From the NCBI RefSeq assembly GCF_024808875.1, contig NZ_JANUCT010000015.1, positions 1-64,000 of the forward strand: 64,000 nucleotides of DNA, written 5' to 3'. Shown here piece by piece: positions 1 through 64,000 of this stretch. Each line of letters starts with the position of its first letter. Within the stretch, counting starts at the first letter, position 1. This stretch comes from Methylohalomonas lacus (GTDB lineage: Bacteria; Pseudomonadota; Gammaproteobacteria; Methylohalomonadales; Methylohalomonadaceae). The position numbers and the translations under genes were made by a program. Below the pieces are notes generated by a model, which saw only the letters and a program-made list of their open reading frames with translations, made no database searches and had not been told where the DNA came from.

Positions 1-1
1 G

Positions 2-61
2 AAGCCCGCACTCAATCGCTTTATCATCGAATACGGTGAACGCGTGACACAATATCTTTGA
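2..61 (+). CDS. C-terminal end of an unidentified protein (partial)
   Basis: The window opens inside an open frame that reads nineteen codons (ending in GERVTQYL) to a TGA. Only the tail is visible, so neither family nor function can be named. The reading is plausible but too short to be certain it is coding. Confidence 0.35.
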   Translation, partial: KPALNRFIIEYGERVTQYL

Positions 62-125
62 ACGGGCACTTACACAGAATTATTTACAGGCTCGGGTGAA
101 AGTGCGCTACGCGCTATTGGTTAAT

Positions 126-185
126 GCGCTCCTACAATGGCAGGTATTGCCAGTCACTAATCACCAATTACCAGTCACCCAACAA
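126..185. repeat. REP end plus degenerate heptamer repeat
   Basis: A GCGCTCCTACAA end, like the outer end of the REP hairpins at 4.2-4.3 kb, is followed at 151-185 by heptamers of the form AGTCACT, AATCACC, AATTACC, AGTCACC. The same combination (CCTACAA, short spacer, heptamers) occurs at 4410-4463. It lies just upstream of, or inside the apparent N-terminus of, the YkvA-like gene, which makes that gene's start doubtful. Confidence 0.6.
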
Positions 186-188
186 CCC

Positions 189-473
189 ATGCCCCACTGG
201 CGTCAACTTGTTACCCGCATCAAAGCCGAGAGCTCTGTCTGGCGCTGTGTAGCCGAGCATCCCGGCACACCACGATCGGCACGCTGGCTGCTGGGGCTGG
301 CGCTGTTTTATCTACTGTCACCGGTCGATCTGATCCCCGACTGGATCCCCCTGCTCGGCCAGCTCGACGACCTCGTCATTGTGCCGTTGCTGATCTGGCT
401 GGCGCGACGCCGGATACCGGCATGGGTCATCGACGACTGCCGCGCCCGGCAACACCAATCAGTCGCTGGCTGA
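189..473 (+). CDS. YkvA/DUF1232 family small membrane protein
   Basis: A 94-residue protein with the DUF1232 core: a hydrophobic helix running into LLSPVDLIPDWIPLLGQLDD, then a second hydrophobic stretch. The family is membrane-associated and has no settled biochemical role. An upstream GTG at 96 is in frame, but the extension would translate the heptamer repeat (LPVTNHQLPVTQQ), so the ATG at 189 is preferred; no good ribosome site supports either. Its last codons overlap the end of the convergent mtfA gene by 15 nt. Confidence 0.7.
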   Translation: MPHWRQLVTRIKAESSVWRCVAEHPGTPRSARWLLGLALFYLLSPVDLIPDWIPLLGQLDDLVIVPLLIWLARRRIPAWVIDDCRARQHQSVAG

Positions 474-1268
474 CGAACGTGCAGCCGACTGCAGCCGTTG
501 CAGCGGCTGCTGGCGATAGAAAAGCGCGAGCTGTTCGTAGACCTGCGGGTACTCAGCCTGCAGCAGCCCCGGCAACGAAAAGAAATACTCGCTGAACACG
601 GCAAAACACTCGGCCGGCGATTCCGTGGCGTAAGCATCGATACTGACGCGGATCCGGCTGTCGACGCGTTCGCCCAGGTCATCGTAGGCGGCCTGGAACA
701 CCCGGCTCCAGATCTCGCTGGGCATGTTGCGGTGTAGTGGCGGGTAGCCGTTGGCATCGCCATTGAGCATATCCAGCTTGTGTGCCAGTTCATGGATGAT
801 GACGTTATTGCCATCACAGTGGCCACTGTTGCGCACTTCCGGCAACGACAGTATGACCGGCCCGTGCTGCCAGGACTCACCGGTCTGCAGCATATCGTGT
901 TCATGGACGACACCGGCATCATCGATCTCGGCATGACCACCGACGAAGTCGTACGGATAGATCACGATCCCGCGCCAGCCGTCATACCATTCCAGCCCCA
1001 AGCCAAGGATCGGCAGACAGGCCTGGGCCGCGATCCAGTACCGGTCGGCATCGGTCAGCACCAGCCCCTGTACCGGTTCGAATGACTTGTCATGCAGGAA
1101 CAGGGTTGTCAGGTACTCGAGCTCACGCTTTTGATCCATCTCCAGGCCAGCGAGCAACGGCAGGCCGGCGAGCGTCTGCTGCCATAGTGCCGCATCCAGT
1201 GGTTTGCGCCGCACAACGCGTCGCCGGCGCCAGCGAGTCAACCAGGCCAGCATGGCTGTTCCCGGCAT
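459..1268 (-). CDS. mtfA: MtfA-type M90 zinc metallopeptidase
   Basis: A 269-residue protein matching the MtfA (Mlc titration factor A, peptidase M90) family. The zinc motif HELAH is followed by KLDMLNGDANG, which is typical of the family, and downstream acidic residues (the AECFAVFSEYFF region) fit the fold. In E. coli MtfA is a cytosolic peptidase that binds the glucose repressor Mlc; whether an Mlc exists here cannot be seen. The length is close to the usual 260-270 residues. The start at 1268 has AAAGGA about 10 nt upstream; an internal ATG at 1253 is possible. Confidence 0.88.
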   Translation of the reverse strand: MPGTAMLAWLTRWRRRRVVRRKPLDAALWQQTLAGLPLLAGLEMDQKRELEYLTTLFLHDKSFEPVQGLVLTDADRYWIAAQACLPILGLGLEWYDGWRGIVIYPYDFVGGHAEIDDAGVVHEHDMLQTGESWQHGPVILSLPEVRNSGHCDGNNVIIHELAHKLDMLNGDANGYPPLHRNMPSEIWSRVFQAAYDDLGERVDSRIRVSIDAYATESPAECFAVFSEYFFSLPGLLQAEYPQVYEQLALFYRQQPLQRLQSAARSSASD

Positions 1269-1354
1269 GGATTAAAAAGTCCTTTCATGGCAATCTGGCT
1301 GTTAGTGATTCGATATCATTTATTGTCCGGTGACGGCCACGGGGGAAAAGCCGC

Positions 1355-2005
1355 ATGACCGACACACCTCGGGGAAAAGGTTCCTATCTGCGGCGTCTGG
1401 CCGAGTATCTCGCCTGCGCGCCCGGCACCATCCGCGCCGCGTTGCAGCACCAGGCTCAGCATGCAAGCGGTAACGGCCAGCACAAACGCATTGGCGAAAT
1501 ACTACAGGAACTGGGCACGGTCTCGCAGAGCGAGCTGGAAGCCGCCATACGTCACCAGCGCACCGACCGGCTGCGAGAGTGTTATGTCTTCAGGAATTTG
1601 AGTGGCCCGGAACTGAATTCGCTCAGCAGCCGTTTTCGTGAAGTCACTGTGCCGGAAGGTTACCAGTTCATCATCCAGGATGAAGAGGACCCCACCCTGT
1701 ACGTGCTCGGCCTGGGACGCGCCGAGGTCTATCGCACGGATATCGACGGTCATTGGATGCACATTGCCTACCTCGAGCCCGGCGATCCGATCGGCGAGAT
1801 GGGCTATTTTCAGGATGGCCGACGCAGCGCCTCGGTCAGGGCCATTGAACGCTGCGAACTGCTGTGTGCCAACTACGGTGATCTGACCCACTATTTCGAG
1901 AATGTACCGCACGTGGCCCATGCCTTCATGCGGCTGGTACAGCAACGCGCCCGGGAAACCGCACGTATCCAGGAAGCGTTCGACCAGCAGCAGCCGGATA
2001 CCTGA
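1355..2005 (+). CDS. Cyclic nucleotide-binding domain protein with GspE-N-like module
   Basis: A 216-residue soluble protein. Residues about 45-70 (IGEILQELGTVSQSELEAAI) resemble the MshEN/GspE N-terminal module, which in other proteins binds c-di-GMP. Residues about 75-200 form a CRP-like beta-roll with GDPIGEMGYFQDGRRSASV, the phosphate-binding cassette position. No helix-turn-helix follows, so it is unlikely to be a CRP-type transcription factor. It is probably a nucleotide sensor acting through protein contacts. The pairing of two potential nucleotide-binding modules is inferred from short motifs. Confidence 0.75.
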   Translation: MTDTPRGKGSYLRRLAEYLACAPGTIRAALQHQAQHASGNGQHKRIGEILQELGTVSQSELEAAIRHQRTDRLRECYVFRNLSGPELNSLSSRFREVTVPEGYQFIIQDEEDPTLYVLGLGRAEVYRTDIDGHWMHIAYLEPGDPIGEMGYFQDGRRSASVRAIERCELLCANYGDLTHYFENVPHVAHAFMRLVQQRARETARIQEAFDQQQPDT

Positions 2006-2011
2006 GCCGAC

Positions 2012-2455
2012 TTAATCCTCCGGCGCCGCCTCGATGGCCTGGATGCGGGTTTTCAATGCCATCGGCCCGGCCACACCGAAAAAAGTCACCTCAATACCGG
2101 CACCGCCGGCGCTGGAGAATTCGACATCACCAATACCGAGCAAACGCTGGAGGATACTCTGGCGCACGTTGATATTGCGTAGATCGCGAATACGTATGGA
2201 GCGCACATCACGGGAGATGATGCCGTAATGACTTTCTATGGCGCCATCGCTGATCTGAAAGCGCCAGACATAGTGCCGGTACAGCAATACCAGTACGGCC
2301 AGCACGGTCATCGCGGCCAGTGTCGCTGTCACCACCCCGGCTGGCATATCGGCCATACCGACGACTCCGCTGGTAACCGTCGCCAGGACCAGCAGCACAA
2401 TCAATAACATTAAACCCAACTGATCCCGCCAGCTGGGCCGAATTTCCAGATCCAT
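2012..2455 (-). CDS. PH-domain (bPH2/DUF304) membrane protein
   Basis: A 147-residue protein with two N-terminal membrane helices (LGLMLLIVLLVLATV and VVTATLAAMTVLAVLVLLY). A bacterial PH-like domain follows (WRFQISDGAIESHYGIISRDVRSIRIRDLRNI, then VEFSSAGG). The arrangement is typical of YdbT/YdbS-like DUF304 proteins, of unknown role in the inner membrane. The ATG at 2455 is preferred over the GTG at 2473 because GGGAGTG lies 7-8 nt before it. It converges on the preceding gene with a 6-nt gap. Confidence 0.75.
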   Translation of the reverse strand: MDLEIRPSWRDQLGLMLLIVLLVLATVTSGVVGMADMPAGVVTATLAAMTVLAVLVLLYRHYVWRFQISDGAIESHYGIISRDVRSIRIRDLRNINVRQSILQRLLGIGDVEFSSAGGAGIEVTFFGVAGPMALKTRIQAIEAAPED

Positions 2456-2796
2456 GTCGGTCACTCCCGGCACATTATTCTAATGCGGTCAGCATAGGCG
2501 CTGCCCCGCCATTGCTCAACTAATAGATTGATTTGAATGATAAACCGGCGCAATGCCGGAATCCCGGATCGGGACCCGATGGCGATGCGGAAAGCCTCAT
2601 TCTCACTCTGTCAAGAGCCTGATAAAAATCTATCGCATTGCACAAGACGAATGTGTTCCGCATCGGTAGAATAGCGCCTCCCCTGACGGCCTGTCGCATA
2701 CAGCCGTGACCGCGGGGCGTGAAGACCCGCCCGTAAAACTGTGCAGTCCGATAGTGACGACAGCTCTTTTTATGATTGTTAACGAAGAGGAAGATC
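2456..2796. promoter_or_regulatory. Intergenic region carrying the gltA promoter side
   Basis: About 340 nt separate the PH-domain gene from gltA and are upstream of both. The region should hold both promoters, but I could not pick a convincing -35/-10 pair. The gltA ribosome site (GAAGAGGAAG) ends at 2792. The open frame on the minus strand across this stretch looks like noise: it overlaps the gltA start and has no recognisable domain. Confidence 0.4.
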
Positions 2797-4080
2797 ATGT
2801 CCCAATCCGCCAAGCTGACCTACGATGACAAGAGCCTGGAACTGCCGGTGGTCGTCGGCACCGAAAACGAAACCGGCATCGATATCAGCTCACTGCGCGC
2901 CCAGACCGGACTTATTACGCTGGACAACGGTTACGGCAATACCGGTTCCTGCCAGAGCAACATTTGCTATATCGACGGCGACAACGGCATTTTGCGCTAT
3001 CGCGGTTATCCGATCGAACAGCTGGCCGAGCAATCGACCTTTGCCGAAACCGCCTACCTGCTGATATTCGGCGAATTGCCCGGTGAATCCCAGCTCCAGG
3101 AATTCCGCAACCAGCTCACCGAACACCAGTTCATTCACGAAGACATGCTGCATGCCTTCGAGGGCTTTCCGGCGGACGCACCGCCGATGGCCATCCTGTC
3201 GGCGATGATCAATGCCCTCGGTTGTTTTCAGCCCGTGTTCATGTCACCGGACGACGACGATCACTTCATGGACCCGGCCGCGCGCCTGATGAGCAAGGTT
3301 CGCACGATCGCGGCAGCCAGCTATCGCAAGTCGATCGGCAAGCCGATGAACTACCCGCGTTCTGACCTGCGCTACACCGCCAACTTCCTGCATCAGCTGT
3401 TATCCCTGCCGCACAAGCCGTATGAACCCGATGATGTTGTCGTCGATGCGCTGGACAAGCTGCTCATCCTGCACGCCGATCATGAACAGAACTGTTCAAC
3501 CTCGACGGTACGTATGGTCGGCTCCGCCCAGGCCAACCTGTACGCCTCGGTCGCCGCCGGCGTCTGCGCCCTGTGGGGACCGCTGCACGGGGGCGCCAAT
3601 GTCGCGGTCATGGAAATGCTGCAACAACTGCATGACAGCGGCATGACGCCGGAAGAATACATGGAGAAGGTAAAGAACAAGGAAGCCGGCATCCGCCTTA
3701 TGGGCTTCGGTCACCGCGTCTACAAGAATTTCGATCCACGCGCGAAGATCATCAAGCAGGCCTGCGACAACGTCCTCGACCGGCTTGGCATCCACGATCC
3801 GTTGCTGGACATTGCCAAACGGCTTGAGGAAGTGGCCCTGGAAGACGACTACTTCATCGAGCGCAAGCTCTACCCGAATGTCGATTTCTACAGCGGCATC
3901 ATCATGCGGGCGATCGGCATCCCGACCAACATGTTTACCGTGATCTTCGCCATCGGTCGGTTACCGGGCTGGATATCACACTGGCGCGAAGTCCACATGG
4001 CACCAGCCAAGATCGACCGGCCCCGTCAGATCTACACCGGCGCCCCGAAACGCGACTACGTGCCAATGGACAAGCGGTGA
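2797..4080 (+). CDS. gltA: Citrate synthase (type II)
   Basis: A 427-residue citrate synthase that condenses acetyl-CoA and oxaloacetate in the TCA cycle. The citrate-synthase signature GFGHRVYKNFDPRA and the catalytic histidine regions (LHADHEQN; LHGGAN) are present. An N-terminal beta-domain (LDNGYGNTGSCQSN) and the length mark the hexameric, NADH-sensitive type of Gram-negatives. The ATG at 2797 is chosen because GAAGAGGAAG precedes it; an in-frame TTG at 2776 lies upstream of that site. Directly after the stop comes a tandem heptamer array. Confidence 0.97.
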   Translation: MSQSAKLTYDDKSLELPVVVGTENETGIDISSLRAQTGLITLDNGYGNTGSCQSNICYIDGDNGILRYRGYPIEQLAEQSTFAETAYLLIFGELPGESQLQEFRNQLTEHQFIHEDMLHAFEGFPADAPPMAILSAMINALGCFQPVFMSPDDDDHFMDPAARLMSKVRTIAAASYRKSIGKPMNYPRSDLRYTANFLHQLLSLPHKPYEPDDVVVDALDKLLILHADHEQNCSTSTVRMVGSAQANLYASVAAGVCALWGPLHGGANVAVMEMLQQLHDSGMTPEEYMEKVKNKEAGIRLMGFGHRVYKNFDPRAKIIKQACDNVLDRLGIHDPLLDIAKRLEEVALEDDYFIERKLYPNVDFYSGIIMRAIGIPTNMFTVIFAIGRLPGWISHWREVHMAPAKIDRPRQIYTGAPKRDYVPMDKR

Positions 4081-4083
4081 GTT

Positions 4084-4139
4084 GGTGATTGGTGATTGGT
4101 GATTGGTGATTGGTGATTGGTGATTGGTGATTGGTGATT
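4084..4139. repeat. Tandem array of eight GGTGATT heptamers
   Basis: Eight perfect head-to-tail copies of GGTGATT begin three bases after the gltA stop codon. The complement (AATCACC) is the core of the degenerate heptamers near 151-185 and 4435-4463, so this is the homogenised member of a dispersed family. Copy number in such arrays is prone to slippage. Confidence 0.95.
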
Positions 4140-4210
4140 TAAAGAAGCGTGAGCGACGCTGTTTCGGTGTCAAGGCAGAATTAAAATTCAATAACCCCTC
4201 ACCGGCATGT

Positions 4211-4334
4211 TCGCGGCGGGGGCGCTGCTCCTGCCTATCGTTCACGCCCGTAGGAGGCCCGCCCCCGGGCCGAACAGGCGCTCGCTTACCGCATGGTATT
4301 CGAATCTTTTTCGCGGCGGGGGCGCCGCTCCTAC
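4211..4334. repeat. Cluster of three REP-type hairpins
   Basis: Three copies fit the GTAGGAGC..GCCGCGA class of repetitive extragenic palindromes. They lie at 4311-4334 and 4211-4234, both read on the minus strand as GTAGGAGCGGCGCCCC and GCAGGAGCAGCGCCCC (then CGCCGCGA), and at 4250-4273 on the plus strand with a GGCCCG/CGGGCC stem. Alternating orientation gives a BIME-like mosaic. Such REPs are moved by REP-associated tyrosine transposases in other gammaproteobacteria; none is in this window. Confidence 0.75.
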
Positions 4335-4409
4335 GCTTATCCGACCATCTCTGAGGAAGCCAACTTCAGCCGGTGAAACATGCGCCGATGGGTTCGTGGA
4401 TTTCAACCC

Positions 4410-4463
4410 GTTCCTACAAGTGCCGGCTCTTGCCGATCACCAATTACCGGTCACTAATCAACC
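4410..4463. repeat. CCTACAA end followed by degenerate heptamers
   Basis: GTTCCTACAAG is followed at 4435-4463 by GATCACC, AATTACC, GGTCACT, AATCAAC. The order and spacing mirror 126-185, so the REP outer end and the heptamers look like parts of one composite element. It ends 11 nt before the mtnC stop. Confidence 0.6.
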
Positions 4464-4473
4464 AGGACACCGC

Positions 4474-5145
4474 TCACCCAACCTGGATCGCGTCAAAGGT
4501 ACTGGCGACAGGATGCTCCCCTGTCGCCTGCCCTTCGCGCACCAGCTGCGTGGTTTGCAGGCCGGCGGCACGTGCGGCGTTCAGTTCCTCGATGACGTCG
4601 GAGAGGAACAGGATGTCCGCCGGCGCCTGGTGCATAGTTTCGGCAATGCGCGTGTAGGCGCCAGCCTCACGCTTGGCGCCGGTGGTCGTGTCGAAGTAGT
4701 GACTGAACAACGGCGTCAGGTCACCGTAGTCGCTGTAACCGAACAGCAGTTTTTGCGCGGCAACCGAGCCAGAAGAGAAAATTGCCAGCTGCAGGCCCGT
4801 GGCGTGCCACTGCTGAAGCCTGCGAGCGGCATCCTCGTAAATGTGACCGGTAAAGTCGCCGCTTTCATAGCCACGGCGCCACAGCAGACCCTGCAGTGAC
4901 TTGAGAACTGTGTCCTTGCGGTCCTCCTCCACCCAGTAAATCAGCAAGTCAATAATCTGGCCTTCATTGAGGTAGCGCTGCTGTTGTTCGCGCAGGTCAT
5001 CCAGCAATGCCTTGACTTCCGCTTCATGCTGGTGCTCACGGATGAACGCCGGCAGGTGTTTCCGCGCGTAGGGAAACAGAACGTCATGGACGAAGGACAG
5101 CGACGTGGTCGTGCCCTCGATATCGGTCAGAATGGCCTGGCTCAA
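4474..5145 (-). CDS. mtnC: Acireductone synthase (enolase-phosphatase E1)
   Basis: A 223-residue HAD-superfamily enzyme of the methionine salvage pathway. It enolises and dephosphorylates 2,3-diketo-5-methylthiopentyl-1-phosphate to the acireductone. HAD motif I is seen as ILTDIEGTTTSLSFVHDVLF, and the motif III/IV region as ILFLSDVIEELNAARAAG. It is the third gene of the mtnB-mtnD-mtnC run, 45 nt after mtnD. The start has no rival nearby. Confidence 0.93.
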   Translation of the reverse strand: MSQAILTDIEGTTTSLSFVHDVLFPYARKHLPAFIREHQHEAEVKALLDDLREQQQRYLNEGQIIDLLIYWVEEDRKDTVLKSLQGLLWRRGYESGDFTGHIYEDAARRLQQWHATGLQLAIFSSGSVAAQKLLFGYSDYGDLTPLFSHYFDTTTGAKREAGAYTRIAETMHQAPADILFLSDVIEELNAARAAGLQTTQLVREGQATGEHPVASTFDAIQVG

Positions 5146-5190
5146 TGCAGAAACACCCGGTAGTGAAAAGACTGGTTATATTTGTCGCCG

Positions 5191-5751
5191 TCAGCCTGTT
5201 GCGCTGACATAGCTGTCAAAATCGGGAAAGTGCTCGGCGATATCACTGCCGGTGAAATGACCGACCCAGCCTTCTGCCGTGGTGAAGAAGCGGATGCACT
5301 TGAAGTCCGGCTGTGTCCCCATGTCGAACCAGTGCGTGGTATTGGCCGGCACACTGATCAGATCCCCCCTGGTGCAAAGCACAGTATAGACCTTGTTCTC
5401 TATATGCAGGTAGAACAGGCCCTGACCGTCGACGAAGAAACGCACTTCGAAGTCATCATGGGTATGTTCGCTGAGGAATTTCTGCCGCATCTCGGCCTTT
5501 TTCGGATTGTCCGGCCGCAGGCTGATCACATCCACGGACTGGAAGCCATACTGCCGGTTCAGGCGTTCGATATCATCACTGTATGCGGCAAGGACTTCTT
5601 CCTGGTCGGCATCCGCCGATAATGGCTGATTCGCCTGCCAGCGTTCCAGTTGTATGCCGACATCACGCAAACGGGCGCTGATCGCGTCGAAGTCGGTCAG
5701 TGTTTCAGCCTCGTCTGGCCGGTTATCGGTGTAGATGGAAAGTGTCGTCAT
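5191..5751 (-). CDS. mtnD: Acireductone dioxygenase (ARD)
   Basis: A 186-residue cupin enzyme that cleaves the acireductone with O2. The Fe form gives the methionine precursor KMTB; the Ni form gives an off-pathway product with CO. Metal ligands sit in HTHDDFEVRFFVDG (His, His, Glu) and NTTHWFDMG (second His cluster). The ATG at 5751 overlaps the mtnB stop by four bases (ATGA), supporting this start and translational coupling. Length matches the family (about 180). Confidence 0.94.
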   Translation of the reverse strand: MTTLSIYTDNRPDEAETLTDFDAISARLRDVGIQLERWQANQPLSADADQEEVLAAYSDDIERLNRQYGFQSVDVISLRPDNPKKAEMRQKFLSEHTHDDFEVRFFVDGQGLFYLHIENKVYTVLCTRGDLISVPANTTHWFDMGTQPDFKCIRFFTTAEGWVGHFTGSDIAEHFPDFDSYVSATG

Positions 5752-6362
5752 TGCACACTCACTCCCTGCAGCATCAACTCGCATTTGAATAGAAACTCGA
5801 AAGCCTCGACGTGGCGCATGGCGTCGGCGACGCTCCCCCCCCAAGTATAGAAACCGTGACCCCGAATCAGATAACCGTGAATCGGCCCGGCCGAGTCCAT
5901 CCAGGCATCAACCTCGGCGGCGAGCCGGTCGATATCCTGATCATTGTTGAACACCGGCACCGTCAGGTGCGACTCATGGGTGGTGAATCCGGGAAAGGCC
6001 TTGAGCAGTTCGTAGTCGCTGAGTTCCAGCGGGCCATCGAGCAGTCTGGATAACAGCGTCGCATGCACGGAATGCGGATGCAACACCGCACCGGCGTCGC
6101 CAAATCTTTGATATATCTGGATATGCAGGGCCGTTTCCGCCGACGCACGACGGCCATCCAGCGACTGGCCAAGGCCGTCCACGAGCATGATATCGTCGGC
6201 GCTCAGATGCCCCTTGTGACGGCCGGAAACGGTGATGGCGATACGTTCGGCATCCAGGCGGGCGGAAAAATTGCCACTGGTTGCCGGCACCATGCCAAGC
6301 TGGTATAGCTGACGGCCGGCATCAGCCAGCGCCCGGGCGGCCTGTTCGAAATCCTGTGTCAT
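5748..6362 (-). CDS. mtnB: Methylthioribulose-1-phosphate dehydratase
   Basis: A 204-residue class II aldolase-family enzyme that dehydrates methylthioribulose-1-phosphate in methionine salvage. Zinc-binding histidines are visible in AVLHPHSVHAT and LIRGHGFYTWG; TSGNFSAR is the phosphate-binding loop typical of the fold. The ATG at 6362 is chosen over one at 6410, which would run through the csp terminator. It is the first gene of an mtnBDC operon; mtnA and mtnP/mtnK are not in the window. Confidence 0.93.
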   Translation of the reverse strand: MTQDFEQAARALADAGRQLYQLGMVPATSGNFSARLDAERIAITVSGRHKGHLSADDIMLVDGLGQSLDGRRASAETALHIQIYQRFGDAGAVLHPHSVHATLLSRLLDGPLELSDYELLKAFPGFTTHESHLTVPVFNNDQDIDRLAAEVDAWMDSAGPIHGYLIRGHGFYTWGGSVADAMRHVEAFEFLFKCELMLQGVSVQ

Positions 6363-6411
6363 GAGGCGGGCAGTATACAAACTCGTCGGCACGACGGCAG
6401 CCCCGGACAAT

Positions 6412-6436
6412 AAAAAACCCCGCCGAAGCGGGGTTT
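6412..6436 (-). terminator. Intrinsic terminator after csp
   Basis: The stem ACCCCGC/GCGGGGT with a CGAA tetraloop at 6417-6434 is followed, on the minus strand, by TTTTTTAT. It lies 24 nt beyond the cold-shock gene and isolates it from mtnB downstream. Confidence 0.9.
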
Positions 6437-6459
6437 ATCAGGCTCTGGAAAGCAGTGCT

Positions 6460-6663
6460 TCAGGCGGCCTGGACGTTGGCGGCAGCCAGGCCCTTGGGTG
6501 TCTTCTGGACCTCGAAAGACACTTTCTGACCCTCGGTCAGGGAACGGAACCCACTGCCGGCAATGGCCGAGTAATGAACAAACACATCTTTGCTACCATC
6601 ATCAGGCTGGATGAAGCCGAATCCCTTGCTTTCGTTGAACCACTTTACGGTACCGGTATTCAC
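6460..6663 (-). CDS. CspA-family cold-shock protein
   Basis: A 67-residue single cold-shock domain, an RNA and single-stranded DNA chaperone. RNP1 (KGFGFIQ) and RNP2 (VFVHYSAI) are intact, and [14 protein letters not shown] is diagnostic. It is monocistronic, closed by its own terminator and preceded by a long untranslated stretch, as usual for csp genes whose mRNA is controlled by temperature. Which Csp paralogue it is cannot be told. Confidence 0.96.
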
Positions 6664-6953
6664 ACTAATTCACCTCAATAAAAATAAAAGATAATGCGCA
6701 GAGGTGTCCTGAGAGAGAAATTACGAAAAGCGTGCTGAACGATCAGGTGGGCTGTTCCGAAATCACTGTAGTTGGTCCACTGCGTAATTTTCAGCATAGG
6801 ACATCCATCGGCTGAATGCCACTATCAAAAGGCCGTTATTTGAACGCGTTCCGCCGCTACGGTGCGGCCCACAGGACGCGGCCGCCATGCAGTATCTGAT
6901 GGAATTTGAATTCAGTAAGATAACGCATACTGTTAACCCCCGGTGACCAATTC
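6664..6953. promoter_or_regulatory. Divergent intergenic region of csp and mtgA
   Basis: These 290 nt separate two divergent genes. The part next to csp is AT-richer (TAAAATAAAAGATAA) and probably holds the long csp leader. I see no exact match to the E. coli cold box and no confident promoter for mtgA. Confidence 0.4.
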
Positions 6954-7688
6954 ATGACCAAGGCCACTCGCAAACGCCACCCCTGGCGCCGCCGGTTGCT
7001 CACCGGCTGCGGCCTGCTGGCGCTGGTATTCCTGCTGGTCACGCTGCTGCCGGTGCTGTTGCTGCGTTGGCTGCCCCCACCGACCAGCGCGTTCATGCTC
7101 GGCCATTGGTTCGAGCAGCAGGGTCAGACACAAGCCTGGACCGGCCACCCGCGCTATCAGTGGGTAGACTGGCACGACATTGCACCGGCCATGCGCATCG
7201 CCGTGGTCGCCGCCGAGGATCAGAAATTTCCCCGCCACAATGGCTTCGATGTCGCCTCGATCCGGGACGCCATACGCGACCACCTGCGCGGCGGCAGCCT
7301 GCGTGGCGCCAGTACCATATCCCAGCAGGTGGCCAAGAACCTGTTCCTGTGCTCGCAGCAGAGCTGGCTGCGCAAGGGCCTGGAGGCCTGGTTCACCCTG
7401 CTGATCGAACTGAGCTGGCCCAAGCAGCGTATCCTCGAGGTCTATCTGAACATCGCCGAGTTCGGTCCCGGGATCTACGGCGTGGAGGCGGCGGCGCGCG
7501 AATACCATGCCACCTCTGCTGCCGCTCTGACGCCGCCCCAGGCCGCCCTACTCGCCACTGTACTGCCCAATCCGAAATACTTCGACGCCGCCGCGCCGAC
7601 GGACTACATGCTGGAGCGGCGCGACTGGATACTGCGCCACATGCGCCAGCTCGGCGGGCCCGCCTACGTCAGCGACATGTCGGAGTAG
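6954..7688 (+). CDS. mtgA: Monofunctional peptidoglycan glycosyltransferase
   Basis: A 244-residue inner-membrane enzyme of family GT51 that polymerises lipid II glycan strands. One N-terminal transmembrane helix (about residues 16-38) is followed by the GT51 core: AAEDQKF (catalytic Glu), RGASTISQQVAKNLFL, and ILEVYLNIAEFGPGIYGVEAAAR. There is no transpeptidase domain, as expected for MtgA (about 240 residues). The next gene starts 4 nt after the stop, so the two are probably cotranscribed. Confidence 0.95.
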   Translation: MTKATRKRHPWRRRLLTGCGLLALVFLLVTLLPVLLLRWLPPPTSAFMLGHWFEQQGQTQAWTGHPRYQWVDWHDIAPAMRIAVVAAEDQKFPRHNGFDVASIRDAIRDHLRGGSLRGASTISQQVAKNLFLCSQQSWLRKGLEAWFTLLIELSWPKQRILEVYLNIAEFGPGIYGVEAAAREYHATSAAALTPPQAALLATVLPNPKYFDAAAPTDYMLERRDWILRHMRQLGGPAYVSDMSE

Positions 7689-7692
7689 CCTG

Positions 7693-8619
7693 ATGCGCCG
7701 CCGATACCTGTTGTGGCTCAGCTTGTCGGCCCTGCTGCTGGGCTGGCTGCTGGTCGAGCAAACCGCGATGGTGCCGGAACCGGACACCGCCACCGAGACA
7801 CCCCCGGAAGCCGCGGCGGACAGCTACGCGGCCTATTACGCGGCGCTGGAACAGGACACCGAACTGGCGCTGTACCGCCAAAACCAGTTTTTGACCCGCG
7901 AACTGTCGGCCCTGCAGCCGGGCAATCCCGACGCGGTTGAACTCTACTTTCTCGGTATCGCCGGTGATGGCAGCCAGGAAGTCTTTCGCCGCGAGGTTGA
8001 AACGATCCGGACACAATTGGACCGTGACTTCGCCACTGCGGATCGGTCACTGTTGCTGGTCAACAGCCGCACGACCACCACCCAGCTGCCGCTGGCCACA
8101 AGCACCAGCATCGAAACCGCACTCAAGGGCCTGGCGGCAATCATGAACCCCGAACAGGATATCCTGTTCCTCTATCTGACCTCACACGGCAGCGAACAGC
8201 ATGAGCTGGTGTTGCACCATGACGGTTTTGCCCTGCCGGATCTGTCAGCCACACGGCTGGCAGGACTGCTACAGTCATTGCCGGTAAAGTGGAAAGTGAT
8301 CATGATCTCCGCGTGTTATTCTGGCGGCTTCATTGCACCGCTCAAGAACGAACACACGATGATCATGACCGCGGCGCGTGCCGACCGCCAGTCATTCGGC
8401 TGCAGCGATACCGCCACCATGACCTATTTCGGCCGCGCCTACTTCCAGGAAGCACTGCCGCTAGCACATTCATTCAGCGACGCTTTCGCGCGTGCCCGGC
8501 AACACATCAGCAACTGGGAAGCCGAATTCGAACAACAGTCATTACCGCAGATCCACGCACCTGACGCGATCCGTGCCCAACTCGATCGCTGGGCCGAAAG
8601 CCAGGGGGTGTTCGAATAA
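7693..8619 (+). CDS. C13-family (legumain-like) peptidase, membrane-anchored
   Basis: A 308-residue protein with an N-terminal signal anchor (YLLWLSLSALLLGWLLV) followed by a C13 caspase-fold domain. The histidine of the dyad is in YLTSHGSEQH and the cysteine in ISACYSGGF, preceded by a hydrophobic strand as in clan CD enzymes. Bacterial members are poorly characterised; in eukaryotes the family includes legumain and the GPI transamidase subunit. It sits 4 nt downstream of mtgA with a GGAG ribosome site inside the mtgA end. A role in processing envelope proteins is inference only. Confidence 0.82.
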   Translation: MRRRYLLWLSLSALLLGWLLVEQTAMVPEPDTATETPPEAAADSYAAYYAALEQDTELALYRQNQFLTRELSALQPGNPDAVELYFLGIAGDGSQEVFRREVETIRTQLDRDFATADRSLLLVNSRTTTTQLPLATSTSIETALKGLAAIMNPEQDILFLYLTSHGSEQHELVLHHDGFALPDLSATRLAGLLQSLPVKWKVIMISACYSGGFIAPLKNEHTMIMTAARADRQSFGCSDTATMTYFGRAYFQEALPLAHSFSDAFARARQHISNWEAEFEQQSLPQIHAPDAIRAQLDRWAESQGVFE

Positions 8620-8814
8620 CTACTCAAGGCACCGGCATGGCGCACACTAGCGCCAAAACAGTGCATCAGTGGCTTACGCTGCACCTGTTCCCGCCTTTTG
8701 ATAGTCATACGAACAGTAAGTTATTTGTTCTGGCCCGATGTTTGCCTTGTCTTTTTATCAACCAGCTGCACCTGATCATGAACGGTGTTTCAGCGACCAC
8801 GTAACAGGACGTGA

Positions 8815-9015
8815 TCCGCTCTGGTCAACGATGTCACGCTGTCGAACACTGTATTGAGCCATGGCTATGTCGATCGGTTACGTCGTGGCATTGGCAAACA
8901 TTTAACCCTTGGCGTAAAGTACGCGCATTATGGCGCTGACCGTCATTCACTCAACCTAAGTCGTGGCATAAGTACCGACGTCGAGCAGTTCCGGCTCTTT
9001 GCCACTGCCCCATGA
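8815..9015 (+). pseudogene. Decayed C-terminus of an outer-membrane porin
   Basis: An open stretch of 66 codons with no good start runs from a TGA to a TGA. Its segments KHLTLGVKYAHYGADRH and TDVEQFRLFATAP look like the last two strands of a beta-barrel porin, resembling the alginate-export family ends (TLGVKYAxYxAD...TDxxKxWL). Related reading continues upstream in another frame (about 8757-8850), suggesting a frameshifted remnant. Porins of this type are sometimes found beside nitrate-assimilation genes. The homology is judged by eye only. Confidence 0.4.
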
Positions 9016-9045
9016 CATTCAGATTATCATCGAGTCCGTCACTTC

Positions 9046-9633
9046 GTGAGTAACAATCAATTAAAAATAATACTCATCGACGAACAACCGGAGCGGTTTG
9101 AAATTCTCGACAATGCGCTGCGCGAGCAGGGTCATGAAATTGTCGCCCGCATTTCCGCGAGCGAGGACATCATCGCCACCGTCGAACGTACCCAGCCCGA
9201 TATCATCATCGTGGATCTGGAATCACCCGGCCGCGATACGCTGGAATCCATGCAGGCCATCAACCGCGATCGGCCACGCCCGATCGTGATGTTCACCAAT
9301 GACGGAGACAGCGCAACGATCGAGCGCGCGGTCAAGTCCGGCGTATCCGCCTACATCGTTGACGGTCTCAGCCCGGAACGCATTCGCCCGATTCTCGATG
9401 TTGCCATGCACCGTTTTCGCGAGTATCAGCAGCTGCGCAACGAGCTGGAACAGACGCGCATGCAGCTGACCGAACGCAAGCTGATCGAAAAGGCCAAGGG
9501 CATACTCATGAAAAAACGCGGTCTTGACGAGGATCAGGCCTATCAGAGCCTGCGCAAGATGGCGATGGATCGAAATCTGAAACTGTCGGAACTGGCGCGC
9601 AGCATCATCGCAGCAGCCGAATTACTGGAATAA
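9046..9633 (+). CDS. nasT: NasT-type ANTAR response regulator
   Basis: A 195-residue protein with a receiver domain (IIIVDLESPGRD holds the phosphoacceptor position) and a C-terminal ANTAR RNA-binding domain (about 130-190: RKLIEKAKGILMKKRGLDEDQAYQSLRKMAMD). NasT binds leader RNA and prevents termination ahead of nitrate-assimilation genes. It is held inactive by NasS in the absence of nitrate, and nasS follows 13 nt downstream. It starts with GTG at 9046. Its likely target is the hairpin leader at 11045-11210. Confidence 0.92.
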   Translation: MSNNQLKIILIDEQPERFEILDNALREQGHEIVARISASEDIIATVERTQPDIIIVDLESPGRDTLESMQAINRDRPRPIVMFTNDGDSATIERAVKSGVSAYIVDGLSPERIRPILDVAMHRFREYQQLRNELEQTRMQLTERKLIEKAKGILMKKRGLDEDQAYQSLRKMAMDRNLKLSELARSIIAAAELLE

Positions 9634-9646
9634 CCCCGGAGATTGC

Positions 9647-10861
9647 ATGCAACCTGAAACGCGTGATCTGACCCTCGGCTTCATTCCGCTCATCGACGCA
9701 GCGCCCCTGGCCGTCGCCCGGGAGCAGGGATTCTTCGAAACGGAAGGTCTGAACGTACGCCTGTCGCGCGAGGCCTCCTGGGCGAACATCCGCGACAAGC
9801 TGTGCGTCGGCAGTCTGCACGGCGCACACATGCTTGCACCCATGTCCCTGGCCATCAGCCTGGGCCTGAACGGCATCCGCACACCGCTGGTCAGCAGTTT
9901 TTCGCTCAGTCTGAACGGCAATGCCATAACCATCTCGAACAGCCTGCGCGAACAGCTGAAGAATCTGAATCCGGAGGCGCTGGCCTCGGCGCATCAGTCG
10001 GTCATCAGCCTGAAACAGATCATCGACAGCCGCCGCCGGGAAGGCCAGGCGCCGCTAACCTTCGCCATGGTCTATCCCTACTCCTGTCATAACTACCTGC
10101 TGCGTTACTGGCTGGCGGCCGGTGGCATCAATCCCGACGAAGACGTCAATCTGGTCGTTATTCCGCCGCCGCAGATGGTCAGCCAGCTGGCGGCCGGCCG
10201 CATTGACGGCCTGTGCGTCGGCGAGCCCTGGAACCAGGTTGCCGCGGCGCGCGGTTACGGCACTATTCTGCTCAAGGGTTACCAGATCTGGCAGAACGCA
10301 CCGGAGAAAGTCCTGGCGCTGCGCGCCGACTGGGCCCAGGAACATCCGCACACCCACCAGGCGCTGCTGCGCGCACTGCTCGCGGCCAGCCGCTGGCTGG
10401 CCGACGACCGGCATCGTGACGAGACGGTCGCGATGCTCAGCCAGCCGCAATACCTGGATCTGCCGCCGGAGCCGATTGCCGCCGGCCTGAAGACCGGTGG
10501 CCACGTGTTTTATCGCTACTGCGCCAACTTCCCGTGGCGTTCGCAGGCCATATGGCTGCTCAGCCAGATGATCCGCTGGGGCCAGATCGGTCAGACTCTT
10601 GACCCCGAAGCACTGGCCGCCAGTGTCTATCGCAGCGACTGGTACCGCGAGGCCTGCGCCGCGGCAGACATCCCCTGTCCGTCTGTCGATCACAAACCGG
10701 AAGGCGTACACGTTTCCGAATGGCAGCTTGAATCGCTGACGCTCGGTCCGGATCGGTTTCTCGACGGCCGCGAATTCGATCCGGCAAAAATGCTCGACTA
10801 CGTGGCGGATGCCGACATTGCCAGCATCCACCCGGCGTTGGAAAACACGCGCCAGCAATAA
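9647..10861 (+). CDS. nasS: NasS nitrate sensor (NrtA/CmpA-like, cytosolic)
   Basis: A 404-residue homologue of the nitrate ABC-transporter binding proteins NrtA/CmpA (LGFIPLIDAAPLAVAREQGFF, GLNGIRTPLVSSFSLSLNGNAI). There is no signal peptide or lipobox, and no permease or ATPase genes accompany it. With its position after nasT, this identifies it as the cytosolic sensor NasS, which releases NasT when nitrate binds. GGAG precedes the ATG by 7 nt. Length matches NasS of Azotobacter and Pseudomonas. Confidence 0.9.
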   Translation: MQPETRDLTLGFIPLIDAAPLAVAREQGFFETEGLNVRLSREASWANIRDKLCVGSLHGAHMLAPMSLAISLGLNGIRTPLVSSFSLSLNGNAITISNSLREQLKNLNPEALASAHQSVISLKQIIDSRRREGQAPLTFAMVYPYSCHNYLLRYWLAAGGINPDEDVNLVVIPPPQMVSQLAAGRIDGLCVGEPWNQVAAARGYGTILLKGYQIWQNAPEKVLALRADWAQEHPHTHQALLRALLAASRWLADDRHRDETVAMLSQPQYLDLPPEPIAAGLKTGGHVFYRYCANFPWRSQAIWLLSQMIRWGQIGQTLDPEALAASVYRSDWYREACAAADIPCPSVDHKPEGVHVSEWQLESLTLGPDRFLDGREFDPAKMLDYVADADIASIHPALENTRQQ

Positions 10862-10869
10862 GCCGGTCC

Positions 10870-10886
10870 TGCACCCATCAGGTGCA
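10870..10886. promoter_or_regulatory. NtrC-type enhancer palindrome
   Basis: TGCACC-N5-GGTGCA is a perfect inverted repeat with the spacing of the enterobacterial NtrC consensus (17 bp). It lies about 145 bp upstream of the sigma-54 promoter, a normal enhancer distance. No T-run follows, so it is not a terminator for nasS. Confidence 0.8.
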
Positions 10887-11013
10887 CGTTAGCGTCTGCG
10901 CAGCCCATTTTTGTGCGTTGCAGCGCGCTGGTCGCTGGCGGTCATTCCTGACCGGGCACAACAACCCCCTGTTATATCAGAGTTTTTCTGGAAACCTCGC
11001 GGTAATCCAATAC

Positions 11014-11029
11014 TGGCACGGGGTTTGCT
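11014..11029 (+). promoter_or_regulatory. Sigma-54 (-24/-12) promoter of the nitrate operon
   Basis: TGGCACGGGGTTTGCT matches the consensus TGGCACG-N4-TTGCW at every defined position. Transcription should start about 12 nt downstream, near 11040, giving a leader of roughly 205 nt before narK. Confidence 0.9.
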
Positions 11030-11044
11030 CCATTCAATACAAAC

Positions 11045-11210
11045 GCCATTCAAGAATGGCACTTGCAGGTTTCGACCATGCGGCGACGCACCGCCGCACC
11101 CGGTAAGCCAGCGATATCAATGTGCGGGTCTAACGGCGGACCCAAAAATAGGCAAAGGCGTCAGCTGCGGGCATTGCTTCTGTTACGAGCAACCCGGTGA
11201 CGCCTTTTTT
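11045..11210 (+). promoter_or_regulatory. Hairpin leader with intrinsic terminator (NasT-responsive attenuator)
   Basis: Three stem-loops lie in order: 11045-11060 (GCCATT/AATGGC), 11079-11098 (TGCGGCG/CGCCGCA around the hexaloop ACGCAC) and 11126-11143 (GGGTC/GACCC). A long terminator hairpin then pairs AAAGGCGTCA (11154-11163) with TGACGCCTTT (11198-11207), with an inner stem, and runs into Ts. ANTAR proteins bind paired hairpins with six-base loops and block such terminators. The loops here do not follow the published A1/G4 pattern exactly, so the precise NasT site is uncertain. Confidence 0.75.
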
Positions 11211-11245
11211 GTTGCTTTATTTTTGACTAGGGAGACGCCAATACC

Positions 11246-12610
11246 ATGGACATTGCCAACAAAGCCACGCGCATCAGACTGTTTGATTTCAAGTCGATCC
11301 AGATGCGCGCCTTCCACATGAGCTGGTTTGCCTTCCACCTGTGTTTCTTCGGCTGGTTCGGTATCGCGCCATTAATGGCCGTGGTCCGCGAGGATCTCGA
11401 TCTCAGCAAGGCACAGATCGGTAACACCATCATTGCCTCGGTTGCCATTACGATCCTCGTGCGACTGATTATCGGACCACTGTGCGATCGTTTCGGCCCG
11501 CGCCGGACCTACAGCTGGCTGCTGGTGCTCGGTTCGATTCCGGTCATGGGCATCGGCCTGGCCAACAGCTATGAAAGCTTCCTGCTGGCGCGCCTCGCCA
11601 TCGGCGCCATCGGTGCCTCGTTCGTGATTACGCAGTACCACACCTCCGTGATGTTCGCCCCCAACGTGGTCGGTACCGCGAATGCGACCACCGCCGGCTG
11701 GGGCAATCTCGGCGGCGGTACCACGCAGATCGTCATGCCGCTCATTTTTGCCGCGGTACTGACGCTGGGTGTATCCGAGGCTGTCGGCTGGCGCCTGGCG
11801 ATGATCGTGCCGGGCATCGTGCTGCTCGTCACCGGCGTCGGCTACTATCTGCTGACCCGCGACACGCCGGACGGCGACTACAGGGAGCTGCGCGAACGCG
11901 GTGAACTGCCCGCCAACAGAAACTTCATGGAATCCTTGCGCGCGTTTATCGAGGCTGCCAGGGACTATCGCGTCTGGGCGCTTTTCGTGGTCTACGCCGC
12001 CTGCTTCGGTATCGAGCTGACCATCAACAACATTGCCGCGATCTACTTCTTCGATCGCTTCGAGCTGGATCTGAAAACGGCCGGACTCATTGCCGGCATG
12101 TTCGGCCTGATGAACCTGTTCGCCCGCACCCTCGGCGGTGTCGGTTCCGACTACTGTGCCCGCCGCAGTGGCCTGAGAGGACGCGTCAACTTCCTGTTCG
12201 TCATCCTCTTGTTGGAAGGCCTGGCGCTGGTGCTGTTTTCGCAGATGGCCGTGCTCGGCCTGGCGATCATGACCATGGTCATCTTCAGCCTGTTCGTGCA
12301 GATGGCCGAGGGCGCAACCTATGGCGTCGTGCCGTTCATGAACCGCAAGGCACTCGGTGCCGTCGCCGGCATCGTCGGTGCCGGTGGCAATGCCGGTGCG
12401 GTGCTGGCCGGCTTCCTGTTCCGTTCGGAGGAAATGAGTTATGAACAGGGGCTGTTCTATCTCGGCATCGCAGTGTTGGTCTGCTCGCTGTTTGCGCTGG
12501 CGGTACGCTTCTCGCCAGAGGTTATCGCCGAGGAAGACCAGGCCCTGAATGACGCCTTGGCCGAACGCGAACTGGAGAGTGCCAATGCCAAACCGGCACT
12601 ACAGTCATAA
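11246..12610 (+). CDS. narK: Nitrate/nitrite transporter, NNP family (NarK-like)
   Basis: A 454-residue major-facilitator permease with about twelve membrane helices. The nitrate signatures of the NNP family are present: GWGNLGGGTTQ in helix 5 and GAVAGIVGAGGNAGAV in the second half. It imports nitrate for the assimilatory enzymes encoded directly downstream. AGGGAGACG is the ribosome site. It is the first gene after the sigma-54 promoter and the attenuator, so uptake is controlled with reduction. Confidence 0.93.
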   Translation: MDIANKATRIRLFDFKSIQMRAFHMSWFAFHLCFFGWFGIAPLMAVVREDLDLSKAQIGNTIIASVAITILVRLIIGPLCDRFGPRRTYSWLLVLGSIPVMGIGLANSYESFLLARLAIGAIGASFVITQYHTSVMFAPNVVGTANATTAGWGNLGGGTTQIVMPLIFAAVLTLGVSEAVGWRLAMIVPGIVLLVTGVGYYLLTRDTPDGDYRELRERGELPANRNFMESLRAFIEAARDYRVWALFVVYAACFGIELTINNIAAIYFFDRFELDLKTAGLIAGMFGLMNLFARTLGGVGSDYCARRSGLRGRVNFLFVILLLEGLALVLFSQMAVLGLAIMTMVIFSLFVQMAEGATYGVVPFMNRKALGAVAGIVGAGGNAGAVLAGFLFRSEEMSYEQGLFYLGIAVLVCSLFALAVRFSPEVIAEEDQALNDALAERELESANAKPALQS

Positions 12611-12637
12611 GACATCAATCAGAACCCGGAGCAGGAT

Positions 12638-15127
12638 ATGATTAAGAAACTCGCCGATCAAAAACAGGACCTTGTCGTCATCGGCAACGGCATGGCCGGC
12701 ATGAGAACGGTCGAGGAATTACTGCAGCTGGCACCGGATCACTACAACATCACGGTGTTCGGTGCCGAGCCCTACGGCAACTACAACCGCATCATGCTGT
12801 CGCCACTGCTGGCCGGCGACAAGGACGTCGACGAGATCATGATCAACACGCCGGAGTGGTATGAACAGAACAACATTACTCTGTACAGCGGTGACCCGGT
12901 GGAGCGCATCGATCGCCAGCGGCGCATGGTGCATTCGAAGTCCGGCCGCGAGATCCCGTACGACCGTCTGTTGATCGCAACCGGTTCGAATCCGTTCATG
13001 CTGCCGATCGACGGCAAGGAGCTGCCCGGGGTCATCACCTTCCGTGACATTCACGACGTCGAGTCCATGCTCGAGGCCAGCAAGGAACACAGCAAGGCAG
13101 TCGTTATCGGCGGCGGGCTGCTGGGCCTCGAGGCCGCGCATGGTCTGCACAAACAGGGCATGGACGTTACCGTAGTCCACTTGCTGGATACGCTCATGGA
13201 ACGCCAGCTCGACGGTGCCGCCGGCCGGCTGCTACAGCAGTCGCTGGAACAGCGCGGCCTGCATTTTCGCATGGAGGCGAAGACCGAAAGAATCCTCGGC
13301 AAAAAGGACAAGTTGCTGGGCAGCAAACGTGTCAGCGGGGTGCGTTTCACGGACGGCAGCGAGGTCAAGGCGGACCTGGTTGTCATGGCCGTCGGCATCA
13401 AGCCGAACATCGAACTGGCGCAAAACAGCGGCCTGTACTGTGAACGCGGCATCCTCGTCAATGACACCATGCAGACCTACGATCCACGCATCTACTCCGT
13501 CGGCGAATGCGTGCAGCACCGCGACAAAACCTACGGCCTGGTCGCCCCATTATGGGAACAGGCGAAAGTCTGCGCCACGCACCTGGCCAACGTCGGCAGT
13601 GGTCGCTATGTCGGCTCGGAAACCTCGACCAAGCTCAAGGTCTCCGGCGTCGACCTGTTCTCGGCCGGTGACATCATCGGCGACGACGACAGCGAGGACC
13701 TGGTGTTTCAGGATCCGCACCGCGGCGTCTACAAGCGCATCATACTAAAAGACAACCGCATCAAGGGCGTGGTCCTCTACGGGGAAACCGGTGACGGCTC
13801 GTGGTATTTCGACCTGATGAAGGCAGAACGCGATGTCAGCGACATCCGTGACCGCCTGGTGTTCGGCCGCGCCTACGCCGAGGACGAGGCGAAGGCCGAT
13901 GCCGGCGTCGAATCGCTGCCGGACGATACCCAGATTTGCGACTGCAACGGCGTCTGCAAGGGTACGATCGTCGAGACCATCCGCAGCCAGGAGCTGACCT
14001 CGCAGGCCGATGTCGAGAAACAGACCAAGGCCGGCACATCCTGCGGCTCGTGCAAGGACAAGGTCGGCGAACTGCTTGCCGCCACCATCGGCGCCGATGC
14101 CATCGCCACGGTCGCGGCCGAGGACAAACCGATGTGCGACTGTACGACCCTGAGCCATGGCAAGGTGCGTGCGGCGATCCGCGAGCAGCACCTGTTGAGC
14201 GCCACCGACGTGCGCGAAGCGCTGGGCTGGGATCGTGCCGACGGCTGCAACAAGTGTCGCCCGGCGCTCAACTACTATTGCATCTCGACCTTCCCGGCCG
14301 AGGCGATCGACGATTCGCAATCGCGCTTCATTAATGAACGCGCCCACGCCAACATCCAGAAGGACGGCACCTACTCGGTTGTACCGCGCATGTGGGGCGG
14401 CCTGACCAGCTCGCAGGAACTGCGCGCCATCGCCGACGTGGTCGACAAGTACGACATCCCGACGGTCAAGGTCACCGGCGGCCAGCGCATCGACCTGCTG
14501 GGTGTGAAAAAGGAAGACCTGCCCGGCGTCTGGCGCGACCTGCGCGAGAAAGGCGGCCTGCAGTCGGGCCACGCCTACGGCAAGGCGCTGCGCACAGTGA
14601 AGACCTGCGTCGGCAAGGAATGGTGCCGATTCGGTCTGCAGGAATCGACCAAGCTCGGCGTCGAACTGGAGCAGATGACCGCCGGTACCTGGACGCCGCA
14701 CAAGTTCAAGATGGCGGTCTCCGGCTGTCCGCGCAACTGCGCCGAGTCATCGATCAAGGACTTCGGCGTCATCTGCCTGGAAACCGGCTATGAACTGCAG
14801 GTCGGCGGCAACGGTGGCGTCAAACTGCGCGGCACCGATGTACTGTGCCGCGTGTCGACGCCCGAAGAGGTCAAGGAATACTGCGGCGGCTTCATGCAGA
14901 TCTACCGCGAAGAGGCGTATTACCTGGAACGTACGGCGCACTGGATCGAGCGCGTCGGTCTCGATTACGTCATCGACCGCGTGGTCAAGGATGATGCCGG
15001 CCGCAAGGCTGCCTACGAGCGGTTCCTGGAATCACAGCAATACATCGAGGTCGACCCGTGGGCCGGGCGCAGCAGCGACTCCGGCGCGGCACCGATCGAG
15101 TACGTGCCATTAAAGGAGGTCAGCTAA
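12638..15127 (+). CDS. nirB: NAD(P)H nitrite reductase, large subunit
   Basis: An 829-residue cytosolic flavoprotein that reduces nitrite to ammonium. An N-terminal FAD/NAD module (VIGNGMAGMRTVEEL; VVIGGGLLGLEAAHGL) is followed by BFD-like [2Fe-2S] cysteines (CDCNGVCKG...CGSCKDKVG, about 434-470) and a second C-rich segment. The sulfite/nitrite reductase half carries the siroheme/[4Fe-4S] ligands TCVGKEWC and SGCPRNC (about 655-700). Length fits NirB (about 830-850). nirD starts one base after the stop. Confidence 0.97.
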   Translation: MIKKLADQKQDLVVIGNGMAGMRTVEELLQLAPDHYNITVFGAEPYGNYNRIMLSPLLAGDKDVDEIMINTPEWYEQNNITLYSGDPVERIDRQRRMVHSKSGREIPYDRLLIATGSNPFMLPIDGKELPGVITFRDIHDVESMLEASKEHSKAVVIGGGLLGLEAAHGLHKQGMDVTVVHLLDTLMERQLDGAAGRLLQQSLEQRGLHFRMEAKTERILGKKDKLLGSKRVSGVRFTDGSEVKADLVVMAVGIKPNIELAQNSGLYCERGILVNDTMQTYDPRIYSVGECVQHRDKTYGLVAPLWEQAKVCATHLANVGSGRYVGSETSTKLKVSGVDLFSAGDIIGDDDSEDLVFQDPHRGVYKRIILKDNRIKGVVLYGETGDGSWYFDLMKAERDVSDIRDRLVFGRAYAEDEAKADAGVESLPDDTQICDCNGVCKGTIVETIRSQELTSQADVEKQTKAGTSCGSCKDKVGELLAATIGADAIATVAAEDKPMCDCTTLSHGKVRAAIREQHLLSATDVREALGWDRADGCNKCRPALNYYCISTFPAEAIDDSQSRFINERAHANIQKDGTYSVVPRMWGGLTSSQELRAIADVVDKYDIPTVKVTGGQRIDLLGVKKEDLPGVWRDLREKGGLQSGHAYGKALRTVKTCVGKEWCRFGLQESTKLGVELEQMTAGTWTPHKFKMAVSGCPRNCAESSIKDFGVICLETGYELQVGGNGGVKLRGTDVLCRVSTPEEVKEYCGGFMQIYREEAYYLERTAHWIERVGLDYVIDRVVKDDAGRKAAYERFLESQQYIEVDPWAGRSSDSGAAPIEYVPLKEVS

Positions 15128-15128
15128 C

Positions 15129-15467
15129 ATGGGTGCTGCACAGAAAATGGTCGAGGACTGGATCGAGGTCGGTCCGCTGGATGCCATACCGCGTCTCGGC
15201 GCACGCACGGTCAAGTCCGGCCAGAACACGATTGCGGTGTTTCGCACCCGCGACGACCAGGTCTTCGCGCTGGACGATCAATGTCCGCATCGCGGCGGTC
15301 CGCTGTCGCAGGGCATTGTCACCGGCTGCCAGGTCATCTGCCCGCTGCATGACTGGTGCATCCGCCTAGAAGACGGCGCGGCGGAGACACCTGACGAAGG
15401 TCAAACCGGCAGCTACCCGGTCAAGGTCGACGCCGGCGTCGTCTACCTGTCGCTGACGCCGGCCTGA
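15129..15467 (+). CDS. nirD: Nitrite reductase small subunit (Rieske-type)
   Basis: A 112-residue partner of NirB with a Rieske-like fold. The [2Fe-2S] ligands are complete (CPHRGGPLS... and CPLHDWC), unlike some NirD proteins that have lost them. The ribosome site AAAGGAGG lies within the end of nirB, so the pair is coupled. Confidence 0.95.
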   Translation: MGAAQKMVEDWIEVGPLDAIPRLGARTVKSGQNTIAVFRTRDDQVFALDDQCPHRGGPLSQGIVTGCQVICPLHDWCIRLEDGAAETPDEGQTGSYPVKVDAGVVYLSLTPA

Positions 15468-15517
15468 GCGCGCCTGCCGTATGTCAAAAACGATCAATAC
15501 GACTTGTTATCCCTCAT

Positions 15518-15550
15518 GCAACAAAAAGAACTTCCCGTTCTTTTTGTTGC
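15518..15550. other. Perfect 14-bp intercistronic hairpin
   Basis: GCAACAAAAAGAAC pairs perfectly with GTTCTTTTTGTTGC around the loop TTCCC. It lies 51 nt after nirD and 85 nt before nasA. It could end part of the transcripts, stabilise the upstream mRNA 3' end or mark a processing site. The T-run is inside the stem and not after it, so it is not a classical terminator for the plus strand. Confidence 0.8.
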
Positions 15551-15634
15551 CGTTCAGCGAAAACGCGGTTTCCGTTTCACTTCGAATCGCGGATCGGGCC
15601 CGGGACAGGCTATGTGCCAAACGGACAAGTCATC

Positions 15635-18322
15635 ATGGCTGAGGAACAAACCAAAACCATCAGGACGACTTGTCCTTACTGCGGCGTCGGCTGCGGACTC
15701 AAGGTGACGCAACGGCAGGATGATGCACCGGTCATCCAGCCGGACCCGGATCACCCGGCCAACTACGGCCGCGTCTGCACCAAGGGCGCGGCGCTGGGTG
15801 AAACGCTGGATCACGACGACCGCCTGCTGCAGCCGCAGCTGCGCGGCCGCCCGGTGGACTGGGACACCGCGCTGGATACCGTCGCCGACGGCTTGCGCCA
15901 GGCCATTGACCGTTACGGGCCGGATTCGGTGGCATTCTATGTCTCCGGCCAGCTGCTGACCGAGGACTACTACGTCGCCAACAAGCTGATGAAAGGCTTC
16001 ATCGGCTCGGCCAATATCGATACCAATTCACGCCTGTGCATGTCGTCGGCAGTCGCCGGCCATCAGCGCGCCTTTGGCGAGGACCTAGTGCCCGGCTGCT
16101 ACGAGGACCTCGAACAGGCCGACGTGATCGTCATCGTCGGCGGCAACAGCGCATGGTGTCACCCGGTGCTGTTCCAGCGCATCCAGGCAGCACGCGAACG
16201 GCGCAGCAACATGCGCCTTATCGTCATCGATCCGCGGCGTACCGCCACCGCCGACATGGCCGATCTACATTTGGCCGTCAGGCCGGGCAGCGATGTCGCC
16301 CTGTTCAACGGCCTGTTCCGCTATCTCGATGACAACGGTTACGCCGATCGGAGCTTCATCGACGCTGAAACCGAGGGTTACACCAGCGCCCGCGATGTCT
16401 GCGCGGCATTCGATCCCGATCGCGTCGCCGTCGACTGTGATGTCGAACGCCAGGCAATTGAAGACTTTTACCGCAGCTTTGCCGAACACGAACGCGTGGT
16501 CACGCTGTTTTCCCAGGGCGTGAACCAGGCCAGCAGCGGCACCGACAAGGTCAACGCCATCATCAACTGCCACCTGCTCAGCCACCGCCTCGGCAAACCG
16601 GGCTGCGGCCCGTTTTCGCTCACCGGCCAACCCAATGCCATGGGCGGCCGCGAGGTCGGCGGCCTGGCCAATACCCTGGCCGCGCACATGGGCTTCGAGG
16701 CAGACAACGTCGATCGCGTACGCCGCTTCTGGGACAGCGACAGCATCGCCGGCGAACCGGGTCTGAAGGCAGTCGACCTGTTCAACGCCATCGAGGCGGG
16801 CCAAATCAAGGCCGTCTGGATCATGGCCACCAACCCGCTGGTCAGCCTGCCGGACGCCGACCAGGCGCGGCGCGCGTTAAGCGCCTGCGACTTCGTCGTC
16901 GTCTCCGACTGCATGGCCACCACCGACACGACTCAGTATGCCGACGTCTTATTACCGGCCGCGGCCTGGGGCGAAAAGGACGGCACCGTGACCAATTCGG
17001 AACGGCGCATTTCGCGCCAGCACGCATTCCTGCCGCTGCCCGGCGAGGCGCGGCCGGACTGGTGGATCATCAGCGAGGTCGGCAAGCGCCTGGGCCATGA
17101 GCAGGCTTTCGACTACCGCCAGCCCGCCGATATTTTCAGCGAGCATGCACGCCTGTCGGCATTCGAGAATGACGGCAGCCGGCTGTTCAACATCGGCGGC
17201 CTCGGTGCGCTGAGTCAGACCGAATACGATGCCCTGACACCGCGGCAGTGGCCACTGAAAAATGCAGACGATACCGGCAGCGCGCGCCTGTCGGGCGTTA
17301 CCGACGGCACGCGGCAACCGGCGCGCTTTGTCACCACCATGGCGCGGCCGCCAGTGCATGCCGTCAGCGCCGAGTACCCGTTTATTCTCAACAGCGGCCG
17401 CGTGCGCGATCACTGGCACACGCTGACGCGCACCGGCAAGTCGCCGCGCCTGTCGGCGCACCGCGACGAGCCTTTTGTCGCCATCCATCCGGATGACGCC
17501 GACGCCCTGGCCCTGCAGGAAAATACCCTGGCCGAGGTCGAGACCCGCTGGGGCCGGCTCAACGCCCGCGTGCGCCGCGATAATGGCCAGCGCCGCGGCG
17601 AACTGTTCGTACCCATCCACTGGAATGATGTGTATAGCCAGCGCGCCCGTGTCGGGGCGCTTGTCAATCCGGTCGTCGACCCCCTCTCCGGCGAACCGGA
17701 ATTCAAGCATACCCCGGCGCGGGCCCGACCTGTCGCCATGGCCTGGTACGGTTTTCTGATGACGCGCGAAGCACCCGCGCCGCAGCGGTTCAGTGGTCTC
17801 GACTACTGGACCCGGGTGCGCGGTTATGCCCACTGGCGCGTGGAAATGGCCGGTCTTGAGGTACAGAAGAACTGGGCACCGTGGGCGCGGCGCCTGCTCG
17901 GCGCAGTCCGCCCGGATGCCGACTGGCTGGAGTTCAGTGACCACGCCGGTCGTAACTACCGGGTCGCCAGCATCGCCAGCGACGGCCGGCTCGATGCCTG
18001 CCTGATGCTGGCGGCGACGCCGGCGGCGCTGCCGGCGCGTGACTGGCTCGGCGGCCTGTTTGCCCGGGCCGCGCTCGACAGCGGTGACCGCATGGCCCTG
18101 CTGGCCGGCCGTGACGCCGGCGCCAGCGATGCCGGCGCGATCGTCTGCAGCTGTCACGCGGTCGGTCGCAATACCCTGATCCAAGCGATTAGCGAAGAGG
18201 GATTGAACAGCACCGAGGCGCTCGGCCGGAAACTGAAGGCCGGCACCAACTGCGGCGCCTGCATACCGGAACTGCGTCAGCTCATTGCCAGCTGCCAGCC
18301 CGCCGATTCGGCCGTCAGCTAG
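15635..18322 (+). CDS. nasA: Assimilatory nitrate reductase catalytic subunit
   Basis: An 895-residue molybdopterin enzyme reducing nitrate to nitrite in the cytosol. An N-terminal [4Fe-4S] site (CPYCGVGC...GRVC) precedes the bis-MGD domains (SRLCMSSAV, GGNSAWCHPV, HWHTLTRTGKS). A C-terminal BFD-like [2Fe-2S] module is present (CSCHAVGRN...GTNCGACIPEL, about 840-885), the form that takes electrons without a separate reductase fusion. The ATG at 15635 is chosen; a GTG at 15614 with GGGACAGG upstream is a fair alternative. It is the last gene of the nitrate operon. Confidence 0.95.
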   Translation: MAEEQTKTIRTTCPYCGVGCGLKVTQRQDDAPVIQPDPDHPANYGRVCTKGAALGETLDHDDRLLQPQLRGRPVDWDTALDTVADGLRQAIDRYGPDSVAFYVSGQLLTEDYYVANKLMKGFIGSANIDTNSRLCMSSAVAGHQRAFGEDLVPGCYEDLEQADVIVIVGGNSAWCHPVLFQRIQAARERRSNMRLIVIDPRRTATADMADLHLAVRPGSDVALFNGLFRYLDDNGYADRSFIDAETEGYTSARDVCAAFDPDRVAVDCDVERQAIEDFYRSFAEHERVVTLFSQGVNQASSGTDKVNAIINCHLLSHRLGKPGCGPFSLTGQPNAMGGREVGGLANTLAAHMGFEADNVDRVRRFWDSDSIAGEPGLKAVDLFNAIEAGQIKAVWIMATNPLVSLPDADQARRALSACDFVVVSDCMATTDTTQYADVLLPAAAWGEKDGTVTNSERRISRQHAFLPLPGEARPDWWIISEVGKRLGHEQAFDYRQPADIFSEHARLSAFENDGSRLFNIGGLGALSQTEYDALTPRQWPLKNADDTGSARLSGVTDGTRQPARFVTTMARPPVHAVSAEYPFILNSGRVRDHWHTLTRTGKSPRLSAHRDEPFVAIHPDDADALALQENTLAEVETRWGRLNARVRRDNGQRRGELFVPIHWNDVYSQRARVGALVNPVVDPLSGEPEFKHTPARARPVAMAWYGFLMTREAPAPQRFSGLDYWTRVRGYAHWRVEMAGLEVQKNWAPWARRLLGAVRPDADWLEFSDHAGRNYRVASIASDGRLDACLMLAATPAALPARDWLGGLFARAALDSGDRMALLAGRDAGASDAGAIVCSCHAVGRNTLIQAISEEGLNSTEALGRKLKAGTNCGACIPELRQLIASCQPADSAVS

Positions 18323-18393
18323 TTCGCGTCAACGAAGGCGTCATTGATGTAACTGTCGCCCAGCCTGATCAAAGGCTGCGCCGCACCACGCAG

Positions 18394-18831
18394 CTATTCC
18401 GCCAGGGTTTCACCCGAGCCGCCCATATCGCCGGGCAAGTCCTTCATCTTGGGCAGGCCGTCCTGAATACGCAGAACCGCTTCCTGATAGTGCACATGGA
18501 TTTGCGGGCTGAAGCTCAGGTCCGGAATCACCGCAGCATAGACATCAGTCAGTCCCATGCCCGGATGTTCCGTGAAAACGTGGCCGCCACATGTCTTGCA
18601 CCATTTGCGATAACTCGCCGGTGTCTTGTTATAGGTACCGATATTGTCGGCACCTTGCGTGATCTGTACCGCATCGGGCTGCCACAGGCTGAATGCATTG
18701 ACCGGCCCTGCAGACCAGTGCCGGCATGACTCGCAATGACAATAGCCCATGGCGGCAGGCACGCCGTTGACCGTGAATTGAACCGCACCACAGAAGCAAC
18801 GCCCTGTGTAGGACTTGTCGCTCGACATCAT
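18394..18831 (-). CDS. GFA/CENP-V domain protein
   Basis: A 145-residue zinc-binding protein of the glutathione-dependent formaldehyde-activating (GFA) family. The ligand pattern is complete: GRCFCGAVQF, YCHCESCRHWS and WCKTCGGHVF. Most members are uncharacterised and only a few have been tied to formaldehyde-glutathione chemistry, so the substrate is unknown. AGGAGG precedes two consecutive ATGs (18831 and 18828); the second has the more usual spacing. Confidence 0.85.
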   Translation of the reverse strand: MMSSDKSYTGRCFCGAVQFTVNGVPAAMGYCHCESCRHWSAGPVNAFSLWQPDAVQITQGADNIGTYNKTPASYRKWCKTCGGHVFTEHPGMGLTDVYAAVIPDLSFSPQIHVHYQEAVLRIQDGLPKMKDLPGDMGGSGETLAE

Positions 18832-18917
18832 GTGCCTCCTTGTATGCTCCACAATAGAACGTCGATACTGCCTTAAAGTATCGACAGTGGCGAATCCTGC
18901 TGCGTTCAGACGATCAC

Positions 18918-19316
18918 CTATTGCATGTAGGGCTTGACCTGCGGCTCGGGTTCCGGCGCCTCGGTACAGCCGCCGGCCTGGTGCATGACCATGCGGATCT
19001 CGCCGTCTTCCTCGATGAAGGCGTTGGTCGCCACCAGCCGGTTGTCGCCGACCGTTTCGTAGCAGACGACGCTGGCGTAGTGGCCGTGATCGAACACGCG
19101 CACGTTGTCGTGACCGATATCCGGAGACTCGTCGCCACTGAGAATGCGTTCCCAGCTCTCCATGACCGACTCGCGATCGGTCAGCGCCGGCCAGCCGGGA
19201 TGGATGCAGAACACCGGCGCCTGCCGCGCCCACAGCGCCTCCATGAGTTCGTAGTCAGAGTTGTTGAAGGCCAGGTAAAACTGGTCGTTGGCAAACAGCA
19301 GGGTTTCACGGCGCAT
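18918..19316 (-). CDS. SnoaL-like/NTF2-fold protein
   Basis: A 132-residue small protein with the NTF2-like pattern: an N-terminal helix ending in FYLAFNNSDYELMEALWA, then a strand with FCIHPGWPALTDRESVMESWERIL, then curved strands. Proteins of this fold include isomerases and ligand-binding proteins, and its role cannot be assigned. The tail is rich in Pro and Glu. It lies between the methyltransferase-like gene and the GFA gene on the same strand. Confidence 0.75.
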   Translation of the reverse strand: MRRETLLFANDQFYLAFNNSDYELMEALWARQAPVFCIHPGWPALTDRESVMESWERILSGDESPDIGHDNVRVFDHGHYASVVCYETVGDNRLVATNAFIEEDGEIRMVMHQAGGCTEAPEPEPQVKPYMQ

Positions 19317-19350
19317 GGGAATCTTCGGCGGTTGAGAATTTCGGCGACGG

Positions 19351-20103
19351 CTATACGAGCCGGCGCATACTATAACGCAATTGCCCCTGTTTTTGTGCCC
19401 GTGCCAGGGCCGGGATCTGCCGCAAGTGCTGCTTCATGACATGGGCCTGGGTGCGAAAACGCGGGAATGCGCCAACGACGTTATTCAACAACGGCGTACG
19501 CAGTGCGTAGGCCACCGGCAACTGCCGCTGCAGCGTTTTGTGTGTTGACCAGGCGCACTGGCGACAGGCACGGCTGTCCGGCAGATTCATCGTCAGCACA
19601 CCGTCACCCGTCACTCGCGACAGCAGCAGCCGGAACCAATCGACGTCGGCCTCGATGGCGCGCTGGGCATCGCTGCCCTCCTCCAGGAAAAGGTCGTCGA
19701 TGATCGCATCGAATGTCGGCCCTTCATAAGACTGCAGCCAGTCGCCGGCGTCGGCCTCGTGAAGTTCAACGTCGCGCAGACCAAAATAGCGTTCAGCCAC
19801 CTCCAGGTGCACTGCGCTGACATCCACCCCGATCACCTCGGCATGGGGCAAATGCTGACGTAGCAGGTGCATCACGCTACCGCCACCGACGCCGAGCACC
19901 AGCACCCGCTTGATGCTTTGCGGCGGTTTGAACAGCAGCGGCAGAAACAGGCAGTCCCAGACGCTGCGGGTGATCGCGCGATCCGGATGATAATCGCTGT
20001 GACAGACGCCGTTCGTGTACAGTCGCCGCGTACGGCCATGGCTTCGCACCTCGTACCGGTTGCCATTGATCTGCTGCTGCCAGAGTACCGCCATCGATCT
20101 CAT
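19351..20103 (-). CDS. Spermidine-synthase-like methyltransferase-fold protein
   Basis: About 250 residues with the spermidine synthase-like Rossmann fold. Motif I is VLVLGVGGGSVMHLLR, then GVDVSAVHLEVAERYF (acidic end of strand 2) and FDAIIDDLFLEEG. It lacks a clear polyamine-synthase active-site signature, so it is better called a SpeE-like protein of unknown substrate. The frame is open back to 20184, but that would overlap the upstream region of the divergent macrodomain gene; the ATGs at 20103 or 20094 are preferred. Confidence 0.75.
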   Translation of the reverse strand: MRSMAVLWQQQINGNRYEVRSHGRTRRLYTNGVCHSDYHPDRAITRSVWDCLFLPLLFKPPQSIKRVLVLGVGGGSVMHLLRQHLPHAEVIGVDVSAVHLEVAERYFGLRDVELHEADAGDWLQSYEGPTFDAIIDDLFLEEGSDAQRAIEADVDWFRLLLSRVTGDGVLTMNLPDSRACRQCAWSTHKTLQRQLPVAYALRTPLLNNVVGAFPRFRTQAHVMKQHLRQIPALARAQKQGQLRYSMRRLV

Positions 20104-20211
20104 ATCTTCGTGAAAAGCAGACGTGCATGATACACAACCGGCGCCTAGTGCGAACGTCGGCACTTGCATTCGGTTTTGCGACATCGCATCCTCGTATTGG
20201 AGGTCAATGCC

Positions 20212-20769
20212 ATGTCAGCCACCGCCAGCCGCACCATCGAACACGTGACGATCGAATGTTGCCAGGGCGACATTACCCGGCAGCCGGACATGGATGCGGT
20301 GGTCAACGCCGCCAATGCCGAGCTTATGCCGGGTGGTGGTGTCGCCGGTGCCATTCACCGCGCTGCCGGCCGCGGCCTGGCCGAAGAATGCCGGCCGCAG
20401 GCGCCGATCCGGCCGGGCGAGGCGGTCATCACCGGCGGCCACGATCTGCCGAACCGGCACATCATCCATTGCCTGGGTCCGATCTACGGCGTCGACCGGC
20501 CCGAAGCCGACCTGCTGGCCAGGTGCTACCACAATGCCCTCAGCCTGGCCGAGGCGAATGCCCTGACCCGCATTGCCTTTCCGGCGATTTCCGCCGGCGC
20601 CTTCGGCTACCCGCTGGAACCGGCCGCGGAAGTGGCGCTCTCCAGCGTCCGCCAGTTCGGCGGTGATGACATGCGCACCTTTCAGAACCTGCGCCATATT
20701 CGCTTCGTGCTGTTCAGTGCCGCCGATCGGGACGCTTTCAGCGCGGCGCTGCATCGCCTGGCAGGCTGA
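20212..20769 (+). CDS. Macrodomain protein (ADP-ribose binding/deacetylase)
   Basis: A 185-residue macrodomain close to the MacroD/YmdB group, which remove O-acetyl-ADP-ribose esters or ADP-ribose from acidic residues. The signatures are VVNAANAELMPGGGVAGAIHRAAG and FPAISAGAFGYPLEPAAE. The start at 20212 is supported by GGAGG about 9 nt upstream. A truncated PARG-type ADP-ribose glycohydrolase gene lies 40 kb away in this window. Confidence 0.92.
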   Translation: MSATASRTIEHVTIECCQGDITRQPDMDAVVNAANAELMPGGGVAGAIHRAAGRGLAEECRPQAPIRPGEAVITGGHDLPNRHIIHCLGPIYGVDRPEADLLARCYHNALSLAEANALTRIAFPAISAGAFGYPLEPAAEVALSSVRQFGGDDMRTFQNLRHIRFVLFSAADRDAFSAALHRLAG

Positions 20770-20842
20770 ATACTACTTTTGGGCCGAAACCGGCCTATAA
20801 TCCGCGCGCGCCACTCGGCGCCTGCCTGGACAACGTACATCG

Positions 20843-21214
20843 ATGAACAACCCCTGCCTGAGTTGCGGTGCCTGCTGCGCCCATTACCGCGTGTCATTTT
20901 ACTGGCGCGAAGCCGAGAACAACGTCATTCGGGCCGAACTCACCGTTGCGGTAACGCCGCACCGGCTGGCCATGCGTGGGACCGAGCGCACGACACCGCG
21001 CTGCGACGCGCTGCTGGGGACGATCGGCGAATGCGTCAGCTGCGCCATCTACACCGCCCGGCCCTCACCCTGCCACGGTGTCATGCCCTCCTGGCACGCC
21101 GGTGATGCGGACGCGCACTGTGACCGGGCGCGCGCCGCCTGGGGCTTGCCGGTGCTGCAACCAACCGGTCCGGATGCAGCACCGGCCACGGCAGATCTCT
21201 CGCAGGTGGCCTGA
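20843..21214 (+). CDS. YkgJ-family cysteine-cluster protein
   Basis: A 123-residue member of the YkgJ/UPF0153 family, defined by CxxCGxCC near the N-terminus (CLSCGACCAHYRV) and a downstream CxxC-type pair (CVSCAIYTARPSPC). These cysteines are believed to bind zinc or iron; function is unknown. The gene follows the macrodomain gene by 73 nt on the same strand and lacks a strong ribosome site. Confidence 0.88.
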   Translation: MNNPCLSCGACCAHYRVSFYWREAENNVIRAELTVAVTPHRLAMRGTERTTPRCDALLGTIGECVSCAIYTARPSPCHGVMPSWHAGDADAHCDRARAAWGLPVLQPTGPDAAPATADLSQVA

Positions 21215-21302
21215 GTCAATCCAGGCTCGGCGCCACTTCACATTTCTTGCGCAATATTGCCGAAGAATGAATAACCTGAATTGAGGTTCGACACGTCCCA
21301 CC

Positions 21303-22751
21303 ATGCATTTAACCGTCGGTCATAAACTGTTTCTGATGCTGGTCATCGTCACCGGCCTGGTGGCGTTTGCCATGGCGACGTTCATGAGCTGGTCGTTCGA
21401 ACGCGGCTTCATCAACTACATCGAGGAGCGCAAGCAGGAACGGACCGACGATTTCGTCCAGCGGCTGGAGAACTATTACCGCAATAACGGCAGCTGGGCC
21501 CCTCTGCTTGATGATCGTGCCGCCTGGCTGCGACTGATCTTCAGCGACGAACCCCACGAGCAGGACAAGCCGCCGCGCTGGATAGACCGGCTCATGAAGG
21601 AAAGCATGCGCAGTCCGGAACCCGACGAGGCACACCCCGATAGCCAGCGTCCGCATCTGCCGATCGACAAGCGCGTTGTGTTATTGAGTCCGACCAAGCA
21701 GCAGCTCATCGGTCGCGTCGATAATGTCGCCGAGCTCGAACATTTCCCGATCGAGCTCGATGGCGAAATCGTCGGCTATGCCGGTATTCGTTCCGGCCCG
21801 CCACTGGAACGCATTGTCGAGGCACGCTTCCTGGAAAAGCAGCACACCATGGTGATCTGGATTGCGCTGGCCACACTGCTGTTCAGTGCCGCGCTGGCCA
21901 TACCCATCGCCAGGCGCCTGGTCAAACCGCTGAAAGCCTTCAGACGCGGCTCCCGGGCGCTGGCCACCGGCCAGTACGACACCCGCATCCCGGTCGAATC
22001 GAACGACGAGCTCGGCCAGCTGGCACGTGATTTCAACAGCCTGGCTGCGGCGCTGGAGCGCACCGAGGCCCAGCGCCGCCAGTGGGTGGCCGACACCTCG
22101 CATGAACTGCGTACGCCCCTGAGCATTCTTCGCGGCGAGATCGAGGCATTGCAGGACGGCATGCGGCCGTTCAACAAGCAGGCGATCGATTCGCTGCACG
22201 GTGAAATCATGCGTCTGAACCGCCTGATCGACGATCTCTATGAATTGGCGCAGTCCGACGCCGGTTCGCTCAGTTACCGACCCGACGAGGTCGAGGTGGG
22301 CGACGTGCTGGAGGAAGTACTCAACCAGTACGCCAGCGAGTTCGAGGCGCACTCGATCAAGCCGACGCTGGTTATCGACGACTCAACCCCCGAGGTCATC
22401 CATGCGGATGCGGATCGGCTGGCCCAGCTGTTTCGCAACCTGCTCGGCAATGCACTACGCTATACGGACAGCGGCGGCTGCATCAGCATCAGCACCAGTG
22501 CGGCCATGGACGGGCACCAGATCGTTATCGATTTCGAGGACAGTGCCCCCGGTGTGCCGGAGACTGAACTTGAACACCTGTTCGAACGTTTCTATCGTGT
22601 CGAAAGCTCGCGAAACCGCGACAGTGGCGGTGCCGGACTGGGGCTGTCGATATGCAGGAATATCGTCGCCGCCCATGGCGGCACGATCAGCGCACACCAC
22701 TCGGCGCTCGGCGGGCTACATGTACGCGTCAATCTGCCAGTAAGCCAGTAA
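21303..22751 (+). CDS. baeS: BaeS-like sensor histidine kinase
   Basis: A 482-residue inner-membrane kinase. Two transmembrane helices (about 10-30 and 180-200) bracket a periplasmic sensor domain, then come HAMP, HisKA (DTSHELRTPLSILRGEIEAL, His phosphosite) and HATPase (LLGNALRYTDSG, GGAGLGLSICRNIV). The order and adjacent regulator match BaeS of E. coli, an envelope-stress sensor. The 3' end contains three CCAGTAAG repeats, the second of which supplies the stop codon. Confidence 0.88.
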   Translation: MHLTVGHKLFLMLVIVTGLVAFAMATFMSWSFERGFINYIEERKQERTDDFVQRLENYYRNNGSWAPLLDDRAAWLRLIFSDEPHEQDKPPRWIDRLMKESMRSPEPDEAHPDSQRPHLPIDKRVVLLSPTKQQLIGRVDNVAELEHFPIELDGEIVGYAGIRSGPPLERIVEARFLEKQHTMVIWIALATLLFSAALAIPIARRLVKPLKAFRRGSRALATGQYDTRIPVESNDELGQLARDFNSLAAALERTEAQRRQWVADTSHELRTPLSILRGEIEALQDGMRPFNKQAIDSLHGEIMRLNRLIDDLYELAQSDAGSLSYRPDEVEVGDVLEEVLNQYASEFEAHSIKPTLVIDDSTPEVIHADADRLAQLFRNLLGNALRYTDSGGCISISTSAAMDGHQIVIDFEDSAPGVPETELEHLFERFYRVESSRNRDSGGAGLGLSICRNIVAAHGGTISAHHSALGGLHVRVNLPVSQ

Positions 22752-22760
22752 GCCAGTAAG
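22737..22760. repeat. Three tandem CCAGTAAG octamers at the baeS/baeR junction
   Basis: Three perfect copies span the end of baeS and the spacer before baeR. Each repeat carries a TAA; gain or loss of one unit (8 nt) would change which frame the baeS end uses and the distance to the baeR start. Confidence 0.9.
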
Positions 22761-22762
22761 CC

Positions 22763-23464
22763 ATGACCAGCAATCATCCCCACATTCTGATCGTTGAAGA
22801 CGAAGCCAAGCTGGCCCAGCTGTTGCAGGACTACCTGCAGGGTGAGGGGTACGGCACGACGGTGCTTGGCAATGGCAGTGCCGTCGCCGAGTTCCTGGCC
22901 GAAAATCAACCGGCACTGATCCTGCTCGACCTAATGCTGCCGGGCCGCGACGGTCTCGATGTCTGCCGGGATATACGCCAGGGTGCAGACGGTAACGCCG
23001 AACTACCGATCATCATGATTACCGCCAAGGTTGAAGAGATCGATCGCCTGCTCGGCCTGGAACTTGGCGCCGACGATTACATTTGCAAACCTTTCAGTCC
23101 GCGCGAGGTTGTCGCCCGCGTCAAGGCAGTACTGCGACGCAGCCATGCCACTGAACCGGCCACCGACGCACCGATGCAGCTGGACGCCGACAGCTATCGC
23201 GTGCATGCCGGCGATGCCACGATCGACCTGACCAGTGTCGAATACCAGCTGCTGGCGACGCTGATGTCGCAACCGGGTCGCATTTTCAACCGCGATCAGC
23301 TCATGGACCGCATCTATAACGACGGCCGCATCGTTTCTGATCGCACCATCGACAGCCACATCAAGAAATTGCGCCGCAAGCTGCGCGAATTGCTGCCCGA
23401 CCAGGAGCTGGTCCATTCCGTATACGGCGCCGGCTACCGCTACGAGCCCGGCGACCCTTCCTGA
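22763..23464 (+). CDS. baeR: BaeR-like response regulator (OmpR family)
   Basis: A 233-residue transcription factor. The receiver has the DE pair (VEDEAKL), phospho-Asp in LILLDLMLPGRDGLD and Lys in YICKPFSPREV. A winged-helix DNA-binding domain follows (about 135-230: LTSVEYQLLATLMSQPGRIFNRDQLMDRIY...VSDRTIDSHIKKLRRKL). It starts 11 nt after the kinase stop. Its likely target is the Spy-like gene downstream, as in E. coli. Confidence 0.92.
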   Translation: MTSNHPHILIVEDEAKLAQLLQDYLQGEGYGTTVLGNGSAVAEFLAENQPALILLDLMLPGRDGLDVCRDIRQGADGNAELPIIMITAKVEEIDRLLGLELGADDYICKPFSPREVVARVKAVLRRSHATEPATDAPMQLDADSYRVHAGDATIDLTSVEYQLLATLMSQPGRIFNRDQLMDRIYNDGRIVSDRTIDSHIKKLRRKLRELLPDQELVHSVYGAGYRYEPGDPS

Positions 23465-23622
23465 CGGGCCACTAACCGGCCCGGTACCGGCCGTTTCCAC
23501 AATCCTTGCATAAATGCTGCGCACTGTGTGCGCAATCGATCGCTATTCTGCAGAACATGGGTACGGTACCCGAACCGGGATGAGTCAGCCCGGCAAGCTG
23601 AACATCCTCAGGAGACATGCAG

Positions 23623-23958
23623 ATGAAAACAACACTGGTCGCATTGATTCTGACCGCTTTCATGACCCCGGCGATGAGTCATGACAAGGGCCATGATCAT
23701 GAGCACGAAAAAGGACAGCACATGATGGAGCGCCTGGACAAGGAACTCGAACTGAATGATGAACAACGCCAGCAGGTACAAGCCGTATTCGCGGAACAGC
23801 ATGCCAGACACAAGGCGCTGCGCGATGAGACCCAGGGCCGCCTGAACGAGATCCTCGACGAGGAGCAGCAGGCCAAGCTGGAAACGCTGCGTGCCGAGCG
23901 CAAGGCCAGATGGCAGGAAAAGCGCGAACAATGGAAAGCGCACAAGACGTCGCACTAA
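23623..23958 (+). CDS. Spy/CpxP-like periplasmic protein
   Basis: A 111-residue exported protein with a signal peptide (LVALILTAFMTPAMS), a His/Asp/Glu-rich N-terminus (HDKGHDHEHEKGQHMM) and two long helices with a Spy-like pattern (LELNDEQRQQVQAVFAEQ; LDEEQQAKLETLRAER). It is probably a periplasmic chaperone or metal-responsive protein regulated by the BaeSR pair just upstream. The ATG at 23623 is favoured because AGGAG lies 8 nt before it; the ATG at 23617 is too close. Confidence 0.8.
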   Translation: MKTTLVALILTAFMTPAMSHDKGHDHEHEKGQHMMERLDKELELNDEQRQQVQAVFAEQHARHKALRDETQGRLNEILDEEQQAKLETLRAERKARWQEKREQWKAHKTSH

Positions 23959-24047
23959 CGATTTTATTTTTGGCTGATACCAGGAGCATACGTCAGAGTT
24001 AACCCTTAACTCCCGCTCTCTCCCACTTTACCCCTACTCCCTCAGCC

Positions 24048-24076
24048 AGGGCCCGGTTCGCCGGGCCTTCTTTTTT
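24048..24076 (+). terminator. Intrinsic terminator after the Spy-like gene
   Basis: The stem GGCCCGG/CCGGGCC with a TTCG tetraloop is followed by TTCTTTTTT. It separates this unit from the convergent usp gene. Confidence 0.92.
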
Positions 24077-24083
24077 CCATCAA

Positions 24084-24938
24084 TCAACGCAACAACAGGA
24101 TTGGCCGATCACAGGTCCGCAGCAACGCCGTCGTCGTGCTGCCGACGATGAACTGGCGGATGCGCGAATGACCATACGCGCCCATGATCAACAGCGACAA
24201 TTGCTGCTCCTCGGCGTAGGCGGGAATGACCTGTTCGGCATACCCGGGGCGCAACTCGGTATGCACATTGAAACCGGCCGCAGCGAGCAGATTCTCCGCG
24301 TCCCGTATCTGTCCGCGATGCTTGTCGTTGTCCTCGGCCACCATCAGCAGGTGCAGTTCCATACCCTGCAATAACGGACTGGCGGCGATCATCTCGATAC
24401 CCTTGCGGGTCGTGGCGCTGCCATCAAACGCGATCAACGCGGAGCGCATTTCCTGGTGCTGTTCGGTGACAACCAGAATGGGTCGGTGCAGCGCCCGCAC
24501 TGCGCGCTCCAGGTTGGCGCCCAGATGCGGCTGCGCTTGATCGGCAGAACGGCCGCATTTGCCGACCACAAACAGGCGTGTATCGCTCTCAAGGTCGGTC
24601 AGCGTTTCCACCAGCGCACCGTGACGCTGACGCGTTTCGACGTCAGTGAGACCGGCGTCCAGGGCGCGCTGTTTAACACCTTCCAGTAGCAGCCGACCGC
24701 GTTCCTGGGACAGTTTACTGCGCTGTTCGTCGAGTTCAGACAGTTGCTCCAACAGGGTTTCCTGGGCTCCCAGACCAATGTTGCCGCTCAGGTCCGCAGC
24801 CGTTGCCGTCTCCGGATGGCGGTTGATGGCATGCAACAACTCCAGCGGGATCTGCAGCTGCCGCGCCGCCCATACGGCGTGGTCGCAAACACTGTTGGCG
24901 TATATCGAGTCGTCGATGCAGGCGATTACTTTGCTCAT
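24084..24938 (-). CDS. Tandem universal stress protein
   Basis: A 284-residue protein made of two UspA domains, the size of UspE-type proteins. The second domain keeps the ATP-binding loop (GAYGHSRIRQFIVGSTT). The first has a degenerate version (GKCGRSADQAQPHLGANLE). It starts 11 nt after the SulP transporter gene, so the two form an operon; Usp-SulP pairing is common and suggests that anion transport or internal pH is tied to stress signalling. Confidence 0.9.
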   Translation of the reverse strand: MSKVIACIDDSIYANSVCDHAVWAARQLQIPLELLHAINRHPETATAADLSGNIGLGAQETLLEQLSELDEQRSKLSQERGRLLLEGVKQRALDAGLTDVETRQRHGALVETLTDLESDTRLFVVGKCGRSADQAQPHLGANLERAVRALHRPILVVTEQHQEMRSALIAFDGSATTRKGIEMIAASPLLQGMELHLLMVAEDNDKHRGQIRDAENLLAAAGFNVHTELRPGYAEQVIPAYAEEQQLSLLIMGAYGHSRIRQFIVGSTTTALLRTCDRPILLLR

Positions 24939-24949
24939 GTTCAGTCCTG

Positions 24950-26434
24950 TTAGTGGCCCATCAGCTGTTCAACGGCGTCGGGCTTGTCGTGCACCGCGAA
25001 CCGATCCACCAGGGTCGCGCTGGCCTCGTCCATACCGATGATCTCGACCTCGGTACCCTCACGCCGGAACTTTATCACGACCTTGTCCAGCGCGCTGATC
25101 GCGCTGATGTCCCAGAAGTGGGCCCGGGTGACATCGATGCGCACGCGCTCGATCACTTCCTTGAAGTCGAAACCGGCGACAAAACTGTCTGCCGAAGCGA
25201 AGAAGATCTGCCCCACCACCTGGTAATGCCGTGCCCGGCCCTCCTCGGTGATACTGGAACCGATATACAACACGCGACCCACCTTGCGGGCAAAGAACAG
25301 CGCACTAAGCAGTACACCGACCAGAACGCCCTTGGCCAGATCATGTGTTGTTACCGTCACGATGACCGTCGCGACCATGACGATGCTGGAGCTCAACGGA
25401 TGTGTGCGCAGGCTGACCAGTGACGACCAGCTGAAGGTACCGATCGCCACCATGATCATCACTGCCACCAGCGCCGCCATCGGGATCTGCTGCACCCAGT
25501 CGCCGAGAAAGACGACCATGACGAGCAGATAGATACCGGCCATCAATGACGACAGACGGCCACGACCGCCGGATTTGATGTTGATCACCGACTGGCCAAT
25601 CATGGCGCAACCGGCCATACCGCCGAAGAAACCGGAAACGATATTGGCCACACCCTGGCCGCCAGCCTCACGGTTCTTGTTACTGGGCGTGTCGGTCAGG
25701 TCGTCAACGATCGAAGCGGTCAGCAACGATTCCAGCAGACCCACCACGGTCAGCGTCAGCGAATACGGCAGGACGATAAGCAGGGTTTCCAGGTTCAACG
25801 GCACGTCCGGCAACAGGAATACCGGCAGACTGTCCGGCATCTCGCCCATGTCGCCGACCGTGCGGATATCCAGTCCCAGGGTCATCGCCACGGCGGTGAG
25901 TGCGACGATGCACACCAACGGCGACGGAATGGCGCGGGTAAGAAACGGGAACAGGTAAATGATGGCCAGCCCGGCGGCTGTCATGGCGTAGACCGGCCAG
26001 TCGACACCGGTCAGCTCCGGCAGCTGAGCCATGAAAATCAGTATGGCCAGCGCGTTCACGAAGCCGGTGATCACCGAGCGTGACACGAACTGCATCAGCG
26101 CACCGAGTTTCAAGACCCCGGCCAGGATCTGCAGCACGCCGGTGAGAATGGTCGCCACCAGCAGGTACTGCAGCCCATGCTCGCTGACCAGATCCACCAT
26201 CAGCAGGGCCATGGCGCCGGTGGCCGCCGAGATCATACCCGGCCGGCCGCCGGTAAAGGCGATCACGACCGCAATCGAGAACGAGGCGTACAGACCGACG
26301 CGGGGATCGACGCCGGCGATAATGGAAAACGCGACGGCTTCGGGGATCAGGGCCAGGGCAACAACAAGGCCGGCGATCAGGTCACCGCGCACGTTGCCCA
26401 GCCAGTCCTGGCGTATCGAGCAAGCGATATTCAA
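24950..26434 (-). CDS. SulP-family anion transporter with STAS domain
   Basis: A 494-residue membrane protein with an N-terminal transport core of about 12 helices and a C-terminal STAS domain (about 395-490). The family signature is [56 protein letters not shown] is also typical. Family members carry sulfate or bicarbonate, often with Na+; the substrate here cannot be read from sequence. It is the first gene of a two-gene unit with the universal stress protein. Confidence 0.9.
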
Positions 26435-26811
26435 AACAAGTTGTTCCTGTGACCCGCCACAGCAGGCTGTGCACGGGCTGCGTTATGTGCGGATCGACCA
26501 GGCGATCAGCGGGTGAGCCAGGGGTGAACCGGGGAAGTCAGGCGGAATGGCGTGGCGACCGAGCGGCGCAACGCAGGCAGCAGTCCTTCACAATTCAACA
26601 TGATTGGTTATTAAAACGGCAGGCATTATACCTCAAATGCATCGTCGCCGGCGCCAATAAAGTCGGGTACTGACTGAAACAGTGTGTTTCCCGACAGTCG
26701 TCGGTGCTGCAAACCGGCACCAGCCAGGCCGGGTGTCGTTCAACAGCAGCCCGCCGATCTGGTATTCTGGGCCAATATCTGAACTTTAAACCGAAAACCG
26801 AGGATTTATCG
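26435..26811. promoter_or_regulatory. Divergent intergenic region (sulP / gly-rich protein gene)
   Basis: About 377 nt without a convincing gene. The part near 26590-26640 is AT-rich (ATGATTGGTTATTAAAAC) and may hold the sulP promoter on the minus strand. No repeat or terminator was seen. Confidence 0.35.
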
Positions 26812-27234
26812 ATGGCCGGACAGGAACTGCCCGAAATCAAGCTGGATGGCGACAGCCTCTACCAGGAAGAAATTTTCACCGATCGCCGTGTCGGCACACT
26901 CATGCGCATGACACCGGTCAACAAGGACGGCAGCCCGGACGACAGCCGCCAGGTGGTCTATGCCGGCAGTGCCTCGCTGATGACACCCATGGGATCGTTG
27001 CCGTTGCAGTTTGAAATCGAGGCCGACTCGATCGAGGACGCACTGGCCAAGTTCCCCGATGAAGCCAACAAGGCACTGGAACGCGCCCTCAAGGAAATCG
27101 AGGAAATGCGCCGCGAGCAGTCCGGCGGCGGTATCATCACGCCCGACAAGATGGGCGGCGGCCAGGGTGGCCTTGGGGGTCAGGGCGGCCTCGGCGGTCA
27201 GGGCGGCGGCGGCGGCGGTATCCAGATGCCGTGA
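26812..27234 (+). CDS. Hypothetical cytoplasmic protein with Gly-rich tail
   Basis: A 140-residue soluble protein of unknown function. A structured N-terminal part (PEIKLDGDSLYQEEIFTDRRVGTL...) is followed by a charged helix (ALERALKEIEEMRREQ) and a tail of about 30 residues made largely of Gly and Gln (GGQGG repeats). No signal peptide or membrane segment is seen. The ATG at 26812 is chosen; the open frame extends back to 26704 without a better start. Confidence 0.65.
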   Translation: MAGQELPEIKLDGDSLYQEEIFTDRRVGTLMRMTPVNKDGSPDDSRQVVYAGSASLMTPMGSLPLQFEIEADSIEDALAKFPDEANKALERALKEIEEMRREQSGGGIITPDKMGGGQGGLGGQGGLGGQGGGGGGIQMP

Positions 27235-27382
27235 TCGTACCGTGTCGCTCCCCGTACCTCGAAAAACGCGTTTCGGGGTACGGGTCCGGCGACAGTCATG
27301 AATATGTCAGTACACCACATGGCGGGTTTATCGTAATCCGCCATCCTGTCTGCCGCAGTTTGCCGGTATAATCCGTTTCCCC

Positions 27383-29284
27383 ATGTCACTGCTTACCATC
27401 GACGATATTTCCCTGGAGTTCGGCGACCTGCCGATCCTGCGCCATGCCAATCTGACGCTCGAACCCAATGAACGCGTCTGCCTGGTCGGCCGCAATGGTG
27501 CCGGCAAATCCACCCTGCTGAAACTGATCACCGGCGAGCAACAGCCGGACAGCGGCGAGATCCGCTATCGTCAGGCGCTGCGCATCAGTCAGCTGCAACA
27601 GGCATTGCCGAACGAGCTGAACCAGACGGTGCACGAGTTCGTCGCCGGCGGCCTGGTGCACCTCGGCGAGTTGATTCGCCAGTACCACCGGCTGTCGGAG
27701 CAGCCACTGGATGATCGCGGCCTGCGCGAACTCCAGGATCTGCAACACCGCATTGATGCCGAGGGCGGCTGGAATCTCGACCAGCGTGTCGAAACCATCC
27801 TGTCGGAACTCGACATTCCCGGCGACAAATACCTGAACGCGATGTCCGGCGGTTGGCAGCGGCGCGTCGGCCTAGCCCGCGCACTGGTCTCGAACCCGGA
27901 ACTGCTACTGCTGGACGAACCGACCAACCACCTGGACCTGGCCGCAATCCAGTGGCTGGAAGATCGCATCCGCAACTTCGCCGGCAGCGTGCTGTTCATT
28001 ACCCATGATCGCGCCTTCCTGCAGCGACTGGCGACGCGCATCGTCGAACTCGATCGCACCCGCTTGACCAGTTGGCCGGGCGACTACAGAAACTTCCTGA
28101 GGCGCAAGGAGGAAGCCCTGCACGCCGAGTCGCTGGACAAGCAGCAGTTCGAAAAGAAACTCGGTGAAGAGGAAGCCTGGATCCGCCAGGGCATCAAGGC
28201 ACGGCGCACCCGCAACGAGGGGCGGGTACGGGCGCTGGAAGCCATGCGCGAGGAATACGCCGAGCGCCAGAAACTCAAGCGCCAGTCAAAAGCACGTATC
28301 CACATCGAGGAATCTGACAACGAGTCCGGCCGCAAGGTCATCGAGCTGCACAGTGTCAGTCACGGTTACGGCGGCGAGCCACTGATTAACAAGCTGTCGC
28401 TCAAGGTCTTGCGCGGCGATCGCATCGGCCTGGTCGGCAACAATGGCGTCGGCAAGAGTACGTTGCTGAAGATCATGCTCGGTGAACTGACGCCCGACAG
28501 CGGCACGGTCAAGCTCGGCACCAATCTTGACACCGGTTACTTTGACCAGATGCGGCGCGAACTGGATCCGAACAAGACCATTGCCGAGGTGGTTGGCGAC
28601 GGCCGCGAGTACATCCGCATCGGCGGCAAGGACCGCCATGTCATCGGTTACCTGCGCGGTTTCCTGTTCAGTGCCAAGCGTGCCATGACGCCGGTACGCG
28701 CGTTGTCCGGCGGCGAGAAAAACCGCGTCATTCTGGCGCGGCTGTTCACCCGGCCGACCAACCTGCTGGTGCTCGACGAACCAACCAACGACCTGGACGT
28801 GGAAACGCTGGAAGTGCTGGAAGAAAAGCTGGTCGAATACCAGGGCACGTTGATCGTCGTCAGCCACGATCGCGAATTCCTCGACAATGCAGTCACCAGT
28901 GTACTGGCCTTTGAGGAAGGCGGACGCGTACAGAGCTATGCCGGTGGCTACAGCCAGTGGCTGAAGCACGGTCGCCGGTTAAAGGAAACCGACGACCTGA
29001 ACCGGGGCCGCAACGATGGCCCGGACGCCAGTGCCGACGCGACCGCGCCGGCGAAGCCGAAAAAACTCAGCTACAAGCACAAGCTCGAACTTGAGCAACT
29101 GCCGGATCGCATCGAGCAGCTGGAACAGCAGATCGCCGATCTGGAAAAACGCATCGCCGATCCGGAGTTCTACAATCAGGCCTTCGAAAAGGTGCAGCCG
29201 GTCATGGAGGAACTGAAGACGCGGCAGGCGGAACTCGACCAGGCGATGGCGCGCTGGGATGAACTCGAAAACCAGCAGGCCTGA
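27383..29284 (+). CDS. uup: ABC-F ATPase Uup
   Basis: A 633-residue soluble protein with two ABC cassettes: Walker A GRNGAGKST and GNNGVGKST, signatures MSGGWQRR and LSGGEKNR, Walker [14 protein letters not shown] and [14 protein letters not shown]-terminal coiled coil (about 560-630, LEQLPDRIEQLEQQIADLEKR) is diagnostic for Uup, which acts on ribosomes and affects transposon excision in E. coli. It is one of three ABC-F paralogues within 17 kb. Confidence 0.93.
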   Translation: MSLLTIDDISLEFGDLPILRHANLTLEPNERVCLVGRNGAGKSTLLKLITGEQQPDSGEIRYRQALRISQLQQALPNELNQTVHEFVAGGLVHLGELIRQYHRLSEQPLDDRGLRELQDLQHRIDAEGGWNLDQRVETILSELDIPGDKYLNAMSGGWQRRVGLARALVSNPELLLLDEPTNHLDLAAIQWLEDRIRNFAGSVLFITHDRAFLQRLATRIVELDRTRLTSWPGDYRNFLRRKEEALHAESLDKQQFEKKLGEEEAWIRQGIKARRTRNEGRVRALEAMREEYAERQKLKRQSKARIHIEESDNESGRKVIELHSVSHGYGGEPLINKLSLKVLRGDRIGLVGNNGVGKSTLLKIMLGELTPDSGTVKLGTNLDTGYFDQMRRELDPNKTIAEVVGDGREYIRIGGKDRHVIGYLRGFLFSAKRAMTPVRALSGGEKNRVILARLFTRPTNLLVLDEPTNDLDVETLEVLEEKLVEYQGTLIVVSHDREFLDNAVTSVLAFEEGGRVQSYAGGYSQWLKHGRRLKETDDLNRGRNDGPDASADATAPAKPKKLSYKHKLELEQLPDRIEQLEQQIADLEKRIADPEFYNQAFEKVQPVMEELKTRQAELDQAMARWDELENQQA

Positions 29285-29295
29285 GTCCGTCAGCT

Positions 29296-29910
29296 TCAGT
29301 CAGCAGACAGCCAGTCATCCGCTTCCTCCAACCAGTCCGCCTGCCAATGGGGACCGGCATAGATCAGTTCGTAGTGACTGCTGTCCCGATCCACGGCACG
29401 CAGCCGCAGCAGCACCCGGGTCTCATGATCACTGAAGTAACTCGACCAACGGCCGCAGCCATCATGCGCCAGACACTTGTTGAACTCGTAATACTCGGTG
29501 TATTTTTCCCGGCCACTGTACTCGGCGGTTTTATCGGCTGAACCGAAACGCTCGGCCAGAATGGCCTTGAGTTCATCGTAGCGCTGGCGGATCTTCTCGC
29601 CGGTACGATCGTTAGCGACGACCTGGCCGGTGACCTTGATGCCCTGCAGGCCGTTATCCGGTGTCAGCCAGAGCCGGTAACTTTCGCCATCACCGAGATC
29701 GCCCGGCAGGCTCCAGAGACGGTAAACGCGGACGCTGTCATGCTGCGCCACCGGATCCTGCAGTTCGACCCCATCGGTCGCCAGCGCCTCGCTGGTCATG
29801 CCCCAGCCAAGCCCGAAGGCGACACTGCGCTCGATCGGCACGATCTCGGCGGCCAGTGGCATTGATGCAAACCACAGCGCCAGCGCCGCCAATACAGGTT
29901 TTCCAGTCAT
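29296..29910 (-). CDS. Exported protein of unknown function
   Basis: A 204-residue protein with a short signal peptide (VLAALALWFASMPLAAE). The mature part has GLGWGMTSEALATDGVEL and a cysteine pair (KCLAHDGC) that may form a disulfide, suggesting a periplasmic location. No known domain is recognised. It converges on uup with an 11-nt gap. Confidence 0.65.
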   Translation of the reverse strand: MTGKPVLAALALWFASMPLAAEIVPIERSVAFGLGWGMTSEALATDGVELQDPVAQHDSVRVYRLWSLPGDLGDGESYRLWLTPDNGLQGIKVTGQVVANDRTGEKIRQRYDELKAILAERFGSADKTAEYSGREKYTEYYEFNKCLAHDGCGRWSSYFSDHETRVLLRLRAVDRDSSHYELIYAGPHWQADWLEEADDWLSAD

Positions 29911-30008
29911 ACACTTTTACGCGCGGGCTGCGGCCAGCAGCCACAGCGATTCCATTGAGGTGTTGGCGTATCCGACTCAAACGACACCGGATTGTTCGAC
30001 GCCGAATC

Positions 30009-30031
30009 AAAAAAAGGGCCCTGCCGGGCCC
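30009..30031 (-). terminator. Intrinsic terminator after hsp20
   Basis: GGGCCC/GGGCCC with a four-base loop at 30016-30031 is followed, on the minus strand, by seven Ts. It lies 26 nt after the Hsp20 stop. Confidence 0.9.
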
Positions 30032-30056
30032 TTCTGTCATATCGACCAGCGATCGC

Positions 30057-30506
30057 TTATGACTTGACTTCAATGCGTTTCGGCTTCGCCTTCTCGCTTT
30101 TTGCGATGACCACTTCGAGCGTACCGTTCTTGCCCTTGGCACTGATCTGCTCCGGATCAGCATAATTCGGCAGGGTGAAACGCCGCACGAAGGCGCCATA
30201 CTGCCGCTCGACGCGACGGTAGTCGTGCGGGTCAACGCTTTCCTCCTTGCGCTCCCCGCGAATGGTCAACACGTTGTTCTCCATGGTGACTTCGACATCC
30301 TTCGGGTCGATACCCGGCAGATCGGCACTGACACGGTAGGCATTCTCGTCCTCACGGATATCGACCGCCGGCAACCAGGTCCCCTGCGAAAGCTCCGGTG
30401 CGCGGCTGGCGATATCTCCCGTATCATCCAGGTCGCCGAACAGGGTATTGATGTCGTTGCGCATCTTTCTCAGTGCACCCCAGGGTTCATAATTCACCAG
30501 ATTCAT
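30057..30506 (-). CDS. Hsp20/alpha-crystallin small heat-shock protein
   Basis: A 149-residue holdase chaperone. The alpha-crystallin domain (about 45-140) includes DLPGIDPKDVEVTMENNVLTIRGER, typical of class A proteins, and the GTLEVVI strand near the C-terminus. The final IEV is the usual oligomer-anchoring motif. GGAGGTGAT lies just before the ATG at 30506. It is monocistronic with its own terminator. Confidence 0.93.
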   Translation of the reverse strand: MNLVNYEPWGALRKMRNDINTLFGDLDDTGDIASRAPELSQGTWLPAVDIREDENAYRVSADLPGIDPKDVEVTMENNVLTIRGERKEESVDPHDYRRVERQYGAFVRRFTLPNYADPEQISAKGKNGTLEVVIAKSEKAKPKRIEVKS

Positions 30507-30623
30507 CACTATCACCTCCGGTTCACGGAATTCGTTGCTTGTCTGTCTACGCGCAGAGATAGGGACGACGGTGATTTTTTCAAGGGCTGGGTGTAGCGCT
30601 GTCGAGCACGCCGGCGAACGGGA

Positions 30624-31001
30624 TCAATGGCCGTCGTGCTGGGCCTGCTCGTAGGCGCTACGCGCGGCCACCAGCGGCACCAGCCGATAGAGGCACCAGG
30701 TGAAGGTAATGGTAATGGCGGCGATCAGTCCGGGCATGCTGTCGAGCACGCTGGCAAAACCGCGACTATAGCCCATGATCACCGAGGTCAGCAGCATGAT
30801 TGCGGGTATCACCAGCAGATAGGTGAGGTAACGGACGATGTTGAAATTGATGTGGTACAGCCCGGCCCGGCTGTCGCCGGTATCACGGCGCCGGTCGCCG
30901 ATGCGCAGGCGATAGGCCAGCCCGAACAGTATTGGCAGGATCACCAAAGGCAGCATGAAGAACAGGGTATAACCCAATGTGGCGGACAGGAAATCCAGCA
31001 A
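30624..31001 (-). CDS. Four-helix inner-membrane protein of unknown function
   Basis: A 125-residue protein with about four hydrophobic helices (TLFFMLPLVILPILFGLAY; YLTYLLVIPAIMLLTSVIM; LIAAITITFTWCLYRLVPLV). Arg-rich loop RIGDRRRDTGDSR suggests a cytosolic turn. No family is recognised. Confidence 0.6.
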   Translation of the reverse strand: MLDFLSATLGYTLFFMLPLVILPILFGLAYRLRIGDRRRDTGDSRAGLYHINFNIVRYLTYLLVIPAIMLLTSVIMGYSRGFASVLDSMPGLIAAITITFTWCLYRLVPLVAARSAYEQAQHDGH

Positions 31002-31078
31002 GTTCGACTCCCGTGAGTGGCTAGATTGGCATTATAGGGTCAACCTCACTCAGGCCCAAGTCCCGCCGGGTGAATACA

Positions 31079-31100
31079 GGGACGGGCAGTGCCCCGTCCC
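31079..31100. terminator. GC-rich hairpin after the exported SnoaL-like gene
   Basis: GGGACGGG pairs with CCCGTCCC around a short loop, eight nt beyond the stop of the minus-strand gene at 31109. No T-run follows, so it may act with Rho or protect the mRNA end. A comparable GGGACGA hairpin follows the paralogous gene at 48765. Confidence 0.5.
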
Positions 31101-31108
31101 CGATCCGA

Positions 31109-31573
31109 TTATTGCCGCATGTTCCAGACATGGGAGCGCAACGACCACTCACCGTCATCACCCCGGTGGAAATGACTGCTGAGAATGCCGCCATAGACGG
31201 GCCGTTCGCCACCGTCACTCGCCGCGCCATGCGCCTGCCAGCGGGCTACCTGGTTCAGGCTGTCACCATCCCGGTGCGCGGCTATCACCTCGATACTGTG
31301 ATCATGCAGACCATTATCGAAAAAGCCCTGGAACAGGCCGGCAATATCATCACGCCCTTGCAGGGTTTCGCCATTGCCCGGTGAGACGATGGCCTGTGCA
31401 TCGTAGAGTTTCGCCAGCGCACTGGCATCCTGCCGATTAAAGGCGGCATCCCAAGCCGAATTAAGCTGGGCGGCGGTCTCCCTGGCATCGTCGGCATAAA
31501 CCGGTGCCACAGCCAGCAGGGCTGCAGCGGCCAGCATCGCGGTCAGCAGGCGGTTTAACTGTTTCCTAATCAT
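31109..31573 (-). CDS. Exported SnoaL/DUF4440-like protein
   Basis: A 154-residue NTF2-fold protein with a signal peptide (LTAMLAAAALLAVAPVYA). The domain shows LNSAWDAAFNRQDASALAKLYDAQAIVSPGNG and ends in WSLRSHVWNMRQ. It is a clear paralogue of the protein at 48765-49232 (shared order of motifs, same SHVWNM end). Function is unknown; the periplasmic location is inferred. AGGAG precedes the start by 6-7 nt. A LysR-type gene is divergent 120 nt away and may regulate it. Confidence 0.78.
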   Translation of the reverse strand: MIRKQLNRLLTAMLAAAALLAVAPVYADDARETAAQLNSAWDAAFNRQDASALAKLYDAQAIVSPGNGETLQGRDDIAGLFQGFFDNGLHDHSIEVIAAHRDGDSLNQVARWQAHGAASDGGERPVYGGILSSHFHRGDDGEWSLRSHVWNMRQ

Positions 31574-31664
31574 GACTCACTCCTTCGTACAGTTGCATAA
31601 CATGGGCGCCAAAATCGAAGCCCGGTTTGTGGGGTAACAGTTGTGCATTTTCGGCTCGCTAATG

Positions 31665-31687
31665 ATAATTTTCCAATATAAAATTAT
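31665..31687. promoter_or_regulatory. Inverted repeat, candidate LysR operator
   Basis: ATAATTTT-N7-AAAATTAT is a perfect 8-bp inverted repeat that contains the T-N11-A pattern of LysR regulators. It sits between the divergent lysR-type gene and the exported SnoaL-like gene, where such operators normally occur. Confidence 0.55.
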
Positions 31688-31693
31688 GCTTAA

Positions 31694-32611
31694 ATGATAT
31701 CCAATTTTTATCACGATCGGATCGAACTCAAGCACCTGCGCTCGTTCATGGCGATAGCCCGACTATTGAGCTTTCGCCGCGCAGCCGAACAACTCGGTGT
31801 CGCCCAGCCGGCGCTGTCCCGGCAGATGAACCAGCTCGAAACGGCCTTGGGCTGTCAGCTGTTCAACCGCGACCGGCAACGCACCCAGCTGACGGCCGCC
31901 GGCGAACACCTGCGGCAGGAGTTACCCGCTCTATTCGATCGGATCGCCTCGCTGGCCAAACAAACGCACCGAATCGCCAGCGGCCACACGGTGTCATTAC
32001 GAATCGGCTACGCCGCCGCGGCCATGTCCAGCTTTCTTCCTGCTGTTATTCGCAAACTGCATAAACACCTGGAAAACTGCGAATTCGAATTTACCGAAGC
32101 CACATCCGATCGTCTGATTGATGCCGTGCTCGCCGGTCACCTGGACACGGCGTTTATCCTTTACCGCCCGGATAATCCACTACTGAACATGATCCCGATC
32201 CGCGCTGAACAAACCGGTGTGGTATTGCCGGACGATCATCCGTTAACGCAGCAGCAGACGGTTACACTGAAAAGCCTGGAGAATGAAACCCTGATCCTGT
32301 TTCCCCGGGCCATGAATCCGGTGATGTATGACAACATCATCAGCGCCTGCCACGATGCCGGTTTCAGTCCTATGTCGGTACGTGAGGTGGCACCACGCTC
32401 GGTGGCCATCGGCCTGGTAGCTGCGGGTGTCGGGATTGCCACCATTTCCGAGTCTTTACGGCACACCTGTGTAAACGGAACAACCTACCGCCCGCTCACC
32501 CAGCCGGCTCCACTCATCGAGTTCAGCTGTATCAGTCGCAAGGAAAGTCAGGGCGAATGGTGGCAGCAGCTGACCGCGCTACTGCGCGAAGATCGGGCCG
32601 GTCAGCGGTGA
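31694..32611 (+). CDS. LysR-family transcriptional regulator
   Basis: A 305-residue regulator. The N-terminal winged helix has the family signature (LRSFMAIARLLSFRRAAEQLGVAQPALSRQMNQLE), followed by a periplasmic-binding-like effector domain from about residue 95. It is closest in style to the BenM/CbbR group (CISRKES near the end). The inducer is unknown. The start at 31694 lies only 7 nt after the AT-rich inverted repeat, which fits autoregulation. Confidence 0.9.
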   Translation: MISNFYHDRIELKHLRSFMAIARLLSFRRAAEQLGVAQPALSRQMNQLETALGCQLFNRDRQRTQLTAAGEHLRQELPALFDRIASLAKQTHRIASGHTVSLRIGYAAAAMSSFLPAVIRKLHKHLENCEFEFTEATSDRLIDAVLAGHLDTAFILYRPDNPLLNMIPIRAEQTGVVLPDDHPLTQQQTVTLKSLENETLILFPRAMNPVMYDNIISACHDAGFSPMSVREVAPRSVAIGLVAAGVGIATISESLRHTCVNGTTYRPLTQPAPLIEFSCISRKESQGEWWQQLTALLREDRAGQR

Positions 32612-32746
32612 CACCCGCAGCCGGACTTGCACGATCAGATGCTGTAACGTTGGCGACTATGCCTCATCTACAATAAACAGATATGTCGGCCAGTAAGCCG
32701 GACCGGCCGTGTCCAACTGGATGGACTCTCAACCCGGAGAATGATC

Positions 32747-33745
32747 ATGGCCAGAAGTATGCAACATAGATTATTGTCCCTGCTGGTGGCCATTGCCGTG
32801 GCCCTGCCCATCCTGGCACTGGCGCCGGCCGAGGCCCAGGCCCGTTATGGCAGCTATTTTTCGGTGGGCTACGGCCATTATGGTCACCATTACCACGGCT
32901 ACCACGATTTCCACCATCGCTACCGTTATCGTGGCTACGGCCATCGCTATCATGGTCATTATCGGCATTATTCACCCGGCTATCACAGCCGCTACTATTA
33001 CAAGCGTCGCCACGGCTATTCGCGCAGTTATTCCAGACATGACTACAATCCGCTTACTGCGCTGCTCGTAGCTCCGGCCTATCTCGCCCATGGTATCCTG
33101 AAAATGCCCGCAGTCATCGTGAACAGCCTGACGGACGGCCACAGCAGTTCGCCAACACGGACTTATTCCGATAACGCCGTCAGCCAGCAAAATCGCAATC
33201 AGTCGGCGGCACCTGACAACGCTGGCCAGCCTGATGATTTACTTGCCAATCCGGCCTGGGAAGCATTAGCGGCCGGTCACAATCGACTGGCGTTGCGCCA
33301 ATTCAGTCAGCAGGCGCAGCGTGTACCGCAGCAGTCCGAAGCCAGGATTGGCTATGCGCTCGCCAGTGCCCACCTCGGCGATCTGGACCGGGGCATATGG
33401 GCCGTCAAGCGGGCATTGCAGTACGATGCGGAAAGTTTGCACTATCTGCGACTGGATGAACCCCTGCGGCAAACGCTGGGGCCATTGCTGGATCACTATG
33501 AGCAGGAATACGGCGGCATAGCGGCGGCGGGTACCTATGATGCCGATGCAGCGGTAATGGTCGCCATGCTGAATTATCTCAATGACGATCTCGACAATGC
33601 GCGACGCACCCTCGCCGCTGTCGACCGTTCGCGTCAGGGCCCGGAACTGGCAAAACTGCGCCGCTTGCTTGATCAGCACCCGCCATCGGCTGAAGCAGCC
33701 GAAACAGCGGAAGTTCTGGCTGGCGCCGAGCCTGCCGAACGCTGA
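32747..33745 (+). CDS. Secreted His/Tyr/Gly-rich protein with TPR-like part
   Basis: A 332-residue exported protein. After a signal peptide (LSLLVAIAVALPILALAPAEAQA) comes a low-complexity segment of about 60 residues dominated by His, Tyr, Gly and Arg (YGHYGHHYHGY, HRYHGHYRHY), which could bind metal or pigment. A second half follows with helical repeats (WEALAAGHNRLALRQFSQQAQ; ARIGYALASAHLGDLDRGIWAVKRAL). The start at 32747 has CGGAGA 7 nt upstream. The role is unknown. Confidence 0.75.
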   Translation: MARSMQHRLLSLLVAIAVALPILALAPAEAQARYGSYFSVGYGHYGHHYHGYHDFHHRYRYRGYGHRYHGHYRHYSPGYHSRYYYKRRHGYSRSYSRHDYNPLTALLVAPAYLAHGILKMPAVIVNSLTDGHSSSPTRTYSDNAVSQQNRNQSAAPDNAGQPDDLLANPAWEALAAGHNRLALRQFSQQAQRVPQQSEARIGYALASAHLGDLDRGIWAVKRALQYDAESLHYLRLDEPLRQTLGPLLDHYEQEYGGIAAAGTYDADAAVMVAMLNYLNDDLDNARRTLAAVDRSRQGPELAKLRRLLDQHPPSAEAAETAEVLAGAEPAER

Positions 33746-33988
33746 AACAGATCACGTACAGCGATCACCATATTGGCCACATGATTTTTCCACATGGCGT
33801 AACACTGAAAAATTGTTCTGAATCGCTGAACCGAATTATATCAATGCGTATCCGGCTGCACGAGTTACACGAGCTACGGAATCTTTCAGCAACTGCTCCG
33901 TTCAATGCCAATCGATCCAGGCGGATGGAACGAATGGAACCTTAGCATCGTTCCATCAAAAATCCGGGAGCAGCTATCGGCATACCTT

Positions 33989-34117
33989 CTAGCGTTTCAG
34001 TTCACCGACTGTGATGCCATGGCTGTCCTTTCTGGCATTCTTGGCGGCGCGCTTTTCCTTCTGCGTTAATACCGGCTTTTTCTTGTCTTCCCGGTTTTTC
34101 TTGTGTTCCTTGGTCAT
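33989..34117 (-). CDS. Small basic protein (42 residues)
   Basis: The frame starts with ATG at 34117, has AGGAG 7 nt upstream and encodes 42 residues, 13 of them Lys (MTKEHKKNREDKKKP, then KEKRAAKNARKD) and ending in ITVGELKR. The charge suggests nucleic-acid or ribosome contact. The good ribosome site and the biased composition support a real gene. It was not compared with any database. Confidence 0.65.
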   Translation of the reverse strand: MTKEHKKNREDKKKPVLTQKEKRAAKNARKDSHGITVGELKR

Positions 34118-34289
34118 GGCATGCTCCTGGGCTTTGCCCATCGTTCCGACCCTGCCCGGCAGGGTCAACGATCCCCAGTATCACCCTATTCGCAGCGTCT
34201 GAATAGCTTTATTCACGCCACGTTGCCGTCCGCCGCCGGCTTCACTATGCTGGACTGGACAGGAATATCCCGGCGGGCGGCGAACAGGT

Positions 34290-34673
34290 ATGGCAGACAT
34301 GGACAAACGCGGCAAAGACAGCAACAGACTGGACAAACTGGTGGCCGAATCGCGCCGGGCGGCGGAACAGCGCGGCCACGGTTACCGCGAACAGGCGCTG
34401 AAAATGTACCCGTGGGTATGCGGCCGCTGCGGCCGTGAGTTCACGCGTGCCAACCTGCGTGAACTGACCGTGCATCACCGCAATCACGACCACGACTACA
34501 ATCCCGCCGACGGCAGCAACTGGGAACTGCTGTGCCTGTATTGCCACGACAACGAACACTCACGCCAGCTCGACCATGCCCACGGCGAACTGGCCGGCGG
34601 CGACACTGCCACGGCCGGCACGCATCAGCCGTTCGCCCAGCTCAAGGATCTGCTCAGGCGCGACGACGACTGA
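34290..34673 (+). CDS. yajD: YajD-like HNH nuclease-fold protein
   Basis: A 127-residue protein with an HNH domain: zinc pairs CGRCGREF and CLYCHDNEH, and a catalytic-type HHRNHDHDYNP between them. It is similar in size and order to E. coli YajD, whose function is unknown. No restriction or mobile genes accompany it, so a stand-alone housekeeping role is more likely than an intron endonuclease. Confidence 0.85.
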   Translation: MADMDKRGKDSNRLDKLVAESRRAAEQRGHGYREQALKMYPWVCGRCGREFTRANLRELTVHHRNHDHDYNPADGSNWELLCLYCHDNEHSRQLDHAHGELAGGDTATAGTHQPFAQLKDLLRRDDD

Positions 34674-34690
34674 GCAGCCGGACAGACACC

Positions 34691-34906
34691 CTAGTGACCG
34701 GTCTTGCGCAGCCAGCTTTTGACCAGCGCCACGAAAAAGCCACCGGTGAACATGCCCAGCAGGTAGACCGCCACGATCAACAGGCTCAGCGGTACGGTCA
34801 GGCTCATGTCCAGAAACAGCACCGTCGCCATGCGGAAGTTCTGCAGGGCAAAGACCAGCACCAGTGCGATCAGCAAACCCAGCAGGGTGATATAAATGTA
34901 ACGCAT
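34691..34906 (-). CDS. LapA-domain inner-membrane protein
   Basis: A 71-residue protein with two membrane helices and the LapA (DUF1049) pattern: ALVLVFALQNFRMATVLFLDMSLTVPLSLLIVAVYLLGMFTG. In E. coli LapA takes part in regulating lipopolysaccharide assembly with LapB, but LapB is not adjacent here. The start at 34906 has GGAAAGG just before it. It follows the ABC1-kinase gene by 49 nt on the same strand. Confidence 0.82.
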   Translation of the reverse strand: MRYIYITLLGLLIALVLVFALQNFRMATVLFLDMSLTVPLSLLIVAVYLLGMFTGGFFVALVKSWLRKTGH

Positions 34907-34955
34907 CCTTTCCACTCCCTTATTGGTTTTGGTTTTAGTGTGCCGCCGTTGCCCG

Positions 34956-36644
34956 TCAACGGCCGCGGAATATCGACACCAGCACCCAGATACCGCCAAT
35001 ACCGGCGGCCAGGAAACCGAGCGCGCCAATCAGCGGCAGACCGAACACCTGCGGCCCCTCGTCCACCGTCATGACGATCGCCGAGCCGATGATCAGTGCC
35101 GATGTAATCAGACCGACCGTCACCCGGCTGGCGGAGCGATCCAGGCGTTCGGTCAGGCGTTCGAGCTGGCCGACGTCGATGTGCACCTGCAGCGTTCCGC
35201 GCGACAGCGAATGCAACGTATCGCGGAATTCGCGTGGCAGGCGCGCCAGCAGCTTGGCCGCATCGATCAGGCTGCGCTGACTGCGCTTTGCCAGCGCCAG
35301 TGGCGAGTAGAACGTGTGAAAGGCGCGCTTGACCACCGGGGCACTTTCGTTGACCAGGTTGAAATCCGGGTCCAGGTGCCGGCCCAGGCTCTCCAGCGTA
35401 ATGATCACCTTGAAGGTCTGCGCCAGCTCGAGCGGCAATATCAGTTCATGGCGTCGCAGTATCGCCAGCAGATCGTGGATCACGTTGGTCAGATTGAGAT
35501 GCCGCAAACCAACGCCGTGGTAGGTATGCAGGAACATCGACACGTCTTCGATCAGCGTATCCCGGTGTATCGACTCGCCCTCGCCCAGCTCGACCAATGC
35601 ATCGGCGACGCCCTCCTCGTCCTTTTCAACGATCGCGTACAGCAGGCTGACGAACTGCTCGCGGCGCCGATCCGACAGGTGACCGACCATGCCGAAGTCG
35701 ATGAAGACGATATGGTTATCGCGCAGGAAAAACAGGTTGCCGGGATGCGGATCGGCGTGAAAGAAACCGTCCTCGAGAATGGTCGACAGCACCGCGCCGG
35801 CACCGGCACTCGCCAGGTAGCGCCGGTCGAGACCGGCGTCCTCGATCGCCTGACGATCGCGCGCCGGGATGCCATCGACCCGTGCCTGCACGTTGACGCG
35901 TTCACTGGTGTAATCCCAGTACACGGTCGGTATGCGGATCGGTGACGAACCGCTTGGATAATGTCGTTCCAGGTTGTCGCGCAGACGCTCGGCGCTGCGG
36001 CACTCGGCCGCCAGGTCAAGTTCCTGCAGGATCGAACGCCGGAACTGGCCGGCCAGTTCCGGCAGACGGTAATTGCTGGCCTCACCAAGGTTGTCGTTGG
36101 CGATCTCGGCAAGCCGTTCCATCAGCCGCAGATCCGCGAACACGGTCGACTCGATGCCGGGCCGGCGCACCTTGACCACGACCTCAGTGCCATCGTGCAG
36201 CGTCGCGGCATGGACCTGGGCGATCGAGGCCGCCGCCAGCGGCGTGGCATCAAAGCGGGCAAAGGCGGTCTCCGGCGGCTGGCCGAGATCCTCGCTCAGC
36301 TGCGCGTGCAGCTCAGCATAGTCGACCGCCGGGACATGATCCTGCAACTGTTCGAGTTCCTCGATCCAGTCGGCCGGGAACATGTCGACGCGCGTGGCCA
36401 TGAGCTGGCCGAGCTTGATGAAGGTCGGCCCCAGTTCCTGCAGGGCCGCGCGGATGCGCTGTGGCGTGCGCATCTCGGCGACGTCTTCGGCCTGGTCGCC
36501 GTGCACGCGCTCGCCGAAACGGGCGAAGGCGGAAGCCAGGCCAAGGCGCTGGACGATATCGGAAAAACCGTAACGCACCAGCACGGCGCTGATGTCGCGC
36601 AAACGGCGAAAGTCGCGCGCCGCACCCAGTAGGTCATTAAACAT
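34956..36644 (-). CDS. ABC1/UbiB-family atypical kinase
   Basis: A 562-residue membrane protein of the ABC1 (AarF/UbiB) family. The family KxGQ motif is in FIKLGQLMATR, the ATP lysine in VVVKVRRPG, and the catalytic/metal motifs in GFFHADPHPGNLFF and FIDFGMVG. Two C-terminal membrane helices follow. Family members support ubiquinone or lipid biosynthesis; no ubi genes are adjacent. The start overlaps the upstream phasin-like stop (TGATG), so translation is coupled. Confidence 0.9.
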   Translation of the reverse strand: MFNDLLGAARDFRRLRDISAVLVRYGFSDIVQRLGLASAFARFGERVHGDQAEDVAEMRTPQRIRAALQELGPTFIKLGQLMATRVDMFPADWIEELEQLQDHVPAVDYAELHAQLSEDLGQPPETAFARFDATPLAAASIAQVHAATLHDGTEVVVKVRRPGIESTVFADLRLMERLAEIANDNLGEASNYRLPELAGQFRRSILQELDLAAECRSAERLRDNLERHYPSGSSPIRIPTVYWDYTSERVNVQARVDGIPARDRQAIEDAGLDRRYLASAGAGAVLSTILEDGFFHADPHPGNLFFLRDNHIVFIDFGMVGHLSDRRREQFVSLLYAIVEKDEEGVADALVELGEGESIHRDTLIEDVSMFLHTYHGVGLRHLNLTNVIHDLLAILRRHELILPLELAQTFKVIITLESLGRHLDPDFNLVNESAPVVKRAFHTFYSPLALAKRSQRSLIDAAKLLARLPREFRDTLHSLSRGTLQVHIDVGQLERLTERLDRSASRVTVGLITSALIIGSAIVMTVDEGPQVFGLPLIGALGFLAAGIGGIWVLVSIFRGR

Positions 36645-37333
36645 CAATGCTGGCTGTCGTCAGACCCGTCCTTCTTGTCGTCCTTGCCGGCATCACGGGT
36701 ATGCAGTTGCTCGGCAACGCTGCTCAGCACGCCACTGGCCACTTCCGCCGCCCGCGCGCTGACTTCGCGCGCCGCGCCGAGGCCGGCCAGCGCGGTTTCC
36801 TTGAGCGCCGCCGGCAGCGACGCCGCCAGCTTCTGCATCGAGTGCTCGACCTCGTCGCCCAAGCGCGTACCGGTGCGCCGGGCGTGTTTCACCAGGTCGT
36901 CCAGCGCCGCGGTACCGGCATCACTGCCGGATTTCGCCGCCGCCGCCAGCGAGTCGAGCATCGCCGACTCCATCTGCCGCAGTTCGCTCAGGCGTGTTTT
37001 CAGATCCTGCTCGTAAAATTTCTCGGCACGCGCGGCCTGTTCCTTGGTCGCCAAACGGGCGCTCTCGAAGGTGTGCAACATGGCATTCTGCAGACCCTCG
37101 AACGCTTCATTGACGCGCGAACGGGCCTCATCCGGTTGCTCGCTGGCACCGGCGCTGGCGCCGCGACCGATGCTCTCGATGATGCGCTGCATACGGGCAA
37201 ATTCGAGCTGACCGGTCTGCAGCGCCTCACGCGCGACCTGTTCGACCTCGCGGGTAATGTTCTCGCCGGCGGCGACCGCCTGGCGAACCTGTTCCTGGAC
37301 GTTTTCGGCGTTGGTGTTGTCCTGCTCGGTCAT
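36644..37333 (-). CDS. Phasin-like amphipathic-helix protein
   Basis: A 229-residue, almost fully helical and charged protein with Ala-rich heptads (LDSLAAAAKSGSDAGTAALDDLVKHAR; LPAALKETALAGLGAAREVSARAAEVASG). It has no membrane segment and an acidic/lysine tail. It resembles phasin- or apolipoprotein-like surface proteins. Coupling to an ABC1-kinase gene suggests a lipid or quinone context, which is inference. Confidence 0.6.
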   Translation of the reverse strand: MTEQDNTNAENVQEQVRQAVAAGENITREVEQVAREALQTGQLEFARMQRIIESIGRGASAGASEQPDEARSRVNEAFEGLQNAMLHTFESARLATKEQAARAEKFYEQDLKTRLSELRQMESAMLDSLAAAAKSGSDAGTAALDDLVKHARRTGTRLGDEVEHSMQKLAASLPAALKETALAGLGAAREVSARAAEVASGVLSSVAEQLHTRDAGKDDKKDGSDDSQH

Positions 37334-37456
37334 TGGCTTCTCCTGTTCCGATCGGCCTGTATAGGGTCTTTACTCTAACATGGCCGGAAATGGGCGGGCG
37401 CGGCGGTAACACCACCAGGCGCCCGGTAATGGTACTGGGGTTTAATGACAGCCGTT

Positions 37457-39349
<1,893 letters not shown>

Positions 39350-39458
39350 GGCCGCGAGTGTAACGATTCAGCGTCGGCTTTGCCTGCCCGATGTCATTCG
39401 CATCGGCCGGGACAAGCCACTACAATCGCCGCCTTTCGTCAGCCGGAACCGCCGATCG

Positions 39459-40691
39459 ATGAACCGCATTACCCAGCTTGTACCCGATTTCATGCGCGCG
39501 CAGCCGAAACTGGCCGCCTTCGCCCTGATCGCGACGTTCAGTTCCGGCTTCGGCCAGACGTTCTTCGTCGCCGTGTTCGGCGGCGAACTGCGCGCGGCAT
39601 TCGATCTCAGCCACACGGGCTACGGCGCGCTTTACGCGGGGGCAACCGTCATCGCGGCGCTGTTGCTGCTGCAGGCCGGCACCCTGATCGATCGCTGGCC
39701 GCTACGCCGCATTACGGCGGCCGCGATCGTGTTGCTGGCACTCGGCTGCATCGTCATGGGTCTGGCCTTTCATGCCCTGGCGCTGGGCCTCGGCTTTGTC
39801 CTGATTCGTCTCGGTGGTCAGGGTCTGCTCGGCCAGCTGGGGCTCACCGCCGCCGGGCGTTACTTTCACGCCCACCGCGGCAAGGCGGTGGCGGTCGCCG
39901 CACTCGGCATCCCGATCGGCGAGGCCAGCCTGCCGGCCGCCGCGGTCACTGTCATGGCCCGTGTCGACTGGCACTTCGCCTGGTTGACGGCCGCCGGCTT
40001 GCTGTTATTGATCCTGTTGCCGCTGCTGCGCTGGCTGTCACGCGACGCGCCAATGCCCCAGCATGTCAGCGTGGCGACGGACGACAACAGCGATATCGTG
40101 CACTACAGCCGCCGCCAGGCACTGCGCGATCCGGGTTTTTACTGTCTGTTGCCGGCACTGCTGATGGTGCCGTTCATTGTTACCGGCATCCTCTTCCACC
40201 AGTCGGCGATTGCAGAAGCGCGGGGCTGGTCGCTGACGCTGATCGCCAGCGCCCTGACCGGCTTTGCCAGCGGCCACCTGCTCGCGCTGCTGCTGACCGG
40301 TCCATTGATCGATCGCATCGGCGCGCAGCGTTTTCTGCCATTGTCGCTGTTGCCGCTGATCACGGGGCTGTTGCTGCTGGCGTATTACAGCGGCGCCTGG
40401 GTTGCCTTCGCCCAGCTCGGCCTGACCGGCGTATCACTGGGACTGGTATCTATCGCCGGTGGCGCGCTGTGGCCGGAGCGTTATGGTGTCCGCCACCTGG
40501 GCGCGATCCGCTCGCTGGCACAGACCGCCATGATTTTCGCCACCGCCGCGGCGCCGATCCTGCTCGGCGTGATGCTGGACCGGGGCGTCAGCATCGCCGC
40601 ACTCGCCGTGGCGCTGGCGCTGGCCACGGCCCTGGCGGCGCTGCTGGCGTTGCTGGCGCCGGCCAGACCGGCGTTGACTGACAGGCATTAG
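39459..40691 (+). CDS. Major-facilitator permease of unknown substrate
   Basis: A 410-residue protein with about twelve helices. MFS signature positions are recognisable (GTLIDRWPLRRI after helix 2; GPLIDRIGAQRF after helix 8). No substrate-specific motif is seen. The first helix region has FSSGFGQTFFVAVFGGELR, as in several uncharacterised proteobacterial permeases. The ATG at 39459 is preferred to 39333, which would overlap the divergent yheS gene. Confidence 0.8.
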   Translation: MNRITQLVPDFMRAQPKLAAFALIATFSSGFGQTFFVAVFGGELRAAFDLSHTGYGALYAGATVIAALLLLQAGTLIDRWPLRRITAAAIVLLALGCIVMGLAFHALALGLGFVLIRLGGQGLLGQLGLTAAGRYFHAHRGKAVAVAALGIPIGEASLPAAAVTVMARVDWHFAWLTAAGLLLLILLPLLRWLSRDAPMPQHVSVATDDNSDIVHYSRRQALRDPGFYCLLPALLMVPFIVTGILFHQSAIAEARGWSLTLIASALTGFASGHLLALLLTGPLIDRIGAQRFLPLSLLPLITGLLLLAYYSGAWVAFAQLGLTGVSLGLVSIAGGALWPERYGVRHLGAIRSLAQTAMIFATAAAPILLGVMLDRGVSIAALAVALALATALAALLALLAPARPALTDRH

Positions 40692-40786
40692 AGCCGCTGG
40701 CGCCGATAGTAATCGTCACTGCGATCAGGAGCATCGCGTTTCAGCCTGACGCTGTCATCGCGGCACTTCCGGCTTGATTTTAATGG

Positions 40787-40964
40787 ACCGCAAATGAACG
40801 CCAATAAACGCGAATACTGACGGTTAAGGCTGGATTTTCCTGGAGATTGAGATACTTCGCTATTGGTTGGCTCTGTAAAGTTACAAGTATTTTGTTTTTC
40901 ACATAAAAACTGACTTACTAACGCTTGTATATTTTATTTGCGTTCATTGGCGTTCATTTGCGGT
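40787..40964. mobile_element. MITE-like element with 29-bp terminal inverted repeats
   Basis: The left end (40787-40815) starts ACCGCAAATGAACGCCAAT and is matched, inverted, by the right end (40936-40964) at 27 of 29 positions. The arms themselves are made of near-tandem decamers (CGCAAATGAA, CGCCAATGAA). The 120-bp interior is AT-rich relative to its surroundings and has no long open frame. It lies between convergent genes. Target-site duplication is not evident by eye. Confidence 0.65.
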
Positions 40965-41033
40965 ATAAATATTTGAAGCATTACCTGTTAGCCAGTCAAG
41001 CAGCCCAGTATGCAGACAATGTGAAACTGTGGA

Positions 41034-42002
41034 CTAGCGCAGTTCGCGATCGGCGAGTACGCCGGAACGGTCGATAATCCCGGCGACGTCGGCTTCGCGT
41101 TTGTAAGCCATGATGTGTGCTCCGGCGACACCTTCAATATCACGCAGTGCCTGCAACGTCTCGACACAAATCCGCGCACCTTCGTCCCGCGGTTCGCCGG
41201 CGCGTTCGAGTCGCTCGATGATGCTGTCGGGAATATGCAGGCCCGGTATATGTTCGCGCATCCAGCGTGCCGACTGCGCCGATGAAGGAACGCCGACACC
41301 GACCAGGATGTAGGCGCGTCGATGCAGTTCGCGCGCACGGACCTGCGCCATGAAATCCTCGAGCATCGGCAGATCGTAACAGTACTGGGTCTGGATGAAC
41401 TGCGCACCGGCATCGATCTTTTTCTCGAGCTTGTGGATCTGGAAATCGTGCGGCGGTACGAACGGATTGACGCTGGCGCCCAGGAACACGCGCGGCGGCG
41501 TGCTCAGGGGCCGCCGCGTGAGAAAGTGCGCGTCGTCGCGCATCATGCGTACTGCGCGCAGCAGCGAAACCGAATCCAGGTCGAAAACCGGCTTGGCTTC
41601 CGGCTCGTCACCGGCCTGAACACCATCGCCGGTGAGGCAGAGGATATTGGTTACGCCCATGGCGGCCGCCCCCAGCACATCGCCCTGGATGGCAATGCGG
41701 TTGCGATCGCGGCAGGTGACCTGCATGACCATCGAATAACCCTGCCGCGACAGCAACGCGCAAACGCCGACGCTGGACATGTGACAGTTGGCACCGGAAC
41801 CGTCGGTGGCATTGATGGCATCGACACAGCCATCAAACAATCGCGCCCGTTCGTAGACATCTTCCGGATCGGCGGAATCGGGCGGCGCCAGCTCGGCGGT
41901 GATGGCGAACTGGCTCGACTTGAGGACCCGCTCCAGCCGGCCGTCGGAGGACAGGCCGCGCAGTTCCCCGCTGCCGTCGGGCGGTGCGTCGATGTGCGTC
42001 AT
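41034..42002 (-). CDS. metF: Methylenetetrahydrofolate reductase (MetF-type)
   Basis: A 322-residue TIM-barrel protein of the MTHFR family, reducing methylene-THF to methyl-THF. Family positions are seen: ITAELAPPDSADP, NATDGSGAN, LCLTGDGVQAGDEPEAKPVFDLDS and GAQFIQTQYCYD. It is more divergent than E. coli MetF and overlaps a metV gene by four bases (ATGA). It therefore looks like the MetV/MetF two-subunit form known from acetogens and other lineages. Confidence 0.85.
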   Translation of the reverse strand: MTHIDAPPDGSGELRGLSSDGRLERVLKSSQFAITAELAPPDSADPEDVYERARLFDGCVDAINATDGSGANCHMSSVGVCALLSRQGYSMVMQVTCRDRNRIAIQGDVLGAAAMGVTNILCLTGDGVQAGDEPEAKPVFDLDSVSLLRAVRMMRDDAHFLTRRPLSTPPRVFLGASVNPFVPPHDFQIHKLEKKIDAGAQFIQTQYCYDLPMLEDFMAQVRARELHRRAYILVGVGVPSSAQSARWMREHIPGLHIPDSIIERLERAGEPRDEGARICVETLQALRDIEGVAGAHIMAYKREADVAGIIDRSGVLADRELR

Positions 42003-42472
42003 TGCCCGGATACCGTCCCGGTCATCCGCGTCTTTTCCTCGCGCACCACCCGCAACCAGCTGGAGCGGCCCTGCAGGCGCGCGTCCAGCTGCGGCTGAAC
42101 CTGGTGAATGCGCGTGCCGCGGCGCATGCGTTTAGATCCTTCCCATGCATCCACCCAGACGCAGCGCATGTCGGGTTTCACCTCGCAGTAGCCGTCGGCA
42201 CGCACGCCGCCGCAGGGTCCGTTACGCATCTGTTTCGGGCAGTTCATCGGGCAGGACATGCCGGTCGAGCTGAGAATGCAGTCGCCGCACATCCGGCAAT
42301 CGAACAGCAACCCCTTCACGCCGCGCTCCACCAGGGCAACCGGTTTTTCCAGGCGCTCATAGCCAATCAACCGGAACAGCGGCTGCATCGCAATCAGAAC
42401 ACGCTCGAAACCGGCATAAAGGATCTCCATGGCGCGGGCGTGACGCACGGACCAGCGACGAACAGCGTACAT
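41999..42472 (-). CDS. MetV-like zinc/FeS partner of MTHFR
   Basis: A 157-residue protein with the MTHFR C-terminal-type (PF12225) cysteine pattern: CRMCGDCILSSTGMSCPMNCPKQMRNGPCGG, then a further C (MRCVWVDAWEG). In acetogens MetV partners MetF for electron input. GGAGG precedes the start by about 6 nt. The overlap with metF supports a complex. Confidence 0.82.
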   Translation of the reverse strand: MYAVRRWSVRHARAMEILYAGFERVLIAMQPLFRLIGYERLEKPVALVERGVKGLLFDCRMCGDCILSSTGMSCPMNCPKQMRNGPCGGVRADGYCEVKPDMRCVWVDAWEGSKRMRRGTRIHQVQPQLDARLQGRSSWLRVVREEKTRMTGTVSGQ

Positions 42473-42608
42473 GGCAACCTCCGGTAAAATCGCAACAGCA
42501 CCAGTGTAACCGAACAGCGGCCGGTTTGACCCCTGCCGCGCTCTGGATCATTGGCGGGGCATCCCGGATAATGCGCGCTCCAATGAATTCCTCGAACGAC
42601 TGTTAAAC

Positions 42609-44276
<1,668 letters not shown>

Positions 44277-44315
44277 TTCAATCAGGGATCTTTCGTTATT
44301 TAATCACGATCTATT

Positions 44316-44351
44316 CCTCCCCCTTGACGGGGGAGGATCAAGGTGGGGGTG
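44316..44351. repeat. GGGGGTG hairpin repeat, copy 1 (overlaps DUF559 stop)
   Basis: A hairpin (CCTCCCCC / GGGGGAGG, loop TTGAC) at 44316-44336 is followed by ATCAAGGTGGGGGTG at 44337-44351. On the minus strand the repeat itself encodes the last residues and stop of the DUF559 protein (SPPP, TGA). Confidence 0.9.
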
Positions 44352-44673
44352 ATAAATACCCACCAATATCCGTCAGTACTGCGTCGACATTAGAAAGCAC
44401 TTCATTATTCCAGTATCGAAGTACGCGATAACCCTGCCTTTCCAGCCACCGGCTGCGTTTATCATCATAGGCCACTTGTTCCTGATGCTGGCCACCGTCG
44501 ATCTCAACAATTAGCCCCGCTTCAAAACTGATGAAATCGACAATATAGGGACCGATCGGCTGCTGGCGACGAAACCGCACGCCGTGCATTTGGCGCCTGC
44601 ACAGATGACGCCATAGCAGGCGCTCGGCATCGGTGGGGTTAGAACGTAACTGTCTTGCTCTTTGAACATCCAT
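44338..44673 (-). CDS. DUF559 nuclease-fold protein inside hairpin repeats
   Basis: A 111-residue DUF559 protein. It has the Vsr/PD-(D/E)XK-like core: IVDFISFEAGLIVEIDGGQH (acidic residues) and GYRVLRYWNNEVLSNVDAVL. Its N-terminus (RARQLRSNPTDAERLLWRHLCRRQ) is the family signature. It starts 12 nt inside CACCCCC and ends inside GGGGGTG, so the repeats bracket it. The last four codons are repeat-derived. Related proteins are widespread and of unknown function; involvement in mobility of these repeats is a hypothesis. Confidence 0.88.
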   Translation of the reverse strand: MDVQRARQLRSNPTDAERLLWRHLCRRQMHGVRFRRQQPIGPYIVDFISFEAGLIVEIDGGQHQEQVAYDDKRSRWLERQGYRVLRYWNNEVLSNVDAVLTDIGGYLSPPP

Positions 44674-44685
44674 GTTCTTTTATTC

Positions 44686-44722
44686 ACCCCCATCCTAACC
44701 TTCCCCCATCAAGGGGGAAGGA
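44686..44722. repeat. GGGGGTG hairpin repeat, copy 2 (inverted)
   Basis: CACCCCCATCCTAAC is followed by a hairpin CCTTCCCCC/GGGGGAAGG with loop ATCAA. The internal C-to-T and G-to-A changes, relative to copy 1, keep the pairing. Its orientation is opposite to copy 1, with the DUF559 gene between them. Confidence 0.88.
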
Positions 44723-44773
44723 ACAAAGCGCTACGCGGTTCCGTCATGCCCCATACTGGCCTTCCACTATCAA

Positions 44774-44824
44774 CCTCCCCCTTGACGGGGGAGGTCGGCG
44801 AGCTTTGCTCGCCGGGTGGGGGTG
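44774..44824. repeat. GGGGGTG hairpin repeat, copy 3 with second hairpin
   Basis: The hairpin CCTCCCCC/GGGGGAGG (loop TTGAC) is followed by a second stem CGGCGAGC/GCTCGCCG with loop TTT (44796-44814), then GGTGGGGGTG. With copy 2 it forms an inverted pair separated by about 50 nt. It ends 7 nt from the pepN stop. Confidence 0.9.
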
Positions 44825-44831
44825 CAGACAA

Positions 44832-47486
44832 CTACTCCTCGGCCAGACTCTTGCTCACGATCTCGTAGAGATTACTGCTCAGGTTACCGGCCTGCTGGAT
44901 GCGTTCCAGTTCGGCACGCATTAGTTGGCGGCGTTGCGGTTCGTAACGCCGCCAGCGCGTCAGGCAGCTGACCAGACGCGCGGACAATTGGCCGTTGAGC
45001 TGATCGATCTTCAGCGTATAGTCGGCGACAAAGCGATAGCCGCTGCCGTCGATGCGATGCAGCCCCGGCATGTTGTCGACCGTGAACGCGCCGATGACGG
45101 CACGCACGCGGTTCGGATTGCGCAGGCTGAAGATCGGATGCTGCATGAGCTGTTCCAACCGCTCGAGGATATCGTCGCGGCGGGCCGTCGACTGCAACCG
45201 CAGCCACTTGTCCATAACCAGGTGGTTCTCACGCCAGCGCTGTTCAAAGTCGGCGAACAGCTGTTCGCGTGTGTCACCGGGCAGGTCATTGATGGCCGCC
45301 AGGGCGCCGATGGTGTCCGTCATGTTGTCGGCCTTGTCGTATTGCTGCCAGCAGTAACCTGCCAACGCATCCGGATCGTATGCGGCCAGGTAATCCATGA
45401 CCTGGCGTTGCAGTCGCCGGCGGCCGATGCTGCCGGCATCGATGCGGTACGCTCCGCCCGGCCGCAGTGCCTCGTAAGCCGCTTTCAGGTGCTCGCCCAT
45501 GGCCCCGGCAAGATACTGTCTGAGGGCCTGGTAGGCACCGACCACGGCATCCGGGTCGACGACGTCAAGCTGTTCGGCGATATAGGTCTCGCCCGGTAGC
45601 GCCAGCATTTCGGCCAGCAGGGCCTGGTCGTCAGAACCAGCCGTCTCCAGCAACGCGCTGAAGGTCTCGCCCAAAGCTTCATCAAACGCCGGCGCGTTGC
45701 CGGCCCGCAGCGCCTGTTCAGCTTCAAGTGCCGCGCGCAGCAGCAGGGTCTGGCCGGCATCCCAGCGACTGAACGGGTCGACATCATGGCGCACCAGGAA
45801 ATGCAGATCCGACTTGTCATGCGGCAGATCCAGTTTTACCGGTGCGGAAAAGCCGCGCAGCAATGAGACCACCGGTCGCGATGGCCTGTTCGGGAAGCGC
45901 AGTGTCGTCTCGGTCTCGCGCAGATGTACCAGGGCCTGCGTCGGCGACTGCGGCGTTACTTCCGCCGCCGTCTCGATGTCCAATGACACTGGCTGGCCGC
46001 TGTCATCCAGCAGGCCGAGCACCAGCGGAATGTGCATCGGCTGCTTGTTCTTCTGGCCGGGCGTATCCGGCACGTGCTGTTTGATAACGAGCTCGTAGAC
46101 CTGCGCGTCGGCATCGTAGTGTTCCGTTACGGTCAGCCGCGGCGTTCCCGCCTGGCTGTACCAGAGCCGGAACTGCTGCAGGTCCTGGCCGGAACTCTGT
46201 TCCAGCGTCGCAACAAAATCCTCGATCGTCACCGCCTGGCCGTCAAACTTCTCCAGGTATTCCTGCACTGCGTGGACGAACGCCGCATCACCGAGAATGG
46301 TGTGCATCATGCCGATCACCTGTGCGCCCTTCTCGTACACCGTCGGCGTATAGAAGTTGTTCATCTCGATGTAGGATTCGGGGCGTACCGGATGCGCCAT
46401 GGGACTGGCGTCTTCGGGGAACTGCACGCGCCGCAGCTGGCGCACCTCGCCGATGCGCTTGACCGCGCCCAGGCCCTGATCGGCACTGAACGACTGTTCG
46501 CGGAACACGGTCAGGCTTTCCTTCAGGCTCAGCTGGAACCAGTCGCGCAGGGTGACGCGGTTGCCGGTGTAGTTGTGAAAGTATTCGTGGCCGATGACAT
46601 CCTCGATATGGATGTAGTCCTCGTCGGTGGCACTGGTATCATCGGCAAGCACGAAACGATCGTTGAACAGGTTCAGCCCCTTGTTCTCCATCGCGCCCAT
46701 GTTGAATGCCGACACCGCGACCACCATGTAGACGTCGAGATCGTATTCGAGACCATAGACGCGCTCGTCCCAGGCCATGGCCGCCTTGAGCGACTGCATG
46801 GCATGCGTGCAGCGCGACTCGTTACCGTGGTCGACGTAAAACCGCAGGGCGACATCGCGGCCACTGGCGGTCGTGTAGGTATCCTCGACGCGGGCAAGGT
46901 CGCCGGCCACCAGTGCAAACAGGTAACAGGGTTTCGGGTGCGGGTCGTCCCAGGTGATCCAGTGCCGGTCGCCTTCTGCGTCCTCGGCGATCGGGTTACC
47001 GTTGCTCAGCAACACCGGGTAGGTCGACCTGTCCGCCTTGATGGTCGTGCGGAAGCTGGCCATGACGTCGGGCCGATCGAGATAATAGGTGATGTGCCGA
47101 AAGCCCTCGGCCTCGCACTGCGTGCAGAGGATATCGCCGGAACGGTACAGTCCCTCGAGCGCAGTATTGTTATGCGGATCGATCACCACCCGGGTACGCA
47201 GCTGGCAGCGATCCGGCAGCGACGGAATATTCAGCCCCTTGGCATGAACCTCGAAATCCGCCTCGGTGAGGAATTTGCCGTCGAGCTCAATCGATAGCAG
47301 TTTCATGTTCTCGCCATCAAGCTGCAGTGGCTGGCCACTCGGCCGGTCCGGGTTGCGCTCGATATCCAGCAACGCTTCCACCTCGGTTGTTTCACCGATA
47401 TCGACCGTCATGTCGATATGACGGATGAAATAGTCCGGGGCGGTGTAATCCTTGCGATACTTCGGCTGGGGTGCTGCAGCTGTCAT
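44832..47486 (-). CDS. pepN: Aminopeptidase N (M1 family)
   Basis: An 884-residue zinc aminopeptidase of the cytosol that removes N-terminal residues from peptides. The exopeptidase motif GAMENKGLNLF and the zinc site HEYFHNYTGNRV with the downstream Glu (SLKESLTVFREQ) are intact. Length matches E. coli PepN (870). The ATG at 47486 with AAGGAACA upstream is chosen over an upstream ATG at 47555 lacking support. Its end abuts the hairpin repeats. Confidence 0.96.
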   Translation of the reverse strand: MTAAAPQPKYRKDYTAPDYFIRHIDMTVDIGETTEVEALLDIERNPDRPSGQPLQLDGENMKLLSIELDGKFLTEADFEVHAKGLNIPSLPDRCQLRTRVVIDPHNNTALEGLYRSGDILCTQCEAEGFRHITYYLDRPDVMASFRTTIKADRSTYPVLLSNGNPIAEDAEGDRHWITWDDPHPKPCYLFALVAGDLARVEDTYTTASGRDVALRFYVDHGNESRCTHAMQSLKAAMAWDERVYGLEYDLDVYMVVAVSAFNMGAMENKGLNLFNDRFVLADDTSATDEDYIHIEDVIGHEYFHNYTGNRVTLRDWFQLSLKESLTVFREQSFSADQGLGAVKRIGEVRQLRRVQFPEDASPMAHPVRPESYIEMNNFYTPTVYEKGAQVIGMMHTILGDAAFVHAVQEYLEKFDGQAVTIEDFVATLEQSSGQDLQQFRLWYSQAGTPRLTVTEHYDADAQVYELVIKQHVPDTPGQKNKQPMHIPLVLGLLDDSGQPVSLDIETAAEVTPQSPTQALVHLRETETTLRFPNRPSRPVVSLLRGFSAPVKLDLPHDKSDLHFLVRHDVDPFSRWDAGQTLLLRAALEAEQALRAGNAPAFDEALGETFSALLETAGSDDQALLAEMLALPGETYIAEQLDVVDPDAVVGAYQALRQYLAGAMGEHLKAAYEALRPGGAYRIDAGSIGRRRLQRQVMDYLAAYDPDALAGYCWQQYDKADNMTDTIGALAAINDLPGDTREQLFADFEQRWRENHLVMDKWLRLQSTARRDDILERLEQLMQHPIFSLRNPNRVRAVIGAFTVDNMPGLHRIDGSGYRFVADYTLKIDQLNGQLSARLVSCLTRWRRYEPQRRQLMRAELERIQQAGNLSSNLYEIVSKSLAEE

Positions 47487-47601
47487 TAAGTGTTCCTTTA
47501 TTGGCTGATTGCTTGTGATATTGGCCAGACGAGCGCTTTGCAGCTGGCGTGCCATTGCATGCTGCGCGTGGTGGGCGGTACCGCGAACAACGCCGGCCTG
47601 T

Positions 47602-48582
47602 TCAGTCCAGTTGCCGGGCTTCCAGGCTGGTCAGCCGCTCGTGCAGACCACGCATGACCTGCTTGATGCGCGCGGCGTTATCGGGCCCGATACGAACCAT
47701 CAGCTTGTGGCCGGCGGACATGTCTTCCAGTTCCGGATCGGCGAACTTGTAGAACACGTTGGGCCGCACCAGATCAACCGGTTGTTCGATATCCGGCATG
47801 GCCAGCAGATGCTCGAGCACCTTGACCAGGCGATCATTGAAATAACGATCCGGATAGCCCAGTTCCTCGTAGGCCTGCTGAAACAGCGGGTAGTAACGCG
47901 TATACAACGACACCACCTGGTCCAGGTTCACCGATTCGGCAAACAGCACGAAACGCTCGTAGCGTTCGTAGTTGGCCGGGTCCAGCTCGTATTCCTCGTC
48001 ACCGACCTCGCGTACCTTGAACGTGTCCGGCGGCGGCTGGGTGAAATCATATTTCTCCGGCAGCTTCTCGCGCGTCATGTTGTCGATGGTCACGACGAAA
48101 TGACGGATCAGAGACTCGGGGATGAACAGCTCCTCGAACCGGTTTTCGGGCACGAACGTCTGTACCGATTCGCGCACGCTGGCATCGCTTTCTTCCAGTG
48201 GCGGCAGTGACCGGTCGGCGCGTTCCCCTTCCGCGTCGATCTCGCGGTCAGTATCGTCATCCGTGTCCCCGGCCTGCGATTCCGCATCATGATCCGGGTC
48301 GAGTTCATCCGGCAGAGTCGCCGTGTCCGGCACCGGGTACTGCGGCTCTTCAGGTTCGTTCGCCTGTTCGTCGGTGGGCTGGTCGCCGGACTCGGCCGAT
48401 GTCCCGGCCGCCTCGCCGGTACGCCCGGACTGCTCCATGACCTGATCGGACAGGGTCTCGACGCGTGGCCAGTAGTAATAGGTCGCGGCGGCAACCAGCG
48501 CCAGAACCACGATGGCAACCAGCCATGGGCCGTATGACGGCCCATCGCCGTATTGGGGACGGTCGCGGGGATCGGGTTTCAT
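47602..48582 (-). CDS. DUF3014 membrane-anchored protein
   Basis: A 326-residue protein with one N-terminal membrane helix (PWLVAIVVLALVAAATYYYW), a long acidic, disordered linker (about 40-110), and a DUF3014 domain (LPPLEESDASVRESVQTFV...; MTREKLPEKYDF). The domain faces the periplasm by prediction. It is widespread in gammaproteobacteria and uncharacterised. Confidence 0.85.
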   Translation of the reverse strand: MKPDPRDRPQYGDGPSYGPWLVAIVVLALVAAATYYYWPRVETLSDQVMEQSGRTGEAAGTSAESGDQPTDEQANEPEEPQYPVPDTATLPDELDPDHDAESQAGDTDDDTDREIDAEGERADRSLPPLEESDASVRESVQTFVPENRFEELFIPESLIRHFVVTIDNMTREKLPEKYDFTQPPPDTFKVREVGDEEYELDPANYERYERFVLFAESVNLDQVVSLYTRYYPLFQQAYEELGYPDRYFNDRLVKVLEHLLAMPDIEQPVDLVRPNVFYKFADPELEDMSAGHKLMVRIGPDNAARIKQVMRGLHERLTSLEARQLD

Positions 48583-48708
48583 AGTGGCGAAACTTTAACA
48601 TACCGTCTGTACGATGCACCTCTTGCAGGCCCTGAAAATGGCCAGCCGAGGGCTCGCCGGATACATCGCCAGGCCGTCCCGGCAATCAAAAGTGTGGCCG
48701 TGCTGCCA

Positions 48709-48743
48709 GGCCGGGACGAAACTGCAATTGTCTCGTCCCGGCC
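48709..48743. terminator. GGCCGGGACGA hairpin after SnoaL-like gene
   Basis: GGCCGGGACGA (48709-48719) pairs perfectly with TCGTCCCGGCC (48733-48743) around a 13-nt loop, 22 nt beyond the stop of the minus-strand gene at 48765. There is no clear T-run, so factor-dependent termination or mRNA protection is as likely as intrinsic termination. Confidence 0.5.
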
Positions 48744-48764
48744 TGATAGCACTACCGGGACAGA

Positions 48765-49232
48765 TTACTTTTCCATGTTCCAGACATGGGACTGGATGCG
48801 CCAGTCACCGGCATCATTACGCTTGAAAACGGTTTTCAGTATGCCCTTGTGCAGCGGAATGACCGCGTTCTTCGGCTTTCCGGAAGCGCGCCATTCAGCC
48901 ACCTGGTACAGCATTTTGCCGCTGGCATCGGCGCGCAGCACCGTAATGCGGTGCTTTTTCAGGCCGTTGTCGATGTAGCCCTGAAACAGTTCCTGAATCG
49001 CCTCACGGCCCTTGATTACCTTGCCGCTGGCCGGCGACACCAGCGCGTCTTCCGCGTACATGCTGGCGAGTTCCTCGGCATTGTGACTGTTGAAGGCCCG
49101 GTTCCAGTCGCGGTTGAGTTCCTCGGCCGTTTCGGTGGCACTGTCTGCCAGCGCCGGGCCGGTCAGCCCGAGGGCCAGTAGCCCCGTGAGGGCGAGTGCG
49201 TAAAGTTTGCCCGTGTTTTTCAATCCATTCAT
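48765..49232 (-). CDS. Exported SnoaL/DUF4440-like protein (paralogue)
   Basis: A 155-residue exported protein with signal peptide (LYALALTGLLALGLTGPALA) and the NTF2-like pattern NRDWNRAFNSHNAEELASMYAEDALVSPASG...WRIQSHVWNMEK. It shares domain order, signal peptide and the SHVWNM ending with the protein at 31109-31573. It is a family duplication in this genome; function unknown. Confidence 0.78.
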   Translation of the reverse strand: MNGLKNTGKLYALALTGLLALGLTGPALADSATETAEELNRDWNRAFNSHNAEELASMYAEDALVSPASGKVIKGREAIQELFQGYIDNGLKKHRITVLRADASGKMLYQVAEWRASGKPKNAVIPLHKGILKTVFKRNDAGDWRIQSHVWNMEK

Positions 49233-49426
49233 TTAAGAGTCTCTCCATCAGGCGCAATAGCCTGTTAGCGGTTATGCCCTGTTTCAGCCATGTATGTATT
49301 ATTCTGTGATGACCACCCGGCCTTGTTGCGCTGTCACTGTTGACCCGCAGGCGTTACGAATGGCGGTCATCCTGTATCCTCACCGGCTTTGAGGAGCAAT
49401 CCGGTACTTCGTTCAGTCGCCTGTCG

Positions 49427-49834
49427 CTATGACCAGCCGCCGCCGAACTGCGCCTCGACCAGTTTGTGCACACGCTGCACGCCGTCGATGTTCTTCAGGC
49501 ACAGCCACTCGATCGGCGCCTGGTTGTTGGTCAAACTGTTGGGGCAGTGTATCCATTCTTCAACAATACGCGGGCTGTTGGCGTAGCGCTGTTGCAGGCT
49601 GCGGTGAATCCCCAGCAGGTGCCCGGCACGTTGCAGCGCCTCGGAATCCGCCTCAAGACTGCCGCCCTCTGCCAATGTCTGCAGCAGTGCCGTGTTGTCG
49701 GCGCTTTCACCCAGCATCTGCAGCCGCTGTTCGTCCGCCACATGCCACTTGTCGAACAGACTGAGTACGGCAAGGGTCAATTGCCGCCGGCGGCGGCTGT
49801 CCATGGGCGTGGTTTCATTGATAGACGCGGTCAT
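49427..49834 (-). CDS. Xre/MbcA/ParS-type toxin-binding antitoxin homologue
   Basis: A 135-residue protein with the MbcA/ParS (DUF2384) pattern: a three-helix N-terminal part (RQLTLAVLSLFDKWHVADEQRLQMLG) and the C-terminal toxin-binding domain (HLLGIHRSLQQRY...; NSLTNNQAPIEWL). In toxin-antitoxin pairs it neutralises a RES-domain NAD-degrading toxin encoded next door. Here the flanking genes are a SnoaL-like protein and a symporter, so the protein appears solitary. Confidence 0.8.
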   Translation of the reverse strand: MTASINETTPMDSRRRRQLTLAVLSLFDKWHVADEQRLQMLGESADNTALLQTLAEGGSLEADSEALQRAGHLLGIHRSLQQRYANSPRIVEEWIHCPNSLTNNQAPIEWLCLKNIDGVQRVHKLVEAQFGGGWS

Positions 49835-50003
49835 ACATTCACATCCGTTCCGGAAATTGGCGCGGGTTCAACAAAGACGATCATTTTACGGCGCCCGCTG
49901 CGGCGACAACAGTCGCGCAACCCGTAGCGGGCTTTTCTGACTGCCGGCAATATCGCAAACTTGGCAGCGTGATATTTTCACCGGCTACCTGAACCAGCTA
50001 CCC

Positions 50004-51416
50004 ATGCTGACTGCCATCACCCTGTTTGCCTACCTGGCCGTACTGCTCGGCATCGGCGTCTGGACGCGCGAGCGTATTGGCGACAGTAGCGATTTCCACC
50101 TGGCCGGCCGGCGCATGGGCCCGGTCGTTGCCGGCCTCAGTGCTTCGGCGAGTTCCGCCTCGGCCTGGGCACTGCTCGGCGTCAGCGGCGCCGCCTACCA
50201 GTGGGGCCTGCAGGCCGTCTGGCTGATCCCGGCCGTGCTGTCCGGGTTTCTGATCAACTGGTGCTTCATCGCCCCGCGCCTGCAGCCGGCCAGCCGCGAC
50301 AGCCAGGCGCTGACTTTGCTGGAATTCCTCGGCCAGGGTGCCGACCGCGGCGCCGACCGCGGCGCCGAGCGCCGCCTGCGCCGGGTCGGCGCGGTCATCA
50401 TCCTGTTCTGTTTCACGCTTTACGTCGCCTCGCAGTTCCAGGCCGCCGGCACCGCCATCGACAGCGCCCTGCCCATCGGCAGCGGCACGGCAATCCTCAT
50501 CGGTGCGGCCATCGTGATCGCCTACGTTTTCCTCGGCGGCTTCTGGGCGGCGAGCGTCACCGATGCCGTTCAGGGCCTGATGATGCTGGCGGTCGCGGTC
50601 ATTCTGCCCGTCACGGCATTCATTGTGGTCGGCGGCCAGGACGGCCTCTGGCAGGGCCTGCAGGCACTGGACGAACCCGGCCTGCTACGGCTGGTCGATC
50701 AGCCCGACCTGCTCATGGCGATCGTCTTCGTCGCCGGTCTGTTCGGCATCGGCCTGGCCTACCCGGGTCAGCCGCACGTGGTGAACCGTTTCATGGCGCT
50801 GGAATCGGCGACGCAGATCCGCTTTGCCCGCGCCATCGCCCTGACCTGGGCCTGCCTGGTCTTCAGCGGCATGGTCCTGCTCGGTCTGTGCGGGCGGGTA
50901 CTGCTGCCGGAGATTGATGATCCCGAGTCGATTGTCCTGGGACTGAGCAGCGAACTATTGCCGGCGTTACTCAGTGGCATCATCAGCGGCGGCGTGCTGG
51001 CGGCGATCATGTCGACCTCGGACAGCCAGCTGCTGGTCGCCGGCAGCGCGGTCAGCCATGACCTGCGCGACGGCCGCTTTTCCCTGCGCATCGATCGCGC
51101 CGTTATCCTGGTCATCGGCGTGCTCGCCGCGATCATGGCGCTGTATTTCCCCGAGTCGATCTACGATCGCGTGCTGTTCGCCTGGCTGGCGCTGGGCAAC
51201 GCCTTCGGCCCGCTGCTGATCGTCTTGCTGTTTTTCGGACCGGTCGCGGCGCGGTATCGCATGGCCGCCCTGCTGACCGGCTTCACGCTGACCGTCATTC
51301 TCAATTTTCTGCCGGAGGCGCCCGGCAATGCACTGGCACGCCTGCTGCCGTTCTTCATCGCCCTGGGTATCGCCTGGCAGGGCTGGCGCAGCCACAACAA
51401 AACCAGGCCTGAATAA
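50004..51416 (+). CDS. Sodium:solute symporter (PutP-like)
   Basis: A 470-residue membrane protein with about thirteen helices. The SSS family signature appears in GLAYPGQPHVVNRFMALESATQ and GIISGGVLAAIMSTSDSQLLVAGSAVSHDL, close to the proline symporter PutP. The substrate is probably proline or a similar compatible solute but is not fixed by sequence. A short Arg/Asp/Gly triplet run (GADRGADRGAERR) from a 12-base repeat lies in a cytosolic loop at about residue 115. Confidence 0.88.
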   Translation: MLTAITLFAYLAVLLGIGVWTRERIGDSSDFHLAGRRMGPVVAGLSASASSASAWALLGVSGAAYQWGLQAVWLIPAVLSGFLINWCFIAPRLQPASRDSQALTLLEFLGQGADRGADRGAERRLRRVGAVIILFCFTLYVASQFQAAGTAIDSALPIGSGTAILIGAAIVIAYVFLGGFWAASVTDAVQGLMMLAVAVILPVTAFIVVGGQDGLWQGLQALDEPGLLRLVDQPDLLMAIVFVAGLFGIGLAYPGQPHVVNRFMALESATQIRFARAIALTWACLVFSGMVLLGLCGRVLLPEIDDPESIVLGLSSELLPALLSGIISGGVLAAIMSTSDSQLLVAGSAVSHDLRDGRFSLRIDRAVILVIGVLAAIMALYFPESIYDRVLFAWLALGNAFGPLLIVLLFFGPVAARYRMAALLTGFTLTVILNFLPEAPGNALARLLPFFIALGIAWQGWRSHNKTRPE

Positions 51417-51549
51417 TGACATCAACATTCGATTGGTAAAGCGAATGAAACAACGGTCATGCCGGGTAGCGCGTAGCGGGTAACCGGAATCCCCCGGTAG
51501 AATGGCAGCTGAAATACAGCCATACACCAGACCAGGCCTACATCCCGGC

Positions 51550-51951
51550 ATGACCGCACTGACCCGTTACATCCTCGTCCAGATTCCCGGCTGGCTGCTG
51601 CTGATTTGTCTGCTGGGGTGGGCCGTGGCCGGCGAACTGATAGGCCTGCACCTCGCCTTCTGGATCATGGCCGGGTGGCTGATCAAGGACGCCGCCCTCT
51701 ATCCGCTCTGCCGGCTGGCGTTTACAACCGGCCCGGCCACCGGGGCCCGGGCACTGCTTGGAGCCACCGCCCAGGTCGTCGCGCCGCTGGCTCCGGAAGG
51801 CCAGATCAGGATCAAGGGCGAACGCTGGCTGGCGCGCAGCCATGATGAAACGCCCATCCATTCCGGACAGCGCGTACGCGTCGTCGACAACGACGGACTG
51901 GTCCTGATCGTCGAACCGTTGGACCCGTCTGAATCTGGTCAGCCTGCATAG
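51550..51951 (+). CDS. NfeD-like membrane protein
   Basis: A 133-residue protein with two membrane helices (ILVQIPGWLLLICLLGWAVAG; LIGLHLAFWIMAGWLIKDA) and an NfeD-type OB-fold end (GQIRIKGERWLAR...IHSGQRVRVVDNDGLVLIVEPL). NfeD proteins usually pair with a stomatin/SPFH protein or a protease, neither of which is adjacent. The ATG at 51550 is preferred to 51502. Confidence 0.75.
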   Translation: MTALTRYILVQIPGWLLLICLLGWAVAGELIGLHLAFWIMAGWLIKDAALYPLCRLAFTTGPATGARALLGATAQVVAPLAPEGQIRIKGERWLARSHDETPIHSGQRVRVVDNDGLVLIVEPLDPSESGQPA

Positions 51952-52076
51952 ACACGAAACAGGCAGCGTATTATTACGCCGGTTTTTCTGGCAGGATTAC
52001 TCTTTTTCGGACCCCCCGCATGAGCATAACCGCAGCCGGCAATGTGCCGACCGCGCGCGCTGCATTTGCGCGCGCA

Positions 52077-53228
52077 ATGAAATATCTCAGTTACCTCATC
52101 GGCGTGTTCCTCGTCGCCATAACCATGCCAGCACAGGCCACTTGGGTTCTCGATGAGGCCGGGAAGCTGAGCCTGTTCGGTGACCTGCGTGGACGTTTTG
52201 AAACCGATTTTGATTCTCGCAATGAGTCCGGCGCGCAACGTGATGATCGCAACCGCCTGCGCTACCGGATAAGACTGGGCCTGCGCCATGAACCAACCGA
52301 GCACTGGCGCCTGCAATTTCGTGCCCGCACATCCCGCGAGGCCAGCCAGCAATCCTCGGCGCTGACGATCAAGGACCTGAGTGGCGGCACGCGCGATGAC
52401 TTTCGCATGTTTCCGGATCAATGGTTCGCCGAGTACAAACGCTCCGGCCACCATGCCTGGCTGGGTCGCAATAGTTATCCGTTCTGGCAGGCCAATAACC
52501 AGGAAATGATCTGGGCCGACAATGCGACGCTCATGGGCGCCTTCGCCGGCTTCGAAACATCCGGCCACGATACCCGCATGGGGCTAAGAGCCGGTCATTT
52601 CGGTCTGCCGGACGGCATGTACGATCTCGGTGGCCGCCTTACCGCCGCGCAGGCGACGCTATCGACCACACCCGCACCGGCCTGGCGGCTGCGCGCGGCA
52701 GTGGGCGGGCTGGCGATCAACGGCACGGACCGCAGCCGTTTTCTGATCAACGGCAATGGTGAACGCGACTATCGCATCGGCATGCTGTCAGCGGAGGCGC
52801 GTCGTGAGCTTGATCATGCCGGCCCCGCCTACATCAGCTTGGGTGTGGATTTGCTGCGCAATTTCGAGAACTATAAATCGGACAGTGAACCAATTACCGC
52901 GACATTTCGCGACCAACGTAATGGCCTCGTACTGTCCCTGCTGACCGGCGGCCCGATCGAGCATGCCTACGGTCGACGCTGGGAGTTCGGCTATGTCTAC
53001 GCCTATCTCGAAAAACTCGCGCTGAATGCTGCCTATGCACAGTCCGACTGGGTTCGCTGGGGCAGCGGCGGCCAGACTCAGTCCAGCGACATCAAGGGAC
53101 ATGGCATCAGCGGCCGCTACTGGCTGAGAGATGATCTCGACCTGCGCGCCCGACTCTACCTGGCCGAATCGATCGCCACGCCACAGGACGGCAACCGTTT
53201 TCGCCTGGATCTCAACTATCGCTTCTGA
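52077..53228 (+). CDS. Outer-membrane porin-like beta-barrel protein
   Basis: A 383-residue exported protein with a signal peptide (YLSYLIGVFLVAITMPAQAT) and alternating-strand sequence ending in LDLNYRF, the terminal Phe typical of barrel proteins. DLRGRFETDFDSRN and WRLQFRARTS near the N-terminus recall the alginate-export/putative-porin group. The substrate is unknown. The start is uncertain: an in-frame ATG at 52020 would add 19 residues; neither has a clear ribosome site. Confidence 0.75.
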   Translation: MKYLSYLIGVFLVAITMPAQATWVLDEAGKLSLFGDLRGRFETDFDSRNESGAQRDDRNRLRYRIRLGLRHEPTEHWRLQFRARTSREASQQSSALTIKDLSGGTRDDFRMFPDQWFAEYKRSGHHAWLGRNSYPFWQANNQEMIWADNATLMGAFAGFETSGHDTRMGLRAGHFGLPDGMYDLGGRLTAAQATLSTTPAPAWRLRAAVGGLAINGTDRSRFLINGNGERDYRIGMLSAEARRELDHAGPAYISLGVDLLRNFENYKSDSEPITATFRDQRNGLVLSLLTGGPIEHAYGRRWEFGYVYAYLEKLALNAAYAQSDWVRWGSGGQTQSSDIKGHGISGRYWLRDDLDLRARLYLAESIATPQDGNRFRLDLNYRF

Positions 53229-53294
53229 ACCGGCTGAACTGCCGGCAAAATGTTCTATACTCCATGCAAACCGCCAATTTGAGGAGGGTGAGCG

Positions 53295-54032
53295 ATGCTG
53301 CGTCTGTTTGCCCTGGTTTACGGTCTGGTCTGCTATGGCGTCTTCTTCGCCACATTTCTGTACCTCATCGGCTTCGTCGGCAATCTCGTCGTGCCGAAGA
53401 CGATAGACAGCCACGCCAGCGACAGCCTGGCATTCGCCCTTGTCGTCAACACATTGCTGGTTCTCGCCTTCGCCGTTCAGCACACCATCATGGCGCGACC
53501 GGGCTTCAAGCAGAAGCTGACCACCTGGCTGCCGGCGCCACTGGAGCGCAGCACCTACGTACTTGTCGCCAGCCTGTTCCTGATCCTGTTGTTCTGGGGC
53601 TGGCAGGGTCTGCCGCGGACGATCTGGTCGGTCGAGGCGCCGCTGGGACAGGGCCTGATCTACGCATTATTCGCGGCCGGCTGGCTGATCGTCCTGCTCA
53701 GCACTTTTCTCATCAACCACTTCGACCTGTTCGGCCTGCGCCAGGTGTTCCTGTTCGCGACCAACCGGTCATACACCAGTCCGGAGTTCAGACAGACCCT
53801 GCTCTACAACTGGGTACGCCACCCGTTGATGAGCGGCTTTGTACTGGCGTTCTGGGCGACGCCGACGATGAGCCTGGGCCACCTGCAGTTCGCCATACTG
53901 ATGACGCTCTATATCCTGATCGGCATCCGCATCGAGGAGCGCGACCTGATCGCCAAGCACGGCAGCACCTATCTGCAGTATCGCGACGAGGTTCCGGCTT
54001 TATGCCCGTTCGGCCGCCGGACGGCGCGTTAG
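53295..54032 (+). CDS. mddA: Methanethiol S-methyltransferase, MddA-type
   Basis: A 245-residue integral membrane protein of the isoprenylcysteine methyltransferase/NnrU superfamily with six or so helices. The conserved blocks of MddA are visible: AVQHTIMARPGFK, ERSTYVLVASL, STFLINHFDLFGLRQV, NWVRHPLMSGFVLAFWATPTMSLGH and GIRIEERDL. MddA methylates methanethiol with AdoMet to give dimethyl sulfide. GAGGAGGG precedes the start. Assignment is by motif pattern; activity is not shown. Confidence 0.8.
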   Translation: MLRLFALVYGLVCYGVFFATFLYLIGFVGNLVVPKTIDSHASDSLAFALVVNTLLVLAFAVQHTIMARPGFKQKLTTWLPAPLERSTYVLVASLFLILLFWGWQGLPRTIWSVEAPLGQGLIYALFAAGWLIVLLSTFLINHFDLFGLRQVFLFATNRSYTSPEFRQTLLYNWVRHPLMSGFVLAFWATPTMSLGHLQFAILMTLYILIGIRIEERDLIAKHGSTYLQYRDEVPALCPFGRRTAR

Positions 54033-54033
54033 C

Positions 54034-54261
54034 TCAGGGGCCACTACCACCGCCGCCGCCGCCACCGCGTGGCACCCAGCCCTTGAGACGGGCGCAACCG
54101 ACACCCATGAGAAAGATCGGCACCAGAAAATCCAGCGGACCCGGCGGACCGAAGGTTTGCAGTATCAAACCCTCGATCAGCTTGATGATACCGAGCAGAA
54201 CGAGGAACCAGCAGATCCATTTTTCCGTACCCTGCGCCGGCGCGTAACGATCGTCATCCAT
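54034..54261 (-). CDS. Small membrane protein with Gly-rich tail
   Basis: A 75-residue protein with two hydrophobic helices (WICWFLVLLGIIKLIEGLIL; LDFLVPIFLMGVGCARL) and a C-terminal poly-Gly run ending in SGP. GGGGAGTGAC precedes the ATG at 54261. It converges with mddA with a one-base gap. No family is recognised. Confidence 0.6.
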   Translation of the reverse strand: MDDDRYAPAQGTEKWICWFLVLLGIIKLIEGLILQTFGPPGPLDFLVPIFLMGVGCARLKGWVPRGGGGGGGSGP

Positions 54262-54349
54262 GTCACTCCCCCTATGCATAGCACCTGTCAGCCTGCCATA
54301 GAATGCCGGTCACAGGCGAACAGCCCATGGATCCAGTGGCCTTGTCTAT

Positions 54350-54488
54350 CACCCCCACCCGATGAACTTCGTTCATCGACCTCCCCCGTCAAGGGGGAGG
54401 TTAAAAAATGAAACAACCGATCATTTCCTCCCCCTCGATGGGGGAGGTTAAAGCCTGTCCCGTACTTGATACGGAGGTGGGGATGATA
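54350..54488. repeat. GGGGGTG hairpin element, copies 4 and 5 (inverted pair)
   Basis: Left half: CACCCCCACC, second hairpin CGATGAAC/GTTCATCG (loop TTC, 54360-54378), then CCTCCCCC/GGGGGAGG (54380-54400). Right half, inverted: CCTCCCCC/GGGGGAGG with loop TCGAT (54427-54447), a different second stem CCGTA/TACGG (54460-54474), then GGTGGGGATG. The 26-nt spacer (TTAAAA...GATCATTT) resembles that of the 56.5-kb element. Confidence 0.88.
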
Positions 54489-54574
54489 AAAAATCCACTA
54501 CTGCTTTTCTTTAACAAACCATCAATATATACGCCACGTTCAATGCTACCTTCAGCATCCAAAAAAGATTATCT

Positions 54575-54610
54575 CCTCCCCCTCGACGGGGGAGGATTAA
54601 GGTGGGGGTG
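54575..54610. repeat. GGGGGTG hairpin repeat, copy 6
   Basis: CCTCCCCC/GGGGGAGG with loop TCGAC (54575-54595) followed by ATTAAGGTGGGGGTG. It has the same orientation and structure as copy 1, in the gap between two coding regions. Confidence 0.88.
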
Positions 54611-54689
54611 ATTAAAAATCACGCTGCTGCTTCAGCGCATTGTTACGTCCGAACCGCGTCCGAATAAAGTTGCCGCCTGTTTTGAAGTC

Positions 54690-54717
54690 AAAAAAAAGCC
54701 GCCGTTGGAACGGCGGC
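54690..54717 (-). terminator. Intrinsic terminator after the phasin-like gene
   Basis: GCCGCCGTT/AACGGCGGC with a two-base loop at 54698-54717 is followed, on the minus strand, by eight Ts. It closes the gene that ends at 54764. Confidence 0.9.
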
Positions 54718-54763
54718 CCTGATAAGACTATGCTTGCCCGTCTATTCGCGCTAACAGGCGCGT

Positions 54764-55348
54764 TTACAGGGAAACTGAAGCCGGTATCGCCTGGCCCTGG
54801 TCAGCTTCGGTACGCCGGGTTGTTTTTCGCGTACGCCTGGCTGCCGGCCGGGATTCATGCGCGCCTGTGTCCGGTAGCACATCGATATCCTGTGCTTCAG
54901 CTGCGTCACTTTTACCGTCATTCTCACTATGAGTGGTGCTCAATATGTCATCAGCCGTATTCGGGCCAGTAGACTGAGTAGCGCCTGCCGATCCGAGCCA
55001 GTACTGACTTGCCTTCTCCGCATCAATCTGCAAGGTGGCGGCTGCGTGCAAACAACTGGCATTGTAGCTTTGCGCGATCTCAAGACCCGTCTTGCCAATC
55101 TGTATATTCTGCAGCGCCATGGTCTGAACCGGCTCCGGCAGTTCGCCGGCCTCGACAATCCTTTTCACATCGTTCAGCCAACGCAGAGGAAGCTGCCATG
55201 CCGGCTCCATGGCGCTCTCCACGCCATTTACCATATCCGTCTGCCAGCGGTCGACACTATCGATCACCATGTCAGCACCCAACAGTTTCAACCAGGATTG
55301 GTAAAATTGCTGCCAGACTGCCGCTTCCTCTTCTATTTCCTTGTTCAT
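54764..55348 (-). CDS. Helical phasin-like protein with basic tail
   Basis: A 194-residue protein of unknown family. The N-terminal half is predicted helical (EEEAAVWQQFYQSWLKLLG; LRWLNDVKRIVEAGELPEPVQTMALQNIQIGKTGLEIAQSYNAS), resembling phasin-type granule proteins. The C-terminal part is low-complexity, with AARRTRKTTRRTEADQ. It has its own terminator. The PHA connection is a guess; no pha genes are in the window. Confidence 0.55.
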   Translation of the reverse strand: MNKEIEEEAAVWQQFYQSWLKLLGADMVIDSVDRWQTDMVNGVESAMEPAWQLPLRWLNDVKRIVEAGELPEPVQTMALQNIQIGKTGLEIAQSYNASCLHAAATLQIDAEKASQYWLGSAGATQSTGPNTADDILSTTHSENDGKSDAAEAQDIDVLPDTGAHESRPAARRTRKTTRRTEADQGQAIPASVSL

Positions 55349-55523
55349 TCTTGTCTACCTCTCTAACACCTTATTTTGTCTTCGGGGACGGCCAGTAAAC
55401 CAGCAGCCGGTCTGGTCAACAATCAGGGTGTTCCCCTACCCCTGCGGGACATATTTGCAGGGCTTCCGGGGCAAGGCAGCCGTAAATGCTTGCCGGGATT
55501 CTCAGCCGGCCGGAGAGCGCTGG

Positions 55524-56144
55524 CTAACCGGTCGCTTCTTCGAGGTAGCGCCAAAGTAGTTTCGTGGTGGATTGCGACCTCAATTTCTGCAAAACCCTTG
55601 AGCGATGGATTTCCACTGTCTTTGAGCTCAGGTCGAAACTTCGGGCAATTTCCTTGGTGGAGTAACCATGGAGCATTTCACCGGCAATGACCATTTCACG
55701 GGGCGTCAGACGGGACAGTTCCCTTATAAGGTGAAGAGCGGTACTAACATCGTTGGCTGTGCGGTAGGGTTTGAATCGCCGGGTGTAACGGATAGCCCGA
55801 AGCAGCACCTTATGTGAATAAGGTTCGTCCAGGAATATAAAATTGTATAATCGCAGCATCTGCACAGGCAGGGGCAATTCACCCCGGAAGTTGATCACCA
55901 CGGATGGCCAGCGCCATGTGGCTTTCAGCAGGTCTTCCAGCATGGAAAAACTGTGCTGAAGCTGCTCGCAGTCAAAATCCACGAGAACACAACGCGGATG
56001 CTGTTCAAGCGACGTGGCCTGAAAAGACCCCGTGTCTGGGAACCAGCTAAAAGTAAACCGTGCCCCCTGCAGGGCTTCGCCCACTGCCAGAGCAATTTCG
56101 GGCGTAGACCCTATCAATACTATCCAAGATCGCGCCTGCTTCAT
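55524..56144 (-). CDS. LuxR-family regulator with degenerate receiver
   Basis: A 206-residue FixJ/NarL-like protein. The C-terminal LuxR helix-turn-helix is clear (LTPREMVIAGEMLHGYSTKEIARSFDLSSKTVEIHRSRVLQKL). The N-terminal receiver-like domain keeps a strand with an aspartate (CVLVDFD) but lacks the conserved Lys (FLDEPYS in place of KP), so control by phosphorylation is doubtful. No kinase gene is adjacent. The start is ATG 56144 or GTG 56150. Confidence 0.82.
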   Translation of the reverse strand: MKQARSWIVLIGSTPEIALAVGEALQGARFTFSWFPDTGSFQATSLEQHPRCVLVDFDCEQLQHSFSMLEDLLKATWRWPSVVINFRGELPLPVQMLRLYNFIFLDEPYSHKVLLRAIRYTRRFKPYRTANDVSTALHLIRELSRLTPREMVIAGEMLHGYSTKEIARSFDLSSKTVEIHRSRVLQKLRSQSTTKLLWRYLEEATG

Positions 56145-56452
56145 CGTCACGCGTCCCTTAATTTGATATTGATTTCAGATCAACTCTTATATGTTTTTAA
56201 TCCGGATATTGTTTCCTTAATTATATATTGTGAATAACCAATCTTGTTGTTCTATTCCACCGAACTTCTCTGGTATAAATCATAGTGGTATTGCGCTGCA
56301 ATATTCAACTTGACAGCAGCAAAGATATCGGCAGGGCGCATTGTAAACTTGGATAATTTTCCGGGTTGATGTTGACTCGGCACGTCTTTTGATCGGTTTG
56401 CAACATGGACAGGCCAGTTTGCGCACAGCCAGGAATAATGGATATTAAATAA
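56145..56452. other. AT-rich intergenic region upstream of the LuxR-type gene
   Basis: Some 300 nt with a much lower GC content than its neighbours (runs such as TTAATTATATATTGTGAATAACC). It should contain the promoter of the LuxR-type gene on the minus strand. No open frame with a recognisable product was seen, and the low GC may reflect foreign origin. Confidence 0.4.
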
Positions 56453-56564
56453 CACCCTCACCCGATGAACTTCGTTCATCGACCTCCCCCGTAAAGGGGG
56501 AGGTTAAAATCAAGATAACAGATCATCTCCTCCCCCTTGATGGGGGAGGACCAAGGTGGGGGTG
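56453..56564. repeat. GGGGGTG hairpin element, copies 7 and 8 (inverted pair)
   Basis: Left half: CACCCTCACC, second hairpin CGATGAAC/GTTCATCG (56463-56481, identical to the one at 54360), then CCTCCCCC/GGGGGAGG (loop GTAAA, 56483-56503). Right half inverted: CCTCCCCC/GGGGGAGG (loop TTGAT, 56529-56549), then ACCAAGGTGGGGGTG. The spacer TTAAAATC...GATCATCT resembles that at 54.4 kb. It abuts the 3' end of the alcohol dehydrogenase gene. Confidence 0.9.
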
Positions 56565-56576
56565 TTAAAAACTACA

Positions 56577-57653
56577 CTACTGCTTCAGCGAACCGTCAAT
56601 ATCAATAACGAAACGGTACTTCACGTCACTCTTCAGCATGCGTTCGTAAGCGTCGTTGATGTCCTCGATATTGATCACTTCGACGTCGGAGGTGATGCCG
56701 TGCTCGGCGCAGAAGTCGAGCATTTCCTGGGTTTCCTTCAGGCCACCGATCAGCGAGCCGGCCAGCTTGCGGCGGCCGAATACCAGATTGGTGATGTCCG
56801 GCGCCGGGTGCGGTTCACCCGGTACGCCGACCAGGCACATCGTACCGTCGCGTTTCAGCAGGGACAGGTAGGCGTCAAGGTTATGCGGTGCGGCGACGGT
56901 ATTGAGGATGAAATCCAGGCTGCCGGCGTGTTGCTGCATCTCGTCGTCGTTCTTCGAGACAACGACCTCGCTGGCACCGAGGCGTTTGGCGTCCTCGGTC
57001 TTGCCCGGCGACGTGGTGAACAGCACCACCTCGGCGCCCATCGCGTGGGCGATCTTCACCGCCATGTGACCGAGCCCGCCGAGGCCGACCACGCCGACCT
57101 TCTGGCCGGGTCCGATGTTCCAGAAATTCAGCGGCGAATACGTGGTAATGCCGGCACACAGCAGCGGCGCGGCGGCGGCGGCATCGAGTTTCTCTGACAC
57201 GCGCAGGACGAAGTCCTGATCGACCACGACCTGGCTGGAATAACCGCCGTAGGTCATCTTGCCGGTGTGCGGATCCGGGCTGTTGTAGGTCAGCGTGAAA
57301 CCGTTCTGGCAGTACTGCTCCAGGCCTTCCTTGCAATCCGGGCAGGTGCGGCAGGAATCGACCAGGCAACCGACGCCGACGCGCTGGCCCGGTTCAAAGC
57401 CCGTCACTTCATCACCCACCGCCGTGACCCGGCCGATGATCTCGTGACCGGGGACGATCGGGTAGGCGGTACCGCCCCACTCGTTGCGCACGAAATGGAT
57501 GTCGGTATGGCAGACGCCGCAGTAGTCGATGTCGATCTGCACGTCGCGCGGGCCGGGCTGGCGCCGCTCGATGGTCAGGGGTTCCAGCGGCTTGTCCGCG
57601 GAGTGGGTACCATAGGCGGCGGTTTTCTGCAGATTCTCGGTTTTTTCCAGCAT
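56577..57653 (-). CDS. Zinc-dependent NAD(P) alcohol dehydrogenase (YahK-like)
   Basis: A 358-residue medium-chain dehydrogenase. Catalytic zinc: CGVCHTD and GHE; structural zinc: CRTCPDCKEGLEQYC. The Rossmann motif is GVVGLGGLGHMAVKIAHAMGA. The pattern is that of the cinnamyl-alcohol/YahK group, which reduces many aldehydes, usually with NADPH. The ATG at 57653 is chosen because GGGAGG lies 8-9 nt upstream. It may act in aldehyde detoxification; the substrate is not set by sequence. Confidence 0.92.
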   Translation of the reverse strand: MLEKTENLQKTAAYGTHSADKPLEPLTIERRQPGPRDVQIDIDYCGVCHTDIHFVRNEWGGTAYPIVPGHEIIGRVTAVGDEVTGFEPGQRVGVGCLVDSCRTCPDCKEGLEQYCQNGFTLTYNSPDPHTGKMTYGGYSSQVVVDQDFVLRVSEKLDAAAAAPLLCAGITTYSPLNFWNIGPGQKVGVVGLGGLGHMAVKIAHAMGAEVVLFTTSPGKTEDAKRLGASEVVVSKNDDEMQQHAGSLDFILNTVAAPHNLDAYLSLLKRDGTMCLVGVPGEPHPAPDITNLVFGRRKLAGSLIGGLKETQEMLDFCAEHGITSDVEVINIEDINDAYERMLKSDVKYRFVIDIDGSLKQ

Positions 57654-57772
57654 AACGTTCGACCTCCCGTCGGACATTGAATAACCACTGCGCCATGATC
57701 GGCGCAGCGTAACTAATCAATCCGACCAGCCAGGCGGGCGCACGTTCAGCCCAACCGGGACCTGGAGGTGGA

Positions 57773-58975
57773 CTAGAGCGCCAGCTGTTCGAAAATGCGA
57801 AAACCGGCGATGTAGGTTGCTGCGGCCGAGCCCAGCGTGCAGAACACGAACACGAGCAGAATGCGGGCGACGCGGTTCTGCCACCAGCCGCGCAGTTGGC
57901 TGATCTGATCGCGCACGGTGTCGAAGTCGCTCATCTGCGGCGGGCTGACGGCAGTCTGCACCGCGGCGGTCACCATGCCGGCACCGATCGTCGGGTTGAG
58001 CGAGGTCAACGGCGCGGCGACAAAGGCGGTGATCACGGTGAGCGGATGCGCCAGTGCCAGCACGGCACCGAACGCCGTCAGCGTGCCGTTGATCAGCACC
58101 CACTCGGTGACCAGCTGCCAGCCGAGTTCGGGACCGCGGGCGAAACCGATGGCGAAGCCGGTCAGGATCACGGCCACCACCAGCCACGGCAGCCAGCGCA
58201 TGAAACGACCGGCCGGCGGCACGATTTCCAGTGCCTCGCGCGTGGTGCGCGGATCGCTCTGTGTTTCACCGAGCTGCCGGGCAAGACCGTCGAGATGGCC
58301 GGCGCCGATCACGACCAGCACGCGTTCCGGTTGCTCGCCGGCGATCAGCTCGCGCAGGCGCGCGGCCATGTAGCGGTCGCGTTCGGCGACCAGCGCCTCG
58401 TAGAGCTGCGGCGAGTTCTGCGCGAACTCGGTAAAGGTATGCTCCAGCAAATCCCCTTCCTTGAGCTGCTCGATGTCGGCTTCCTCGACCTTCGAACGCG
58501 TCAGGAACGTGCTCAGCAGGCCGCTCATCAGAGTCCAGCGCTGCCAGCCGGGCACCGTGCGCAACAGCCGCTTCAGGGTAATGCCGACATTGCGGTCGAC
58601 CAGCCAGACCGGCAGCTGGCGCGCGTGCGCGGCGTCGATAGCGGCACGCATTTCCGCGCCCGGTTCGATGTCGAGCTGCTCGGCCAGACGTTTCTGGTAC
58701 GCCGACAGCGCCAGCTGCGCGGCCACCATGCCGGCGCGGCCGGAGCGGATCACCTGCAGCAGGTCCAGCTCGCGCCAGTCATGTTCGCCGCTGAGATGCG
58801 CGTAACGTGGCTGGCACAGTTCCACGGCGACGGCGTCGTAATCCTGCGCCGCAATCGCGGCGCGCACATCCTCGGCACTCTGGCGCGAAACATGCGCGGT
58901 GCCGAGCAGGGTCACTTCGGTATCACCCACGCGCACGGTGCGCATGGGCGCTTGAACAGGGGCTGAATCAGACAA
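57773..58975 (-). CDS. TraB/GumN-family membrane protein
   Basis: A 400-residue protein with an N-terminal TraB domain (VTLLGTAHVSRQSAEDVRAAIAAQDYDAVAVELCQPRY; catalytic-like GTxHxS and E; VLVVIGAGHLDG) and four C-terminal membrane helices. Enterococcal TraB shuts down pheromone activity; family relatives are putative metal-dependent peptidases. The start used is TTG at 58975; an ATG at 58945 removes ten residues and is equally possible. Confidence 0.85.
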   Translation of the reverse strand: MSDSAPVQAPMRTVRVGDTEVTLLGTAHVSRQSAEDVRAAIAAQDYDAVAVELCQPRYAHLSGEHDWRELDLLQVIRSGRAGMVAAQLALSAYQKRLAEQLDIEPGAEMRAAIDAAHARQLPVWLVDRNVGITLKRLLRTVPGWQRWTLMSGLLSTFLTRSKVEEADIEQLKEGDLLEHTFTEFAQNSPQLYEALVAERDRYMAARLRELIAGEQPERVLVVIGAGHLDGLARQLGETQSDPRTTREALEIVPPAGRFMRWLPWLVVAVILTGFAIGFARGPELGWQLVTEWVLINGTLTAFGAVLALAHPLTVITAFVAAPLTSLNPTIGAGMVTAAVQTAVSPPQMSDFDTVRDQISQLRGWWQNRVARILLVFVFCTLGSAAATYIAGFRIFEQLAL

Positions 58976-59055
58976 GGGATAATTCCGGTTGGATAAAAGA
59001 CGTTAACGACAGCGCACAGGATAACCGATCACGGCATGGCGAACAGCCGCGCTTG

Positions 59056-59760
59056 CTACTCGAACCAGCCGCCGAGATCCTGCATCACCTGGAACAGGCT
59101 CATGGGCTCAGCCGGCAAGGCAAAGGCCTCGGCCGGCGGCACGCGCTCCGATATGGATACCACCTCGAAGCGGTCGGCAAAACGCAGCACGCCCTGGCCG
59201 CGTTCACGCAACGCCACACTGATTGGCCGCGCCACGGCAATCTGCATCGACTCGACATGCCGCCGCAGCGCCTGGGTCAGTTCGACCACGCGCGGGTCAT
59301 CGGTCAGCACGACAGTATCGCTGCGCGGCCGGCCCTCGGCATCGGTCCAGTCGATGCGATAGCGCGCACCGCGGACACCGGCCACCGTCTCCGACTCGCC
59401 CAGTGGCCGGATACCATCAACGGAAACGGCGCGGTTCATGGGCAGACCCAGGCGGGCACCGAACAGCGGCGCCATCTGGCCCATCGTGGCCATGTCCATG
59501 ACCACCGAGCGGCCACTCTCGTGCGTCACCGCAAAGCTCTGGCCATCGCGCACGACGATATGGGTGCCGGGCTGCGCCGGAAAGTCCATGCGCATGTGCT
59601 CGCCGGCCCAGGCGATTTCCATGCGGCCGCTGCCCTGCTCACCCTGGCCGGCCACCACCGCGGTACCGGCGGCTGACACGGAAGATGCAGCCCCCATTAG
59701 CACGACCAGTGCAACCAGGCTTTTCCTGCTTAACATCAATAACGGACCGGACAACATCAT
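59056..59760 (-). CDS. Exported protein of unknown function
   Basis: A 234-residue protein with a signal peptide (LVALVVLMGAASSVSAA). The mature part (RMEIAWAGEHMRMDFPAQPGTHIVVRDGQSFAVTHE...) has the beta-rich pattern of DUF4412-like periplasmic proteins, but the assignment is weak. GGAG lies 7 nt before the ATG at 59760. Confidence 0.65.
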   Translation of the reverse strand: MMLSGPLLMLSRKSLVALVVLMGAASSVSAAGTAVVAGQGEQGSGRMEIAWAGEHMRMDFPAQPGTHIVVRDGQSFAVTHESGRSVVMDMATMGQMAPLFGARLGLPMNRAVSVDGIRPLGESETVAGVRGARYRIDWTDAEGRPRSDTVVLTDDPRVVELTQALRRHVESMQIAVARPISVALRERGQGVLRFADRFEVVSISERVPPAEAFALPAEPMSLFQVMQDLGGWFE

Positions 59761-59838
59761 GAAGGCACTCCGGCATGGCCAGCCATGCCCTGGATGAATC
59801 GAAAAAGCGAACGGGACACGCCGCTCAACGGCGTCAGT

Positions 59839-60105
59839 TTAACCTCTGACCATGAAAACCGATAAATTATCGCCAACGAGTAGCAGTTTTTTGGCTCTTC
59901 GCAGAAAGGCTACAGCAGCAAAGGATTGCAGACTATCGACTGCCAGGTAAACCTTCGTCCTCCAGACACCGCAACCGTGGCCGATGGCATTATCATCGCT
60001 GCTCGTGGCACCGCCACTGTTTTGATGGGCCCGCGCCACGCCACTAACCACGAATAGCCATTCGGCATCCGCATAGTCGGCCAGGGCATTGAAGAACTGC
60101 TGCAT
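59839..60105 (-). CDS. Possible 88-residue protein of unknown function
   Basis: An open frame of 88 codons (starts FFNALADYADAEWLFVVSGV) in an otherwise gene-poor stretch of 570 nt. The composition looks protein-like, but no domain, ribosome site or neighbour supports it. The rest of the stretch (60106-60329) is AT-rich, contains an imperfect GTCGTT/AACGAC hairpin (60251-60274) and shows nothing else. Confidence 0.25.
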   Translation of the reverse strand: MQQFFNALADYADAEWLFVVSGVARAHQNSGGATSSDDNAIGHGCGVWRTKVYLAVDSLQSFAAVAFLRRAKKLLLVGDNLSVFMVRG

Positions 60106-60329
60106 TAATTAAACAGCAAAGATCAACACACCATCTGCCGGGCTTCAGTATTGCTTCCTGTATACCAGAAGTACTAAAATATAATTATTCTACTTCTCAT
60201 TTAATTATTCATAGCATTTCAATGTAATAATTTCACTAGACAGTTGTGTGGTCGTTGAAAGGCACATGAACGACTTCTCCATTCCGAAACACGTCGCAGA
60301 CGATTCCTACATTACTACAAGGCAAATAC

Positions 60330-60644
60330 ATGGCTTGGATCATTCTTTTTATTGCAGGACTGTTTGAGGTCAGCTGGGCAATTGGGCTGAAGTATACCGA
60401 GGGCTTCACCCGGTTGTGGCCCACGGTTTGGACCGTACTGACAATGGTTATCAGTCTCTGGTTGCTGGGCATCGCCATGAAGTCGCTTCCGGTTGGTACC
60501 GCTTATGCCGTTTGGGTAGGAGTTGGAGCAGCTGGAACCGTTTTGATGGGTATTATACTGCTGGGAGAGCCTGTAAATGCTACCCGGCTGATCAGCATAG
60601 CACTGATCATCGCCGGTATTATCGGGCTTAAGCTTGCAGCATAG
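60330..60644 (+). CDS. sugE: Gdx/SugE-type guanidinium exporter (SMR family)
   Basis: A 104-residue four-helix small multidrug-resistance protein. The conserved Glu for proton/substrate coupling is in [16 protein letters not shown], and [24 protein letters not shown] is the diagnostic stretch of the Gdx (formerly SugE) branch, which exports guanidinium in exchange for protons. No guanidine riboswitch is visible upstream. Codon use and the AT-rich surroundings suggest recent arrival. Confidence 0.9.
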
Positions 60645-60744
60645 ACCAAGGAGCATGGCGGAGACGATACTCTAATTTCTCAAGCCGGTTGATTATATAC
60701 TCTGGCAAACAAATTGCCTTTTCCAATATAGACACGAGATCGCT

Positions 60745-60918
60745 TCACCCTGCTGCACTTCCACGCAGTATTCGCAATGATGTTATTTCGGGCATAAACT
60801 TCATTGCACGCACGGCCTGATTGATATCGAACGACTGGCCGTCAGCCATACTGTAGCCACCCTGCTCGATGATCGCCAAGCTGCCTTCGGCTATCCGCTT
60901 ACACTCATCACGATTCAT
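60745..60918 (-). pseudogene. Truncated N-terminus of a microbial-type PARG
   Basis: A 57-codon frame (ATG 60918 to TGA 60745). Its sequence RDECKRIAEGSLAIIEQGGYS, then GQSFDINQAVRAMKF, resembles the N-terminal segment of TIGR02452/microbial poly(ADP-ribose) glycohydrolases (pattern ERxxIAxETLxIIExGxY). The catalytic macrodomain part (normally about 200 residues more) is absent, so the gene is a remnant. Homology is judged by eye. Confidence 0.5.
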
Positions 60919-61048
60919 GCGCCATCCCGCGCTGCGCTGGATTTCAGTTCAATGGCTTGCACAGACAACGCTGGGAACATGTGCGCTATAGACAGCACAA
61001 AATTGTTACGGCAGGGTCTAAAATCAAGCAATACAGGAGAGAATCCCG

Positions 61049-61891
61049 ATGACGACAGCGGCCGCCACCGACAACACCTGGCCGGTGATCCTGTACGGCA
61101 CCGCCTGGAAAGAGAACGCCACAGCCGAACTCGTCCGCCAGGCGATCGCGGCCGGCTGCCGTGCGATCGATACCGCCAACCAGCCGCGCCACTACAACGA
61201 ACCGGGCGTGGGCGAAGGTCTCAATACGGCCCTGGGCGAGCAGGCGCTCGGGCGCGAGGATCTGTTCCTGCAGACCAAGTTCACGCCACTGGACGGTCAC
61301 GGCAGCACCATTCCCTACGATGCACAAGCGCCGCTCGCCGATCAGGTCGAGCAGTCGCTGCAGGGATCACTGAACAACCTTGCGACGGACTACCTCGACA
61401 GTTACCTGCTGCACGGTCCCCACGATCCGCGCGGTCTGAACGAGACGGACTGGACGATCTGGTCACAACTGGAAGCCCTGCACGAGCGCGGCGTGGTGCG
61501 GCACATCGGCATCAGCAACATCGGTGTCGGCCACCTGCGCGATCTGCTGGACAAGGCAACCATCAAACCGATGGCGGTGCAGAACCGCTGTTTCGCCAAA
61601 AATGGCTGGGACCGCGCCGTGCGCGAACTCTGCGCCGAACACGGCATCGTCTACCAGGGCTTTTCACTGCTGACGGCCAACACCGCCGTGCTGGAGGACA
61701 GCCGGCTTCGCATGATCGCCGACCACCACGGCGTCACGCCCCAGCAGGTCATCTTTGCCTTCGCCCGGCAGATCGGCATGCTGCCGTTGACCGGTACGAC
61801 CAACGCCCAGCACATGCGCGATGACCTGGCGGCTCTTGAGCTGGTACTGAACCGGACCGAGATGGTCGAGATCGAACAGCTGGCCGGCTAG
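61049..61891 (+). CDS. Aldo/keto reductase
   Basis: A 280-residue TIM-barrel oxidoreductase using NADPH. The tetrad positions are present: AIDTAN (Asp), RHYNEPGVGEGL (Tyr), LQTKFTP (Lys) and YLLHGPHD (His). The C-terminal PLTGTTNAQHM is the coenzyme-binding loop. GGAGAG precedes the ATG. Substrate unknown. Confidence 0.88.
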   Translation: MTTAAATDNTWPVILYGTAWKENATAELVRQAIAAGCRAIDTANQPRHYNEPGVGEGLNTALGEQALGREDLFLQTKFTPLDGHGSTIPYDAQAPLADQVEQSLQGSLNNLATDYLDSYLLHGPHDPRGLNETDWTIWSQLEALHERGVVRHIGISNIGVGHLRDLLDKATIKPMAVQNRCFAKNGWDRAVRELCAEHGIVYQGFSLLTANTAVLEDSRLRMIADHHGVTPQQVIFAFARQIGMLPLTGTTNAQHMRDDLAALELVLNRTEMVEIEQLAG

Positions 61892-61934
61892 CGGCATGTC
61901 ATGATTGCACACCGCCGGCGTCAGTCAGCAGCAA

Positions 61935-62642
61935 TCACTCGTAGCGCTGCAGTACGCGCTTTTCCTCGCCGGCGATAAGCAGGCCCGTATCAGACGACTC
62001 GCGGCGTTCGCTCTTGATAAGCCCAACGCCGGGTGCGTACCAGTGGGTCACCGCGATCGTGATGCGGTTGAGATCGCGGACGGCACCCAGTTCGAACCGG
62101 CCCTCGCCGGTCCCCTCGATGCGCAGCACATCATGAAAGCGCCCGGCCGGCGTGTTCACAGTCTCATCCGTGGCCACGCATTCGAACTGCATGTTGATCG
62201 GCTTGTGCAATGACTTGTCCGCATGCTCCAGGGCATGCTTGCGCCATTCCAGCAGCCGGCTGTAGTCCAGGCCCTGCCAGGTATCACCCACGGCAGGTTC
62301 GGCCGGCATCAACAGCGCCGGCTCATCGAACAGCCGCAGTGTCTGGGCCGGAATGTCGCCGATCAGGTAAACACCGTCGGCTTCCCGCGTCAGCGCCTGC
62401 TGATAGCGGCCGCCGATGTTACGCAGGTAGATAGTCTGACCGTCGGCTTCATGCGGGCCGGTGATCTCGACGACCTGGCGCTGCTGTTGCGTGTTATCAC
62501 CCTGGGACACGCGCACGTCGTAGGTATGGACGCGATAGTCGACCAGCGGCAGATAGGCCGAGTCACCCGCCTGCTGACAGGCGGCCAGCAAGACGCCTGC
62601 CAGAAAAAGCAGGGCCAGTCCAAGGAAGCGCTGCTGCATCAT
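61935..62642 (-). CDS. Lipoprotein of unknown function
   Basis: A protein of about 235 residues with a lipoprotein signal (LLFLAGVLLAAC, lipobox LAAC). The mature part is beta-rich with a YAPGVGLIKSE motif near the end, as in DUF3108-like surface or periplasmic proteins. It is the last visible gene of a minus-strand operon with ExbB/ExbD-like genes. An ATG at 62648 overlaps the preceding stop (ATGA) but leaves little room for the GGAGAA site; the ATG at 62642 is used. Confidence 0.7.
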   Translation of the reverse strand: MMQQRFLGLALLFLAGVLLAACQQAGDSAYLPLVDYRVHTYDVRVSQGDNTQQQRQVVEITGPHEADGQTIYLRNIGGRYQQALTREADGVYLIGDIPAQTLRLFDEPALLMPAEPAVGDTWQGLDYSRLLEWRKHALEHADKSLHKPINMQFECVATDETVNTPAGRFHDVLRIEGTGEGRFELGAVRDLNRITIAVTHWYAPGVGLIKSERRESSDTGLLIAGEEKRVLQRYE

Positions 62643-62644
62643 CT

Positions 62645-63169
62645 TCATTTCTCCGGCGGCTCGACGACCGGCATGTCGTAGAAATCGATCGGCGCGATGG
62701 CGCCACCGCCGCCCTCGTTGCTGGCCTGGGACTTGCGCGCGTTATCGCTTTCGACCTCACCGCTGACCTCGACCATCTGCGGCACACCGTTTTCCATCTT
62801 GCGTTTGGCCTGGTTGACCTTTTCATGCAGCGGTTCGCTGTAAGGCAGGCGGTAGGCTCGCGGCAGCTGGCGATCGATGTCTTCGGCCAGGCTCATGCCC
62901 CAGAGATAGATGCCCCCGGCCTCGCCCGTGACCTTGTTGGGCTGGCGCACATAACCACCCATGAACTGCACCTGGTCCGGCAGTTTCGCGCCGGTCGGCC
63001 AGCCCAGCAGCGGTACGAAGGAGTAATACGTGATGATGAAAAAGCCGAGCGCCAGCACCATGCAGGCGGCCTTGAACAGCCAGTGCAGCCGGCAGTAGAT
63101 CAGCACGCACAACAGCACGAACAGGACAAATGCATAGCCGGCCAACAGGCCTGTGACACCCCATACCAT
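62645..63169 (-). CDS. Membrane protein in ExbBD-like operon
   Basis: A 174-residue protein with two or three hydrophobic helices at the N-terminus (LLAGYAFVLFVLLCVLIYCRL; ACMVLALGFFIITYYSFVPLL). A soluble C-terminal half follows (GGIYLWGMSLAEDIDRQLPRAYRLPYSEPLHEKVNQAKRKME). No family is recognised. AGGAG precedes the ATG by about 7 nt. Confidence 0.65.
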   Translation of the reverse strand: MVWGVTGLLAGYAFVLFVLLCVLIYCRLHWLFKAACMVLALGFFIITYYSFVPLLGWPTGAKLPDQVQFMGGYVRQPNKVTGEAGGIYLWGMSLAEDIDRQLPRAYRLPYSEPLHEKVNQAKRKMENGVPQMVEVSGEVESDNARKSQASNEGGGGAIAPIDFYDMPVVEPPEK

Positions 63170-63184
63170 AACTTGCTCCTTGAT

Positions 63185-63790
63185 TTATCGGCTGACCAGC
63201 TGCTTGGGCAACGTACCGACGTCGATCACGTCACCGTCGCGGTCGATCTTGAAGCGCACCGCGGTTTTTTCATTCCCTTCCTGCTGCAGGGTGTGCGTAT
63301 CGTAGTAAACCACCTCGAGTTTGGGATTGACCTTCTCGACCTTCACGGTCACGTCCACCGGTTCACCATTATCCGAGGCGTAATAGTGCGTGTTGACCAC
63401 GTATTCGCCCTTGACGGTGCCGCGGATGGTGACAACTTCCTGGTTCAGCGGGTTGGTGACCTCGCGGCCGTCCACCTTGATGGTGTCGCTGACCTTGCCG
63501 CGGTCGTCGCGGTCCAGGTGAATGAGCCCGGACTCGGGATTGCGGAACCAGATTAAATTGCCGTCCGGATCCTCGACCCAGGTGTCGATGTCGTTGGGAT
63601 TGTTGTCCGGCCAGGTCACCGTGATGATGTATTCGGCCTTGGGATCGATGATGCCGCTCTTGGCCTCGGGATTCATGAACATGATCGCGACCAGGAACAG
63701 GAACGTGAATCCCAGCAGTGCATTGAACAGCAGGTCGATGAACGGATCCTGGCGGCTGCGGCGCAGCCCCTCGAGTGCGCTGCCTTCCAT
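63185..63790 (-). CDS. ExbD/TolR-like protein with beta-rich periplasmic domain
   Basis: A 201-residue protein with an N-terminal membrane helix preceded by RQDPFIDLLFNALLGFTFLFLVAIMF, the ExbD/TolR/MotB-type layout (conserved Asp at the membrane entry). The periplasmic part is not the usual ExbD fold: it contains YIITVTWPDNNPNDIDTWVEDPDG, reminiscent of DUF2135-like domains. It follows an ExbB-like gene by 2 nt and probably forms an ion-driven complex with it. Confidence 0.75.
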   Translation of the reverse strand: MEGSALEGLRRSRQDPFIDLLFNALLGFTFLFLVAIMFMNPEAKSGIIDPKAEYIITVTWPDNNPNDIDTWVEDPDGNLIWFRNPESGLIHLDRDDRGKVSDTIKVDGREVTNPLNQEVVTIRGTVKGEYVVNTHYYASDNGEPVDVTVKVEKVNPKLEVVYYDTHTLQQEGNEKTAVRFKIDRDGDVIDVGTLPKQLVSR

Positions 63791-63792
63791 GC

Positions 63793-64000
63793 TCAGCTCC
63801 GCGCGGTCTTGTCGATCAGCGCATGACTGATGTAGCGCATGGTATCGACAATGTGGTTGGCGCCCTTGTCCAGGATGTAATACTGGAAACCGGCCAGCAT
63901 GCTGCAGGTGATGCCCGTCAGGGTGGTATACAGGGCCGTGGCCATGCCGCCGCTCATCAGCTGCAGCACGCCCTGCATGCTACTGACATCGAAGTCCTCG
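63793..64000 (-). CDS. MotA/TolQ/ExbB proton-channel protein (C-terminal part)
   Basis: The frame runs off the right edge. The visible C-terminal 68 codons contain LMSGGMATALYTTLTGITCSMLAGFQYYILDKG, the MotA/TolQ/ExbB pattern in which Thr and Ala residues face the proton path. It precedes the ExbD-like gene by 2 nt, so the pair is translationally close. The N-terminus and family subtype lie outside the window. Confidence 0.8.
   Translation of the reverse strand, partial: EDFDVSSMQGVLQLMSGGMATALYTTLTGITCSMLAGFQYYILDKGANHIVDTMRYISHALIDKTARS

Follow-up and report, generated by a model that had tools for sequence, protein, structure and literature searches.

Does the small nuclease-like gene that lies between two facing hairpin repeats in the DNA of Methylohalomonas lacus act on these repeats, and do gene and repeats together form a mobile unit? 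The window analysed here (the whole stretch of 64,000 nucleotides) contains an ORF on the minus strand (44338-44673), which matched the DUF559 profile PF04480 with an E-value of 3.6e-41 and 139.9 bits (curated cut-off 20.6). DUF559 is present as a single copy in the 2.76-Mb genome of 38 contigs. The gene, the adjacent repeats and the dispersed copies of the repeat in the window are as follows:

44338-44673, minus strand: DUF559 gene (YcjD-like, Vsr-fold PD-(D/E)XK), 111 aa, PF04480 profile match
44316-44351, plus strand: repeat copy 1, the tail of which encodes the last residues (SPPP) of the DUF559 protein
44685-44722, minus strand: repeat copy 2 ('A' end), hairpin CCTTCCCCCTTGATGGGGGAAGG followed by TTA and the tail GGATGGGGGTG; it faces the DUF559 gene at its 5' end
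44774-44824, plus strand: repeat copy 3, with GGCGAGCTTTGCTCGCC as an additional hairpin nested between its stem and its tail, facing pepN and pairing with copy 2
54350-54398, minus strand: dispersed copy of the same repeat as copies 1-3, nested-hairpin variant
54577-54610, plus strand: dispersed copy of the same repeat as copies 1-3
56531-56564, plus strand: dispersed copy of the same repeat as copies 1-3, adjoined by a bare hairpin (56485-56501)

As proposed in the initial annotation, the DUF559 gene is enclosed by two inward-facing inverted repeats (arms 44318-44352 and 44684-44718; 35 nt, 83%), and the pairing of copies 2 and 3 as a second inverted pair is likewise seen in the window. The gene has the A end on its 5' side and the B end on its 3' side, and its start ATG is located 11 nt inside the tail of copy 2. 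The repeat had been described as encoding both the SPPP residues and the stop of the protein; SPPP is indeed encoded by the tail of the downstream repeat, and the stop lies in the loop that separates the stem from this tail. One detail required correction: the GGGGGTG sequence regarded as the repeat is present but represents the tail of a larger motif, which consists of a 9-bp C/G stem, a loop of ~3 nt and a mirror-symmetric G-rich third strand. No target-site duplication was seen at the window's own unit, which comes from the single genome of its order. Proline-rich C-termini (PP, PPP) encoded by the repeat tail occur in several DUF559 proteins (L033, L046, L066 and the window protein).

The hairpin core was matched 16 times in the window (both strands, up to three mismatches) compared to 0.59 expected matches, and none of 100 shuffles reached this number. 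Genome-wide, it occurs at ~37 places, and a reversed control pattern at none. At least eight inward-facing repeat pairs, ~76 bp apart and with the common spacer GAATTAAACATCCTCGATAATTCAATC, form inverted doublets in this genome; the paired copies have two distinct ends, 'A' (GGGGGAAGG...GGATGGGGG) and 'B' (GGGGGAGGG...GGGTGGGGG). We then compared stem and third strand in 67 flanking elements. In 38 of them, every position of the third strand could form a reverse-Hoogsteen pair with the element's own stem, whereas dealing the tails between the elements (1000 deals) resulted in a mean of 12.8 and a maximum of 21 perfect fits. Stem and third strand therefore covary, which supports the triplex reading beyond E. 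coli. The repeat contains four G runs; since the antiparallel orientation of the third strand fits better than the parallel one (19 of 67 perfect), a triplex is preferred over a G-quadruplex.

In two of the window copies (44774-44824 and 54350-54398) as well as in L092 and L103, a second hairpin such as GGCGAGCTTTGCTCGCC is nested between stem and third strand. These nested hairpins leave stem and tail in place, which suggests that the folded single strand matters. Among the own-genome copies L009, L011, L013 and L030, some adjoin REP-like sequence of the GTAG type (GTAGGAGCGGCG...). Another repeat (GCGCATCAACCAACAGCGCGCAGCGCCACCTT) lies next to many A ends, so that mosaics of unrelated repeat families are formed.

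Hairpin repeats of this class have been recognised in E. coli since the 1990s. The C/G hairpin and a third strand mirroring the 3' stem strand were found by inspection in all three window copies at the locus, and the window repeats are members of the BoxC/PIT/'TM' intrastrand-triplex class. Holder et al. 2015 (PMC4666352) described this class for E. coli and for 262 genomes of proteobacteria. The window repeats share with BoxC/PIT/TM(ECO) the 9-bp C/G stem, the short loop, the 3-nt second loop, the mirror-symmetric third strand, a probably intergenic location and the inverted A/B pairs, but have longer G runs and sometimes a nested hairpin. The window stems (GGGGGAGG/GGGGGAAGG) deviate from the TM_ECO letter consensus (CCCTCNCCCN3-6GGGNGAGGGN3GGGNGAGGG), which is matched in the repeats of many DUF559 relatives. 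Triplex formation by TM repeats was shown in vitro; their origin was left unclear, the surroundings of TM(ECO) sites yielded no mobility gene, and no link to DUF559 was drawn for TM(ECO) (PMC4666352).

To what extent gene and repeat belong together was assessed with 45 full DUF559 relatives, which were collected by protein similarity without using the DNA flanks. A strict inward-facing hairpin with tail on both gene flanks was detected in 30 of the 45 (upstream 37, downstream 35), compared to 0 of 1371 shifted gene-sized windows from the same loci, and several of the relatives failing this two-sided test show degraded or nested copies by eye. In a sample from the same class, 16 of 21 DUF559 genes passed, compared to none of the 24 Vsr genes and none of the 16 Y1_Tnp genes, and all 21 DUF559 genes were flanked on at least one side. 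DUF559 genes elsewhere are hence mostly flanked by such repeats, which supports the REP/RAYT-like pairing that had been proposed from the window. The conserved unit occurs at loci labelled Pseudomonadota, Desulfobacterota-type, Chloroflexota, Cyanobacteria, Planctomycetes and Patescibacteria, with MAG contigs in the sample that may be misbinned. A generic repeat pattern was present at least once in all 31 DUF559 genomes looked up, some of them from other phyla; most have many copies and several only one.

At the genome level, we counted 229 genomes of the class and scored repeats as present if the generic pattern, net of the reversed control, occurred at least three times. This was the case for 28 of 53 genomes with a strong DUF559 match and 15 of 176 without (odds ratio (OR) 12, p 3e-11, with all genome-level odds ratios being presence/absence counts without phylogenetic correction), i.e. 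the opposite of repeats being equally common in the absence of the gene. The reversed control pattern was not significantly related to DUF559, and Vsr was not associated with the repeats (OR 1.4, p 0.48). No net copy of the exact pattern was found in 17 of the 53 DUF559 genomes, some of which have variant repeats that the generic pattern misses (e.g. L092, L224). For several repeat-rich genomes that lack DUF559, another genome of the family contains the gene (e.g. G045/G185, G162/G009), and one repeat-rich genome (G014) contains a broken DUF559. In L034 and L087, copies of the end repeat and short fragments of the gene end or flank recur after the DUF559 gene, resembling partial duplications.

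Multiplication of the unit within a genome was observed in the relative G032, which contains three DUF559 units on three contigs at unrelated sites. Their proteins are 96-98% identical, and the closest pair of units shows 98.3% identity over 534 bp. The units measure 492-530 bp, and their triplex hairpins are part of terminal inverted repeats (50-95 bp). Apart from DUF559 they contain no sizeable ORF, and no recognised transposase family was found in them. Direct repeats of 10-11 bp flank the units (GGTGCAGATT, GGTTTGTAACC and GGTTT[T/G]TAACC, the latter with one mismatch), whereas random window pairs shared at least 9 nt in 0.7% of draws. A multi-copy unit with terminal inverted repeats and target-site-duplication-like repeats, as is typical of insertion sequences, is consequently found in this relative, in agreement with the earlier suggestion of a possible mobile system. 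Two of the three units interrupt a dispersed palindrome (GCGGGTCAAGGTTTGTAACCTTGACCCGAACG; L243-L252), and the third lies within a related palindrome. About 20 uninterrupted palindrome cores (exact or with one mismatch) elsewhere in G032 serve as paralogous empty sites. As the units sit in the middle of other palindromes, they may prefer targets that form hairpins or are single-stranded. Most genomes have only 1-4 DUF559 genes, which indicates that gene-bearing units rarely multiply.

Turnover of the gene became apparent in a comparison of 18 genomes from the genus of L051 (Pseudomonas taiwanensis), for which we inspected the gap separating a HAD-phosphatase-like gene from a zinc-peptidase-like one. 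Seven genomes contain the orthologous DUF559 unit and three a DUF559 of another lineage (52-53% identity); one each has a truncated gene with repeats, gene-less repeats alone, and an unrelated repeat array. The remaining five have an empty site, with a gap of 34-130 bp and neither unit nor repeats.

An AlphaFold2 model of the window protein (pLDDT 87.8) matched the gonococcal DUF559 protein 3HRL (Z 16.1), the homing endonuclease I-Bth0305I (Z 11.0), Vsr (Z 9.8) and TnsA of Tn7 (Z 6.4). The catalytic-type residues E17, D46, E57, D59 and H63 are invariant in 40 DUF559 relatives. Of nine orthologue pairs from the Pseudomonas group, eight gave dN/dS values of 0.05-0.18, and one was too close for an assessment; this shows that the protein is kept functional by purifying selection; values for ycjD (0.33-0.89) are weak or uninformative, as the E. 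coli strains are close. Co-speciation of repeat subtype and protein was also considered and rejected, as there was no signal (Mantel r 0.02).

Taken together, the DUF559 gene and its two facing triplex-hairpin ends probably constitute a minimal transposable element, with the dispersed repeats as gene-less derivatives. Somewhat less firmly, we favour the broader reading of a new class of transposable elements, in which the Vsr-fold DUF559 protein would be the sole transposition protein acting on triplex-folding ends, and BoxC/PIT/TM repeats across phyla, including those of E. coli, would be miniature derivatives. The 30-40 other copies in the M. lacus genome would correspond to such gene-less forms, similar to REPINs or MITEs. 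Speaking against the transposon reading are the absence of a visible target duplication at the window's own unit and at the TM pairs of E. coli, the DUF559 genomes without a net copy of the pattern, the repeat-rich genomes without DUF559, the missing correspondence between repeat subtype and protein phylogeny, the low number of DUF559 genes per genome, and an O157:H7 strain that lacks ycjD at fabI-sapF although such strains have TM copies. DUF559 would be the enzyme that nicks or moves the repeats. The ends may become single-stranded, e.g. on the lagging-strand template, upon which hairpin and third strand would fold into a structured end that presumably serves as the substrate. DUF559 would then bind both folded ends and introduce staggered cuts at these ends and at the target, with the cut positions being likewise putative. 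Insertion would lead to a target duplication of ~10-11 bp and might be completed by host polymerase and ligase, and gene-less pairs could be moved in trans, as REPINs are by RAYTs.

It is also conceivable, though unlikely, that DUF559 is a passenger and that the repeats are moved by a RAYT/Y1 transposase or by replication slippage and recombination of the host, which sometimes carry the gene along. Y1_Tnp indeed occurs in 156 of the 229 genomes and shows a weak association with the repeats (OR 2.8), and the 15 of 176 genomes with at least three copies demonstrate that repeats occur without DUF559. However, neither of the other gene families tested (Vsr, Y1_Tnp) was ever bracketed on both sides, the gene is under purifying selection, and the association with DUF559 is kept within genomes that have Y1_Tnp as well as within those that lack it (in the latter 4 of 10 with DUF559 versus 3 of 63 without). 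A RAYT as the mover was rejected, because Y1_Tnp genes are not bracketed and the one in the window genome is flanked by different repeats. This sole Y1_Tnp gene (L120, G000:C1:12475-12807) lies elsewhere next to the repeat TTAAATCACTCCGACCCC, and the inverted repeat on its flanks (GGGGTCGGAGTGATTTAAT / ATTAAATCACTCCGACCCC) differs from that of DUF559. A homing-type endonuclease, which would cut repeat-free alleles and have the unit copied in by break repair, is less probable still. It would agree with I-Bth0305I being the second-best fold match and with the reoccupation of one Pseudomonas-group site by different DUF559 lineages, but the three near-identical units of G032 at unrelated sites with 10-11 bp direct repeats speak for insertion and not for allelic homing. 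Both alternatives fit less of the evidence than a transposon does.

A role of the repeats as regulatory or terminator hairpins for DUF559 and further genes, with bracketing reflecting autoregulation and apparent mobility reflecting ordinary recombination, seems highly improbable. In its favour, each end of the ORF meets a repeat, and the last residues are encoded by a repeat tail; yet gene-less pairs are dispersed, insertions show target-duplication-like repeats, and the motifs had neither promoter nor terminator activity in an earlier study cited in PMC4666352. Hardly any weight is left for bracketing by chance or base composition. G-rich motifs do arise in GC-rich genomes, and some reversed-control matches were obtained (homopolymer G), but the shifted windows (0 of 1371), the Vsr genes (0 of 24) and the reversed pattern, without a match in the window genome, ruled this out.

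Compared to known systems, the proposed element resembles REP/REPIN sequences with their RAYT (TnpA-REP) in having a resident gene between its own hairpin repeats and dispersed inverted doublets. In contrast to these, the bracketed gene is not a Y1 HUH transposase but a PD-(D/E)XK enzyme with Vsr fold, and several copies of the unit, with direct repeats of 10-11 bp, can occur in one genome. The tag that defines REPs, GTAG or CGTC at the foot of the hairpin (PMC3733652), was not found in the outer flanks and tails of 33 copies of the window genome. With insertion sequences and MITEs the unit shares terminal inverted repeats, a single ORF, direct repeats at the insertion and miniature derivatives; it differs by the lack of a DDE, HUH, serine or tyrosine transposase, its size of ~0.5 kb and its triplex-motif ends. 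The window protein is of the same family and fold as YcjD/DUF559 (PF04480), VsrA (PMC12907096) and NGO0050 (3HRL). DUF559 proteins have been read as Vsr-like repair enzymes, e.g. Caulobacter VsrA (PMC12907096), or as restriction-like enzymes, and flanking repeats or mobility are not described for them in the literature searched. Despite the similar fold, the window protein had no Vsr profile match (Pfam, NCBIfam), and K-12 YcjD only a sub-threshold one. Both the repeats and the DUF559 family are known; the link between them, the transposon-like unit and a Vsr-fold protein as the likely mover are new within the literature searched, from which subscription journals were mostly excluded, so that an earlier report is possible. 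The unit is a candidate source of the BoxC/PIT/triplex repeats of 262 proteobacterial genomes (PMC4666352), the spread of which was hitherto unexplained, and provides a candidate function for the common DUF559/YcjD family. If DUF559 is the mover, it would represent a bacterial transposon type based on a repair-nuclease fold, unlike any known transposase.

Both parts, the DUF559 gene and the TM repeats, are present in E. coli K-12, which allows direct testing. TM(ECO) no. 9 (1,351,204-1,351,239) is located in the gap between fabI and ycjD, the E. coli DUF559 gene (1,351,407-1,351,760). Upstream of K-12 ycjD (L078 1900-2300), a long perfect palindrome (CACCTCATTCTGACAA...TTGTCAGAATGAGGTG) takes the place of the triplex end, and downstream (L078) a degenerate hairpin overlaps the 3' end of the ORF, followed by TM no. 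9. The gene was found in 3365 of 5426 complete E. coli genomes. TM copies per strain range from 1 to 32, a number confounded by phylogroup; O157:H7 strains have ~14, and L109, the strain inspected among them, has no ycjD at fabI-sapF. Other strains lack the K-12 TM pair at hrpB-mrcB or retain a bare hairpin in its place; in one strain, the alx-sstT pair is likewise reduced to a bare hairpin, and no target duplication was seen at either. The ygfF-gcvP pair gives no clean empty site, since other strains lack the entire ygfF side. At alx-sstT, L128 and L129 have a different sequence, with another large palindrome replacing the TM pair and a locus 217 bp longer than in K-12. In six E. coli strains without ycjD (L108-L113), the fabI-sapF site contains an RND efflux operon, the eefRABCD of PMC12817139, where ycjD is mentioned only for occupying the position at which other lineages have eefRABCD.
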